Source: Planctomycetota bacterium (lineage in GTDB: Bacteria; Planctomycetota; Phycisphaerae; Phycisphaerales; UBA1924). Taken from it: DNA of 49,067 nt. This document shows, piece by piece, positions 1-49,067 of this stretch. Each line of letters starts with the position of its first letter. Within the stretch, counting starts at the first letter, position 1. Position numbers and translations under genes: made by a program. Where the stretch lies: contig RFGI01000016.1 in NCBI GenBank assembly GCA_003696725.1, forward strand, positions 1-49,067. Direction: 5' to 3'. Under the pieces are notes generated by a model. The model did not search any database. It had not been told where the DNA came from and saw only the letters and a list, made by a program, of their open reading frames with translations.

Positions 1-899
1 ACCGACCGCGGGCCGAGCTGTTCGAGGATGAAGACCCGGCAGTAGCGCTTCAGCGCGCGGCGCGCCGGGGCGCCGGGCTCGGTGTGCCGGCAGGTGATGT
101 AGGCGAGGTTCAGCATGAAGTTCAGGCCCGTGGTCACACTATCGGCTCGCGGGCCGGGCGTGCGGTGATGATGGCAGCGGGCCCGGCCGGCCTCGGCGAG
201 CAGGTGGGCGCGGGCCACGGTCAGCGAGAGGTCGAAGTCCTCCAGCGCGGTCCGTGGCGGGCGGAGTATCTCGTTGAAGGGCGGGTCGGGCAGGGCCGAC
301 CGGCGGAAGGTCATCCGGAACCCCGGCAGGTGCGGGATCAGCCGGGCGCCGGCGTTCTCGAGCCAGCCGGGCGCTGACCGCCCCGCCAGGATCGAGTCGG
401 ACGCGATCGAGAGCGGGTGGCGGATGGTGGCGTTGAGCGCCCGGTGCCGGAGGCTCGCCAGTCGGTACTTGACCCGCTCGGAGAGGGGTCGGGCGGCGAC
501 GCCGGTCCGCGGCAGGTCGATCGGCGCCTCGGGCCAATCGGCCTGGGCCACGCCCCCGATGGCGCCGGCCTCGTCGCGCTCGTACACCCGCATGGTTTCT
601 TCCGCGGTGTCGGGGTACCACAGCGAGTCATCGTCGGGGTAGAAGACGATCGGCGCCCCGGCGAGCCGGGTCCCGGCGTTGCGCTGGTGGGCGGCGCCGC
701 GCGGCCCGCGCTCCAGGATCACCGGGAACTCGGCGCCCGCGGTCGCGTCGGCGACGGCGCGCTCGACGGGCGCGGGGTCGTCGCTGGCGTCGATGACGAT
801 GAGCCGCGCCGGCGGGCGAGTCTGCCGGAGCATCAAGGGCAGCGACAGCGCGAGCATCGCGGGGCGGTTGGCCGTCGCGATGACGATGTCGTAGTCCAT
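1..899 (-). CDS. Family 2 glycosyltransferase, 3' end cut off by window edge
   Basis: This gene is missing from the ORF track because it runs off the left edge, but the minus frame is open from an ATG at 899 to the first base, giving 299 codons. The protein starts MDYDIVIATANRP, the usual first strand of a GT-A fold. It then has a GAAHQRNAG segment, as in family 2 transferases, and FYPDDDSLW around residues 86-94, which fits the DxD metal and sugar-nucleotide site. It probably transfers a sugar from a nucleotide donor at the cytoplasmic membrane face. Acceptor and sugar cannot be told. It lies about 70 nt downstream of the epimerase gene on the same strand, so the pair may act in one surface-polysaccharide pathway. 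No clear Shine-Dalgarno precedes the ATG. Confidence 0.85.
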   Translation of the reverse strand, partial: MDYDIVIATANRPAMLALSLPLMLRQTRPPARLIVIDASDDPAPVERAVADATAGAEFPVILERGPRGAAHQRNAGTRLAGAPIVFYPDDDSLWYPDTAEETMRVYERDEAGAIGGVAQADWPEAPIDLPRTGVAARPLSERVKYRLASLRHRALNATIRHPLSIASDSILAGRSAPGWLENAGARLIPHLPGFRMTFRRSALPDPPFNEILRPPRTALEDFDLSLTVARAHLLAEAGRARCHHHRTPGPRADSVTTGLNFMLNLAYITCRHTEPGAPARRALKRYCRVFILEQLGPRS

Positions 900-972
900 G
901 CTCGGGCGAAGCGCGAAGAGCGGGCGCGTCCGGGGGGGCCGGCGTCAACGTGTGCGGCGCGATCCGAGGGCG

Positions 973-2025
973 TCACGCGCGGGCGGATTCACGCTCCCGG
1001 ACGTGGGCGCCCTTGGGCGCCACGGCGCGGGGGCCGACCTTGCCGCCGTACTTCTTGATGTATTCGTCGTAGATCCACTTGTAGGTGCGCTCCATGCCGT
1101 CGCGGAGGGAGATCGACGGCGCCCACCCGAGCCGCTCCTTGATGAGGGTGTTGTCGGAGTTGCGGCCGTTGACGCCCTTGGGCGCGTCGAGGTTGTAGTT
1201 GCGGTTGAGCTTGATCCCGGCGATCTCCTCCACGATGTCCACCAGCCCGTTGATCGTGGTCAGCTCGTCCGAGCCGAGGTTCAGCGGCTCGGTCACGTCC
1301 GAGTCCGTGATCATCTGCGTGCCCTTGAGGCAGTCATCGATGTACATGAAGGAGCGTGTCTGCTTGCCGTCGCCCCAGATCTCGATGTCGTGGTCGCCGG
1401 AGAGCTTGCACTCGATGACCTTGCGGCAGATGGCCGCCGGCGCCTTTTCCCGACCGCCCTCCCAGGTTCCCTCGGGGCCGTAGACGTTGTGGTAGCGGAC
1501 CAGGCGGGTCTGCAGGCCGAAGTCCTCGCGGAAGTGCCGGCACATGCGCTCGGAGAAGAGTTTCTCCCAGCCGTAGCCGTCCTCGGGCATGGCCGGGTAG
1601 GCGTCCTCCTCCTTGAGGGGGACGACGTCCTCGGACTTCTGCTTGTCGGCGTTGTAGACGCACGCCGACGAGGAATAGAAGAACCGCTCGACGCCGGCGT
1701 CCCGCGCCGCCATCAGCATGTGGGTGTTGATGAGGACCGAGAGCATGCACTCGGCCTTGTGCGTCTCGATGAACCCCATCCCGCCCATGTCCGCGGCGAG
1801 CTGGAAGACCTTCCACGCCCCGTCACAGGCCCGGCGGCAGTTGGCGAGGTCCTTCAGGTCCGCCTGGACGTTGTCCACGTCGTCGAAGACCTGGTGCCAC
1901 TCGTCGTAGGGCTTGATGTCCACCGAGCGGATCCGGGTGAACCCCTGCCGGCGGAGGTCCGCCACGAGGTTCCCGCCGATGAACCCGCCGCCCCCGGCGA
2001 CCACGATCAGATCATCCTTGGCCAT
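973..2025 (-). CDS. NAD-dependent sugar epimerase resembling GDP-mannose 3,5-epimerase
   Basis: The 350-aa protein belongs to the extended short-chain dehydrogenase family. GGGGFIGG at residues 11-18 is the NAD-binding loop and YGWEK holds the YxxxK catalytic pair. SSACVYN, YGPEGTWEGGREKAP, WGDGKQTRSF and GRNSDNTLIKERLGW closely match what I remember of plant GDP-mannose 3,5-epimerase, so conversion of GDP-mannose to a GDP-galactose or gulose epimer is the best guess. Related bacterial enzymes act on other NDP-sugars. I chose the ATG at 2025 (MAKDD) rather than the track start at 2154 because the Rossmann fold begins there. The gene is followed by a glycosyltransferase and is divergent from sat. 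Confidence 0.85.
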   Translation of the reverse strand: MAKDDLIVVAGGGGFIGGNLVADLRRQGFTRIRSVDIKPYDEWHQVFDDVDNVQADLKDLANCRRACDGAWKVFQLAADMGGMGFIETHKAECMLSVLINTHMLMAARDAGVERFFYSSSACVYNADKQKSEDVVPLKEEDAYPAMPEDGYGWEKLFSERMCRHFREDFGLQTRLVRYHNVYGPEGTWEGGREKAPAAICRKVIECKLSGDHDIEIWGDGKQTRSFMYIDDCLKGTQMITDSDVTEPLNLGSDELTTINGLVDIVEEIAGIKLNRNYNLDAPKGVNGRNSDNTLIKERLGWAPSISLRDGMERTYKWIYDEYIKKYGGKVGPRAVAPKGAHVRERESARA

Positions 2026-2315
2026 GATGCTCTCGCTTCTCTTCGTTGATTCGTCTGAGATCGAACCGCCGGCCCCGTTCTCGGACCCCGGCCGACGCGG
2101 GGCCACGCCGTGCATCGGCACGACGAACCCGCGGATCGAGGCCCACCCATCCACGACGATCGGCGGCCCGTCCGCCGACCCCGCGTTGTCTGCTACGAGC
2201 GGCGCGCGGGCGGGTTCGAGAGGCGCCGGCGCCCGGCCGCGGAGCCGCTAGGCTTGCCGGCCCGAGCGGGCTTGGTCCGCGCGGCGCATCACCCCACGAG
2301 GAGAGAGGATCCACA
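2026..2315. promoter_or_regulatory. Divergent intergenic region between the epimerase gene and sat
   Basis: The 290-bp spacer separates two divergent genes, so it must carry both promoters, but I see no convincing -35/-10 pair on either strand. An inverted repeat GGCCCCG (2071-2077) / CGGGGCC (2098-2104) lies in the probable epimerase leader. A TAGGCT box is at 2249-2254. GGAGAGAGG shortly before 2316 is a good ribosome site for sat. Confidence 0.35.
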
Positions 2316-3506
2316 ATGCCCACGGCGAGCGGCCTGATCAACCCACACGGCGGCGCCCTGGTCGACCGGCTCGCGCCCGGTGATGAGGCCCGGGCGATCC
2401 GCGACCGGGCCGGCTCGCTCGCCGCGATCGACCTTTCCGCGAAACAGTCCTGCGACTTGGAGATGATCGGCGTGGGCGCCTTCAGCCCGCTGACCGGGTT
2501 CATGGGCCAGGCCGACTGCCGCTCGGTCTGCGACTCGATGACCCTGGCTTCCGGCGAGGTCTGGCCGATCCCGATCCTGCTGGCGGTGGACTCGGCCCGG
2601 GCGCCGGCCGTCGGGGAGGAGGTCGCCCTGTACGCCACCGCCCCCTCGACGGGCCAGCGCGTGCTCCAGGGGATCATGCGGGTCCAGGAGGTCTTCCCGC
2701 ACGACAAGGCGCGGGAGATCCCGGCCGTCTTCCGCACCGAAGACCCGGCCCACCCAGGCGTCAAGCAGGTCCTCGACGAGGGCGACACCTGCCTGGCCGG
2801 TCCCGTCACCGTCGTCCAGCCCTGCGTCGACCCCGACGGGCCCGAGGCGTTCCTTGACCACCGCATGGCCCCGGCCCAGACGCGGGCGCTCTTCGCCGAG
2901 CGCGGTTGGCGGACCGTCGCCGCTTTTCAGACCCGCAACCCTATCCACCGGGCGCACGAGTACCTGTGCAAGTGCGCCCAGGAGATCTGCGACGGGCTCC
3001 TGATCCATCCGCTGGTCGGGGAAACCAAGCCCGGCGACATCCCCGCCGCGACCCGCATGGCGTGCTACCGCGTGTTGATCGACAAGTACTTCGTGCCCGA
3101 GCGCACGGCCCTGACGGTGATGCCCGCGGCCATGCGCTACGCCGGCCCGCGCGAGGCCGTCCTGCATGCCCTGGTCCGCAAGAACTACGGGTGCACGCAC
3201 TTCATCGTCGGGCGCGACCACGCCGGGGTGGGAGACTACTACGGCACCTACGACGCCCAGAACATCTTCGACGAGCTGGACCCGGCGTCGGTGGGCATCA
3301 CCCCGCTGAAGTTCGAGCACGCCGCGTGGTGCCAGACCTGCGAGGGGATGACCAGCGCCAAGACCTGCCCGCACCCGGGGGATCAGAAGATCTTTCTGTC
3401 GGGCACGAAGGTGCGCGAGATGCTCGCCGCCGGGCGGAAGCCGCCGATGGAGTTCAGCCGCCCCGAGGTCGCCGAGGAGCTCATCGGCTGGGCCGCCGGT
3501 GGCTAA
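2316..3506 (+). CDS. sat: Sulfate adenylyltransferase (ATP sulfurylase)
   Basis: The 396-aa product is a single-chain ATP sulfurylase, which makes adenosine 5'-phosphosulfate and pyrophosphate from ATP and sulfate. QTRNPIHRAH at residues 205-214 is the nucleotide-binding QxRNPxHxxH motif, and GRDHAG follows about 90 residues later. A cysteine cluster (WCQTC then KTCPH) matches the zinc-binding insert of the Sat-type enzymes. Length fits the homo-oligomeric family and there is no APS-kinase domain. The track ORF begins at 2046, but the ATG at 2316 follows a strong GGAGAGAGG. No APS reductase, APS kinase or sulfite reductase is nearby, so assimilatory and dissimilatory roles cannot be separated. 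Its stop codon overlaps the convergent dus stop. Confidence 0.95.
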   Translation: MPTASGLINPHGGALVDRLAPGDEARAIRDRAGSLAAIDLSAKQSCDLEMIGVGAFSPLTGFMGQADCRSVCDSMTLASGEVWPIPILLAVDSARAPAVGEEVALYATAPSTGQRVLQGIMRVQEVFPHDKAREIPAVFRTEDPAHPGVKQVLDEGDTCLAGPVTVVQPCVDPDGPEAFLDHRMAPAQTRALFAERGWRTVAAFQTRNPIHRAHEYLCKCAQEICDGLLIHPLVGETKPGDIPAATRMACYRVLIDKYFVPERTALTVMPAAMRYAGPREAVLHALVRKNYGCTHFIVGRDHAGVGDYYGTYDAQNIFDELDPASVGITPLKFEHAAWCQTCEGMTSAKTCPHPGDQKIFLSGTKVREMLAAGRKPPMEFSRPEVAEELIGWAAGG

Positions 3507-4666
3507 GGCGTCGCGAGCGCCGGGGCAGGCTCGGCAGAGCCGGCGCGCGGGTAGTGCGCATCGAGGACGGCGCGCCAGTCCTCGATCGTCCGCACCGCGA
3601 TGAACCGCTGGCGCACGGCGTCGGCGTCCGGGTGGCGGGCCGCGAAACGGATCCCGAACTTGCGCATCATCAGCCCGGCGCGGCGCTCGCCGTTGACGGC
3701 CACGGCCAGGCGGAAGTGCTCCTCCAGGACGCGGCGCTGCTCGGCTAGGGTGGGCGCGGCCGGTGCGCGGCCGGCCATCAGATCCCGCGCCTGCCGGAAG
3801 ACCCACGGATCGCCGATGCACCCGCGCGCCACCGACACCGCCGCCACGCCCGTGTAGCCGATCATGCGGAAGATGTCCGCGGCGGACCAGACGTCGCCCG
3901 AGCCGAAAATCAGCCGATCGGGCCGGCGCCGGACCAGGTCGCGCAGGAACGACCACCGGCTCGGCCCGACGTACTTCTGCTCGACGGTCCGCCCGTGGAC
4001 GGTGACCCACGCGCAGCCGATCTCGTAGGCGGCGTCGAAGATGGTCATGAAGTCGCGCTCGGCCCGGGCCGAGTCGTCGCTGCCGCGGCGCATCTTCACC
4101 GTGACGGGGACCGCCGGGGGCACAGCGTCTCGCACGGCGCGGAGGATGGCGACGGCGCCGGCGGGCTCGCGCAGCCAGTGCCCGCCGCGGGCCTTGGCCT
4201 TGATCTTCTTGACCGGGCAGGCGAGGTTCACGTCGATCGCGGCGAACCCGCGATCGGCGGGGGGGTTGCGCTCGATCATCCGGGCCGCCGCCGAGGCCAT
4301 CTCGTCCGGGTCGGAGCCCATGATCTGCCCGGCGAGGGGGTGGTCCTCGACGCCCCCGGGGACGTTCTCGTGCAGCTCGCCAAGGTCGGCTTTGGCAAAC
4401 CCGCGGCCGCCGGCCAGGAGCGTGCGGTCCAGGAGCGCCTCAGTGACGCAGTACGGGCAGCCCAAACGGCGCGCGATGATCCGCATAGCTGCGTCTGAAT
4501 ACCCGGCCAGGCCCGCCTGGAAGAACGGGGCGTCGAAGCCGGGCGCCAGCGACTCGATGCGTGGGTCGATCCGCGTCCGCCGGGCGATCTCGGCGGGGTC
4601 CAGCCGCTGGGCGCCGGGGGCGATCGCGGGCGCCGGCGCCGTGGCGTTGTTGCTCGAACAGCCCAT
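3503..4666 (-). CDS. dus: tRNA-dihydrouridine synthase
   Basis: The 387-aa protein is an FMN-dependent Dus-family enzyme that reduces uridines in tRNA using NAD(P)H. Family marks are QAGLAGYSDAA near residue 50, DVNLACPVKK with the catalytic Cys150, VTVKMRRG, VTVHGRT, and a closing GSGDVWS / VARGCIGDPW phosphate-binding region. The first 40 residues are not conserved in the family, but the ATG at 4666 is supported by a TATAGT box ending 7 nt before it on the minus strand, which suggests a leaderless message. No Shine-Dalgarno is seen. The bacterial subclass (DusA, B or C) cannot be assigned. The stop codon overlaps that of the convergent sat gene. Confidence 0.9.
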   Translation of the reverse strand: MGCSSNNATAPAPAIAPGAQRLDPAEIARRTRIDPRIESLAPGFDAPFFQAGLAGYSDAAMRIIARRLGCPYCVTEALLDRTLLAGGRGFAKADLGELHENVPGGVEDHPLAGQIMGSDPDEMASAAARMIERNPPADRGFAAIDVNLACPVKKIKAKARGGHWLREPAGAVAILRAVRDAVPPAVPVTVKMRRGSDDSARAERDFMTIFDAAYEIGCAWVTVHGRTVEQKYVGPSRWSFLRDLVRRRPDRLIFGSGDVWSAADIFRMIGYTGVAAVSVARGCIGDPWVFRQARDLMAGRAPAAPTLAEQRRVLEEHFRLAVAVNGERRAGLMMRKFGIRFAARHPDADAVRQRFIAVRTIEDWRAVLDAHYPRAGSAEPAPALATP

Positions 4667-4673
4667 CGGCGGG

Positions 4674-4679
4674 ACTATA
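4674..4679 (-). promoter_or_regulatory. -10-like box for a leaderless dus transcript
   Basis: On the minus strand TATAGT is followed by 7 nt and then the dus ATG. A transcript would start at or next to the ATG. No good -35 hexamer is visible. The box also lies within 10 nt of the plus-strand start at 4685. Confidence 0.45.
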
Positions 4680-4684
4680 CGAAC

Positions 4685-5101
4685 ATGACCGGTCCGATCA
4701 GGTTCGTGCTCGCGATGGCGGTGTGCTCAGGGCTCGGGGCGTGCCGGGGCGGGGGGCTCCACCCTGGGCCCGCGTACCCCGAGAACGCCCCCAGGCTCGA
4801 TCCCCTGGACATCCAACTCAGGGTCGGATCCCTCGCGATCACGTTCACCAACACAACGGCGCGCGTGCTGCCTGAGGGGCGGGTGTGGCTCAACGCGTGG
4901 TACAGCGCCCCGGCCGGGCCCGTGGGTGTGGGCGAGACCGTCTCGATCCCGGTGTCGGCGTTCCGGGACGAGCACGGGGAGGCCATCCGTGGCGGCGGGT
5001 TCTTCGCCGCTGAGGCGCCCGAGCCGATCGTGCTGGCGCAGTACGCCACGGCCGACGGGCTGCACGGGGTCGTTGTGGTGGTGTCGGATGATGGGCCCTG
5101 A
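4685..5101 (+). CDS. Small secreted lipoprotein of unknown function
   Basis: This 138-aa protein has a short lipoprotein signal: MTGPIR, a hydrophobic stretch, and a GLGAC lipobox with the lipidated Cys at about residue 20. The mature part contains VGSLAITFTNTTARVLPEG and VSIPVSAFRDEHGE, which reads like a small beta-sandwich that could be exposed at the membrane. I do not recognise a family. The start is only 18 nt from the divergent dus start and has no Shine-Dalgarno. An alternative start is the GTG at 4706, which would shorten the signal. The next gene downstream is cheB, more than 360 nt away, so it is probably a single-gene unit. Confidence 0.7.
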   Translation: MTGPIRFVLAMAVCSGLGACRGGGLHPGPAYPENAPRLDPLDIQLRVGSLAITFTNTTARVLPEGRVWLNAWYSAPAGPVGVGETVSIPVSAFRDEHGEAIRGGGFFAAEAPEPIVLAQYATADGLHGVVVVVSDDGP

Positions 5102-5135
5102 ACGGACCGATCATCCGCGCATCGCGATAAGGCGC

Positions 5136-5174
5136 CAATAAAAAGACCCACCATACCGGGGGAAGTATGGTGGG
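5136..5174 (-). terminator. Intrinsic terminator facing the minus strand
   Basis: CCCACCATAC (5147-5156) pairs perfectly with GTATGGTGGG (5165-5174) around an 8-nt loop. Read on the minus strand the stem is followed by TCTTTTTATT, a typical U-tract. On the plus strand the stem is preceded by A's and has no T-run after it. No minus-strand gene lies to the right to need it, so an undetected short transcript is possible. Confidence 0.65.
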
Positions 5175-5312
5175 CAGGAGGGAAGAAACACGTCACACAT
5201 AGCGTAGCAACCGCCCGCCGATGGGGCAAGAGGATTTTTGCCCGCTCGCGGAGAGGGGTGGCGATCACGCGGGCCAGACTCGGCCGGCTCGGCGGATCGG
5301 CCCGCGGGGGGC

Positions 5313-5340
5313 GGCGCGGGCCCTGCGGGCGCCTGTTTTT
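5313..5340 (+). terminator. Terminator-like hairpin upstream of cheB
   Basis: GGCGC (5313-5317) pairs with GCGCC (5329-5333) across a GC-rich loop, then TG and five T's follow. It could end transcription from the lipoprotein gene at 4685, or act as an attenuator in a long che leader if the che promoter lies upstream. Confidence 0.4.
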
Positions 5341-5468
5341 GGGGCTGGATCGGCCCCGGGCCGGTTCGCGACCCATCAACCCGGCGGCTGAAGCGTCCGA
5401 TGATGCGTGACGATCACTCTCCGCAAGAGCACGGAGGGGGTATTCGCTCCAGATCGGAGGCGGCCGTC

Positions 5469-6548
5469 GTGAAGATCCTCGTCGTCGATGATTCCGCGTT
5501 CATGCGGCGGTCCTTGACGAAGCTCATCGAGAGCGACCCCGATCTGCGCGTGGTGGACACGGCCCGCGACGGCGAGGACGCCGTCGAGAAGGCCAAGCGG
5601 TTGCGGCCGGACCTCATCACGCTCGACGTCGAGATGCCCAAGATGAACGGGCTCGACGCCCTGCGGAAGATCATGGTCGACTGCCCGACGACCGTGCTGA
5701 TGGTCTCGAGCCTGACGACCAAGGGCAGCCGCGAGGCGCTCAAGGCGCTGCGGTTGGGCGCGGCGGACTTCATCGCCAAGGACGCCAGCTTCGTCAGCCT
5801 GAACCTCGATTCGATCCGCGACGAGCTGATCGCGAAGATCAAGGCGCTCGGCCCCTTGGGCCCCGGCGTGAAGAAGCACGAGGCCGCGGCGCCTCGCCCG
5901 GCGGCCTCGGGCTCGCCCCCGGAGTTCGAGCCCGACCGGTTCGATCTGCTCGTCATCGGATCCTCGACAGGGGGGCCCCCGGTGGTGGAGACGATCGCCG
6001 GGTCGCTGGCGCCGGACCTCGCATGTCCGGTGGTGCTGGCGCAGCACATGCCGGCGGTCTTCACCAAGAGCCTCGCGGAGCGCCTCAACGCCAAGTGCGC
6101 CGTGAGCGTGTACGAGGCTGAGGACGGCATGCCGCTCTACCCGGGGACGATGTACATCGCGCCCGGCGGCCAGCAGACTCGGGTGCGGGCGTCGATCGCG
6201 GGGGGGATGTCGCTGCGCGTCAACGACACACCGGCCGACGCCCTGTACAAGCCGAGCGTGAACGTGCTCTTCGAGTCCGCCGCCGCCACGACTGGGGGTA
6301 AGACGCTGGGCGTGGTGCTCACCGGGATGGGCGATGACGGTGCGGCGGGCTCGGCGCAGATCGTGGAGAAGGGCGGCGTGGTGCTCACGCAATCGGCGGA
6401 CACCTGCGTCGTCTATGGGATGCCCAAGGCCGTCGACGACGCGGGGTGTTCGCAGGCCCGGCTCTCGCCGCAGCAGTTGTGCCGGGCGATCGGCGCGCTC
6501 CGCGCCACCGACTCGGGGACGCCAGCGGCGAACCGTAAAGCCGGCTAA
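5469..6548 (+). CDS. cheB: Chemotaxis protein-glutamate methylesterase CheB
   Basis: CheB removes methyl groups from, and deamidates, chemoreceptors when phosphorylated by CheA. The N-terminal receiver domain has D7-D8 and phospho-acceptor D53 in LDVEMPKMNG. The C-terminal esterase domain shows the catalytic triad in GSSTGG (Ser), LAQHMP (His) and LTGMGDDG (Asp). I chose the GTG at 5469, giving 359 aa, because GGAGG (5456-5460) sits 8 nt upstream and the receiver starts at once (VKILVVDDS). The track start at 5238 adds 77 unlikely residues, and ATG codons at 5400 and 5403 are other options. It is the first gene of the che operon. Confidence 0.93.
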   Translation: MKILVVDDSAFMRRSLTKLIESDPDLRVVDTARDGEDAVEKAKRLRPDLITLDVEMPKMNGLDALRKIMVDCPTTVLMVSSLTTKGSREALKALRLGAADFIAKDASFVSLNLDSIRDELIAKIKALGPLGPGVKKHEAAAPRPAASGSPPEFEPDRFDLLVIGSSTGGPPVVETIAGSLAPDLACPVVLAQHMPAVFTKSLAERLNAKCAVSVYEAEDGMPLYPGTMYIAPGGQQTRVRASIAGGMSLRVNDTPADALYKPSVNVLFESAAATTGGKTLGVVLTGMGDDGAAGSAQIVEKGGVVLTQSADTCVVYGMPKAVDDAGCSQARLSPQQLCRAIGALRATDSGTPAANRKAG

Positions 6549-6660
6549 CGCGGCCTGGTCACTGAACCCGAGCGCCGATCGGCCCGATGGATCGATGCCC
6601 GCCCGAGCCGATCGGCCCCGGCGGCCGCGCCGCGACGCGCCCCAGTCCAGGAGACACGAC

Positions 6661-7176
6661 ATGACCGCACAGGCCGCCCCCGACACGCCAGACCTGCACG
6701 CCGGTGACAATGAGATGCTCCAGTTGGTGACCTTCGCGGTCGGCGGGGAGGAGTACGCGGTGGAGATCCTGTCCGTGCAGGAGATCAACCGCATGATGGA
6801 GCTGACGCGCATCCCGCAGAGCCCCCCGGAGGTCGAGGGCGTCATCAATCTCCGGGGCCGGATCATCCCCGTGATCGACCTGCGCAAGCGTTTCGGGATG
6901 GACCCCAGCGAGCGCGACGACGCCAGCCGGATCATCGTGGTCGAGGTCGCCGACCGCACGCTGGGCTTCATCGTCGACCGCGTGCACGAGGTGCTGCGGA
7001 TCGCCCGCTCGATCGTCGAGCCGGCGCCGAGCATGGTCGGGTCCGTGGACTCCGACTACATCGCCGGGGTGGGCAAGCTCGAGGACCGGCTGCTCATCCT
7101 CCTGGACCTTGCGACGCTCTTCAGCGCCGAGCAGCTCGACTCGATCCACTCCGCGGCGTCGGCCACGGCGGCCTGA
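6661..7176 (+). CDS. cheW: Chemotaxis coupling protein CheW
   Basis: The 171-aa protein is a CheW-domain adaptor that links receptors to the kinase CheA in the signalling array. After a short polar start it follows the family pattern: LVTFAVGGEEYAVEI, EGVINLRGRIIPVIDLRKRFGM and a closing LIVLLDL-like strand (RLLILLDLATLF). The length is close to the usual 150-170 residues. The ATG at 6661 follows CAGGAGACACGAC, a good ribosome site. It sits between cheB and cheR in the same operon. Confidence 0.95.
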   Translation: MTAQAAPDTPDLHAGDNEMLQLVTFAVGGEEYAVEILSVQEINRMMELTRIPQSPPEVEGVINLRGRIIPVIDLRKRFGMDPSERDDASRIIVVEVADRTLGFIVDRVHEVLRIARSIVEPAPSMVGSVDSDYIAGVGKLEDRLLILLDLATLFSAEQLDSIHSAASATAA

Positions 7177-7226
7177 GCCTCTCTTCTCTCTCCCGCACCG
7201 CCGGACCCCGGCCGGAAGACCGACCG

Positions 7227-8108
7227 ATGAGCACCGCCACCATCTCGATGACGGACGGCCAGTTCACCCGCCTGCGCGACATCATCTACGAGCGCAGCGG
7301 GATCGACTTCCAGCCCGCCAAGAAGTACCTCCTCGAGTCCCGCCTGGGCCGGCGGCTCCAGGAGCTCGAGATGGAGGACTACGACCAGTACATCATGTTC
7401 ATCACCATCGGCCCCTACCGGGACGACGAGTTCCAGGAGATGTTCAACCGCATCACCATCAACGAGACGTCCTTCTTCCGCAACGAGCCGCAGCTGAGCG
7501 TCTTCGAGAACCACGCCCTGCCCGCGGTCCTCGACGCCCGCGCCGACGCCAAGCGGATCAGGATCTGGTCGGCGGCGTGCAGCTCCGGCGAGGAGCCCTT
7601 CACCCTCGCCATGATCCTGCACCGCACGCTGGGCGTGCGCCTCATGGACTGGCGGATCGAGATCCTCGGGACGGACATCTCCGGGAAAGCCCTCGAGATC
7701 GCCAACAGCGGGGTCTACTCCTCGTACGCCGTCCGTTCGACGCCCAAGCTGATGCTCGACCGGTATTTCACGGAGAAGAACGGGCACTACGAGCTCGACC
7801 CCGAGATCCGATCGATGGTCTCGTTCGAGACCATGAACCTCAAGGACCGCATGGCCGCCCGCCGCCACGGGCAGTGGGACGTGATCTTCTGCCGGAACGT
7901 GCTGATCTACTTTGACGAGAAGATGAAGAAGCAGGTCGTGCAGACGTTCCACGACCAGCTCGCCGACGACGGCTGGCTCTTCATCGGGCACTCCGAATCC
8001 ATCCGCGACCTGGACGTCGCCTTTGAGCCCGTGGACATCCCCGAGGGGTTCTGCCACCGCAAGGTCGGGTGCAACCCGGCCGGCGCGGGTCTCAAACTCA
8101 GCGCCTGA
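7227..8108 (+). CDS. cheR: Chemotaxis protein methyltransferase CheR
   Basis: CheR methylates glutamates on chemoreceptors using S-adenosylmethionine. The 293-aa product has the N-terminal helical domain (FTRLRDIIYERSGIDF) and then the SAM-binding domain with WSAACSSGEEPFTLAM, LGTDISGKAL and the hallmark FCRNVLIYF. IGHSES closes the fold. The second residue of the usual SAGCSTGEEP motif is Ala, a mild change. GGAAG lies 11 nt before the ATG. There is no C-terminal TPR, so this is the short CheR form. It opposes CheB within the same operon. Confidence 0.95.
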   Translation: MSTATISMTDGQFTRLRDIIYERSGIDFQPAKKYLLESRLGRRLQELEMEDYDQYIMFITIGPYRDDEFQEMFNRITINETSFFRNEPQLSVFENHALPAVLDARADAKRIRIWSAACSSGEEPFTLAMILHRTLGVRLMDWRIEILGTDISGKALEIANSGVYSSYAVRSTPKLMLDRYFTEKNGHYELDPEIRSMVSFETMNLKDRMAARRHGQWDVIFCRNVLIYFDEKMKKQVVQTFHDQLADDGWLFIGHSESIRDLDVAFEPVDIPEGFCHRKVGCNPAGAGLKLSA

Positions 8109-8120
8109 CACCGGAGCGAC

Positions 8121-10457
8121 GTGAAGATGCAGGGATTCGACCCTGAAATCTTGAACGACTTCCTCACCGAGTCCGGCGAGCTCCTCGAAGAGCTCGACGC
8201 CGACCTCGTGGAGCTGGAGTCGGCGTCGGACGACCCGGACCTGCTCAACAAGGTCTTCCGGGCGCTGCACACCATCAAGGGCAGCGCCTCGTTCCTGGCC
8301 CTGGCGCCGATCGTCTCGATCGCCCACGCCGCCGAAGACGCCCTCAACGCCGCACGACGGGGCGAGCTGGCCATCGACCGCGAGGTGATGGATCGTCTGC
8401 TGGAAGCCATCGACCTCCTGCGCACGCAGTTCGACGAGCTGCGCGACGGCTCGTCCCTGACCGAGCCCGACGCCACGCTCGTCGAGACGCTCCGCGCCAT
8501 GGGCGAGGGCGGGGCGCCCTCAGCGTCGGCGCCGCCGACACCCTCGGCGCCCGTCGCCGACGCGCCCAAGGCCGAGCCGATCGCCGACACCGGGGACTCG
8601 AGTCAGGCCGAGGCCAGCGGCGCCGGCGTCCGATCGCTCGTGCTCAACGAGAGCAAGTCCGGGCTCCTGGAGTTCATGATCGCGGACCTCGACGAGTCGC
8701 TCGACGACATCGAGATCCGGCTGGCCAGGCTGCTCAACGGCGCCGAATCCGCGAGCGAGGACGCCGCCCACATCGGCGAGGTCTGCGAGGCGCTGACGCG
8801 CACCGCGGAGTTCTTCGAGCATGAGCCCATGCGCTCGCTCGTCGCGGTCTTGGGGACGGCGGCCGAGCGCGTGACGGACCTCGCCGACACCGGCCGGGTC
8901 CAGCTCCTGCCGCGCATGGCCGGCATCCTGCTCCTGCTGCGCAAGCAGGCCAAAGCGCTCGACGAGGGCGAGGTCGTCTGGTGGGGCGTGGACACGCTCG
9001 CCGGGCGGATCGCGGACCTGATCCTCGGTCACGAGATCGACGCCGACGCCCGCCTGCCGGAGGCCGCCGACGGGCTGGCGGCCCTGGCGACCGACGGTGT
9101 CCGGCTCGACGGCGCCGACGAACCCGCTCCAGCCGACACCCCGGACAATCCGCCCGTGGCGGGCGCGCCCGCGCCGCCGGCGTCGACGCCAGATCAAGCC
9201 CGGCCGACCGAACCGCCCGTCGCCGACGCCGGCCCGGCCAAAGCCGCCCGCGTCGAGCAGACGATCCGCGTGGAGGTCGGCCGGCTCGAGGAACTGCTGA
9301 ACCTCGTCGGGGAGCTCGTCCTCCAGAAGAACCGCGTCGGCGCCCTGGCCCGGCAGAGCCAGGACCACGACGTGCTGACCCAGGAGGCCCGCGAGGCGCT
9401 GGCCCAGTCCAGCAGCGATCTGGACCGCGTCACCGGCGACATCCAGCTGGCCGTCATGCGCACCCGCATGCAGCCCCTGGACAAGCTCTTCGGCAAGTAC
9501 CCCCGGCTGATCCGCGACCTCGCCAAGAAGACCGGCAAGAAGATCCGCCTGGTCGTCGAGGGGGGCGACACCGAGGTCGACAAGTCCGTCATCGAGGAGC
9601 TGGGCGACCCGCTCGTGCACCTGATGCGCAACAGCGCCGACCACGGGCTGGAGACGCCCGAGGAGCGCCTCGCCGCCGGCAAGGACGAGACCGGGACGAT
9701 CCGCCTGGTCGCGTCGCAGGCCGGGGACCACGTGCTGGTGCAGATCATTGACGACGGGCGGGGCCTGAGCCGGGAGAAACTGCTCGCCAAGGCCATCGAG
9801 AAGGGCCTGACCACCGAGGCCGAGGCCGAGGCCCTCTCGGACAGGGACGTGTACCGGTTCATCATGGGCGCCGGGTTCTCGACCGCGGCCCAGGTGTCGG
9901 ACCTCTCGGGCCGAGGCGTGGGGATGGACGTTGTCCGGACGAACATCGAGAAGCTCAAGGGGTCGGTCGACGTTGATTCATCGCCCGGCGCCGGGACCAC
10001 GATCCTGATCCGGATCCCGCTGACCGTGGCGATCATGCCGGCGATGATGGTCGGCGTGGGGCGCGAGCTCTACGCGGTGCCGCTGTCGAACATCGTGGAG
10101 ATCGTGCGCCCCGACGAGGGCGACGTCTCGAGCGTCAACGGCCGGCGGGTGATGCGCCTGCGGGACGTGGTGCTGCCGCTGGTGTCGATGGAGGACCTGT
10201 TCGACACGCCCGAGGCGCAGCGTGAGCCGGCGCGGTTCGCGGTGGTGGTGGAGCTCAACGAGCAGCGTGTGGGGCTGTTGGTCTCACGGCTGATCGGTCA
10301 GCACGAAGTGGTGATCAAGCCGCTCGACGGCGGGTACGCGGGGTCGGCGCCGGTCAGCGGCGCGACGGTCCGTGACGACGGCGGGGTGAGCCTGATCGTG
10401 GACGTAGCCAAAGTGATCGCGGCGGCGCAGGAGTCCGCCGAGGCGCTGGCCGCCTGA
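8121..10457 (+). CDS. cheA: Chemotaxis histidine kinase CheA with an extra degenerate HPt-like segment
   Basis: The 778-aa kinase phosphorylates CheY and CheB. Residues 1-110 form the P1 HPt domain with His50 in ALHTIKG. Around residues 170-290 there is a second four-helix stretch laid out like HPt, in which the phospho-His position is not conserved (CEALTRTAEFFEHE). The dimerisation helix begins at VGRLEELLNLVGELV. The ATPase domain has HLMRNSADHG (N box), DDGRGLS and GRGVGMDVV. The CheW-like P5 domain ends the protein. Proline/alanine-rich linkers replace an obvious P2. The start may be GTG 8121 or ATG 8127; a GGAG at 8113-8116 suits the ATG better. Confidence 0.95.
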   Translation: MKMQGFDPEILNDFLTESGELLEELDADLVELESASDDPDLLNKVFRALHTIKGSASFLALAPIVSIAHAAEDALNAARRGELAIDREVMDRLLEAIDLLRTQFDELRDGSSLTEPDATLVETLRAMGEGGAPSASAPPTPSAPVADAPKAEPIADTGDSSQAEASGAGVRSLVLNESKSGLLEFMIADLDESLDDIEIRLARLLNGAESASEDAAHIGEVCEALTRTAEFFEHEPMRSLVAVLGTAAERVTDLADTGRVQLLPRMAGILLLLRKQAKALDEGEVVWWGVDTLAGRIADLILGHEIDADARLPEAADGLAALATDGVRLDGADEPAPADTPDNPPVAGAPAPPASTPDQARPTEPPVADAGPAKAARVEQTIRVEVGRLEELLNLVGELVLQKNRVGALARQSQDHDVLTQEAREALAQSSSDLDRVTGDIQLAVMRTRMQPLDKLFGKYPRLIRDLAKKTGKKIRLVVEGGDTEVDKSVIEELGDPLVHLMRNSADHGLETPEERLAAGKDETGTIRLVASQAGDHVLVQIIDDGRGLSREKLLAKAIEKGLTTEAEAEALSDRDVYRFIMGAGFSTAAQVSDLSGRGVGMDVVRTNIEKLKGSVDVDSSPGAGTTILIRIPLTVAIMPAMMVGVGRELYAVPLSNIVEIVRPDEGDVSSVNGRRVMRLRDVVLPLVSMEDLFDTPEAQREPARFAVVVELNEQRVGLLVSRLIGQHEVVIKPLDGGYAGSAPVSGATVRDDGGVSLIVDVAKVIAAAQESAEALAA

Positions 10458-10491
10458 CGGGCGCCGGCGCGACCAGGGAAGGACGACACCG

Positions 10492-10983
10492 ATGGACCCG
10501 AACCTCATCACCCCGTTCATGCAGAGCGTGCAGAACGTCTTCTCGACGATGCTCCAGCTGCCGGTGGAGATCGGCGAGCCCGCCGTCAAGGCCGACGCCG
10601 CCACCACCTACGACGTCTCGGGGATCATCGGGATGAGCGGGGACGTGGTCGGCGCGGTGGTCCTGAGCTTCCCGAAAGAGACGGCCGAGCGCATCGTCGC
10701 CCTCTTTACGGGCCAGGACACGAGCCCCGAGGACGAGGACTTCGCCGACGCCATCGGCGAGCTCGTGAACATGGTCGCGGGGGGCGCCAAGGGCATGTTC
10801 CAGAAGCGGCAGGCGTCGATCTCCTGCCCCAGCGTGGTCATCGGCAAGAGCCACATCGTCTCGCGCCCCAAGGGCGTCCCGTGCATCAGCATCCCGTGCG
10901 AGACGGACTGCGGCTCTTTGTGCATCGAGGTCGGGATCCGCGACGCGGCCGCGGATGAAGAGGTCCAGAGCCAGGCCGCCTGA
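10492..10983 (+). CDS. cheX: CheX/CheC-family CheY-P phosphatase
   Basis: The 163-aa protein has the single-site CheX layout. DVSGIIGMSGDVVGAVVLSF forms the first beta sheet, and the helix FADAIGELVNMVAGGAKG carries the ExxN catalytic pair (Glu90, Asn93) that places water to remove phosphate from CheY-P. Only one ExxN site is seen, which favours CheX over two-site CheC. It lies between cheA and cheY, which fits a role in ending the signal. There is no CheZ or FliY in the window. The ATG follows GGAAGGACGACACC. Confidence 0.88.
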   Translation: MDPNLITPFMQSVQNVFSTMLQLPVEIGEPAVKADAATTYDVSGIIGMSGDVVGAVVLSFPKETAERIVALFTGQDTSPEDEDFADAIGELVNMVAGGAKGMFQKRQASISCPSVVIGKSHIVSRPKGVPCISIPCETDCGSLCIEVGIRDAAADEEVQSQAA

Positions 10984-11027
10984 GCCGGCGTTCCCCGTGA
11001 CGCGACGCGAAGAAGGAAAGGTGCGAG

Positions 11028-11399
11028 ATGAAGATCCTCCTCGTCGAAGACTCCAAGACGATGCGTAACATCGAGAAGTCGGTCCTGGCCCAGCTGGGCT
11101 ACACCGAGGTCGAAGAAGCCGTCGACGGGCAGGACGCCCTGAAGAAGCTCTCTGACTTCCAGCCGGAACTGCTCTTGGTGGATTGGAACATGCCCAACAT
11201 GGACGGGCTGTCGTTCGTCAAAGCGTACCGGCAGATGAACAAGGCCACGCCCGTCATCATGGTCACCACCGAGAGCGAGAAGGCCCGCGTCGTCGAGGCC
11301 ATCAAGGCGGGCGTGAACAACTACGTCGTCAAGCCCTTCACGCCCGACCTGCTCTCCCAGCGGATCAACGAGACCCTGGAGAAGTGCAAGGCGGCCTGA
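11028..11399 (+). CDS. cheY: Single-domain response regulator CheY
   Basis: The 123-aa product is a bare receiver domain. The acidic pocket is E7-D8, the phospho-acceptor is D52 in LLVDWNMPNMDG, the conserved Thr is in VTTESEK and the Lys is in VVKPF. It would be phosphorylated by the upstream CheA and dephosphorylated by the neighbouring CheX-type phosphatase. The output partner, a flagellar motor or some other machine, is not encoded in this window. GAAGGAAAGG just before the ATG is a strong ribosome site. Confidence 0.95.
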   Translation: MKILLVEDSKTMRNIEKSVLAQLGYTEVEEAVDGQDALKKLSDFQPELLLVDWNMPNMDGLSFVKAYRQMNKATPVIMVTTESEKARVVEAIKAGVNNYVVKPFTPDLLSQRINETLEKCKAA

Positions 11400-11440
11400 C
11401 CGGAGCGAAAGCCGCCGGTCACACCCTGGGCCGATCAGCC

Positions 11441-12946
11441 ATGTCCGACGCGCCGGAGCCATATCCCAAGCCGACGCTCGCCGTGGCCCCCGACTCGATG
11501 AGCGCCACGCTCACGCTTCACCCCGGCGGGCCGCCCGAGGAGCCGACCGCCGAACTGTGTTTGGGCGTGCTCCGCTCTGAGAACATCGAGGCCGGGCCCG
11601 AGGTCGTCGCCGCGATCGAGGGGCTCCTGCGCCAGCGCCGCGTCGACCCCACAAAGGCCCATTCGGCCGTCGTGGCGAGCGGCGTGGCGCCGATCCCCGG
11701 CGTCGACGGCCGGCTGGAGTTCAACCCCGGCTTCGACCCCGACGACTGCTGTTCAGACGCCCCGGCGGCCCCGCCGCCCGACGCCGGCGAGGACGCGGCG
11801 GTCGACCACTACAACCGGCGCGCGTTCTGCTTCATCATCGCGGGAGACGAGATCGGTCGCGTCTACGAGCCCACCGAGGGCAGCCCCGGCCGGGACGTCC
11901 GCGGGCGCACCCTCAACACCAAGCCGGGCAAGCCCTGCCAATTCAAAACCGACGAGACGATCGTGCTCAAGGACGACGGCCGGCTCGTCGCGCTCACCGG
12001 CGGCGTGCTGGTGCGCAACGGCGCCATGCTCAGAGTCGACCGGGCCCTGGACGTGCCCGGCAATGTTGACTTCAACACCGGGAACATCCGGTTCAGCGGC
12101 GACGTCGTGATCGAGAAGGGCGTGCGCGACTGCTTCATCGTCGAGGCGACCGGGAGCGTGACGGTGCGCGGACTGGTCGAGGCCGCCACCGTCATCGCCG
12201 GCGCCGACGCCGAGCTCCAGAGCGGGATGGCCGCTCGTGAAAAAGGCGTCGTCCGCGTCAGCGGCGATCTGCGCGCCAAGTACCTCGACAATGTCGACGG
12301 GACCGTCGGCGGTGCGCTCGTGGTCGAGAAAGAGATCATCAACTGCCGGCTGGAGGTCGCCGGCGCGATCGAATCGCCCTCGGCGGCGCTGATCGGCGGG
12401 CGGCTCGTCGTGGCCGGCTCGGTCGGGCTGCGCGAGATCGGCGCCGAGTCCGGCACGCCGACGGAGCTCGTCCTCGGTCTGAGCGAGATCGTCGAAACCA
12501 GCGAGGCCAGGGCCGCCGCGTTCGCCGAGAAGATCGACGAGACCCGCGCGCCGATCGAGAAGGAGTTCGAGGGCCTGGTCCGCAACCTCGCCAAACTCAA
12601 CAAGGATCAGCAGCGCCGCCACCGCACGCTCAACAAGGCCATCCGCGAGATCGAGGAGATCGAGCAGAAGATCGACGCCGGCGTCAGCGCCCTGCGGACC
12701 GCGGCGGGGCGGACCGCGCACGTCGACATCCGCGTCGACGGGATGATCTACGCGGGCGTCCGGCTGATCATCGGGAACGAGGTCGTCCGCTTCACGGACG
12801 ACGCCCCGGGGCCGGTGCACGTCCGGCGGGGGCAAGGCGGCGCGATCGAGATCGGCCCGCCCGGCGGGCAGGGCCGACCGATCGAGCAGGCCGCCGAGGT
12901 CTCGACGCTCTCGGACGCTCCTGCTCAGCCCGCCGAGGCGGCGTAG
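11441..12946 (+). CDS. FapA / DUF342 family protein
   Basis: The 501-aa protein matches the FapA (DUF342) family. After a variable N-terminal segment it has DEIGRVYEPTEGSPGRDVRGR, then a right-handed beta-helix with repeated short strands (GNVDFNTGNIRFSGDVVIEKGV, GSVTVRGLVEAATVIAGADAEL), a coiled-coil hairpin around residues 360-430, and a last beta segment. Some members are linked to flagellar assembly or polar localisation, but the exact activity is unsettled. The track start at 11183 lies inside cheY; the ATG at 11441 begins 41 nt after cheY. Being last in the che operon suggests a job in placing or building the chemotaxis or motility apparatus. Confidence 0.85.
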   Translation: MSDAPEPYPKPTLAVAPDSMSATLTLHPGGPPEEPTAELCLGVLRSENIEAGPEVVAAIEGLLRQRRVDPTKAHSAVVASGVAPIPGVDGRLEFNPGFDPDDCCSDAPAAPPPDAGEDAAVDHYNRRAFCFIIAGDEIGRVYEPTEGSPGRDVRGRTLNTKPGKPCQFKTDETIVLKDDGRLVALTGGVLVRNGAMLRVDRALDVPGNVDFNTGNIRFSGDVVIEKGVRDCFIVEATGSVTVRGLVEAATVIAGADAELQSGMAAREKGVVRVSGDLRAKYLDNVDGTVGGALVVEKEIINCRLEVAGAIESPSAALIGGRLVVAGSVGLREIGAESGTPTELVLGLSEIVETSEARAAAFAEKIDETRAPIEKEFEGLVRNLAKLNKDQQRRHRTLNKAIREIEEIEQKIDAGVSALRTAAGRTAHVDIRVDGMIYAGVRLIIGNEVVRFTDDAPGPVHVRRGQGGAIEIGPPGGQGRPIEQAAEVSTLSDAPAQPAEAA

Positions 12947-13042
12947 CGCCGCGCACGGGTGAACCGTGCTCCCCGCGGGCTCGAACAACGCCCCGTCGGT
13001 CGGCCGCTGGACAAACGCCCCCGACACCGGAGAATCCCCGCT

Positions 13043-14365
13043 GTGCACGGGCTGCGCTGTTCATCCGTATTGGTCGGAGACAAGCCGCGGGCGATCCTCG
13101 GGGCGGTCCTGGCGCTCGCGGCGCTCGTGGCGGCGCCCCCCGGGCTCGAAGCGCAGCCCGACGCCGAGCCATCGACACAGCCGACCGCGGACGCCCACGC
13201 GGGCGCTGACCCCGCACCCGGCGACGAGGTCCTCCTGATCTGGCGCAACGGCCAACGCATGCGGGCCACATGGGCCGGGCGAACCGGCGCCGACATCGAG
13301 GTCGTGATCGGCGGCCTGCGCACCCGCATCCCGGCCCGCGAGATCGATCGCGTCGTCCCCCAGCGGCCGGCGATCGAACGCTACCACGACATGCGCACCG
13401 TGATCGACGACGCGGACGTGGATCGGCTCCTGGCCCTCGCCGAGTGGTGCCGGGCGAACCGCCTGTACGACCAGGCTCTGGCGGACCTGGGCCACGTCCT
13501 GACGCTCGAGCCGGCCAACCCCGAGGCGTTGCGGCTGGCGCGGATCGTCGAGCAGGAGCGGGCCCTGCGCAGGGCCGAAGCCGCCACACGCGAGGATGGC
13601 GAACGTCGCGAGCGTTCCCGCCCCGCCCCGCCCCGCGGCATCCGGCCGGACCTCTTCCCGCTGCTGACCGAGGAGCAGGTGAACCTGCTGAAGGTCTGGG
13701 AGCTGGATCTGGAGAACCCGCCCAGGATCCAGATCGATCGGGCCACGGTCGACGAGTTCCTGTCCCGGTACGCCGACGACCCGGCAATCCCCGCCACCGC
13801 GGACGGGCGCGAGGCCTTCCACCGCAAGCCGCCCGTCGAGATCCTGGCCGAGATGTTCCGCCTGCGCGCCCGGGAGTTGTACGGCCGGGTGCGCGTCCTG
13901 GACATGCCCGAGTCGCTGGACCGGTTCCGGCGGGACGTCAACGCCACGTGGCTGGTCAACTTCTGCGCTTCGACCCGGTGCCACGGCGGGGAGAACGCCG
14001 GGCCGCTGCTGCTCTACAACCGCGACCCGCGCGCCGAGCGAGCCGCGCTGACCAACTTCATCATCCTGGACCGGGCGCGCCTCGCCGACGGCCGGCCGCT
14101 GATCGACTACGAGGACCCGGAGCGCTCGCCGCTGGTGCAGATGCTCCTGCCTCCTCAGCGGTCGTCGGCGCCGCACCCGCAAGTCAAGGGGTGGCGGCCG
14201 CTGTTCCGCACGCCCGACGCCCGCCGCTACGCCGACGCGGTGGAGTGGATCCGCTCGATGCGCACCCCGAGGGATGAAGCCCCGATCGAGTACCAGCCCC
14301 CGACGGTCGCCGACGTGATCCCGGCGGACCAAGCGCCAGCCCCGGCGGAACCGCAGCCCCGGTAG
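13043..14365 (+). CDS. Exported protein with TPR-like segment and a CX4CH motif, function unknown
   Basis: I start this at GTG 13043 because GGAGA lies 9 nt upstream and the product then opens with a signal peptide (AILGAVLALAALVAAPPGLEAQ). The 440-aa protein then has a small strand-rich segment (VLLIWRNGQRMRATW), a TPR-like helix pair near residues 110-160 (LALAEWCRANRLYDQALADL), and a C-terminal region with NFCASTRCHGG. CASTRCH is a CX4CH version of a haem c motif and CHGG is common in planctomycete cytochrome-like domains, but haem binding is not shown. I do not recognise a named family. It may be co-transcribed with the che operon, though the function looks unrelated. Confidence 0.7.
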   Translation: MHGLRCSSVLVGDKPRAILGAVLALAALVAAPPGLEAQPDAEPSTQPTADAHAGADPAPGDEVLLIWRNGQRMRATWAGRTGADIEVVIGGLRTRIPAREIDRVVPQRPAIERYHDMRTVIDDADVDRLLALAEWCRANRLYDQALADLGHVLTLEPANPEALRLARIVEQERALRRAEAATREDGERRERSRPAPPRGIRPDLFPLLTEEQVNLLKVWELDLENPPRIQIDRATVDEFLSRYADDPAIPATADGREAFHRKPPVEILAEMFRLRARELYGRVRVLDMPESLDRFRRDVNATWLVNFCASTRCHGGENAGPLLLYNRDPRAERAALTNFIILDRARLADGRPLIDYEDPERSPLVQMLLPPQRSSAPHPQVKGWRPLFRTPDARRYADAVEWIRSMRTPRDEAPIEYQPPTVADVIPADQAPAPAEPQPR

Positions 14366-14372
14366 GCTCGGA

Positions 14373-14399
14373 TTGCATACCCGCCGGCGGTGGTACACT
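14373..14399 (+). promoter_or_regulatory. Candidate promoter for the lipoprotein gene at 14448
   Basis: TTGCAT (14373-14378) is followed after 15 nt by TACACT (14394-14399). The spacer is short for a sigma-70 promoter, but TACACT recurs upstream of three other genes in the window. It would give a leader of about 45 nt. Confidence 0.4.
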
Positions 14400-14447
14400 C
14401 GCGACCGGCCCGGGCATGATGGGCCAAGTAGAAGGACACCTTCCGAC

Positions 14448-15782
14448 GTGAGACACCGACGCCGACACCGCCCGCTGGTCGCCCTTCTCGGGCTGGCGCC
14501 GATCGCGCTCGCCGGGTGCGAGAAGGCCGACCCCGTCGCGCTGGCCATCGCCGACGTCGAGCGCGAGTTGGCTGAGATCCACCCCGGCGGGACGGCCGCG
14601 GCCGATCCGGGCTCCCGCGAATCGGTTTACCGGTCGGCGATTTCGGCGCTGCGCGCCGCCGGGCAGTCGGGGACCGACGCCCAGCGCGACGCGGCGAGCC
14701 TGCTGACCGCGATCGCCGAAGAGGGTCTGTCGCGGCTGGCGTCGGCGGACGCGGCGGCGCTCGAGTCGCGCTTGGTGGATCTGGCCGCCCGGCTGCGCGC
14801 TACCGCGGACCGGGCCGTCGCGGAGCTGGCCCTGGCCGAGGCGCTGGCGACGCAGACCGGCGATTCGGAGCGTTCCGAGCTCGAAACCGGCCTCGCCGAG
14901 GGCCGAGCCCGCGTCGCCGAGGCCCAGGCCCGGCGCGACGAGCTGACCGGTCAACGTGAGGCGTTGCTGCTGCGGGCCGAGGGCCACGCCGCCCGCGCCG
15001 CCGAGCATTCCGCCACCGCCGGCCGGCTGCGGTCCGAGGCGCTCGCCGCCGATCCGGACGCCGTCGCCGAGATCGCCCAGCGGGCGTACGAGGCGCAGCG
15101 CCGCGCCGCAGCGGAGGACACCGCCGCCTCGGACCTGCGGGCCCAAGCGGAGCGGCTGGACCCCGAGATCGCCGAGCAGAGCCTCGTGATCGAATCGGTC
15201 CAGGCTGAGATTCAGGCGCTCAATGAGGCGTTGGCCCGCGTCGATCAGCGGGTGCGCGACGCCGAAGCCTCGGCGCAGTCGGCGCGGGCGTCGGCGCGGT
15301 CGGCGGCCCAGGACGCCGAGGCGATCCTCGATCAGTTCGAGGCCGCCCGGACCCAGGCCGACGAGCTCTGGGCTCAGGCCGTCACTCACGCTCAGGCCGC
15401 GATCGCCTCGGTGGGCCGGGCCCGCGGGATCGACCGGGCGACGCTGGCCCTGCGCCGCGGCGAGTCGCAGCAGCGGCTGGGCGAGATCATGGACGCCCGC
15501 GCCCGGGGGCTGAGCCGGTCGGTCGGACAGCTCGAGCTGCTGGCGGGGTTGGATCGCCCGTTGCCGTTCGCGGCTCGGCTCGACGCGCTGATCGGCGCGT
15601 ACGAGGCCGCCGCCGACGAGGCCGCGGCCGGCGCCGCCGACGCGTTCGGCGCCGCGATCGCCGCGTACGAGGGCGCTTCGACCCGCGACGCGACGGTGCG
15701 GGACCGGCTCGACCGCGTCCGGGCGCTGCTGGCCGGTCAGCGGCCTCCCTCGGATGGGGCCCCGGCCGATCAGGCCGGTTGA
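14448..15782 (+). CDS. Coiled-coil lipoprotein of unknown function
   Basis: The GTG at 14448 gives a 444-aa protein with a lipoprotein signal: an arginine-rich start, ALLGLAPIALAGC, and the lipidated Cys near residue 24. AAGG is 12 nt upstream. Nearly all of the mature part is Ala/Glu/Arg-rich with heptad-like spacing (for example LEAQ, AEAQARRDEL, ALNEALARVDQRV), so it should form long antiparallel coiled coils facing the periplasm. I recognise no enzyme motif. Low-complexity composition makes homology guesses unsafe. It may form a spacer or scaffold in the cell envelope. The track start at 14373 would bury the signal. Confidence 0.7.
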   Translation: MRHRRRHRPLVALLGLAPIALAGCEKADPVALAIADVERELAEIHPGGTAAADPGSRESVYRSAISALRAAGQSGTDAQRDAASLLTAIAEEGLSRLASADAAALESRLVDLAARLRATADRAVAELALAEALATQTGDSERSELETGLAEGRARVAEAQARRDELTGQREALLLRAEGHAARAAEHSATAGRLRSEALAADPDAVAEIAQRAYEAQRRAAAEDTAASDLRAQAERLDPEIAEQSLVIESVQAEIQALNEALARVDQRVRDAEASAQSARASARSAAQDAEAILDQFEAARTQADELWAQAVTHAQAAIASVGRARGIDRATLALRRGESQQRLGEIMDARARGLSRSVGQLELLAGLDRPLPFAARLDALIGAYEAAADEAAAGAADAFGAAIAAYEGASTRDATVRDRLDRVRALLAGQRPPSDGAPADQAG

Positions 15783-15819
15783 CGGACGGCGCCGGGTCCC
15801 GGCGCGGCATCCTTCTCCC

Positions 15820-15825
15820 TATTGT
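15820..15825 (+). promoter_or_regulatory. -10-like box before a leaderless reductase gene
   Basis: TATTGT ends 7 nt before the ATG at 15833. There is no Shine-Dalgarno and no clear -35. The spacing matches the other candidate leaderless genes in this window. Confidence 0.4.
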
Positions 15826-15832
15826 TGAAGCC

Positions 15833-16807
15833 ATGCCCAGCACCGCCCCGATCCCAGAGGCCATGCCCGCCCCCGCGCTGCCCGAGGTCCGGATGAACGT
15901 CGTCCGGCCGGCGGCGCCGGTGATCGGCCGCGTCGTCCGCAACGAGATCTGCACCGCGTCGCGCAAGGCCGCCGGATTCGTCCGCCACATCGAGTTCGAC
16001 GTGTCCGGGACGCCGCTGGCCGGCGCCTTCCGCGCCGGGCAGGCGTTCGGCGTGCTCCCGCCGGGCGTCGACCCGAAGACCGGCAAGCCTCACGCGGTCC
16101 GCCTGTACTCGCTGGCGTGCCCCACCGGGGGCGAGGACGGCGCCGGCGCTGTCATCTCCACCACCGTCAAGCGCACCATCGACGAGCACTGGGACGATCA
16201 GTCGCTCTTTCTGGGCGTGGCGTCGAACTACCTCTGCGACCTGTGCGAGGGCGACGAGGTCCGGCTCTCAGGGCCCAACGGCAAGCGTTTCCTCCTCCCC
16301 GAGAACCACGCCGACCACGAGTACCTCTTTCTCGCGACCGGCACCGGGATCGCCCCCTTCCGGGGCATGGTGCGGGAGCTGCTGGGCCGCGGCTGCGACC
16401 GGCCGATCACGCTGATCATGGGCTCGCCGTACCGCACGGACCTCCTGTACCACGAGGAGTTCCGCTCACTCGAGGCCGACCACGCCAACTTCACCTACCT
16501 GACCGCGATCAGTCGCGAGCGCGACGACAACGGGGGGCCGGGCCTGTACGCCCACGAGCGGCTCGCGATGACGCTCGAACGGGCGGCGCCGGGCCTGGCC
16601 GAGGGAAAGACGCTCGTGTACATCTGCGGGATCGCCGGGATGGAGGCGGGCGTGGCCCGCGTCCTCACCGAAGCGCTGCCCGCTGAGGCGCTGGCGCCGT
16701 ACCTGACGATCACCGACGACGCCCTGCGCGCCGACCCGGACGCCTGGACGCGCGAGGGCGTCCGGCGCGGCGTGCGCTTCGGCGAGCGCGTCTTTATCGA
16801 GGTGTAC
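15833..16807 (+). CDS. Plant-type ferredoxin-NADP(+) reductase
   Basis: The product, about 325 aa, is a plant/cyanobacterial-type ferredoxin-NADP reductase, which passes electrons between ferredoxin or flavodoxin and NADP(H). FAD binding is shown by RLYSLAC (the RxYS motif), the NADP site by LATGTGIAPFRGM, and the nicotinamide region by YICGIAGME. It ends in VFIEVY, the typical aromatic terminal Tyr that stacks on FAD. The start at ATG 15833 removes 18 residues from the track ORF. Its TAG stop (16808-16810) coincides with the CTAG that borders the inverted-repeat element. No ferredoxin gene is nearby, so its partner and direction of flow are unknown. Confidence 0.88.
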
Positions 16808-16941
16808 TAGGCTCTTTTTGACGGATCGGAGAGGAGCGACGAGGCGACAGGAACAGCCGGTGGGACGGCCGTTTCGGCCGTCATCCCGCCCATACTGACG
16901 GGCGAGACGCCCGTCCCACCGATCCGTCAAACAGTACCTAG
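16807..16941. mobile_element. MITE-like inverted-repeat element flanked by CTAG
   Basis: A 127-bp non-coding segment (16811-16937) is bounded by 19-bp imperfect terminal inverted repeats that share TTTGACGGATCGG, and each end is flanked by CTAG (16807-16810 and 16938-16941), possibly a target duplication. Inside are two perfect 8-bp hairpins with 3-nt loops (GACGGCCG/CGGCCGTC and GACGGGCG/CGCCCGTC). They are enclosed by GGTGGGAC/GTCCCACC, so a three-way folded RNA is possible. No transposase is encoded. It sits between convergent genes and could also stop transcription both ways. Confidence 0.6.
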
Positions 16942-16998
16942 ACGCTCGATGACGGGTCCGAGGATGGTCATCTCGTCCGCCGAGTCTTGTCGTGGCCG

Positions 16999-17838
16999 TC
17001 AGTCGCGCGACTGGAGCTTCGACAGCAGGCGCAGGATCTCCAGGTACAGCCAGACCAGCGTGATCATCAGGCTGAAGGCGGCGTACCACTCGTACCGCTT
17101 CTCGGCGCCGGCGCGCACGCCCGTCTCGACATAGTCGAAGTCCAGCACGAGGTTCAGCGCCGCGATCACGATCACGAACAGGCTGAACCCGATGCCGATG
17201 GGCCCGGCATCGTGGATGTACGGGATCCCGACGCCGAAGAGGCCCAGCACGAGCGTCGCGACGTAGACCAGCGCGATCCCGCCGGTCGCGGCGACCACCC
17301 CCGCTGCGAACTTCCGCGACGGCTTGATCAGCCGTGTCGCGTACGCGATGAGCATCGCTCCCAGCACGCCAAAGGTCAGCAGCACCGCCTGGGCGATCAT
17401 GGCGTAGTTTGGCGTCAGCACGCCGTTCTCTGTCGTCCCGAACTCATGCGCGTAGAGGGCCGAGACGGAGCCGAGCACGGCGCCTTCCAGGAGGGCGTAC
17501 ACCGGCGCGGTCGCCGGCGCGATCCTCGGTTTGGCGATCGTGACCAGCGCGACGATAAACCCGGCGATCGCGCCGCCAAACAGCGGGAGCCCGTAGCCGA
17601 TCGTGGCCGAGCCGTCGGCGCCGGGCGCCACGAGGTCCCAGGTGAAGACCGCGGTCGCGGCGCACAGGCCCAGGAGGATCAGCGTCTTGTTCGCGGTCCC
17701 GGCGACGGACATCTTCCCGGGTTCGGCGCGGGCGGCGTCCCTCGGAGGGACGGCGACGCCGCGCGCTTCGAGGTCCTCCCACTTCTGGGCCGGGCCGAAG
17801 ATGTCGGTGCGCTGAGCGGGGTTTGCGGTGCGGAGCAT
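16999..17838 (-). CDS. Bax inhibitor-1/YccA family membrane protein
   Basis: The 279-aa protein has a polar N-terminal tail of about 50 residues and then about seven hydrophobic segments, among them LILLGLCAATAVFTW, LPLFGGAIAGFIVALV, AVLLTFGVLGAMLIAYA, GIALVYVATLVLGLFG and FSLFVIVIAALNLVLDFDYVE. LNLVLDFDYVE with its acidic pair and the closing WYAAFSLMITLVWLYLEILRLL match the bacterial Bax inhibitor-1 (TMBIM, YccA-like) family. Members act as pH-gated ion leak proteins or as modulators of the FtsH protease; which applies here is unknown. The start ATG at 17838 follows a GAAAGGCC site. Confidence 0.88.
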   Translation of the reverse strand: MLRTANPAQRTDIFGPAQKWEDLEARGVAVPPRDAARAEPGKMSVAGTANKTLILLGLCAATAVFTWDLVAPGADGSATIGYGLPLFGGAIAGFIVALVTIAKPRIAPATAPVYALLEGAVLGSVSALYAHEFGTTENGVLTPNYAMIAQAVLLTFGVLGAMLIAYATRLIKPSRKFAAGVVAATGGIALVYVATLVLGLFGVGIPYIHDAGPIGIGFSLFVIVIAALNLVLDFDYVETGVRAGAEKRYEWYAAFSLMITLVWLYLEILRLLSKLQSRD

Positions 17839-17898
17839 GCCGGGGCCTTTCGGGTGGGAGATCGTGCCGATGATCGCGGGTGATCGTAGCCCGGGCGC

Positions 17899-19329
17899 TC
17901 AGTCGGTCGGCAGGCCCTTGCTGCGCCAGATGCGGGCGAGGTCCTCGGGGCGGACGGCCTCCATCACGATCCCGCTGGAGAGGAACTTGCGCACGAGGTA
18001 GCCGTCCTGGTCGAGGACGCTGCGGTCGGTCAGGGCGTCCTCGGTGGGGCGGGTCTCGACGATCCACTCGTTGGGCCGGTCGGACCTGGCGAGGCGGTCG
18101 CGGCGGAGCAGGATGTCCGAGTGCTGCGGCTGGTAGGTGTAGAACGCGTACTCGAGCTCCGCGCCGACCTCGACGAGCATGAACGGCAGCAGGTACGTCT
18201 CGACCAGCGAGAGGTAGCCCTCGTCGGGCGTGTCCCAGGTCTTGGCGATGGGGGGCTGCCCCGGCTGGACGATGTTGACGCTGATGGTGTCGCCGGTGCG
18301 GGCGCCGGTCTCGGTGTAGAGGGCCGAGTCCTTGCCGCGTTTGACGGCCATGCGGATGGACCATGCCTCGGCCCGGCGGTCGGGGGTCATGAAGAACGAG
18401 GACTCCGAGTCGATCACGCGGTCGCCCTCCAGGAACCGGGCCTTGACCTCGACGAGCAGGCCCCGCTCCCGGTCCGCCTGGCGCCACGCGGTGCGCCGCC
18501 GGCGGGGGTCCAGTTCGCCCCGCTGGCCGGGCCTGATCTCGACGGACTGGTACGCGACCTCGGTGTCGTCGCCCTCCAGGCCCGTCCCGCCCGGTCGGTA
18601 CAGGCGGAAGAACCGCCGGCCCTTGGGCGCCAGGGCCATCAGGTCCTCGCTCGTGAACCGGTCCAGGAGGCGCTGCCCGGCGAGGACGCCCGAGGCCCGC
18701 TCCGCGGCGACCTCGCCCAGCTCGCGGAACCGGACCGTGCTCACCACGGCCTCGTAGATCGGTTTGACCCGGTCGAACTCCGGCTCCAGGCAGTCGATCT
18801 GGAAGATCACGAACCGGCCCGGCTCGATCGGGAAGACCGTGTACCCCGTCACGAACACCATCCCGTCGACGCGGGGCACCCGGGCGTAGAACCGGGCGGC
18901 CTGGACGCCGTTGATCGCCAGATGGTCTTCGACGCCGAACCGCACGGCGCTGGCTTGGGCGTTGACCCGCCCGGTGGCGGGGTCTCGGCCGACGCTGCTT
19001 GCGCGGATCTCCTCCCACAGCCCCTCGGTGACCCCGGCGGGGGTGAGCGTCGTGTCCCGGCTGCGGGGGCTGTGCATCCGGAGGATCCAGGTCCCGTCCT
19101 CGGGGGTGACCGTGAACGAGGCTTCCAGCCCCCCGACGTTGGTCGAGTCCAGCGCCGCCCCGACAGGAAGCCGGACGGTCATGCCCAGGCTCCGAACCTG
19201 GATCGGCTGGGGGGCCAGCTCCACGGGCTCGCCCGGGGCGGCGCGGCCGGGCGCGGGCCCGACGCCCAGGGCGAGGAGGGCGGCCGCCGCGACGGGGGCG
19301 ATCGATGGCCGGGCAGGGGCGTGTCTCAT
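17899..19329 (-). CDS. Exported protein of unknown function
   Basis: I use the ATG at 19329 (476 aa) because it gives a clear signal peptide (SIAPVAAAALLALGVGPAPGRA) and follows GGGAGACACCC; the longer track ORF reads through the divergent promoter. The mature protein has alternating strand-rich segments (SFTVTPEDGTWILRMHSP, GMVFVTGYTVFPIEPGRFVIFQIDCLE, LLVEVKARFLEGDRVIDSE) and reads as several related beta domains. I recognise no catalytic motif or named family. It is divergent from the ribosomal operon and about 60 nt upstream of the Bax inhibitor-type gene on the same strand, so those two may be co-transcribed. Confidence 0.7.
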   Translation of the reverse strand: MRHAPARPSIAPVAAAALLALGVGPAPGRAAPGEPVELAPQPIQVRSLGMTVRLPVGAALDSTNVGGLEASFTVTPEDGTWILRMHSPRSRDTTLTPAGVTEGLWEEIRASSVGRDPATGRVNAQASAVRFGVEDHLAINGVQAARFYARVPRVDGMVFVTGYTVFPIEPGRFVIFQIDCLEPEFDRVKPIYEAVVSTVRFRELGEVAAERASGVLAGQRLLDRFTSEDLMALAPKGRRFFRLYRPGGTGLEGDDTEVAYQSVEIRPGQRGELDPRRRRTAWRQADRERGLLVEVKARFLEGDRVIDSESSFFMTPDRRAEAWSIRMAVKRGKDSALYTETGARTGDTISVNIVQPGQPPIAKTWDTPDEGYLSLVETYLLPFMLVEVGAELEYAFYTYQPQHSDILLRRDRLARSDRPNEWIVETRPTEDALTDRSVLDQDGYLVRKFLSSGIVMEAVRPEDLARIWRSKGLPTD

Positions 19330-19691
19330 GGGTGTCTCCCGGTGGCCGGGGGGGATGGTGAATCGGTCGGCGCCGACACGCGACCGGACCGGTTCCCCGG
19401 ACTGTATATGTCGGCCGCTGGCCCCCCGGCTTGACACCCAAGCCGGACTCCCTACATTTTCCCGTTCGCCGCTTCCCCAGCGGGGTTCGGCGGCGGCGGT
19501 GGAACGGATCCCACCCGCGGCGTGTCCGCAACGGCCGGGTGTGGGTGGGCCCACACGCAGCAACAGCGAGCGAGCCGGCATCGTCCGGCATGGGTCGGTC
19601 GGGGCGGTCCCCGCCGGCGACGGAGTGTGACGGCCGCCCCCGAGGGCGGGCCTTCGAGGACGATTGACCCCGACGGGGGGCGCCAGCGGCG
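19330..19691. other. 362-bp divergent region and long leader of the S10 operon
   Basis: The region holds the rpsJ promoter (19431-19458) and a leader of about 230 nt before the rpsJ ATG. The leader has several short inverted repeats, the clearest being GTGTGGG/CCCACAC at 19539-19556 with a 4-nt loop. A minus-strand TATACA near 19404-19411 could serve the exported protein gene, though no -35 is seen. No convincing small ORF was found. Confidence 0.5.
19431..19458 (+). promoter_or_regulatory. Sigma-70 type promoter of the S10 ribosomal operon
   Basis: A perfect TTGACA (19431-19436) is followed after 16 nt by TACATT (19453-19458). It is the best promoter match in the window and the only one with a consensus -35. 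Transcription would start near 19465, leaving a leader of about 230 nt for regulation. Confidence 0.75.
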
Positions 19692-20000
<309 letters not shown>

Positions 20001-20011
20001 CGGCAACCACG

Positions 20012-20045
20012 CCGGCCCGCCCTCCGAGGGGCGAGCCGGTTTTTT
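20012..20045 (+). terminator. Intrinsic terminator or attenuator between rpsJ and rplC
   Basis: CCGGC-C-CGCC (from 20012) pairs with GGCG-A-GCCGG (to 20039) with one mismatch and a small bulge, and six T's follow directly (20040-20045). It starts 11 nt after the rpsJ stop. The strength suggests that many transcripts end here. Confidence 0.8.
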
Positions 20046-20116
20046 GATTCAGCGAGAGCCCCGGGTCGGTCCCGCGGGCGAGCCCGGCAGCGGGCGGAAA
20101 GGCGGCGGATCCAGCG

Positions 20117-20809
20117 ATGGGCGTGATGCTCCTGGGCGAAAAGATCGGGATGACTCGCTTCTTCACCGAAGACGAGACCAATATCCCCGTGACCGTCGTC
20201 CGGGCCGGGCCCTGCTACGTCACGCAGGTGCGCACCCCCGATCGCGACGGGTACGCGGCGGTGCAGATCGGGTTTGATGAGATCAAGCCTCGACGGTCCA
20301 CCAGGCCGATGATCGGGCACGACTTCAAGGCCGGCGCCCCGCCCCTGCGCCACCACCGCGAGTTCCGCGTCGACGAGGCCGACCTTGACCAGTATGAGCC
20401 CGGTCAGGTGCTCACCGTCGAGGTCTTCGAGAATCACGCCTACGTGGATGTGGCCGGCGTCAGCAAGGGCAAAGGCTTCCAGGGCGTGATGAAGCGGCAC
20501 AACTTCGCTGGGCTCGAGGCGAGCCACGGCGTGGAGCGCAAGCACCGCTCGGCCGGCTCGATCGGCGGCGGGGGCGCGAACCTGGGCACGGGCCCCAAGC
20601 TCATGAAGGGCCGGCGGATGGCCGGGCACATGGGCGCCGAGCGCGTCACCGTCCGGTCGCTGGACGTCATCAAGATCATCCCCGAGCAGGGGCTGATGCT
20701 CATCAAAGGGCCGGTCCCCGGGCCCAACCGGGGGCTGGTGGAGATTCGCACGCCCACACGGCTCTACAAGTCGAAGGGGCGCAAGCAGGCGGCGGCCCTA
20801 AAGGGCTGA
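20117..20809 (+). CDS. rplC: 50S ribosomal protein L3
   Basis: The 230-aa protein is L3, an early assembly protein whose loop reaches the peptidyl transferase centre. GEKIGMTRFF, PVTVVRAGPCYVTQV, KGKGFQGVMKRHNF, ASHGVERKHRSAGSIGG and the segment LMKGRRMAGHMG are diagnostic. The ATG at 20117 gives three residues more than the alternative ATG at 20126. About 70 nt of sequence separates the gene from the hairpin behind rpsJ, so it may have its own weak promoter or rely on read-through. Confidence 0.97.
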   Translation: MGVMLLGEKIGMTRFFTEDETNIPVTVVRAGPCYVTQVRTPDRDGYAAVQIGFDEIKPRRSTRPMIGHDFKAGAPPLRHHREFRVDEADLDQYEPGQVLTVEVFENHAYVDVAGVSKGKGFQGVMKRHNFAGLEASHGVERKHRSAGSIGGGGANLGTGPKLMKGRRMAGHMGAERVTVRSLDVIKIIPEQGLMLIKGPVPGPNRGLVEIRTPTRLYKSKGRKQAAALKG

Positions 20810-21036
20810 CCGCATCACAACCGGTGTGGCTCACCGAGCCGCGCCGGTGCGGAGTGATCGGTTTCGATCGGCGGGCGACAGGCGCCCGGCGGTCGGCCCG
20901 GGAGGTCCGGCGTCTCGCCGGAAACCGCCGGGCGCACACAGGAGCGGCACGTCGCCGAGTCAACGCCGGCGCGACCCCGAGTGTCGGGGCGAACCGGCCA
21001 CGGCGCCACCAGGCGACCGACGAGCGAGACAGACCC
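20810..21036. other. 227-nt gap between rplC and rplD with short inverted repeats
   Basis: This is unusually long for the S10 operon, where genes are normally 5-40 nt apart. The frame of rplD is open through most of it (from GTG 20824), but the translation is arginine-rich and unlike L4. It contains small hairpins such as GGGCG/CGCCC around 20873-20890 and GGCG/CGCC near 20910. It may be a structured leader acting on rplD. No gene is seen. Confidence 0.4.
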
Positions 21037-21729
21037 ATGGATGTCCCCGTCTACACCATCGAGGGCGAAGAGGCCGGCGCCATGACCATCGACGAGCAGT
21101 CGCTGGGCGGCGAGGTCAACCCGGCCCTGCTCAAGCAGGCCTTCGTCCGGTACCACGCCAACCGCCGGCAGGGCTCGGCGCGCACCAGGAACCGCTCCCT
21201 GGTCGAGGGCTCGACGCGCAAACTCTTCCGCCAGAAGGGCACCGGCCGGGCCCGCATGGGCATGGCCCGCACGCCCATCCGCCGGGGCGGGGGCGTGACC
21301 TTCGCCAAAACCCGCGGGCGCGAGGCCTTCCGCCAGGACATGCCCGTCAAGATGCGCCGCAAGGCCAACCGCAACGCCCTCTTGGCCAAGCTCGTCGACG
21401 GCGAGGTGAAGGTCCTCCAGGCGATGGACTTCGCCGAGCCCAAGACCAAGGCGTTCGAGGCCATGATCGACGCCCTGGGCGTCGACCGATCGTGCCTGGT
21501 CGCCATCGACCCGGCCAACCGCAACGCCCGGCTTAGCGCCCGCAACGTCCCGGGCGTGGACACCCTCCCGCCGGCGCAGATGACTTGCTACGAGCTTCTG
21601 AACCACCGGTTCCTGGTGATCGCCCGGGCGGATCTGGAGGCGTGGCTCGACGGGCCCAGCGCCGGCACGGACAAGCGCGCCAAGGCCCACGCCCGCAGCC
21701 GGACAAAGACCGCGGGGGCGTCGTCGTGA
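21037..21729 (+). CDS. rplD: 50S ribosomal protein L4
   Basis: The 230-aa protein is L4. It has the VNPALLKQAFVRYHANRRQGSARTRNRSLVEGSTRKLFRQKGTGRARMG stretch of the family, including the extended loop that lines the exit tunnel, and a C-terminal globular part ending with a lysine/arginine-rich tail. The ATG at 21037 is chosen over the track start (20824) because MDVPVYTIEGE is where family homology begins. In other bacteria L4 represses its own operon. The last bases overlap rplW by 4 nt, indicating translational coupling. Confidence 0.95.
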   Translation: MDVPVYTIEGEEAGAMTIDEQSLGGEVNPALLKQAFVRYHANRRQGSARTRNRSLVEGSTRKLFRQKGTGRARMGMARTPIRRGGGVTFAKTRGREAFRQDMPVKMRRKANRNALLAKLVDGEVKVLQAMDFAEPKTKAFEAMIDALGVDRSCLVAIDPANRNARLSARNVPGVDTLPPAQMTCYELLNHRFLVIARADLEAWLDGPSAGTDKRAKAHARSRTKTAGASS

Positions 21730-22007
21730 AAAACCCGTTGCACATCATCAAGAAGCCGCTGCTGACGGAGAAGAACACGTTCCACTCCGGCGAGTTCAAC
21801 CGGCACGCGTTCCTCGTCGACCGCCGGGCCCGCAAGGACGAGATCCGGTCGGCGATCGAGGAGCTCTACGGCGTCAAGGTGGAGTCCGTCGCCACGCAGA
21901 ACCGCAAGGGCAAGGTCAAACGCACCCGCTTCGGCTACGTCCAGGAGCCGACCGTCAAGACCGCCGTGGTCAAGCTCCGCCAGGGCGACACGATCGAGCT
22001 CTTCTGA
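21726..22007 (+). CDS. rplW: 50S ribosomal protein L23
   Basis: The 93-aa protein is L23, which sits at the tunnel exit and is a docking point for trigger factor and SRP. IIKKPLLTEKNT, FLVDRRARKDEIRSAIEELYGVKVESVAT and RKGKVKRTRFG are the family pattern. The GTG start at 21726 overlaps the rplD stop in GTGA. The length agrees with ordinary L23 (about 95 aa). The longer track ORF lies mostly inside rplD. Confidence 0.95.
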   Translation: MKNPLHIIKKPLLTEKNTFHSGEFNRHAFLVDRRARKDEIRSAIEELYGVKVESVATQNRKGKVKRTRFGYVQEPTVKTAVVKLRQGDTIELF

Positions 22008-22034
22008 CACACCCGACCCGGACTGAGGATTCTC

Positions 22035-22913
22035 ATGGCCATCCGCGTCTACAAACCGACGACCGCCGGCCGGCGCAACGCCTCGGTCAACACCCGAGAC
22101 GAGGTGACCAAGGAGCGCCCGGAGAAGTCGCTCTTGCGCCCGCTGCCCAAGAAGGCCGGCCGCAACCACCAGGGCAAGATCACGGTCCGCGGCCGGGGCG
22201 GCGGGCACAAGCGCCGCTACCGCGTCATCGACTTCAAGCGCAAGCAGCTCCGCGGCAAGAAGGCCGTGGTCCTCGGGATCGAGTACGACCCCAACCGCTC
22301 GTGCAACATCGCGCTGCTGGAGTTCGACGCGACGGCGCCCGACGGCGCCGCGATCAAGAAGCGCTGCTACATCCCCGCGCCCCGCGGCGTGACCGACGGC
22401 GACGTCCTGCTCACCAGCGAGACGCCCGTCGACCCCAAGCCCGGCACGGCGATGCCGATGAAGCACATCCCCACGGGCCTGAACATCCACTGCGTCGAGC
22501 TCCAGCCGGGCAAGGGCGCCCAGCTGGCGCGCTCCGCGGGGATGTCCGTCCGCCTGACCAACCGCGAGGGCCGGCTCGCCACCCTGCTGCTGCCCTCGGG
22601 TGAGTTGCGGCAGGTCTCGGTCGAGTGCTGGGCGACCGTCGGGGTGGTGGGCAACGCCGATCACGCCCGGCGCCGGCTGGGCAAGGCCGGCAAGAGCCGG
22701 CACCTCGGCCGCCGGCCCAAGACCCGCGGCGTGGCCATGTCCCACGACGCCCACCCGCTGGGCGGGGGCGAGGGCCGGTCCAAGGGCGGCCGGGCCCCGG
22801 TCTCCAGGTCCGGCACGCCGTCCAAGGGCGGCTCGACCCGCAACAAGAAGCAGCACTCCTCGAAACTCATCATCCGCCGGCGCAAGAGCAAGCGCTACGG
22901 CCAGCTCCGCTGA
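22035..22913 (+). CDS. rplB: 50S ribosomal protein L2 with altered HPHGGG motif
   Basis: The 292-aa protein is L2, needed for subunit joining and placed near the peptidyl transferase centre. YKPTTAGRRN, GRNHQGKITVRGRGGGHKRRYR and GLNIHCVELQPGKGAQLARSAG are typical. The normally near-invariant VDHPHGGGEG reads HDAHPLGGGEG here: the first His (H240) is kept, the second is Leu (L242) and the preceding Asp position is Ala. The tail RSKGGRAPVSRSGTPSKGG is longer and more basic than usual. GACTGAGGATTCTC provides the ribosome site before the ATG. Confidence 0.97.
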   Translation: MAIRVYKPTTAGRRNASVNTRDEVTKERPEKSLLRPLPKKAGRNHQGKITVRGRGGGHKRRYRVIDFKRKQLRGKKAVVLGIEYDPNRSCNIALLEFDATAPDGAAIKKRCYIPAPRGVTDGDVLLTSETPVDPKPGTAMPMKHIPTGLNIHCVELQPGKGAQLARSAGMSVRLTNREGRLATLLLPSGELRQVSVECWATVGVVGNADHARRRLGKAGKSRHLGRRPKTRGVAMSHDAHPLGGGEGRSKGGRAPVSRSGTPSKGGSTRNKKQHSSKLIIRRRKSKRYGQLR

Positions 22914-22945
22914 ACCCCGACTGACGCCCCGGAGGCGACCCACCC

Positions 22946-23227
22946 ATGGCACGCTCCCTCAAGAAAGGCCCGTTCGTGGATGAGAAGCTCTACCGCAAGG
23001 TGGAGACGCTCAGCCAGCAGAACAAGCGCGCCCCCATCCGGACGTGGGCCCGCCGGTGCACCATCGTGCCTGAGTTCGTCGGGCACACCTTCCAGGTCCA
23101 CAACGGGCGGGCGTTCCTGGAGGTCTTCGTCACCGAGGACATGGTGGGGCACAAGCTGGGCGAGTTCGCCCCCACGCGCCTGTTCCGCGGCCACACCAAC
23201 AAGAAGGAAGGGATCAAGGGCCGGTGA
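22946..23227 (+). CDS. rpsS: 30S ribosomal protein S19
   Basis: The 93-aa protein is S19 of the 30S head, which contacts S13 and the tRNA-bridging region. [42 protein letters not shown] and [12 protein letters not shown] are family signatures, and length is normal. GGAGGCGACCCACCC precedes the ATG. The order rplB-rpsS-rplV is the standard one. Confidence 0.97.
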
Positions 23228-23266
23228 CGCGAGGCCCGACCCGACGCCCGAGAGGTCAGACCCGAC

Positions 23267-23812
23267 GTGAAGATCAACCCTGACAGACTCAACGCCCGCA
23301 TCGCCCAGGCCGGCGCCGGCGCCGAGGATCTGGCCCGCGCCATGGCTCGGCCGGGGCTCTCGGCCGATGACGCGGCCCGCGCGATCGCCAACTGGCGCGT
23401 CGGCCGCAACCACCCGCGCGCCAAGGCCGCCGACGTCCGCGCCCTGGCCGAGGCGCTGTCCTGCCGGCCGGCGGACATCGCCCGTTTCGAGACCAAGGCC
23501 CGGTTCGTCCGGTCCAGCGCCCGCAAGGCGCGGCTGATGGCGGACCTGATCCGTGGGCGGCGCGTCGACGACGCGGTCACGCTCCTGGAGTTCAACCACC
23601 GCCGGGCCGCGACGATGGTGGTCAAGGCCCTCAAGACCGCGATCGCCGACGCGGAGCAGTCCGAGGCGGACATCGGCCGGCTGGTGGTCGCCGAATCGCG
23701 GGTCGACGGCGGGCCCATCATCAAGAGGTTCCGGCCCAAGGATCGCGGCCGGGCCCACCCCATCCGCAAGCGCACCAGCCACATCGTCGTCGGCGTCGAG
23801 GAGGCCGCCTGA
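23267..23812 (+). CDS. rplV: 50S ribosomal protein L22 with an N-terminal XRE-like helix-turn-helix domain
   Basis: The product has 181 aa, against about 110 for ordinary L22. Residues 75-181 are L22: ETKARFVRSSARKARLMADL, NHRRAATMVVKALKTA and the tunnel hairpin tip IIKRFRPKDRGRAHPIRKRTSHI. Residues 1-74 look like a Cro/XRE helix-turn-helix: LNARIAQAG, EDLARAMARPGLS, AIANWRVGRNHP and VRALAEALSCRPADI line up with the helices, the I..W..GR..P turn and the LA.AL segment of XRE repressors. The GTG at 23267 has AGAGG 11 nt upstream, and the stop overlaps the rpsC ATG. Inner ATGs (23341, 23536) have less support. A role in RNA or DNA binding, perhaps autoregulation, is an inference. Confidence 0.9.
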   Translation: MKINPDRLNARIAQAGAGAEDLARAMARPGLSADDAARAIANWRVGRNHPRAKAADVRALAEALSCRPADIARFETKARFVRSSARKARLMADLIRGRRVDDAVTLLEFNHRRAATMVVKALKTAIADAEQSEADIGRLVVAESRVDGGPIIKRFRPKDRGRAHPIRKRTSHIVVGVEEAA

Positions 23813-24510
23813 TGGGACAGAAGACGCACCCGTACGGCTTCCGCGTGGGGATCACCGAGCCCCACAAGAGCCGCTGGTACGCGCCCAAGGCGCTGTACGG
23901 CGAGCTGCTGGTGGAGGACTACCGCATCCGCGAGTTCGTGGACAAGAGGCTCAACCGCACGCCCCCGTTCGCCGCGGTCAGCGACATCCAGATCGAGCGG
24001 ACCCGCGAGGAGCTGAAGGTCATCGTGTCGACGGCCCGGCCGGGGCTCGTGATCGGGCCCAAGGGCGCCGAGGTCGACCGCCTGACGGAGGAGCTGCAGT
24101 ACCTCACGGGCCGGAAGGTCTCGATCGCGATCAACGAGATCAAGAACCCGGACATCACGGCCCAGCTCGTCGCCGAGGGCATCGCCGAGCAGCTCAAGAA
24201 GCGGGCGTCGTTCCGACGGATTGTGAAGATGCGGGCCGAGGCGGCCATGCAGAACGGCGCCCAGGGCGTGCGCATCCTGATCGCGGGGCGTCTGGGCGGC
24301 GCGGAGATGAGCCGCCGGCTGGACACCCGGCTGGGGCGCCTGCCGCTGTCGACGCTGCAGGCCAACATCGACTACGGCTTCGCGACCTCGTTCACGACCT
24401 ACGGCGCCCTGGGCGTCAAGGTCTGGGTCTTCCGCGGGATGTTCGGCGAGAACACCGACCCCGACCCGGCGCCGGGCGGGCGCCGGCCGCGGGCCCGGGG
24501 CCGGCGGTGA
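23812..24510 (+). CDS. rpsC: 30S ribosomal protein S3
   Basis: The 232-aa protein is S3 from the 30S head, lining the mRNA entry channel. GQKTHPYGFRVGI starts it, the KH domain has ARPGLVIGPKGAEVDRL, and the C-terminal domain has VRILIAGRLGGAEMSR and YGALGVKVWVF. The C-terminal tail is short and Arg/Pro-rich. The ATG shares its A with the rplV stop (TGATG), so it is translationally coupled to rplV. Confidence 0.97.
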   Translation: MGQKTHPYGFRVGITEPHKSRWYAPKALYGELLVEDYRIREFVDKRLNRTPPFAAVSDIQIERTREELKVIVSTARPGLVIGPKGAEVDRLTEELQYLTGRKVSIAINEIKNPDITAQLVAEGIAEQLKKRASFRRIVKMRAEAAMQNGAQGVRILIAGRLGGAEMSRRLDTRLGRLPLSTLQANIDYGFATSFTTYGALGVKVWVFRGMFGENTDPDPAPGGRRPRARGRR

Positions 24511-24577
24511 CCGTTGGGACTGTGTGCAGCCGCGGGCGGCGCGTCGCCGGCCCGCGTCATATCGGAGACACGCCGCC

Positions 24578-24997
24578 ATGGCGATGATGCCCAAACGAGT
24601 CAAGCACCGCAAAGAGATGCGGCGTGCGCGGGACCGCAAGGCGACCAAGGGCAACTACGTCGCCTACGGGGACTACGGCTTGCAGTCGACCGAGGGCTGC
24701 TGGCTCACCGCCCGGCAGATCGAGGCCGGCCGCATCGCCGCCCAGCACTACCTCAAGCGTCAGGGCAAGATCTTCATCCGGGTCTTCCCGGACAAGCCGG
24801 TGTCGAAGAAGCCGCTGGAGACCCGGATGGGCAAGGGCAAGGCGGACACCGACTATTGGGCGGCCCGGGTCAAGCCGGGCACGGTGCTGTACGAGATCGC
24901 GGGCGTCCCGGAGGACGTCGCCAAGCGCACGCTGGTGCGGATCGCCATGAAGATGCCGGTGCGGTGCCGGTTCATCGGCCGGCGGGTGACGGCGTGA
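24578..24997 (+). CDS. rplP: 50S ribosomal protein L16
   Basis: The 139-aa protein is L16, which shapes the A-site tRNA path. MPKRVKHRKEMR, GDYGLQSTEGCWLTARQIEAGRIA, KIFIRVFPDKPVSKKPLETRMGKGKA and a final VRCRFIGRR identify it. I use ATG 24578, which has GGAG 10 nt upstream, rather than the track start 24524. Length is normal (about 137). Confidence 0.96.
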   Translation: MAMMPKRVKHRKEMRRARDRKATKGNYVAYGDYGLQSTEGCWLTARQIEAGRIAAQHYLKRQGKIFIRVFPDKPVSKKPLETRMGKGKADTDYWAARVKPGTVLYEIAGVPEDVAKRTLVRIAMKMPVRCRFIGRRVTA

Positions 24998-25019
24998 GGG
25001 CCGCAGAAGGGATCGCGCG

Positions 25020-25223
25020 ATGAAGGCCGCCGAAGCGCACAAGATGACCGACGAGGAGATCACCGTGGAGCTCCGCCGACTCAGCCGCCGGCTCTTCGAC
25101 CTCCGCACCCAGGCGGTGACGGAGAAGATCGAGGACGTCAGCCAGTTCAGCAAGATCCGGCGCGACATCGCCCGGCTCAAGACCGAGCGCCGCGCGCGGC
25201 AGCTCAGGGAGGCCCGCGCGTGA
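25020..25223 (+). CDS. rpmC: 50S ribosomal protein L29
   Basis: The 67-aa protein is L29, a two-helix protein at the tunnel exit beside L23. MTDEEITVELRRLSRRLFDLRTQAVTEK and IRRDIARLKTERRAR match the family. Its stop overlaps the GTG start of rpsQ by 4 nt. Length is normal. Confidence 0.95.
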   Translation: MKAAEAHKMTDEEITVELRRLSRRLFDLRTQAVTEKIEDVSQFSKIRRDIARLKTERRARQLREARA

Positions 25224-25498
25224 GCAAGTGCGCCGTCGAACTCAAGCCGCACGGCCCGGGGCGCGTGGGCGTGGTCCGCTCGGACAAGCGCGACCGCACG
25301 CGCACGGTCGAGATCCGCTACCTCGCCAAGCACCCCAAGTACGGCAAGTACATGCGCAAGCGGACGGTCCTGCAGGTCCACGACGCCGACAACGCGTCCG
25401 CCGAGGGCGACCGCGTCGAGGTCGCGCCCTGCCGGCCCGTGAGCAAGACCAAGCGATGGATGCTCGTCCGCGTGGTGGAGAAGGCCACGCGCGTCTGA
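25220..25498 (+). CDS. rpsQ: 30S ribosomal protein S17
   Basis: The 92-aa protein is S17, an early 16S-binding protein with an OB fold. [32 protein letters not shown] and [27 protein letters not shown] match. The GTG start overlaps rpmC in GTGA. Length is ordinary and no odd changes were seen. Confidence 0.95.
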
Positions 25499-25526
25499 CC
25501 CGAACCCGCGCAGAGGTGAACACCCG

Positions 25527-25913
25527 ATGATCCAGCAAGAGACCAGGTGCGAGGTCGCGGACAACTCCGGCGCCAAGGTGGCGCAGGTCATCCGCGTGCT
25601 CGGCGGGTCCACGGCCCGCGGCAGGTACACCCGCCGCACCGCCGGCGTGGGCGACCGCGTCGTCTGCACCATCAAGAAGTCCCTGCCCGGCGCCGACCTC
25701 AAGCCCGGGACCAAGGTCCGCGCCGTGGTCATCCGCACCGCCTTCCCCACGCGCCGGCCCGACGGCTCGACCGTCCGCTTCGACAACAACGCCGTGGTGC
25801 TCATCGGCGACGACGGCAACCCGCGCGGGACGCGGATCTTCGGCGCCGTCGCCCGTGAGCTCCGCGAGCGCAACTACATGAAGATCGTGTCCCTCGCTTC
25901 GGAGGTCGTCTGA
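25527..25913 (+). CDS. rplN: 50S ribosomal protein L14
   Basis: The 128-aa protein is L14, which makes an intersubunit bridge. [65 protein letters not shown] and [17 protein letters not shown] are all typical. AGAGGTGAACACCCG precedes the ATG. It starts the classical spc segment, but here no promoter break is visible before it. Confidence 0.97.
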
Positions 25914-25917
25914 CGCC

Positions 25918-26256
25918 ATGCCCAGGCACGTACGAACCGGCGATCTCGTCATCGTCACCGCGGGTGAGAGCCGCGGCATGACCGGCAAGGTCCTCCGCGT
26001 CCTGCCCGACCGCGACCGCGTCGTCGTCCAGGGCGTCAACCTGCGCAAGCGCCACACCAAGCCCACCCAGGCCAACCCTCAGGGCGCCATCGTCGAGCGC
26101 GAGGAGCCCCTGCACATCTCCAACGTCAGCCCCCTCGTCGACGGCAAGCCCTCGCGCGTCCGATTCCCGACCAAGCCCGACGGCGCCAAGGCCCGCGTCG
26201 CCGTCCGCGGCGGGAAGGAGCTCAACATCGTCCGCGGGCCCAAGACCAAAGCCTGA
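25918..26256 (+). CDS. rplX: 50S ribosomal protein L24
   Basis: The 112-aa protein is L24, an assembly initiator of the 50S subunit. The KOW motif is in RTGDLVIVTAGESRGMTGKVLRVLPD, followed by VNLRKRHTKPTQANPQGAIVEREEPLHISNV. It begins 4 nt after rplN, so translation is probably coupled. Length is normal. Confidence 0.96.
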   Translation: MPRHVRTGDLVIVTAGESRGMTGKVLRVLPDRDRVVVQGVNLRKRHTKPTQANPQGAIVEREEPLHISNVSPLVDGKPSRVRFPTKPDGAKARVAVRGGKELNIVRGPKTKA

Positions 26257-26289
26257 CCCGCCCGCCCCGATTCACCGAGACGACCGCCC

Positions 26290-26895
26290 ATGGCCAGCAC
26301 CACCGACACCGACGCCGTCCCCGAGACGCCCGCCCCGCCGGCGAGGCTGCGCGTGCGCTACCGCGAGGAGATCGCCCCCACGCTCGCCGACCGCTTCGGC
26401 CGGACCAACCCGATGAGCTGGCCCCGGCTCGAGAAGGTGGTCCTCAACGTCAACATGGGCCGGCACCTCGAGAACAACAAGCTCCCCGCGAACGTGAAGG
26501 ACCAGGTGACGGCGACGCTCACCACCGTCTCCGGACAGAAGCCCGTGATCGTGATCGCCCGCAAGTCGGTCTCGAACTTCAAGGTCCGCGAGGGCGCCGA
26601 GACCGCCGCCATGGTCACCCTCCGCGGGGACCGCGCGTGGCACTTTCTGGATCGGCTCATCAACCTCGTCACGCCGCGGATCAAGGACTTCCGGGGGCTC
26701 TCGGAGAAGGCCTTCGACGCCAAGGGCAACTACTCCATGGGCCTGACCGAGCAGGCCGTCTTTCCCGAGATCGACATGGGCAAGGTGGGGATCACCCACG
26801 GCATGCACGTCAACCTCGTGTTCCGCAACTCCACCCCCGAGATCAGCCGGTATGTCCTAGGCGAGCTCGGGTTCCCGTTCGCCCGCAAGGACTGA
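26290..26895 (+). CDS. rplE: 50S ribosomal protein L5
   Basis: The 201-aa protein is L5, which binds 5S rRNA. MSWPRLEKVVLNVNMGRHLENN, GQKPVIVIARKSVSNFKVREG, VTLRGDRAWHFLDRLINLVTPRIKDFRGL and the closing FPEIDMGKVGITHGM match. It carries about 15 extra polar residues at the start (STTDTDAVPETPAPP), so the true start could be downstream, although no better ribosome site was seen. Confidence 0.96.
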   Translation: MASTTDTDAVPETPAPPARLRVRYREEIAPTLADRFGRTNPMSWPRLEKVVLNVNMGRHLENNKLPANVKDQVTATLTTVSGQKPVIVIARKSVSNFKVREGAETAAMVTLRGDRAWHFLDRLINLVTPRIKDFRGLSEKAFDAKGNYSMGLTEQAVFPEIDMGKVGITHGMHVNLVFRNSTPEISRYVLGELGFPFARKD

Positions 26896-26928
26896 CCCAC
26901 ACCTTTCAGTGAGAGACGCACCCGACCC

Positions 26929-27114
26929 ATGGCCACCAAAGCTCAGATCGCCAAGTCCAAGCGTCCGCCCAAGTTCAGCACGCGGCAGGTCCGCCGGTGC
27001 GAGATCAGCGGGCGGGCCCGCGGCGTGTACCGCAAGTTCCGCGTCAGCCGCATCGTCCTGCGGGAGCTCGCCCTGAAGGGGCAGGTCCCGGGCATGCGCA
27101 AGGCCAGCTGGTGA
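26929..27114 (+). CDS. rpsN: 30S ribosomal protein S14, short form without zinc cysteines
   Basis: The 61-aa protein has the length and sequence of the short zinc-type S14 ([46 protein letters not shown]). Of the four cysteines in the usual CxxC...CxxC zinc site only Cys24 remains; the others are Ser27, Ser40 and Val43. It therefore should not bind zinc in the normal way. This is the only S14 gene in the window. The fold is probably held by other contacts, as in the long C-minus form. Confidence 0.95.
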
Positions 27115-27164
27115 GGCAGACCGAACGGGCCGGCGCCGACCGGCCGCAGGAGTGACCCGACGAG

Positions 27165-27563
27165 ATGGCCATCAACGACCCCATCGCCGACATGCTCACC
27201 CGGATCCGCAACGCCCTGGGCAACCGGTCCAAGACGGTCCGATGCCTCAACAGCAAGGTCTGCCGCGGCGTCGCCGAGGTCCTGCGCGACGAGGGCTACA
27301 TCGCCGGGTTCGACGTCATCGACGACGGCCGGCAGGGCCTCATCCGCGTCAAGCTCAAGTACGGGCCGCGCGGCGAGGCGGTCCTCACCGAACTCCGCCG
27401 GGTGTCCAAACCCGGGCGGCGCGTCTACGCCAGGGTCGACGAGCTGACCCGCCCCAGGCAGGGGCTCGGCGTCTCGATCGTCTCCACCTCGCACGGCGTG
27501 ATGAGCGACCGCAAGGCCCGGTCCGAACGCGTCGGCGGCGAGGTCCTCGCGGAAGTCGCTTAG
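27165..27563 (+). CDS. rpsH: 30S ribosomal protein S8
   Basis: The 132-aa protein is S8, a central 16S rRNA binder that represses the spc operon in some bacteria. DPIADMLTRIRNAL, RVSKPGRRVYARVDELTRPRQGLGVSIVSTSHGVMSDRKAR and VGGEVLAEV are diagnostic. Length is normal. CAGGAGTGACCCGACGAG precedes the ATG. Confidence 0.97.
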   Translation: MAINDPIADMLTRIRNALGNRSKTVRCLNSKVCRGVAEVLRDEGYIAGFDVIDDGRQGLIRVKLKYGPRGEAVLTELRRVSKPGRRVYARVDELTRPRQGLGVSIVSTSHGVMSDRKARSERVGGEVLAEVA

Positions 27564-27602
27564 GCACCCTCCCGCCACACACGCACGGAGCAGCACGGCC
27601 CC

Positions 27603-28154
27603 ATGTCCCGCATCGGCAAACAACCCGTCGAGGTCCCGTCCAAGGTCAAGGTTACGATCGGTGACGGCGCGGTCACCGCCGAGTCCGGCGGCAAGACCCT
27701 CTCCGTCGCGGTCCGGCCGGAGATCGCGGTTCGCTGGGACGAGAGCGAGAAGCGTCTGCTCGTCGCGCCTGCGGCGGGCCTCGAGAACGACCGCCAGGCC
27801 CGGGCCCTGTGGGGCACGACGCGGGCCCTGATCCAGAACATGATCACCGGGCTGACGGCGGGGTACCAGAAGAAACTCGAGGTCAACGGCGTGGGGTGGA
27901 CGGCGGCCGTCGCCGGCCCGGAGCTCGAGCTCAAGGTCGGGTACGCCAACGCGATCCGCGTCCCGATCCCGCCGGGCCTGAGCGTCGCCGTGGAGCGGAA
28001 CATCATCACCGTCACGGGGGCGGACAAGCAGGCCGTGGGCGAGTTCGCCGCGACCGTCCGCGCCAAGCGCAAGCCCGAGCCGTACAAGGGCAAGGGCGTC
28101 AAGTACCTGGACGAGGTCATCCGCCGCAAGAGCGGCAAGAAGTTCGGCGCCTAA
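27603..28154 (+). CDS. rplF: 50S ribosomal protein L6
   Basis: The 183-aa protein is L6, near the sarcin-ricin loop and factor-binding site. [84 protein letters not shown] and a final RKSGKKFGA are typical of the two-repeat L6 fold. CGGAGCAGCACGGCCCC precedes the ATG. Length is normal. Confidence 0.97.
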
Positions 28155-28185
28155 AACCGCCGTCAGCACACGCGGGACGATCACC

Positions 28186-28548
28186 ATGCACACCAGCAAG
28201 ACACGATGGCAGCGGCGCGAGCGTCGCCACCGGCGCGTGCGAGGCCGGGCCGTGGGCACGCCCGACCGGCCTCGGCTGTGCGTCTACCGCTCGCTCAAGC
28301 ACATCTACGCCCAGGTCATCGACGACCTGGCCGGTCGCACGCTGGCGTCGGCGTCGACGCGCGACAAGGACTTCGCCGGGGGCGCCACCGGCAACACCGA
28401 CGCCGCCGCCCGGGTGGGCGCGAGCCTCGCCGAGCGCGCCAAGGCCGCCGGTGTGTCCAAGGTCGTCTTCGACCGAGGCGGCTTCCGCTACCACGGGCGG
28501 GTCAAGGCCCTGGCCGAGGGCGCCCGCAAGGGCGGCCTGGAATTCTGA
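28186..28548 (+). CDS. rplR: 50S ribosomal protein L18
   Basis: The 120-aa protein is L18, a 5S rRNA-binding protein. [90 protein letters not shown] cover the family from end to end. Length is normal. The gene order rplF-rplR-rpsE is standard. Confidence 0.97.
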
Positions 28549-28598
28549 ACCGAACCCCGCGCGGGCCGGCGCCCGCCACGAACGACGAGCGTTGATCC

Positions 28599-29213
28599 AT
28601 GGCAGAGCTGCTGGACGAAAAAACAAACCTCGAGAGCACGACCGTCGGCGTGTTCCGCACCGCCGCGACCGTCAAGGGCGGTCGCCGGTTCTCGTTCTCC
28701 TCGCTGGTCGTGGCGGGCAACCGCCGGGGCGAGGTCGGGATCGGGTACGGCAAGGCCAACCAGGTCCCGCCGGCGATCGAGAAGGCCCAGAAAGAGGCCA
28801 AGAAGTCTCTCCGCCCGGTCATGCTCCAGGGCGGGACCATCCCGCACGAGGTGGTGGGGCGTTTCGCCGCGTCGCGGGTCAAGCTCGCGCCGGCGTCGCC
28901 GGGCACAGGCGTGATCGCCGGCGCGGCCGTCCGCGCCGTCCTGGAGATGGCCGGCGTGACCGACTGCCTGACGAAGTGCTACGGCTCGACGAACAAACAG
29001 AACGTCGTCAAGGCGACGCTCGACGCCCTCTCCAGGCTGCGCACCAAGGCGGAGATCGAGTCGCTCCGCGGCGTGGAGGTCGGGATGACGGAGGTCGACG
29101 AGCGGCTGGCGCGGGCCGACACACTCGCCCCCGCCGAGCGAGAGCCGGGCCAAGCCGACGCCGGGCCGGGCGCCGACGAATCCTCTGAACCCACGGGAGC
29201 GCCGCAGCCATGA
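28599..29213 (+). CDS. rpsE: 30S ribosomal protein S5
   Basis: The 204-aa protein is S5, important for decoding accuracy. TVKGGRRFSFSSLVVAGNRRGEVGIGYGKANQVPPAIEKA and MLQGGTIPHEVVGRFAASRVKLAPASPGTGVIAGAAVRAVLEMAGVTD are the diagnostic S5 segments. It has a C-terminal acidic, proline-rich tail of about 30 residues (PGQADAGPGADESSEP) that most bacterial S5 lack. rpmD (L30) would normally come next but rplO follows at once with a 4-nt overlap. Confidence 0.97.
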   Translation: MAELLDEKTNLESTTVGVFRTAATVKGGRRFSFSSLVVAGNRRGEVGIGYGKANQVPPAIEKAQKEAKKSLRPVMLQGGTIPHEVVGRFAASRVKLAPASPGTGVIAGAAVRAVLEMAGVTDCLTKCYGSTNKQNVVKATLDALSRLRTKAEIESLRGVEVGMTEVDERLARADTLAPAEREPGQADAGPGADESSEPTGAPQP

Positions 29214-29827
29214 TGATCCACGAGATCACCGCCCAGGTCGGGCGCCATCGTCAGCGCAAGCGCGTCGGTCGCGGCCGCGCCAGCGGGCACGGCAAGACCT
29301 CCGGCCGAGGGCACAAAGGGGCCCAGAGCCGATCGGGGAACTCCACACGCCCGCAGTTCGAGGGCGGCTCCCTGCCGTACTTCCGCCGGATCCCGGTCCG
29401 CGGGTTTTCGAACGTCAAGTTCCGCACGCGGTTCTGGACGGTCAACCTGGGAGACGTGCTGGCGCACCCGTCGTTCGCCAAGGGCGGCGCCGTCACCAAG
29501 GACGCCCTGATCGACGCGGGTCTGATCCGCGACCACAGCCGACCCCTGAAGATCCTGGGCGATCTCAAGAACCACGCGGGCCAGGAGATCGCCGAGGTCT
29601 CCGTCGCCCTGGAGGTCGCCGCCGAACGCGTCACGAAGTCGGCCCGGGCGAAGATCGAGGCCGCCGGCGGGTCCGTCACCGAGACAGGCACCAGGCGGGA
29701 TCGGGTGCGCGGGATCGACCGGGCCTCGGGCGATCCGACGCCCAAGAACCTGACCAAGAAGCTCAAGCGCTCCAAGCCGCGTGTCGCCGCCGACGCCGGC
29801 GGGAAGAAGAAGAAAAAGAAGAAGTGA
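29210..29827 (+). CDS. rplO: 50S ribosomal protein L15 with a basic C-terminal extension
   Basis: The 205-aa product is L15 (about 145 aa in most bacteria). RKRVGRGRASGHGKTSGRGHKGAQSRSG, FEGGSLPYFRRIPVRGFSNV, and SVALEVAAERVTKSARAKIEAAGGSVTET are typical. A C-terminal extension of about 50 residues ends in GGKKKKKKK. The lysine run is encoded by an A-rich tract including AAGAAAAAGAAG, and the secY frame happens to be open through it, so slippage would join L15 to SecY; that is only a possibility. The ATG overlaps the rpsE stop; ATG 29213 is the alternative. Confidence 0.95.
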   Translation: MMIHEITAQVGRHRQRKRVGRGRASGHGKTSGRGHKGAQSRSGNSTRPQFEGGSLPYFRRIPVRGFSNVKFRTRFWTVNLGDVLAHPSFAKGGAVTKDALIDAGLIRDHSRPLKILGDLKNHAGQEIAEVSVALEVAAERVTKSARAKIEAAGGSVTETGTRRDRVRGIDRASGDPTPKNLTKKLKRSKPRVAADAGGKKKKKKK

Positions 29828-29882
29828 CCCCTCGGACCCACCGGGCACGACCTCATCCCGGGCAGCGCCGGACGGACAACGC

Positions 29883-31328
29883 ATGTTCCAGGCGATCCTG
29901 AACATCTTCAAGATTCCCGACCTGCGGAACAAGGTCCTGTTCACCGTGGGCATGCTCGCGGTGTACCGGATCGGGTTCTGGATCCCGGTCCCGGGCGTGA
30001 ACCAGGAGGCGCTGGCGCGCACCTTCGAGCAGGCCCAGACCGAGCAGACGGGCCTGGGCCAGATCGCCAGCTTCGTGTCGATCTTTTCGGGCGGGAGCCT
30101 GGGCCAGTCGACGATCTTCGGGCTGGGGATCATGCCGTACATCACCGCGGCGATCATCTTCCAGGTCTTCGGGTCGGTGTCCGAGCGGCTCAAGAAGCTC
30201 AAGGAGGAGGGCGCCGCCGGCCAGCAGAAGATCCAGGAGTACACGCGGTACCTGACGATCCTGATGTGCGTGATCCAGGCCGTCGGCTGGCTGGTGATGA
30301 TCAGCAAGCAGGGGCTGATCTTCTCCAACTGGGTGCAAAACCCGGTGTGGTGGGTGATGGCCGTGACGTCGATGACGGCCGGGTCCATCTTCCTGATGTG
30401 GCTGGGCGAGCAGATCGACCGCTACGGGATCGGCAACGGCGCGTCGCTCATCATCACCGCGGGCATCCTGGCGAGCATGCCCAACGCCATCCAGTGGGTG
30501 ATCCAGAACTCGCCCATCGGGCAGATCGGCCCCATCGCGGCGTTCTACGGGGTGGACGTGCAATCCGACCCGCAGATGTCCTGGCTGGGCGTGATCATGC
30601 TGGTCGCGTCGTTCCTGGTGGTCGTGGGGGGCGCGGTGCTGATCACCGTCGCCCAGCGGCGCATCCCCATCCAGCAGGCCAAGCACACCCGCGGGCGGAA
30701 GGTCTACGGCGGGCAGCGATCGTACCTGCCCCTGCGCGTGAACCACTCCGGCGTGATGCCGATCATCTTCGCCTCGTCGCTGATGGTGTTCCCGTCGGCG
30801 GGGTTCAGCTTCCTCGCCGAGCAGGCCGTCAGCGCCGACCTGGCGCCGTGGTGGCGGGCCACGACCCGGTTCCTGGCCGACAACTTCCAGATGGGGACGG
30901 CGTTCCCGTACATCCTGGTGTACGTGGGGATGATCTACTTCTTCAGTTACCTCTGGACCACGGTCCAGTTCAACCCCGAGGACATGGCCAAGCAGCTGCG
31001 CGATTCGGGCTCGTTCATCCCGGGGCTGCGGCCGGGGCCGCGCACCGCGGAGTACCTGGAGACGGTGCTGGAGCGGATCACCTACGTCGGCGCCGGGTTC
31101 CTGGCGGTGATCGCGGTGATCCCGACGCTGGTGGCCTCGGCGATGAAGGTGCCGTTCTTCGTGGCGGCGTTCCTCGGGGGGACGGGGCTGCTGATCGTGG
31201 TCTCGGTGGGGCTGGACTTCATCCAGAGGATCGAAGCCAACCTGCTCATGCGGAACTACGCCGGGTTCCTCGGCGGGTCGGACCAGGTCGGCGGGGGCGG
31301 GCCCCGCGTCCGGTCGCCCAGGGGGTAG
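29883..31328 (+). CDS. secY: Protein translocase channel subunit SecY
   Basis: The 481-aa protein is SecY, the pore of the Sec translocon. Ten hydrophobic segments are visible. The plug region [27 protein letters not shown], the [14 protein letters not shown] segment, the cytoplasmic loop [41 protein letters not shown] and the loop [18 protein letters not shown] are all diagnostic. I use ATG 29883, where family homology begins. adk and map, which often follow secY, are not present. The stop is embedded in a 16-bp perfect palindrome. Confidence 0.97.
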
Positions 31329-31342
31329 CGGGCCGGCCCGCT
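31327..31342. repeat. 16-bp perfect palindrome at the secY stop codon
   Basis: AGCGGGCCGGCCCGCT is its own reverse complement and starts at the second base of the secY TAG. No T-run follows, so it is not a classical terminator. It lies 15 nt upstream of the inverted repeat around the infA -10 box. Confidence 0.6.
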
Positions 31343-31377
31343 GGCACAACCGCGGGGATCGGCCTACACTGGCCGAT
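31341..31377 (+). promoter_or_regulatory. Promoter of the infA-rplQ operon with an inverted repeat around the -10 box
   Basis: CTGGCA (31341-31346) and TACACT (31365-31370) are 18 nt apart and could form a sigma-70 promoter. The -10 box is exactly enclosed by a perfect 7-bp inverted repeat: ATCGGCC-TACACT-GGCCGAT. This is where a repressor dimer could block RNA polymerase, or it may just be chance. The leader to infA would be about 80 nt. Confidence 0.5.
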
Positions 31378-31456
31378 TCCGCGTGAGACAAGCACGGCGA
31401 ACGCCCCGGGCGGTCCGGCGGCGGCGCGACGAGAACGGAGGACGCCCGCGCAGGCG

Positions 31457-31675
31457 ATGCCCAAGCAGGACGACAAGCTGACGCTCGAGGCGGAGGTCGT
31501 CGAGGCCCTCCCCAACGCCACGTTCCGGGTCAAGCTCCCGAACGACCACCTCGTCCTCGCCTACGTCTCGGGCAAGATGCGCAAGCACTACATCCGCATC
31601 CTGCCCGGCGACCGCGTCACCGTGGAACTGAGCCCCTACGACCTAACCAAGGCCCGGATCACGTACCGCCACTGA
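31457..31675 (+). CDS. infA: Translation initiation factor IF-1
   Basis: The 72-aa protein is IF-1, an OB-fold factor that occupies the 30S A site during initiation. [65 protein letters not shown] fits the family. The start MPKQDDK is typical. The track shows it only as the tail of a long shadow ORF (30266-31675). It heads the second ribosomal transcription unit, behind a candidate promoter at 31341-31370. Confidence 0.96.
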
Positions 31676-31698
31676 CCCCGCGCCCGGGAGCACGCGCC

Positions 31699-31815
31699 AT
31701 GAAGGTCCGATCGAGCGTCAAACGAATCTGCGCCCAGTGCAAGATCATCCGCCGTCACGGCAAGGTCCGTGTGATCTGCCCGGCCGATCCCAAGCACAAG
31801 CAGGTCCAGGGCTGA
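31699..31815 (+). CDS. rpmJ: 50S ribosomal protein L36 (zinc form)
   Basis: This 38-aa gene is too short for the ORF track. The product [14 protein letters not shown]... ends in [12 protein letters not shown]. Cys11, Cys14, Cys27 and His33 are the four zinc ligands of the standard C-plus L36. It lies between infA and rpsM as in most bacteria. The zinc form here contrasts with the zinc-less S14 in the same cluster. Confidence 0.95.
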
Positions 31816-31843
31816 GCCGCCCGCACCCGGAGAACGACCGACC

Positions 31844-32221
31844 ATGCCCCGAATCGCAGGCGTTGACATCCCCGACCGCAAGGCGATCCGCTACGCGCTG
31901 CGGTACATCCACGGGATCGGGCCGAGGTTCGCCGACCAGATCCTCGCCGAGACCGGGATCGATCCCACGACCAAGGCGCAGGATCTGACCGACCAGCAGG
32001 TGTCGCAGATCAACGGCGTGATCGACGCGACCTACATCGTCGAGGGCGCCCTCCGCCGGCAGGTCGCGCAGAACATCCAGCGGCTGCGCGACATCCGATG
32101 CTACCGCGGGGAGCGCCACCGCCGGGGGCTGCCCGTCCGCGGGCAGCGCACGCGCTGCAACGCCCGCACGCGCAAGGGCAAGAAGAAGACCGTCGCCGGG
32201 AAGAAGGGCGTCAAGGGCTGA
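31844..32221 (+). CDS. rpsM: 30S ribosomal protein S13
   Basis: The 125-aa protein is S13 of the 30S head. [86 protein letters not shown] are the family core and the basic tail that reaches the P-site tRNA. CCGGAGAACGACCGACC precedes the ATG. Length is normal. Confidence 0.97.
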
Positions 32222-32267
32222 GTGATGACGCCGCCGACCGGGCGGCATGGACGGGACCACACGCGGA

Positions 32268-32645
32268 ATGGCGAAGAAGCAGAAAAAAGTCAGACGGAAC
32301 GTTGTCAAGGGGGTCGCCCACGTCAAGGCGACCTTCAACAACACCATCGTCACCATCACGGACCCCAGCGGCGACGCCCTGTGCGCCGACAGCGCGGGCA
32401 CGATGGGGTTCAAGGGCGCCCGCAAGGCCACACCCTTCGCCGCCACCCGCGCCGGGGAGAGCGCGGGGTCGAAGGCTCGCAAGATGGGCATGGTGGAGAT
32501 CGAGGTGCGGATCACCGGCGCCGGCCCGGGGCGAGAGGCCGCCGTCAACGGGCTGGCCTCGACCGGGCTGAAGGTCACCGCGTTAGAGGATCACACGCCG
32601 GTCCCGCACAACGGGTGCCGGCCGAGGAAGCGCCGCCGCGTCTGA
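32268..32645 (+). CDS. rpsK: 30S ribosomal protein S11
   Basis: The 125-aa protein is S11 of the platform. [76 protein letters not shown] and [18 protein letters not shown] are diagnostic. The track start is ATG 32247, but ATG 32268 (MAKKQKK) matches the usual family N-terminus. rpsD (S4), which normally follows, is missing and rpoA comes next after about 155 nt. Confidence 0.96.
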
Positions 32646-32800
32646 TCCGACCGGATCGGGCCGGCGCCGACGAGACAGACCACCGCCCGGGACAGAAGGC
32701 GACCCGTGGGGCCGGCCCGCGCCCCGCACACCCGCCGCGATCCCGGGCGCCCGTTCAGCGATCACTGGACACCGCGGGCCACGTTGGAGCGACCGACACC

Positions 32801-33799
32801 ATGCGCATCAAATGGAGAGGGCTGGAGCTTCCGAGCTCGATCACCGTGGACCCGCGGTCGGCGGCGCCGGACTACGCCAAGTTCAGCATCGAGCCGTTCG
32901 AGCGCGGCTTCGGGACGACGATCGGCAACAGCCTGAGGCGGGTGCTGCTGTCGAGCCTGGAGGGCGCCGCCGTCACCAGCGTCAAGATCGCCGGCGCCGA
33001 GCACGAGTTCTCCTCGCTGCCCGGCGTGGTCGAGGACGTCACGGACATCATCCTCAACGTCAAGAACCTCATCGTCAACGTCGAGAGCGAGGAGCCCAAG
33101 ACCCTCCGGCTGGCGGCGACCGGCCCGGGTGAGGTCACCGCGGACCTGATCGAGGCCGACACCGCCGTCACCGTCGTCAACAAGGACCTGGTCATCGCCA
33201 CGCTCTCGGGTGAAGTGGACTTCGACATGGAGCTGCGTGTGGAGCGCGGCCGGGGGTACGTCCCGGCCAGCGAGCAGTACGCGGACGCCGACGAGCAGGA
33301 GATCGGGCGGATCCCCGTCGACGCGATCTACTCCCCGGTGCAGCGTGTGCGGTACAAGGTCGAGGAGACGCGCGTGGGCCAGCGGGTCAACTACGACCGG
33401 CTGGTGATGGAGATCTGGACCGACGGGACGATCACGCCGGAGATGGCCCTGGTCGAGGCGGCCAAGATCCTCCGCAAGCACCTCAACCCGTTCGTGCAGT
33501 TCGCCGAGCTGGGCGAGGCCCGGGTCTCGCAGGAGGCGGCCGCCGCCGCCAGCGTGGACGACGCCCTGGTCCGCAAACTGCAATCGCCGATCACGGACCT
33601 GGAGTTGTCGGTGCGGGCGAGCAACTGCCTGGAGTCGTCGCAGATCCTGACCGTCGCGGACCTGGTGTCGCGCGACGAGGCGGAGCTCCTCAAGGTTCGG
33701 TCGTTCGGCAAGACCTCGCTGCGCGAAGTGAAACGCAAGCTCGCGGAGTGGGACCTGTCGCTGGGGATGGAGCTGCCCGAGGGCGTTCGGACGGGCTGA
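32801..33799 (+). CDS. rpoA: DNA-directed RNA polymerase subunit alpha
   Basis: The 332-aa protein is RNA polymerase alpha. The N-terminal dimerisation domain has [36 protein letters not shown] and [18 protein letters not shown]. The C-terminal domain, which contacts UP elements and activators, has [48 protein letters not shown] 32801 follows GGAGCGACCGACACC; the longer track ORF runs back through rpsK. rplQ follows after 45 nt. Confidence 0.98.
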
Positions 33800-33844
33800 C
33801 GTGACGGGCCGCCCGCGGGCGGCGCCAACAAAGGACGGTGGACC

Positions 33845-34423
33845 ATGCGGCATCGCAAGGCCGGCTACAAACTGGGGCGCACGACCGCGCACCGCACCTC
33901 GACGCTGCGCAACCTCGCGGCGGGGCTCTTCGAGCACGGGCAGATCACCACCACGATCCCCCGCGCCAAGGCCGTCCAGCCATTCGCCGAGCGGCTGATC
34001 ACGCTCGCCAAGCGCGGGGACCTGCACGCCCGGCGGCTGGCGGCGGCCAGGCTCAACGACCGCATCATGGCCTCCGACGAGGACGCCCTGGAGCGCAACC
34101 GCTACGGCGAGATCCGGAAAGGTCCCAAGCTCATCAAGCACCTCTTCGAAGAGATCGGCCCGCGCTTCAAGGACCGCCCCGGGGGCTACACCCGCATCGT
34201 CAAACTCGACAAGCGCCGGCTCGGCGACGGCGGGGCGCTGTGCGTCCTGCAGCTGGTGGGCGACGAGGAGGGCCCCGAGATCGGCGGGCGCGTGAGCGTC
34301 CGGCGGCGGATCGCCGACGGCCGGACCGAGTTCGCCGCCAAGCTCCGCAAGGCGGGCAAGGCCGCGAGCACCGCCCCGCCCGAGGCCGCCGCCGAACCTT
34401 CGGACGACGCCGCCGCCGGCTGA
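33845..34423 (+). CDS. rplQ: 50S ribosomal protein L17 with C-terminal extension
   Basis: The 192-aa protein is L17 (about 120-130 aa in E. coli). MRHRKAGYKLGRTTAHRTSTLRNLAAGLFEHGQITTTIPRAKAVQPFAERLITLAKRG is the conserved N-terminus, and GGYTRIVKLDKRRLGDGG the conserved C-terminal strand. An insertion between them (DALERNRYGEIRKGPKLIKH) and a 50-residue Ala/Glu-rich tail make it longer. It is the last gene of the infA unit. AAAGGACGGTGGACC precedes the ATG. Confidence 0.95.
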   Translation: MRHRKAGYKLGRTTAHRTSTLRNLAAGLFEHGQITTTIPRAKAVQPFAERLITLAKRGDLHARRLAAARLNDRIMASDEDALERNRYGEIRKGPKLIKHLFEEIGPRFKDRPGGYTRIVKLDKRRLGDGGALCVLQLVGDEEGPEIGGRVSVRRRIADGRTEFAAKLRKAGKAASTAPPEAAAEPSDDAAAG

Positions 34424-34439
34424 GCCGCGACGCCGCCGG

Positions 34440-34445
34440 TACACT
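34440..34445 (+). promoter_or_regulatory. -10-like box for a leaderless pheS transcript
   Basis: TACACT ends 8 nt before the pheS ATG. There is no Shine-Dalgarno between them and no good -35. The same TACACT-N8-ATG arrangement is seen at 47602. Confidence 0.5.
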
Positions 34446-34453
34446 CCCGGCCC

Positions 34454-35470
34454 ATGCTCGATCGGATCGATGATCTCGAGCGCGAGGCGCTGGCGTCACT
34501 CGCGGATGTCGACAGCGCCGAGGCCCTCGAACGTTGGCGCATCGCGCACCTGGGGGCCAAGGGCGCTCTCAAGCGGGTCGCTGCCGGCCTGAAGGAGGTC
34601 CCGCGCGAGGAGAAGCCCGCGGTCGGGAAGCGCCTCAACGAGGTCAAGGCGGCGCTGGAATCGGCGTTCGAGGCGAAGAAGGCCGGGCTCGGCGCCTCCA
34701 CCCCGTCGCGCGCGGGGGGCGCGCACCTGGACATGACCGAGCCGGGGCTGGCGCCCGCCGTCGGCCGCCGCCACGTCCTGTCGCGCGTCCGGGAGGAGCT
34801 GGTCGACGTCTTCGGCCGGATGGGCTTCGAGGTCGCCGAGGGCCCGGAGCTCGAGGACGAGGAGCACAACTTCGTCAAGCTCAACATGCCCCCCGACCAC
34901 CCGGGCCGGGACCCGATCGACAACTTCTACATCGAGGGGGAGGCCCACGACGCGGCAGCGCGGATGCTCCGCAGCCAGACCAGCACCGTCCAGATCCGCG
35001 TGATGGAGACGCGCCGGCCCCCGCTGAAGATCATCTCGCCCGGGCGGGTCTACCGGCCGGACACCGTCGACGCCACACACTCGTTCATGTTCCACCAGCT
35101 GGAAGGCCTCTACGTCGACCGCGACGTGTCGATGGTGGACCTGTCGACGACGCTGTTCCAGTTCGCGCGAGCGTACTTCGGCGCCGACGCGGAGGTGCGG
35201 CTGACGCCGTCGTACTTCCCGTTCACCGAGCCCAGCGCGGAGTTCTATATGAAGATCCGTCTGCGGCCAGACGAGCCGGCGCAGTGGATCGAGCTGGGCG
35301 GCTGCGGGATGGTGGACCCGGCGGTGTTCGAGGCCGTCGGGTACGACCCGGAAGAGTGGACGGGCTTCGCGTTCGGCTTCGGGATCGAGCGGATCGCGAT
35401 GGGCAAGCACGGCGTGCCGGACATCCGGATGCTCTTCGAGAACGACCTGCGTGTGCTCGAGCAACTCTGA
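34454..35470 (+). CDS. pheS: Phenylalanyl-tRNA synthetase alpha subunit
   Basis: The 338-aa protein is PheRS alpha, which forms the catalytic site of the alpha2-beta2 enzyme that charges tRNA-Phe. The N-terminal coiled coil (residues 1-85) binds tRNA. Class II motif 1 region GRRHVLSRVREELVDVFGRMGFEVAEGPELE, motif 2 VYRPDTVDATHSFMFHQLEGLYVDRDV and motif 3 GFGIERIAMGKHGVPDIRMLFENDLR are clear. pheT, which usually follows, is not here. A TACACT box with no Shine-Dalgarno before the ATG suggests a leaderless message. Confidence 0.97.
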   Translation: MLDRIDDLEREALASLADVDSAEALERWRIAHLGAKGALKRVAAGLKEVPREEKPAVGKRLNEVKAALESAFEAKKAGLGASTPSRAGGAHLDMTEPGLAPAVGRRHVLSRVREELVDVFGRMGFEVAEGPELEDEEHNFVKLNMPPDHPGRDPIDNFYIEGEAHDAAARMLRSQTSTVQIRVMETRRPPLKIISPGRVYRPDTVDATHSFMFHQLEGLYVDRDVSMVDLSTTLFQFARAYFGADAEVRLTPSYFPFTEPSAEFYMKIRLRPDEPAQWIELGGCGMVDPAVFEAVGYDPEEWTGFAFGFGIERIAMGKHGVPDIRMLFENDLRVLEQL

Positions 35471-35533
35471 CCGGGCGTCATCGGAACCGGTGCGCCCGCC
35501 GGTGAAACCTCGGGCCTGCGGATGGGAGGCGGC

Positions 35534-36202
35534 ATGAACGACGAGAGCAACCCCTACGACGCCGGCGAGGCCGATCGCACCCAGGGAAGCGACACGGGCG
35601 ACGTGTTCATCGCGCCGCCGACCGAGCCGGGCGAGATCGATGATTTCAAGGAGCCGCCCCGCTGGCCCAGCGTCGTCGGCGTGATCGGCATCGTGTGGGG
35701 CGCCCTGGGCCTGGTGTGCGGGGGGCTGGGGTCGGCGTGGATGATGATCGGCCCTCGATTCATGCAGAGCGGCGCCGGCCAGATGCAGGGGGGCATGCCG
35801 CCGGTGATGACGACGTTTCAACCCGGCCAGTTCGTGCTGACCATCGTGGGCACGGTCTGGAGCCTTTACCTGATCGTGTGCGGCGCCGTGTGCGCCAGCC
35901 GCAAGCCGATCGCCCGCCCGATGACGCTCCTGTGGGCGGTGGTGGCGATCGCGCTCACCGCGGTCAGCATGAAGATGCAATTGGATCTCCAGGCGGAGAT
36001 CGCCCAATGGGTCAAGGACAACCCCACGGCCGACTTTTCCAAGACTCAGCAAGGCCCCGGCGCGGCGATCGGCCGCATGGCCGGGCTGGCGTTCGGCTTG
36101 ATCTTCGGGCTGGCGTGGCCTGTTTTCTGCCTGGTCTGGTTCGGCGTCGTCAAGACCAAGCCCGAGCAGATGACCGGCGACGCCGACGTGCCCGCGGCGT
36201 GA
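35534..36202 (+). CDS. Small membrane protein of unknown function
   Basis: ATG 35534 gives 222 aa and has GGAGG 4 nt upstream; the track ATG at 35522 would lie in that ribosome site. After a polar, acidic N-terminus of about 40 residues the protein has about four hydrophobic segments (VVGVIGIVWGALGLVCGGLG, FVLTIVGTVWSLYLIVCGAVC, MTLLWAVVAIALTAVSM, MAGLAFGLIFGLAWPVFCLVWFGVV). I recognise no family; the layout is like the small DUF membrane proteins common in planctomycetes. It converges on the ABC permease gene, with stop codons about 11 nt apart. Confidence 0.65.
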   Translation: MNDESNPYDAGEADRTQGSDTGDVFIAPPTEPGEIDDFKEPPRWPSVVGVIGIVWGALGLVCGGLGSAWMMIGPRFMQSGAGQMQGGMPPVMTTFQPGQFVLTIVGTVWSLYLIVCGAVCASRKPIARPMTLLWAVVAIALTAVSMKMQLDLQAEIAQWVKDNPTADFSKTQQGPGAAIGRMAGLAFGLIFGLAWPVFCLVWFGVVKTKPEQMTGDADVPAA

Positions 36203-36213
36203 GCCCGGCCCGC

Positions 36214-37584
36214 TCAGCCGACCTCGCGCTTCTGGAACAGGATCACGGCCAGCGCCACCAGCCCCGCGACCTGAACGGCGGAGTACAACGCCACCAGCCC
36301 GACATACCGCGCCGGGATCGAATGCGCCTGGGTGACGGCGTCGACGAGCCAGAAGAACTGAAGGTTCGGCACGACCGACCACGCCGCCCGGGCGGGCCAG
36401 TTCACCCGTGTCTCGGTCGCGAAGAGGAACTGCCCCGCGGCGGGCGGGCGCTCGGCGCGCACGCCCCCGGCGTTGAGGATGCGCAGGCGGTGGATGTCCT
36501 CCTCGACGGGCTCGACCTGCCGGACGATGACGTTGGGCGAGGGCCTGGGCCGGGCCCAGGTCGCGGGGTCGTCGAGGTCTCCCTCGAAGGACGCCTGCGT
36601 CGGCGGGATGAGGGCCAGCCCGTCTGGCGTCGGGCCGTAGTACAACCGGTCGCCAGGGGAGAGGAGGATCGCTGTGGGCCCGTCGAGCGTCAGCCGCCAG
36701 GTGTCGCCGGGGTCGCGGAAGTCGCCGTCGCGGTCGGTGACGGGCTCGGCCTCGGTGATGGTGGCGATCGGCTGGTTCTGATAGGCGTGTCGGCCGAAGA
36801 AGTAGTTGGAGAGCAGGCCGAGCAGAAAGACGCCGGCGCACAGGGTGATGGTCATGACCTGGCCCAGCCGGGTCGAGGCGGCCAGCGCGATCGCCGCGAG
36901 GACCGGGGCGGCCAGGAGCAGCGCCGAGGCGGCCAGGGTAACCTGCGGCTTGAACGATTCTGTGATGGGGATGATCTGGCCGGCGGCGTTGCGGTCCAGG
37001 GCCAGGGCCAGGACCAGCCCGGCCGTCAGCGCGGGCGTGAGGATGTACACGGCGGTTGAGGAGAACACCCAGCCGTAGAAGTAGTTGCCCCAGGCGGCGA
37101 CGCCGATCGCCAGGGCCATGGACGCGCCGATGGCGCCGATCACGACCGGGTCGAAGGTGTCGGTCGCCCGCATCATCACGCCGTGACGGATGGCCAGGAG
37201 CAGGAACAGGATCTGGAGATAGGTCGCCAGGACCACGGCGCCGGCCGTGCCCAGGTATTTGCCGATCACGAAGACGGGCCGGCCCACCGGCTTGCTGATG
37301 ACCGTCAGGGCGGTCTTGCGGTCGATCTCCCGGCTCAAGACAGCGGTGCTGGTCAGGGCGGCGAGGATCGTCGCGAGGACGAAAACAGTCGCTAAGCCCA
37401 TATCCAGAAGGAGTTTATCGTCCTTAGACACCTCCGAGGAGTCGCTGTAGCCCATGCTGTACGCGCTGAGCAGGAGGTTGAAGGATTGAAGGAGGAGCCC
37501 GGCGAGGATGAGGATGAAGTAGATGGGCTGGCGCAGGCTCTCGACGAAGGTGTTGCGCGCGATGGCGAGGGCTTGGGTGAGCAT
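36214..37584 (-). CDS. ABC-2 type permease with a large inserted soluble domain
   Basis: The 456-aa membrane protein has an ABC-2 permease layout: IARNTFVESLRQPIYFILILAGLLL at the start, FVLATILAALTSTAVLSREIDRKTALTVISKPVGRPVFVIGKYLG with the typical cytoplasmic 'EIDRKT..V..KP..R' loop, then several more transmembrane segments. A soluble domain of about 130 residues (around 280-410) precedes the last two segments. This core resembles the second permease at 43648, so the two may form a heterodimer with the ATPase at 42413. A good promoter is on the minus strand at 37659-37687. The substrate is unknown. Confidence 0.8.
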   Translation of the reverse strand: MLTQALAIARNTFVESLRQPIYFILILAGLLLQSFNLLLSAYSMGYSDSSEVSKDDKLLLDMGLATVFVLATILAALTSTAVLSREIDRKTALTVISKPVGRPVFVIGKYLGTAGAVVLATYLQILFLLLAIRHGVMMRATDTFDPVVIGAIGASMALAIGVAAWGNYFYGWVFSSTAVYILTPALTAGLVLALALDRNAAGQIIPITESFKPQVTLAASALLLAAPVLAAIALAASTRLGQVMTITLCAGVFLLGLLSNYFFGRHAYQNQPIATITEAEPVTDRDGDFRDPGDTWRLTLDGPTAILLSPGDRLYYGPTPDGLALIPPTQASFEGDLDDPATWARPRPSPNVIVRQVEPVEEDIHRLRILNAGGVRAERPPAAGQFLFATETRVNWPARAAWSVVPNLQFFWLVDAVTQAHSIPARYVGLVALYSAVQVAGLVALAVILFQKREVG

Positions 37585-37658
37585 GGCGAGCGGGGATGGC
37601 CGGGCGCCGGGCCGCGACGGATCGGCCGGGATGGGCCGACGGGGCGGGATCGGGTGAA

Positions 37659-37687
37659 CATATAGGCGTCGGTCGTGCGTACATCAA
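37659..37687 (-). promoter_or_regulatory. Promoter of the minus-strand ABC permease gene
   Basis: On the minus strand TTGATG (37682-37687) and TATATG (37659-37664) are separated by exactly 17 nt. This is a good sigma-70 match and lies about 75 nt upstream of the ATG at 37584. The rest of the 268-bp divergent gap shows only a weak TAGGCT box (37838-37843) that ends 9 nt before the plus-strand ATG at 37853. Confidence 0.65.
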
Positions 37688-37852
37688 ACGGGCCCCGCCG
37701 GGTCGGGGTTCGCGCGGCGCGGGGGACGGCGGTCTCGGAACCGGGCGCCCGCGGTGGACAGGGAGGGCGCGCCGGAGACAATGGCGGGCGGGAGCCCCCG
37801 ATCCCGACCTCGCCCCGCTGGAGCTTCCTCCCGACGTTAGGCTAAACCGACC

Positions 37853-39916
37853 ATGAGCAGCGATCCCAACGCCTTCAAGCGGGCCACGGTTGTCAGCCTG
37901 TTCGGACTTGCGATCCAGGCGGCCCTGGCGCTGACCGTGCTGATCTACGCCTTGATCGGGCGTGACCACGCCGGGGTGACCGCGGCGATCTATCTGGGGC
38001 TGGGCGTCCCGGTGTGGTTCGGGTTGGCGCTGGTCTTCCATCAGCACCGGCTGGCGGCAATCGAGGCCATCGAAGAAGAGATGCTCCTGGCGGGGGGGGC
38101 GGCCGAGGCGTCGGTCTTCCAGGAAGCCGCCGGGGAGCTCCGCGTCGCGGCGCGCAAGGCCGAGTGGATGCACCGGGTCCTGCTGCCCGGGCTGTCGCTG
38201 GCCGTCGCGGGGGCGCTGCTCGTCATCGGGTGGCTGCGGTACTCGGCGGGGCTGGAGTTCCTCAAGCCCGACGGCTTTCTCGCGCCCGGGCTGACAGGCT
38301 GGGCGGTGACCATCGGGCTGGTGATCGCGGCGGTGGGCTTCGTCTTTGCGCGGTTCTGCGCCGGGATGGCCCAGCAGGAGGTGTGGTCGAACCTGCGCGC
38401 CGGGGCGACGTGGGCCGTCGGCGCCGCGGTAGTGGGTTTGCTCATGGCCGTGGCGCACGGGGTGGCGTTCGCCACAACGGACGCGATCCTCAGGCGGCTG
38501 CCCGTGATCCTGCCCGTTCTGATGATGGCGTTGGGCGCCGAGATCATCCTCAACTTCATCCTGAGCGTGTACCGCCCGCGCGTGCCCGGCGAGTTCCCCC
38601 GCCCCGCGTTCGACTCGCGGGTTCTGGCGTTCATCGCGGCCCCCGATCGCCTCGCCGAGTCCATCAGCGAGGCCATCAACTACCAGTTCGGGCTGGATGT
38701 CTCGTCGACGTGGTTCTACCAGCTGCTGAGCCGATCGCTGGCGTTCCTCCTGCTGGTGGGGGGGCTGGTGGTGTGGCTGCTGACGGCCGTCGCGGTGGTG
38801 GGCCCCGACGAGAAGGGCCTGGTGCTGCGCTCCGGGCGGCTGGTGCGGGCGGTGGACTCGACGGTCACCGGCAAGCTGCCCTGGCCCTTCGAGCGGGTCG
38901 AGACCTACCCCGCGGAGAACATGGTCACACTGAACCTGGGCTCGTTCCCGCACCACGCCGAGAACCGCGACCCGATCCTTTGGACCGAGCCGCACGGCGT
39001 CGACGAGACGTACTTCCTGGTGCGCGCCTCCTCGGCCGGGGCAGACGCCGCCCGGCTCGACGACATGGCGCTCGTCTCGGCGGAGATCCCGCTGAAGTAC
39101 GTCGTCGAGGACATGATCGCGTACCAGCTGCTGGCCGCCGACGGCGAGACCGAGCGCGATCGGCACCGGCAGGACCTCCTGGGCAACCTCGCGCGGCGGA
39201 CCGTCATGGAAGTCCTGGCGCGTTTCTCGGTCGATGAGGTTCTGGGCGGCGACCGGGACCGCATCAACCGGGCCCTGCGGCGCCAGATCGAGGCGCAGTT
39301 CGCCGGGCTCAACCGTGACCCGGAGACCGGCGTGGCGCGCGGCTCTGGAGTGCGCATCGTGTTCGTGGGCGTGGTCGGGGCTCACCCGCCGTTCCGGAGC
39401 GAGGTCGGGGCCAGCTTCGAGGCGGTCGTCAACGCGGACCAGCGGCGTCTGGCGGCCGAGGAGAACGCCGGGGCCCGCGCGATCCAGACGCTCGCCTCGG
39501 TCGCCGGAGAGGTGGACCTCGCCCGGCGGATCGTGCAGGAGCTGGACGAGCTCGAGCGACTGACCGCGTCGGGCGCCGACGCCCAGGCCGTCGCCCGCCA
39601 GCGGATCGAGATCGAGCGATTGATCGACCAAGCCGGGGGAGAGGCCGCGGGCCTTCTGCTGGCGGCGCGGGCGGACCGCTGGACGCGGCACATGGACTAC
39701 CGCGGCCGGGCGGCGCGGCAGGAGGGGCGGCTGGCGCTCTACAACGCGGCGCCCGAGGTGTACCTCGCCGGGCTCTATCTGGACGCTCTGCGCGAGGCCG
39801 TCGCCGACAGCCGGCTCTTCATCACCACGGTGGACTCGCCCAGCGTCCGGCTGACGCTCGAACAGGCGCCGGACACCCTCGAAGGCATCCTCAACGAGAC
39901 GAGACAGGAGAACTGA
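37853..39916 (+). CDS. SPFH-domain protein with seven N-terminal membrane segments
   Basis: This 687-aa protein joins a polytopic membrane part (segments near residues 11-36, 44-64, 109-128, 149-169, 184-206, 217-238 and 294-316) to an SPFH/HflK-like region that starts at VVGPDEKGLVLRSGRLVRAVDSTVTGKLPWPFERVETYPAENMVTLNLG. A helical C-terminal stretch (RRLAAEENAGARAIQTLAS, ARADRWTRHMDY) should form coiled coils as in HflK. Ordinary SPFH proteins have one membrane segment and no such domain. It likely builds a membrane microdomain and may hold a partner such as a protease or transporter. It is followed 2 nt later by an HflC-like gene. There is no Shine-Dalgarno before the ATG. Confidence 0.85.
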   Translation: MSSDPNAFKRATVVSLFGLAIQAALALTVLIYALIGRDHAGVTAAIYLGLGVPVWFGLALVFHQHRLAAIEAIEEEMLLAGGAAEASVFQEAAGELRVAARKAEWMHRVLLPGLSLAVAGALLVIGWLRYSAGLEFLKPDGFLAPGLTGWAVTIGLVIAAVGFVFARFCAGMAQQEVWSNLRAGATWAVGAAVVGLLMAVAHGVAFATTDAILRRLPVILPVLMMALGAEIILNFILSVYRPRVPGEFPRPAFDSRVLAFIAAPDRLAESISEAINYQFGLDVSSTWFYQLLSRSLAFLLLVGGLVVWLLTAVAVVGPDEKGLVLRSGRLVRAVDSTVTGKLPWPFERVETYPAENMVTLNLGSFPHHAENRDPILWTEPHGVDETYFLVRASSAGADAARLDDMALVSAEIPLKYVVEDMIAYQLLAADGETERDRHRQDLLGNLARRTVMEVLARFSVDEVLGGDRDRINRALRRQIEAQFAGLNRDPETGVARGSGVRIVFVGVVGAHPPFRSEVGASFEAVVNADQRRLAAEENAGARAIQTLASVAGEVDLARRIVQELDELERLTASGADAQAVARQRIEIERLIDQAGGEAAGLLLAARADRWTRHMDYRGRAARQEGRLALYNAAPEVYLAGLYLDALREAVADSRLFITTVDSPSVRLTLEQAPDTLEGILNETRQEN

Positions 39917-39918
39917 CC

Positions 39919-40920
39919 GTGCGATTCAGCCTGCTTCTGGTCTTCGCGGCGGTGATCGTGCTCGGGTTCATCGGCTTCATGCTGACGTACACCGTGCGGT
40001 TCACCGAGGTCGGCGTCGTGACGACGTTCGGCAGCGCCAACGAAGAGAGCGTCGTCCGCGAGGCGGGCCTGAAGTGGCGCGCCCCGTACCCGGTGCAGAA
40101 GGTCACCAAGTACGACACGCGCGTCCGCGTCCTCAACACGCGCAGCGAGACGCTGCAGACGGCGGACAACCGCCAGGTGATCGCCCAGGCGTTCGTCGCC
40201 TGGCGCGTGAGCGACCCGCTGCGGTTCTTCCAGCGGTTCGGGGGCGCCGGCGCCGACGCCCGTGACCATTACCGCGAGGCCCAGCGCGCCGTCGAGGACC
40301 TGGTCCGCGGCGCCCTGGGCGCGGTGTCCGGGTACACGTTCAGCGATCTGTTCGCCGCCGACGGGTCGCGGCTGGCCGAGCTCGAGGCCGAGCTGCTCGA
40401 CCGGCTGCGCGGGGACGCGGACGGGACGCGACGGCTCGCGGACCTCGGCATCGAGGCGGAGTTCGTGGGGATCAGCCAGCTCGTCCTCCCCGCGGAGACC
40501 ACCGAGGCGGTCTTCGCCCGGATGAAGGCCCAGCGCGAGCGGCTCGCCGCCGAGGCCACCAGCCGCGGCGAGGCGCTGGCCCAGACCATCATCAACGACG
40601 CGGAGTCCGCCGCCGCCCGGATCCGCGCGTTCGCCGAGCAGCGCGCCGAGCAGATCCGCGTGCAGGGCGAGATCGAGGCCGCCCAGTACATCGCCACGCT
40701 CAACCAGGCCAAGAACCTCGCCGTGTTCCTGGATCAGCTCGAGTTCATGAAGAAACTCCTGGGCCGGAACACGACGCTGGTGCTGTCCACCGCGATGCCC
40801 GGCCTGGGGATTTTCCGCCCCGACGCCCTGGCCGAGGACCGCACCGACGCCGACGGCGTGCCCGTGTTCTCCGAGCCCAAGGCCCCGGCCGTCGCCACCG
40901 GCCAGGAGCGTGAGGAATGA
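39919..40920 (+). CDS. SPFH-domain (HflC-like) membrane protein
   Basis: The 333-aa protein has one N-terminal membrane helix (residues 4-24) and then an SPFH domain: RFTEVGVVTTFGSANEESVVREAGLKWRAPYPVQKVTKYDTRVRVL, ADNRQVIAQAFVAWRVSDPLRFFQRFG and a long helix (MKAQRERLAAEATSRGEALAQTIINDAESAAARIRAFAEQ). This is the HflC/stomatin order. The GTG start lies 2 nt after the upstream SPFH gene and the stop overlaps the next one by 4 nt, so translation is coupled. It probably co-assembles with its neighbours. No FtsH gene is present. Confidence 0.88.
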   Translation: MRFSLLLVFAAVIVLGFIGFMLTYTVRFTEVGVVTTFGSANEESVVREAGLKWRAPYPVQKVTKYDTRVRVLNTRSETLQTADNRQVIAQAFVAWRVSDPLRFFQRFGGAGADARDHYREAQRAVEDLVRGALGAVSGYTFSDLFAADGSRLAELEAELLDRLRGDADGTRRLADLGIEAEFVGISQLVLPAETTEAVFARMKAQRERLAAEATSRGEALAQTIINDAESAAARIRAFAEQRAEQIRVQGEIEAAQYIATLNQAKNLAVFLDQLEFMKKLLGRNTTLVLSTAMPGLGIFRPDALAEDRTDADGVPVFSEPKAPAVATGQEREE

Positions 40921-42377
40921 GCGACGGCGCGCTCCCCGAAGACGGCGCTCTGACCGGCAACGGCGCCGCGACCGCGCTGGACGCGCCGCCCGCACGCGGT
41001 GCGGCCGTGCTGGACCTCGCCGACAATCAGGCCGCGGGCCCGTCGCTCGACCCGGCGCAGGAATCCCTGGCCAGCGCCCTGCGGCTGACGTTCCGCATCG
41101 TGCAGTTCGTGATGGTGCTGCTGGTGGCCGCGTTCCTCATCAGCGGGGTGCAGACCGTCGGGGAGTCCGAGCGCGGCATCAAGCTCCTCTTTGGCCGGGT
41201 CAGTCAGGCCAACGTCCAGCCCGGCATCCGGTGGAACTGGCCCTACCCCTTCGGCGAGATCGTTCGCGTCGGGACGAGCCAGGAATCGCTGAGCGTCGGC
41301 GACGCCTTCATGCCCCGGCTCTCGGCGTCGCAGCGCTCCCGGCGCTGGACGGAGATCACCACCACCAAGAACCAACTCAAGCCCGGTGAGGACGGATCGG
41401 TGGTGACGGCCGACGGCGCCATTGCGCACCTGGAGTGCTCGGTCGCGTACCATCGCGATGACCCGGTCGCCAACGCGCAGCACGTGTATTCGCTCGACGA
41501 GGCGTCTCTGGTGCGCCTCGCGGTGCAGCGCGGGGTGGTGCTCGCGGTGGCGCAGACCCCGATCGACGCGCTCCTGCGGCAGTCGGCGTCGGGCTCGTCG
41601 GGGTCTCTGTCCGAGCAGATCAGGCGATCGGCGCAGGCCGTCCTGGACCGGTCCGAATCCGGCATCGTGATCGACACGGTGTCGGTGCGAGACCCCCGGC
41701 CGCCGCTGGCCGTCGCCAAGGAGTTCGACGCCGTCGCCCAGGCCGAGGCCGAGGCCGCCAAAGTCCGCGAGGAGGCCAGCCAGGCCGCCCGGCTTGCGCT
41801 GACGGATATGGCCGGGGAGGCGGCCGAGCCCCTGCTGGACCGGATCGACGCGTACGAGCGGGCGCTGGAGCTCGGCTCGGACGCCGGCGAGACGCCCGAC
41901 GCCGTGCTCGCCCAGATCGAGGCGCTGCTCGAGGGCCGGCCCGTCGAGATCGGCGGCCGAACCGTCGAGGCCGCTCCGGGCGGGCAGGTGACGGAGATCC
42001 TCAACCAAGGCCGGCAGTACCGCACGGACGTCGTCGCCCGGGCGCGCTCCCGCGCGGAGGTGTTCCAGGCCAAGCTGGCCCAGTTCCGCACCGACCCGGC
42101 CGTGCTGGTGGCGTCCGATTGGGCCGACGCGTACCTCACGTTCCTGTCCAACCACTACGAGACGATCCTCGTACCGGAGGGCTCCGAGGGCGAGTTGATC
42201 CTGACGCCGGACCCCTCCATCCCGCGCAAGCTCGAGCGCGAGCGGAACCTGCGGCAGGCGCAAGAAACCATCCAAGGGAAGATCGAGTTCCTTCAGAACC
42301 GGTCCAAGCTCCGCGAGCAAGAGCGCCTGGAGCGCGAGGCCCGGCAACGCCGCCAGCAGGGGCGCCCGTCCGGCTGA
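40917..42377 (+). CDS. SPFH-domain (HflK-like) membrane protein
   Basis: The 486-aa protein has a polar N-terminus of about 57 residues, one membrane helix (58-78) and an SPFH domain starting VGESERGIKLLFGRVSQANVQPGIRWNWPYPFGEIVRV, with VTADGAIAHLECSVAYHRDDPVANAQHVYSLDEASLVRLAVQRGVVLAV in the core. This is the HflK-type order. Long helices with Ala/Glu/Arg follow (AKEFDAVAQAEAEAAKVREEASQAARLAL) and a basic, Gln-rich C-terminus. It overlaps the HflC-like gene by 4 nt. It is the third SPFH gene in a row. Confidence 0.87.
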   Translation: MSDGALPEDGALTGNGAATALDAPPARGAAVLDLADNQAAGPSLDPAQESLASALRLTFRIVQFVMVLLVAAFLISGVQTVGESERGIKLLFGRVSQANVQPGIRWNWPYPFGEIVRVGTSQESLSVGDAFMPRLSASQRSRRWTEITTTKNQLKPGEDGSVVTADGAIAHLECSVAYHRDDPVANAQHVYSLDEASLVRLAVQRGVVLAVAQTPIDALLRQSASGSSGSLSEQIRRSAQAVLDRSESGIVIDTVSVRDPRPPLAVAKEFDAVAQAEAEAAKVREEASQAARLALTDMAGEAAEPLLDRIDAYERALELGSDAGETPDAVLAQIEALLEGRPVEIGGRTVEAAPGGQVTEILNQGRQYRTDVVARARSRAEVFQAKLAQFRTDPAVLVASDWADAYLTFLSNHYETILVPEGSEGELILTPDPSIPRKLERERNLRQAQETIQGKIEFLQNRSKLREQERLEREARQRRQQGRPSG

Positions 42378-42412
42378 GCCCCGACACGGGCGATCCCTCC
42401 ACGAGGCCCCGA

Positions 42413-43651
42413 ATGCCCCCGACACCGCGAGACACGCCGGTCGTTTTCACCAAGGGACTGACCAAGGTCTTCCGGGACTTCTGGATGCGCTCGCGCGTCA
42501 CGGCTGTGGACCACCTGGACCTCGAGGTCCGGCCCGGGGAGATCTTCGGCCTGCTCGGGCCCAACGGCTCGGGCAAGTCGACCACGATCAAGATCCTGCT
42601 CGGGCTCTTACACAAGACGTCGGGCGTCGCCGCGGTCTTCGGCAAGCCCCCGTCCGACGTCGCCGTCAAGGAGCGCATCGGCGTCCTGCCTGAGGAGTCG
42701 TACCTCTACCCGTACCTCAACGCGATCGAGACGCTCGACTACTACGGCAAGCTCTTCGAGATCCCGCGCCGGGACCGCGAACGCCGGTCGAATGAGCTCC
42801 TGGAAATGGTCGGGCTGGCGTCGGTGGCGCACCGCCCGATCCACGAATACTCCAAGGGCATGCAGCGGCGGATCGGGCTCGCCCAGGCGCTGATCAACGA
42901 CCCGGAGTTCCTCGTCCTGGACGAGCCGACCTCGGGGCTGGACCCGATCGGCGCCAAGCAGGTCAAGGACCTGATCGTCAGCCTCGCCCGGCGCGGCAAG
43001 ACCGTGCTCCTCTCGAGCCATCAGCTCTCCGACGTCGAGGATTGCGTCGACCGTCTGGTCATCCTCTACGGCGGGAAGAAGCGGGCCGAGGGCACGTGCG
43101 AGGAGCTGCTCACGGCGCGCGACGCCATGAGCCTCGAGACCGACACGCTCGACGAGGAGACCATCACCGAGCTCGAGCGCATCCTCGCGGCGCACGGGCA
43201 CGGCCTGCGCCGGGTCGCCAAGCCCCGGCAGCGCCTCGAAGACCTGTTCATGAGCATCGTCGATCAGGCCCGGGCCGAGCGCCTCGAGACCGGCGGGGCG
43301 CAGGCCGGCGGGGCCACCGCGGCGTTCCTGGTCGGTGAGGCGCAACCCGAGCGGGGCGAGCGGCTCATCGAACGCCTCGTCGCCGATGCGCACGCGCCGG
43401 AGCCCGAAGAGCCGCAGCCGGGATCCGCATCGGCCCCGCCGCCGGATGAGGACGCCCGCATCATCGAGTCGCTCGTCGCGGACGAACACCCCGAGCCCGA
43501 GAGCGCCGCGACGCCCGAGCCGAGCGGCGAGCCGGGGGCGTCGGCGCCCGAGCAGACGCCCAGCGACGAGCCCGACCTGGGCGTGATCGAGTCGCTCCTG
43601 TCGCCCGGTGACGAGGGCTCCGCCGCGGACGGCGAGGGCCGCGGACCGTGA
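42413..43651 (+). CDS. ABC transporter ATPase with a repeat-bearing C-terminal tail
   Basis: The 412-aa protein is a cytoplasmic ABC ATPase. GPNGSGKST (residues 49-57) is Walker A, YSKGMQRR (146-153) the signature, FLVLDEPTSGLD (166-177) Walker B and SSHQ with His203 the H-loop. The NBD core ends near residue 220; residues 221-290 resemble the regulatory tail of ABC-2 ATPases. The last 110 residues are acidic and proline-rich and carry three copies of a short motif: RLIERLVAD, RIIESLVAD and GVIESLLSP. ATG 42413 replaces the much earlier track start. The last 4 nt overlap the permease at 43648, which is its likely partner. Confidence 0.9.
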   Translation: MPPTPRDTPVVFTKGLTKVFRDFWMRSRVTAVDHLDLEVRPGEIFGLLGPNGSGKSTTIKILLGLLHKTSGVAAVFGKPPSDVAVKERIGVLPEESYLYPYLNAIETLDYYGKLFEIPRRDRERRSNELLEMVGLASVAHRPIHEYSKGMQRRIGLAQALINDPEFLVLDEPTSGLDPIGAKQVKDLIVSLARRGKTVLLSSHQLSDVEDCVDRLVILYGGKKRAEGTCEELLTARDAMSLETDTLDEETITELERILAAHGHGLRRVAKPRQRLEDLFMSIVDQARAERLETGGAQAGGATAAFLVGEAQPERGERLIERLVADAHAPEPEEPQPGSASAPPPDEDARIIESLVADEHPEPESAATPEPSGEPGASAPEQTPSDEPDLGVIESLLSPGDEGSAADGEGRGP

Positions 43652-45561
43652 GGCCGAAAGAGGCGATCGGGGCGCTGGCCCGGCTCCAGCGGACGACGCG
43701 GTTCCGCGTCATCGCGTCGATCGCGGTGGTGGTGATCGCGGCGGTGGGGTACTCGGTCTGGCTGGCGGGCGCTGTGGGCGCGGGCCACGCGGGCGACGCG
43801 ATGGCGGGGTCGGCCGTGACCACGCCGGGCGCCGGCGAGTCCCCGCCGCTGACCGCCGACGCGATCAAGGCGATGGTCCGCACGGGGAGCGCCTGGGCGG
43901 TGGTGGGCGTCGGGACAGCCGTCGCGACGGGCCTGGCGCTGGTGGTGATCTGGCTCGGCGCGGCGCTGACGTACCTGGCGATCGGGGCGCTGGCCGCGGC
44001 CGTCGCCGCGCCCCTGTGGCTGATGGAGCCGACGCGGGCGCTGGGCCAGTTCGCGCTCGGGGCGCTGGCGCTGACGGCGGCGTTCAGCGTGCTCATCCGG
44101 GCGGCGCGGGCGGCGCTGGGCTTAAACCGGCCCGTGCTGGCGATCGCGCAGAACGTGATCGACGAGGCCGTGCGCATGAAGATCAGCCTGGTCTTCATCA
44201 TCGGGCTGATCGTGCTGCTCTCGGCGATGCCGCAGGTCCTGGACCCGGGCCAGCCGCTGCGCTACCGGGTGCAGTCGTTCCTCCAGTACAGCGTGACGGG
44301 GACGATGTGGACGCTGGCGCTGCTGACGCTGTTCTTTTCGACGGCGACGGTGGCCTTCGAGCAGCGCGACCGGCTGATCTGGCAGACGATGGTCAAGCCG
44401 GTGTCGCCCTTGACGTACCTCCTGGGCAAGTGGCTCGGGGTGACGATGCTGAACCTCGCCCTGACGGCCGTCGCCGCCGCCGGCGTGTTCATCTTCGTCG
44501 AGGTCCTCCGCGCCCAGCCGGCGCGGGACGAGATCCGGCCGTACGTCCTGGCCGACGGGACGCCGGGCGTCAGCGAGGATCGGCGGATCCTGGAGACGGA
44601 GGTGCTCGCGGCCCGGGCCGGGACGACCTTCGACGAACCGGAGATCGTGATGGAGCGCGTCGAGCAGCGCGCCGCCGAGCGCCTCCAGGAGGCGATCCAG
44701 CGGGACCTGTCGCTGCGGGACAGCCCCGCCCGGCAGGCGGCCCTGCTGGGCGACATCCGCGAGGAGATCATCAAGACCGCGACCGAACAGTACCGATCGA
44801 TCGAGCCCGGCGGCCGGCGGACGTACCGCTTCAGCGGGCTCGCCGGCGCTGCGGACCTCGGCCGCCCGCTCACCGTCCGGTACCGTGTCAACGCGGGCAG
44901 CAACCACCCCTCGGATCTGTATCACGTCACGTTCCTGAGCGCCGCCGGAGCGACGATCAAGCAGATCCCGCTGGGCGTGACCACCTCGATCCTGCTCCCC
45001 CCCGGCGTGATCGACCCCGAGGGCGCGGTCACGCTGACCGTCGTCAACGGCGACGCCCAGCGCGGGATTCCCAACCCGCTCACGATCCGGTTCCCGCCCG
45101 ACGGGTTCGAGATTCTCTACACCGCCGGGACGTACGAGTCGAACTTCCTGCGCGTCGCCCTGACGGTGTGGGTCAAGCTCGCGTTCCTGGCGGCCGTGGG
45201 CATCGCGTCGGCGACGTTCGTGAGCTTCCCCGTCGCGGTCCTGCTGACGCTGGTGGTGTTGTTCAGCGCCGAGAGCGCGGGGTTTCTGGGCGACACGCTC
45301 AACGAGTTTCCCGTGCGCGACGACGCGGGACATGTCAATTGGCCTGCCCTGATCATCTACCTCATCGCCAGGCCGGTCGCGTCGGCGTTCACGGTCTACA
45401 GCGAGCTCAACCCCGCCGGGCGGCTTGTTGAGGGGCGGCTGGTCGCGTGGGGGACGCTGGCCCACGGGGTGGGCGTGCTGGCGGCGTGGTCGGTGGGGAC
45501 CCTGGGCCTAGGGTGGGCGATCTTCCGCAAGCGGGAACTGGCGATCTATTCGGGGCACTGA
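43648..45561 (+). CDS. ABC-2 type permease with a large soluble insert
   Basis: The 637-aa membrane protein has hydrophobic segments near residues 21-42, 76-130 and 135-155, then the permease core AIAQNVIDEAVRMKISLVFIIGLIVLLSAM and LALLTLFFSTATVAFEQRDRLIWQTMVKPVSPLTYLLGKWLG, which lines up with the permease at 36214. A soluble region of about 250 residues (roughly 295-520) lies between the core and the last membrane segments and includes YRFSGLAGAADLGRPLTVRYRVNAG, a strand-rich stretch. It overlaps the ATPase gene by 4 nt (GTG start), so the two are surely one transport unit. The substrate is unknown. Confidence 0.85.
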   Translation: MRPKEAIGALARLQRTTRFRVIASIAVVVIAAVGYSVWLAGAVGAGHAGDAMAGSAVTTPGAGESPPLTADAIKAMVRTGSAWAVVGVGTAVATGLALVVIWLGAALTYLAIGALAAAVAAPLWLMEPTRALGQFALGALALTAAFSVLIRAARAALGLNRPVLAIAQNVIDEAVRMKISLVFIIGLIVLLSAMPQVLDPGQPLRYRVQSFLQYSVTGTMWTLALLTLFFSTATVAFEQRDRLIWQTMVKPVSPLTYLLGKWLGVTMLNLALTAVAAAGVFIFVEVLRAQPARDEIRPYVLADGTPGVSEDRRILETEVLAARAGTTFDEPEIVMERVEQRAAERLQEAIQRDLSLRDSPARQAALLGDIREEIIKTATEQYRSIEPGGRRTYRFSGLAGAADLGRPLTVRYRVNAGSNHPSDLYHVTFLSAAGATIKQIPLGVTTSILLPPGVIDPEGAVTLTVVNGDAQRGIPNPLTIRFPPDGFEILYTAGTYESNFLRVALTVWVKLAFLAAVGIASATFVSFPVAVLLTLVVLFSAESAGFLGDTLNEFPVRDDAGHVNWPALIIYLIARPVASAFTVYSELNPAGRLVEGRLVAWGTLAHGVGVLAAWSVGTLGLGWAIFRKRELAIYSGH

Positions 45562-45601
45562 GCCGCACGGGCGGCGACCGGCCGGCCAAGGTGAAAGCGT
45601 C

Positions 45602-47578
45602 ATGAAGACCGACACACGGATCCAGCTCGCCGCCGGCGCCGTCCTGGCGCTGGCGCTGGCGTCGGCGATGATCCTGACCCCGTCGATCGCCGCCGAGGCC
45701 GGGCGGGCGCAGCTCGTCTACACCGACCGGGCCGAGGAGGGCGACCCGCCGGAGGTCGCCGTGGGGATCGCGCTGGGCGCCTTCCGCGGGCTCTTTGTCA
45801 ACATTCTCTGGTTCCGCGCCGAGAAGCTCAAGCAGGAGGGCAAGTTCCACGAGGCCGTGCAGCTCTCGCGCACAATCACGCGGCTGCAGCCGCGGTTCCC
45901 GCGCGTGTGGGCCTTCCTGGCCTGGAACATGGCGTACAACATCTCCGTCGCGACGCACACGGCCCGCGAGCGCTGGCAGTGGGTCAACGAGGGGATCCGC
46001 CTGCTGCGCGACGAGGCCATCCCGCGCAATCCCAACGACGCGCTGCTGCACAAGGAGCTCGCGTGGCTGTTCTTCCACAAGATCCAGGGCTTCGCCGACG
46101 ACGCCAACCAGTATTACAAGCGGGAGCTGGCCCGCGAGTGGACCTTCGTCCTGGGCCCGCCGGCGCCCGACGCGCCCACCCGCGAAGAACGCGTGCAGCA
46201 GCGGATCGACATGATCCAGTCGTTCGCGGATGCGCCCGACACGCTCGAGGCGCTGTACGCCCAGGCCGACGCGATGGACGACCCGCCGCCCGTGCGCGAG
46301 CTCGTCCGTCGGCTGCGTGAGGAGGCCCGCCTCGACCTCGACGAGGAGCTGCTGCGCCTGTTCACGCTGCGGGTGATGTTCGATTTTTCGGGGATGCGCG
46401 AGTTCGCCGGCGCCGAGCTGACGGACGCCAACCGGAACCTGGCGCTCGAATCGATCATGAACGAGCCCGGGATGGACGCCGCCTGGCAGCTCCTGATCCC
46501 GTACGTCAGGAAGCGCGTGGTGGTCGATCGTTACCACATGGAGCCCGACCGCATGATCCGCTACACACGGATCTTCGGCCCGCTGGACTGGCGCCACCCC
46601 TGCGCGCACGCGATCTACTGGCTCCAGCGGGGGCTCGAGGAGGCCATGCGCCGCCGCAACAAGCTCGACTTCGACCTGACCAACACGGACCGGACGCTGA
46701 TGGGCGCCATCCAGGACATGTTCCGGTGGGGGACGATCAACTACGACCTCATCAGCGACTCCTACGTGCAGATGTTCAACTTCGATTATGTCGAGGTCTA
46801 CGGCCGGGTGTTCGAGGAGATCGTCGTCCCCCGGGCCAACCGCCGCGGCCCGATCGATTCGGCGCAGGGGGTCGAGCGCGAGGACCGCCCGTTCCGCGTG
46901 ATGGCGATGGGCTACGTCAACTTCCTGCGCGACGTGACGCGCATCTACTACCGCATGGGCGAGCGGGAAAAGGCCGCTGAGACCTTCGAGCGGCTCCGCA
47001 CCTGGCAGGGCATCAACTACAACGAGTCGGAATGGGAGCTCGGGCTGTCGCTGGACGAGTTCATCCGGCTGGACTTCGAGGAGCGGATCGATTCGCCGAT
47101 GTTCGCCGCGACGGAGTTCGCCGCCGCCCTGCGCGACGGGTTCCTGCGCGGGCTGCTCCGCGGCAACCGCGAGCTCTTCACCAACCAGCGCGCCTACGCG
47201 TACGAGGTGCATCAGCACTATCAGAAAAGGCAGAACCGGCTGACCATCGCGGACCCGAACGCCAACCGCATGAACTTCCTCCCGCCGATCTACATCGACG
47301 GTGAGAAGAACGTGCTCCTGAGCGTGCTCATGGAGCTGACGGCCGGGTCGAACGCGGCCCTGCCGATCGAGGCGTCGCTCCTGTACCGCCGGCTCCCGCT
47401 GCGCACGGCTCAGGCGGCCTACGACGACATCGTGAACCTGTTCGGCGCGCGCGTGCGGGACTTCGACCGCTGGTTCCCCGAGCCGCCCGGCATGGAGGAG
47501 TACCGCACGCTCCGGGCGGAGCTGGACGCGGGCTCCGACGCCGCCCGCAAGGCCCTCAACGAGATCGAGATCAAGTAA
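45602..47578 (+). CDS. Membrane-anchored helical repeat protein of unknown function
   Basis: The 658-aa protein begins with a membrane anchor or signal (LAAGAVLALALASAMILTPSIAA). TPR-like helix pairs follow: FHEAVQLSRTITRLQPRFPRVWAFLAWNMAYN and, nearer the end, MGYVNFLRDVTRIYYRMGEREKAAETFERLRTWQG. The rest is rich in Trp, Tyr and Arg. I recognise no enzyme. It starts 40 nt after the ABC permease, so it is probably an accessory part of the same SPFH/ABC unit, likely facing the periplasm. The GGTGAAAGCGTC before the ATG is a weak ribosome site. Confidence 0.75.
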   Translation: MKTDTRIQLAAGAVLALALASAMILTPSIAAEAGRAQLVYTDRAEEGDPPEVAVGIALGAFRGLFVNILWFRAEKLKQEGKFHEAVQLSRTITRLQPRFPRVWAFLAWNMAYNISVATHTARERWQWVNEGIRLLRDEAIPRNPNDALLHKELAWLFFHKIQGFADDANQYYKRELAREWTFVLGPPAPDAPTREERVQQRIDMIQSFADAPDTLEALYAQADAMDDPPPVRELVRRLREEARLDLDEELLRLFTLRVMFDFSGMREFAGAELTDANRNLALESIMNEPGMDAAWQLLIPYVRKRVVVDRYHMEPDRMIRYTRIFGPLDWRHPCAHAIYWLQRGLEEAMRRRNKLDFDLTNTDRTLMGAIQDMFRWGTINYDLISDSYVQMFNFDYVEVYGRVFEEIVVPRANRRGPIDSAQGVEREDRPFRVMAMGYVNFLRDVTRIYYRMGEREKAAETFERLRTWQGINYNESEWELGLSLDEFIRLDFEERIDSPMFAATEFAAALRDGFLRGLLRGNRELFTNQRAYAYEVHQHYQKRQNRLTIADPNANRMNFLPPIYIDGEKNVLLSVLMELTAGSNAALPIEASLLYRRLPLRTAQAAYDDIVNLFGARVRDFDRWFPEPPGMEEYRTLRAELDAGSDAARKALNEIEIK

Positions 47579-47601
47579 CCGCCGGCGCGCTCGCGCGGGC
47601 G

Positions 47602-47607
47602 TACACT
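47602..47607 (+). promoter_or_regulatory. -10-like box before a leaderless hydrolase gene
   Basis: TACACT ends 8 nt before the ATG at 47616, the same spacing as at pheS. There is no Shine-Dalgarno and no clear -35. Confidence 0.5.
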
Positions 47608-47615
47608 GCTCGGCC

Positions 47616-48329
47616 ATGGACCTGATCCGCACAGAGTGGGGCGTGGCGGTGTCGCGCCCGGGCGCGGCGCCGCTGCTGATCCGCCGGATCGTGGGCGTCG
47701 GGCGGAACTACGCCGACCACGCGCAGGAGATGGGCGCCTCGCGACCGGAGCGCCCGCTGCTCTTCGCCAAGGCCGTCACCAGCGCCTCGGCGCCGGGTGA
47801 GCCGATCGTGCTCCCCGCGTGCTGCCGGGACCGCGAGCAGGTGGATTACGAGGGGGAGCTCGCGGTCATCATCGGCCAGCGCTGCCGAGACGTGCGCGAG
47901 GATGACGCGCTCGGCGTCGTACTCGGGTACTGCTGCGCCAACGACGTGTCGGCCCGGTGGTGGCAGAAGCAGGGCGCCGGAGGGCAGTTCCACCGCGGCA
48001 AGTCGTTCGACACATTCTGTCCCCTCGGGCCGCGGGTCACGCCCGCCGCCGACGCCCCCGACCCGCAGGCCCTCGAGCTCACGACCAGGCTCAACGGGGA
48101 GGTCGTGCAGTCCGCGGGGACCTCGCAGATGCTGTTCCCGGTGCGGGAGCTGATCGCCGAGATCAGCCGTGACACGACGCTCCTGCCGGGCACGGTGATC
48201 CTGACGGGCACGCCCGCGGGTGTCGGGTTCGGCCGGTCGCCACAGCGGTTCCTGCGGTCGGGCGACACGGTCGAGGTCGAGATCTCCGGGCTGGGCGTCC
48301 TGCGCAGCGAGGTCCGCGACGGGTGTTGA
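47616..48329 (+). CDS. Fumarylacetoacetate hydrolase (FAH) family protein
   Basis: The 237-aa protein has the FAH C-terminal catalytic fold. [16 protein letters not shown] opens it, the metal ligands are in [12 protein letters not shown], and [43 protein letters not shown] and [15 protein letters not shown] follow in the normal order. Family members cut C-C bonds in beta-diketo acids or tautomerise or decarboxylate oxaloacetate-like acids with Mg or Mn. The substrate here cannot be told. It resembles YcgM/FAHD1-type enzymes in length. It lies between the SPFH/ABC unit and alaS, and a TACACT box suggests its own leaderless transcript. Confidence 0.9.
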
Positions 48330-48364
48330 CGTCAGAGGGATCTTTGAACAGCACGAACACGCCA

Positions 48365-49067
48365 TGATGACATCCGCCGAGATCCGCCGCCGGTTCATCG
48401 ATTACTTCGTGGAACGGCACGGGCACACGTTCGTCCCGTCGTCGCCCGTCGTCCCCCACGGCGATCCCACGCTGCTGTTCACCAACGCGGGGATGAATCA
48501 GTTCAAGCCGATCTTCCTGGGGCAGGCGCCGCCGGGGGGCCCGCTGGGGGGGCTGAGGCGCGCGGCCAACAGCCAGAAGTGCATCCGCGCCGGCGGCAAG
48601 CACAACGACCTCGACGACGTCGGCACGGACCTCTACCACCACACCTTCTTCGAGATGCTCGGGAACTGGTCGTTCGGCGACTACTTCAAGGCCGAGGCCA
48701 TCGCCTGGGCGTGGGACCTGTTGGTCAGCGAGTGGGGCCTCGACCCGGATCGGCTCTACGCGACGTACTTCGGCGGGGACGCGTCCCTGGGGCTCGAACC
48801 CGACGAGGAGGCGCGGGACCTGTGGCGGCGCCACCTGCCGGCCGATCGCGTGCTGCCCGGTTCGACAAAGGACAACTTCTGGGAGATGGGCGACACCGGC
48901 CCGTGCGGGCCGTGCAGCGAGATCCACATCGACACCCGGCCCGACGACCAGCGCGCAGCGACGCCCGGGCGCGACCTCGTCAACACCGACCACGGCGAGG
49001 TCATCGAGCTGTGGAACCTGGTGTTCATCCAGTTCAACCGCACAGATGCGGGGCTGGTCCCGCTGCC
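48365..49067 (+). CDS. alaS: Alanyl-tRNA synthetase, 5' part (cut by window edge)
   Basis: The first 234 codons of alaS are visible. [46 protein letters not shown] is the standard N-terminus, [41 protein letters not shown] is motif 1 and 2 of the class II core, and [20 protein letters not shown] follows. The start is the ATG at 48365 or 48368. No ribosome site is close. The editing and C-Ala domains are beyond the window. Confidence 0.96.

Follow-up and report, generated by a model that had tools for sequence, protein, structure and literature searches.

A Cro/C1-type helix-turn-helix domain joined to the front of ribosomal protein L22 in Phycisphaerae

L22 is one of the most conserved ribosomal proteins; it lines the exit tunnel, and the ordinary bacterial form, of about 110 amino acids, begins directly at the L22 core. 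In the PRK12279/NF008917 fusion L22 is joined to another part, an unknown domain, which lies behind it, since the L22 part aligns with positions 9-106 of a model 311 positions long. In chloroplasts, uL22c is likewise enlarged by terminal extensions, although most chloroplast extensions are extended and poorly resolved, and not a folded helix-turn-helix (HTH) as in the protein described here (PMC5071890). An HTH of the Cro/C1 type that binds the ribosome is known from EDF1/Mbf1, where it sits between 18S helices h16 and h33 of the 40S subunit (PMC7486125). EDF1/Mbf1 and archaeal MBF1 thus resemble our protein in this domain, whose ribosome contact we infer in the L22 fusion, but they are separate small-subunit factors with a C-terminal HTH, whereas here the HTH is N-terminal and belongs to a large-subunit protein. 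No match to the MBF1 profile was found in the window protein or its relatives, and the protein starts with the HTH.

In the window, by which we mean the whole 49,067-nucleotide stretch of DNA analysed, rplV (positions 23267-23812, forward strand; GTG start, TGA stop) encodes a protein of 181 residues in which an HTH and L22 form a single open frame. A first, sequence-only reading had described a complete L22 core after 74 extra residues, and the curated cut-offs of both family profiles are indeed exceeded: PF00237 covers residues 77-177 with an E-value of 6e-33 (113.6 bits, cut-off 28) and TIGR01044 scores 110.2 bits (cut-off 73.65), the full core occupying residues 75-181 (23489-23812 with the stop, forward strand). 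As with other uL22 genes, rplV is present in a single copy, the sole L22 of the genome, within an ordinary S10 operon, between its usual upstream neighbour rpsS (22946-23227, forward strand) and rpsC (23812-24510, forward strand), which shares one base of its ATG with the rplV stop. Membership in PRK12279/NF008917 was rejected, the protein scoring 54.8 bits where the cut-off is 526, with a match confined to its L22 part. Two other ribosomal protein genes of the window also have long products, rplO (29210-29827; 205 amino acids, with an extra C-terminal part and a lysine-rich tail at its end) and rplQ (33845-34423; 192 amino acids, with an extra C-terminal part). The open-access full-text literature that we searched does not describe any L22 that bears an HTH domain, in agreement with the initial claim of novelty, yet the form is widespread and not specific to this genome. 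Databases may show this architecture, albeit undiscussed, because Pfam would flag HTH_31 together with Ribosomal_L22 in some relatives; as a ribosomal protein with a lineage-specific domain it belongs to a known kind, and it is unusual in the identity of that domain.

On combined profile and model evidence, the extension (residues 1-74; 23267-23488, forward strand) is a Cro/C1-type (XRE) HTH domain, as first proposed from the sequence. This identity rests on relatives, because the profile matches of the window protein alone are sub-threshold (HTH_26, E 0.03, 15.1 bits against a cut-off of 22; HTH_31, E 0.08). HTH_31 exceeds Pfam's own cut-off in two fusions of the same family (30.6 and 27.9 against 27 bits), and among the extensions of 26 relatives HTH_31 and HTH_26 were each matched in 18 and HTH_3 in 11. 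AlphaFold2, run on a 26-sequence alignment, gave a mean pLDDT of 91.9 and a whole-protein pTM of 0.83, with four helices in the extension (residues 5-15, 19-26, 33-44 and 54-63) at a pLDDT of 91-95 (93 for the domain modelled alone), so that structure prediction and profile search together describe a folded HTH and not an unfolded tail. Two of the outcomes that the sequence-only reading had named as refuting it, a lack of any HTH profile match and a plain unfolded extension, thus did not appear. In the model, strand 72-81 leads directly from the HTH into the L22 core with no flexible linker, and this continuity, together with the pTM of 0.83, suggests a fixed orientation of the two parts. Foldseek matched the domain to P22 c2, 434 Cro, C.AhdI, C.Csp231I, DdrO and HipB with TM-scores of about 0.6-0.7 and probabilities of 0.9-1.0; the E-values are weak, as is usual with a domain this short (0.02 and up, and 0.1 or higher for P22 c2, 434 Cro and others). 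With these proteins it shares the helical fold and the L-A, W-x-x-G and P signature; it differs from them in that helices 2 and 3 are linked by a longer turn, in the residue after the Trp, which is mostly Met and not the Glu of many XRE domains, in having no dimerisation part, and in being joined to a ribosomal protein. The top Foldseek rows are HEPD-type enzymes (HEPD/HppE) that hold a similar domain, which is not known to bind DNA there; the fold by itself is therefore no proof of nucleic-acid binding.

The extension does not arise from misannotation, and the start signals, reading frames and substitution patterns make its translation very probable. The GTG is preceded at 11 nt by a Shine-Dalgarno sequence, AGAGG (23251-23255, forward strand), and the only in-frame ATG, GTG or TTG codons that follow it, up to the middle of L22, encode Met26 and Met91, which lie within the HTH and within the L22 core, respectively; a plain L22 therefore cannot be started in the window, which is a stronger statement than the original one that no closer start was as good. 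Across 78 distinct fusions, drawn from the window's family (f1) and one sister family, a Shine-Dalgarno match of at least 4 nt precedes the fusion start in 71, against about 21% of random positions and 10 of 83 internal starts able to yield a plain L22, and the start codon lies 155-161 residues ahead of the conserved DRGR motif. The frame runs from HTH to L22 without a stop in all 79 loci read (L061-L139, some of them counted twice). Among all the fusions read, the sole interrupted frame is that of G039 (L196, family f4, a two-contig assembly), where a one-base shift lies inside the HTH extension of rplV and could be a sequencing error. The extension is under purifying selection: comparisons of close relatives gave it a median pN/pS of 0.23, against 0.12 for the core.

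The same extension, which the sequence-only reading had suggested looking for in other Phycisphaerae, is present in f1, in f4 of the same order and in seven further families of the class outside that order (f13, f18, f20, f23, f24, f26 and f27). In the window's family the domain was found in 152 of 163 sampled genomes, nearly always in a frame of L22 length, and each of the 11 genomes without a match is at most 88% complete; the named members that carry it are Phycisphaerales, Phycisphaeraceae or Phycisphaerae metagenome assemblies. Over the class Phycisphaerae as a whole the fusion occurs in 138 of 397 genomes, normally as one copy per genome; in the distant families the sequence was read at some 14 loci and the remaining cases rest on profile E-values and frame length. 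The complete genomes G057, G092, G098 and G103 are among those with the fusion. Weak profile matches in f2, f6 and f45 were discarded, as they lay outside L22-length frames or in families with a plain L22. No fusion was found outside the class among 392 genomes of the phylum Planctomycetota, and no free-standing copy of the domain was recognised in the genomes examined. The extensions fall into two class-level groups which, with a mutual HHalign probability of 99.6 (E 5e-25), are by sequence comparison homologous, and the trees of the domain and of the core divide into the same groups. A plain L22 is found in f2, f3, f5 and f6 of the same order and in many other families of the class. Because the tree of S10-region genes places the plain family f3 as sister to f1, and f4 weakly with f2, the distribution could reflect either one early gain followed by several losses, or transfer, or repeated gain. 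In addition, the L22 hairpin is longer in members of the second fusion group (L215-L224, L244-L251), where KDRGR is preceded by VDGAGRRIGTKAW and not by VDEGPTMKRF; this stretch belongs to the portion of L22 extending to the exit tunnel.

The conservation of the domain is uneven. Leu22, Trp43 and Pro50 are invariant over the 78 distinct fusions, and Asn42 (99%), Phe74 (99%) and Gly46 (95%) nearly so. Asn42 stands at a position that contacts bases in 434-type repressors, towards the end of helix 3 (residues 33-44; 23363-23398, forward strand), which occupies the place of the recognition helix and in which positions 33-35 and 37 are variable. The loop at residues 46-53 (23402-23425, forward strand) has the consensus GRDHPRCK, GRNHPRAK in the window, with a basic residue at 49, 51 and 53 in 91-92% of fusions, and the extension carries a mean net charge of +4.5. 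As signs of sequence-specific DNA binding, the conserved Asn42 and its variable neighbours are mixed. The combination of conservation and charge, an indirect indication, is easier to reconcile with retained contact to an acidic partner or to the backbone of a nucleic acid than with a conserved operator.

Our preferred reading, to which we give a probability of roughly 0.55, is that the HTH is a permanent ribosomal domain near the tunnel exit that holds rRNA or a partner. The product of rplV, a single polypeptide, would enter every large subunit as L22; the N-terminal HTH, joined to the first L22 strand, would remain on the solvent-facing surface close to where the peptide leaves the subunit, and the former DNA-binding face, with Asn42 and the basic GRxHPRxK loop, would grip the rRNA backbone or a ribosome-associated partner. 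What we infer is that the protein is incorporated into the ribosome, that the HTH lies close to the exit and that it touches RNA or a partner, and the position of the HTH on the subunit would follow by homology from other L22 proteins; uL22 borders the tunnel exit, which is ringed by uL22, uL23, uL24 and uL29 (PMC5071890). Several more specific roles were considered. Trigger factor and bL32 are both still present in all 33 genomes tested, so that neither is simply replaced by the HTH. A comparison of 23S rRNA by pattern search and alignment, in 17 fused and 13 plain genomes, revealed no change in length and no base that cleanly tracks the fusion; the idea that the HTH fills a lineage-specific change in rRNA was dropped, and a dedicated rRNA partner is therefore not visible, while binding of the HTH to rRNA is plausible. 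At the 23S rRNA loci L162-L181 and L255-L264 the region corresponding to E. coli nt 1501-1530 was some 10-12 nt shorter in f1, f2 and f4 and of E. coli length or more in f5, f6 and f8. Since the searches for a replaced protein, for an rRNA change, for an operator and for a target between rplC and rplD gave nothing linked to the fusion, a permanent ribosomal domain is the simplest reading, although several families have a plain L22 with no evident compensation, which speaks against it. The results suggest an ancient recruitment by which a repressor-type domain became a lasting component of the ribosome. If so, this would be a clear case in which a transcription-factor fold has entered the core of the ribosome, stably and from ancient times, in a whole bacterial group, comparable to the Cro/C1 domain with which EDF1/Mbf1 binds the ribosome. 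Because families with and without the domain coexist in one order, its role can be tested by comparison.

Among the alternatives, the domain could serve as a docking platform near the tunnel exit, binding a protein, membrane or nucleoid partner and not nucleic acid. The ring of proteins around the exit would suit such a role, as would the occurrence of the same fold in the HEPD/HppE enzymes matched by Foldseek, but the conserved face is basic and no candidate partner was found, trigger factor being present with and without the fusion. We regard this reading as unlikely.

That L22 of this form controls its own operon, as the sequence-only reading had suggested, was not supported. At the level of DNA, surplus HTH-L22 outside ribosomes would bind an operator and repress the S10 operon. 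In its favour, the domain folds like DNA-binding repressors, among them P22 c2, 434 Cro and DdrO, the protein is encoded within the operon that it would control, and Asn42 is almost invariant at a base-contacting position of 434-type repressors. Yet the 300 bp before rpsJ contain no shared word or inverted repeat clearly above shuffled sequence in 37 genomes, the most widely shared 10-mer being common to at most five of them against a shuffled maximum of 4, so that an operator upstream of rpsJ was rejected; residues of the recognition helix vary, the domain has no dimerisation part beyond the HTH helices, and a copy number on the scale of the ribosome would poorly suit a repressor. We consider repression of this kind quite improbable.

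Ribosomal proteins commonly repress their own synthesis by leader mimicry, and at the level of RNA the HTH could help L22 to bind a leader, for example the strongly conserved element in the gap between rplC and rplD (gap at 20810-21036 in the window). This non-coding element ahead of rplD consists of AAACCGCCGGGCGACAAC, a variable stretch and then GCCGAGTCGATTC; GCCGAGTC is present in the gap in 39 of the 41 genomes sampled from the family (at most 9 after shuffling), and no Rfam match was found for the element. A comparison at loci L061-L109 and L183-L199 showed CCGAGT to be absent from f8 and present in most genomes of f2-f6, whether or not their L22 carries the HTH. Because the element occurs in f2, f3, f5 and f6, whose L22 is plain, it does not need the HTH and was rejected as its target; on this distribution it is order-wide and independent of the fusion, and from its place directly ahead of rplD it is more likely to be a leader RNA for L4. 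Control through such an RNA is thus also a quite improbable function of the domain. In the rpsJ-rplC gap, a hairpin CCGGC...GCCGG followed by TTTTTT (20012-20045) resembles a terminator or attenuator within the operon, and the word CTTCCTCTGC is common to the gap in 11 of 42 relatives.

It is very unlikely that the HTH on each large subunit is functional in binding DNA, so that ribosomes engaged in translation could be tethered to the chromosome or to the operon that encodes them. Least probable of all is that the HTH is inert or removed, a relic of an old fusion that persists by chance or a part cleaved off after translation, as the absence or loss of the domain in several sister families might suggest, since the extension is under purifying selection, retains its invariant Leu, Trp and Pro, and has kept its start and spacing over two large clades.
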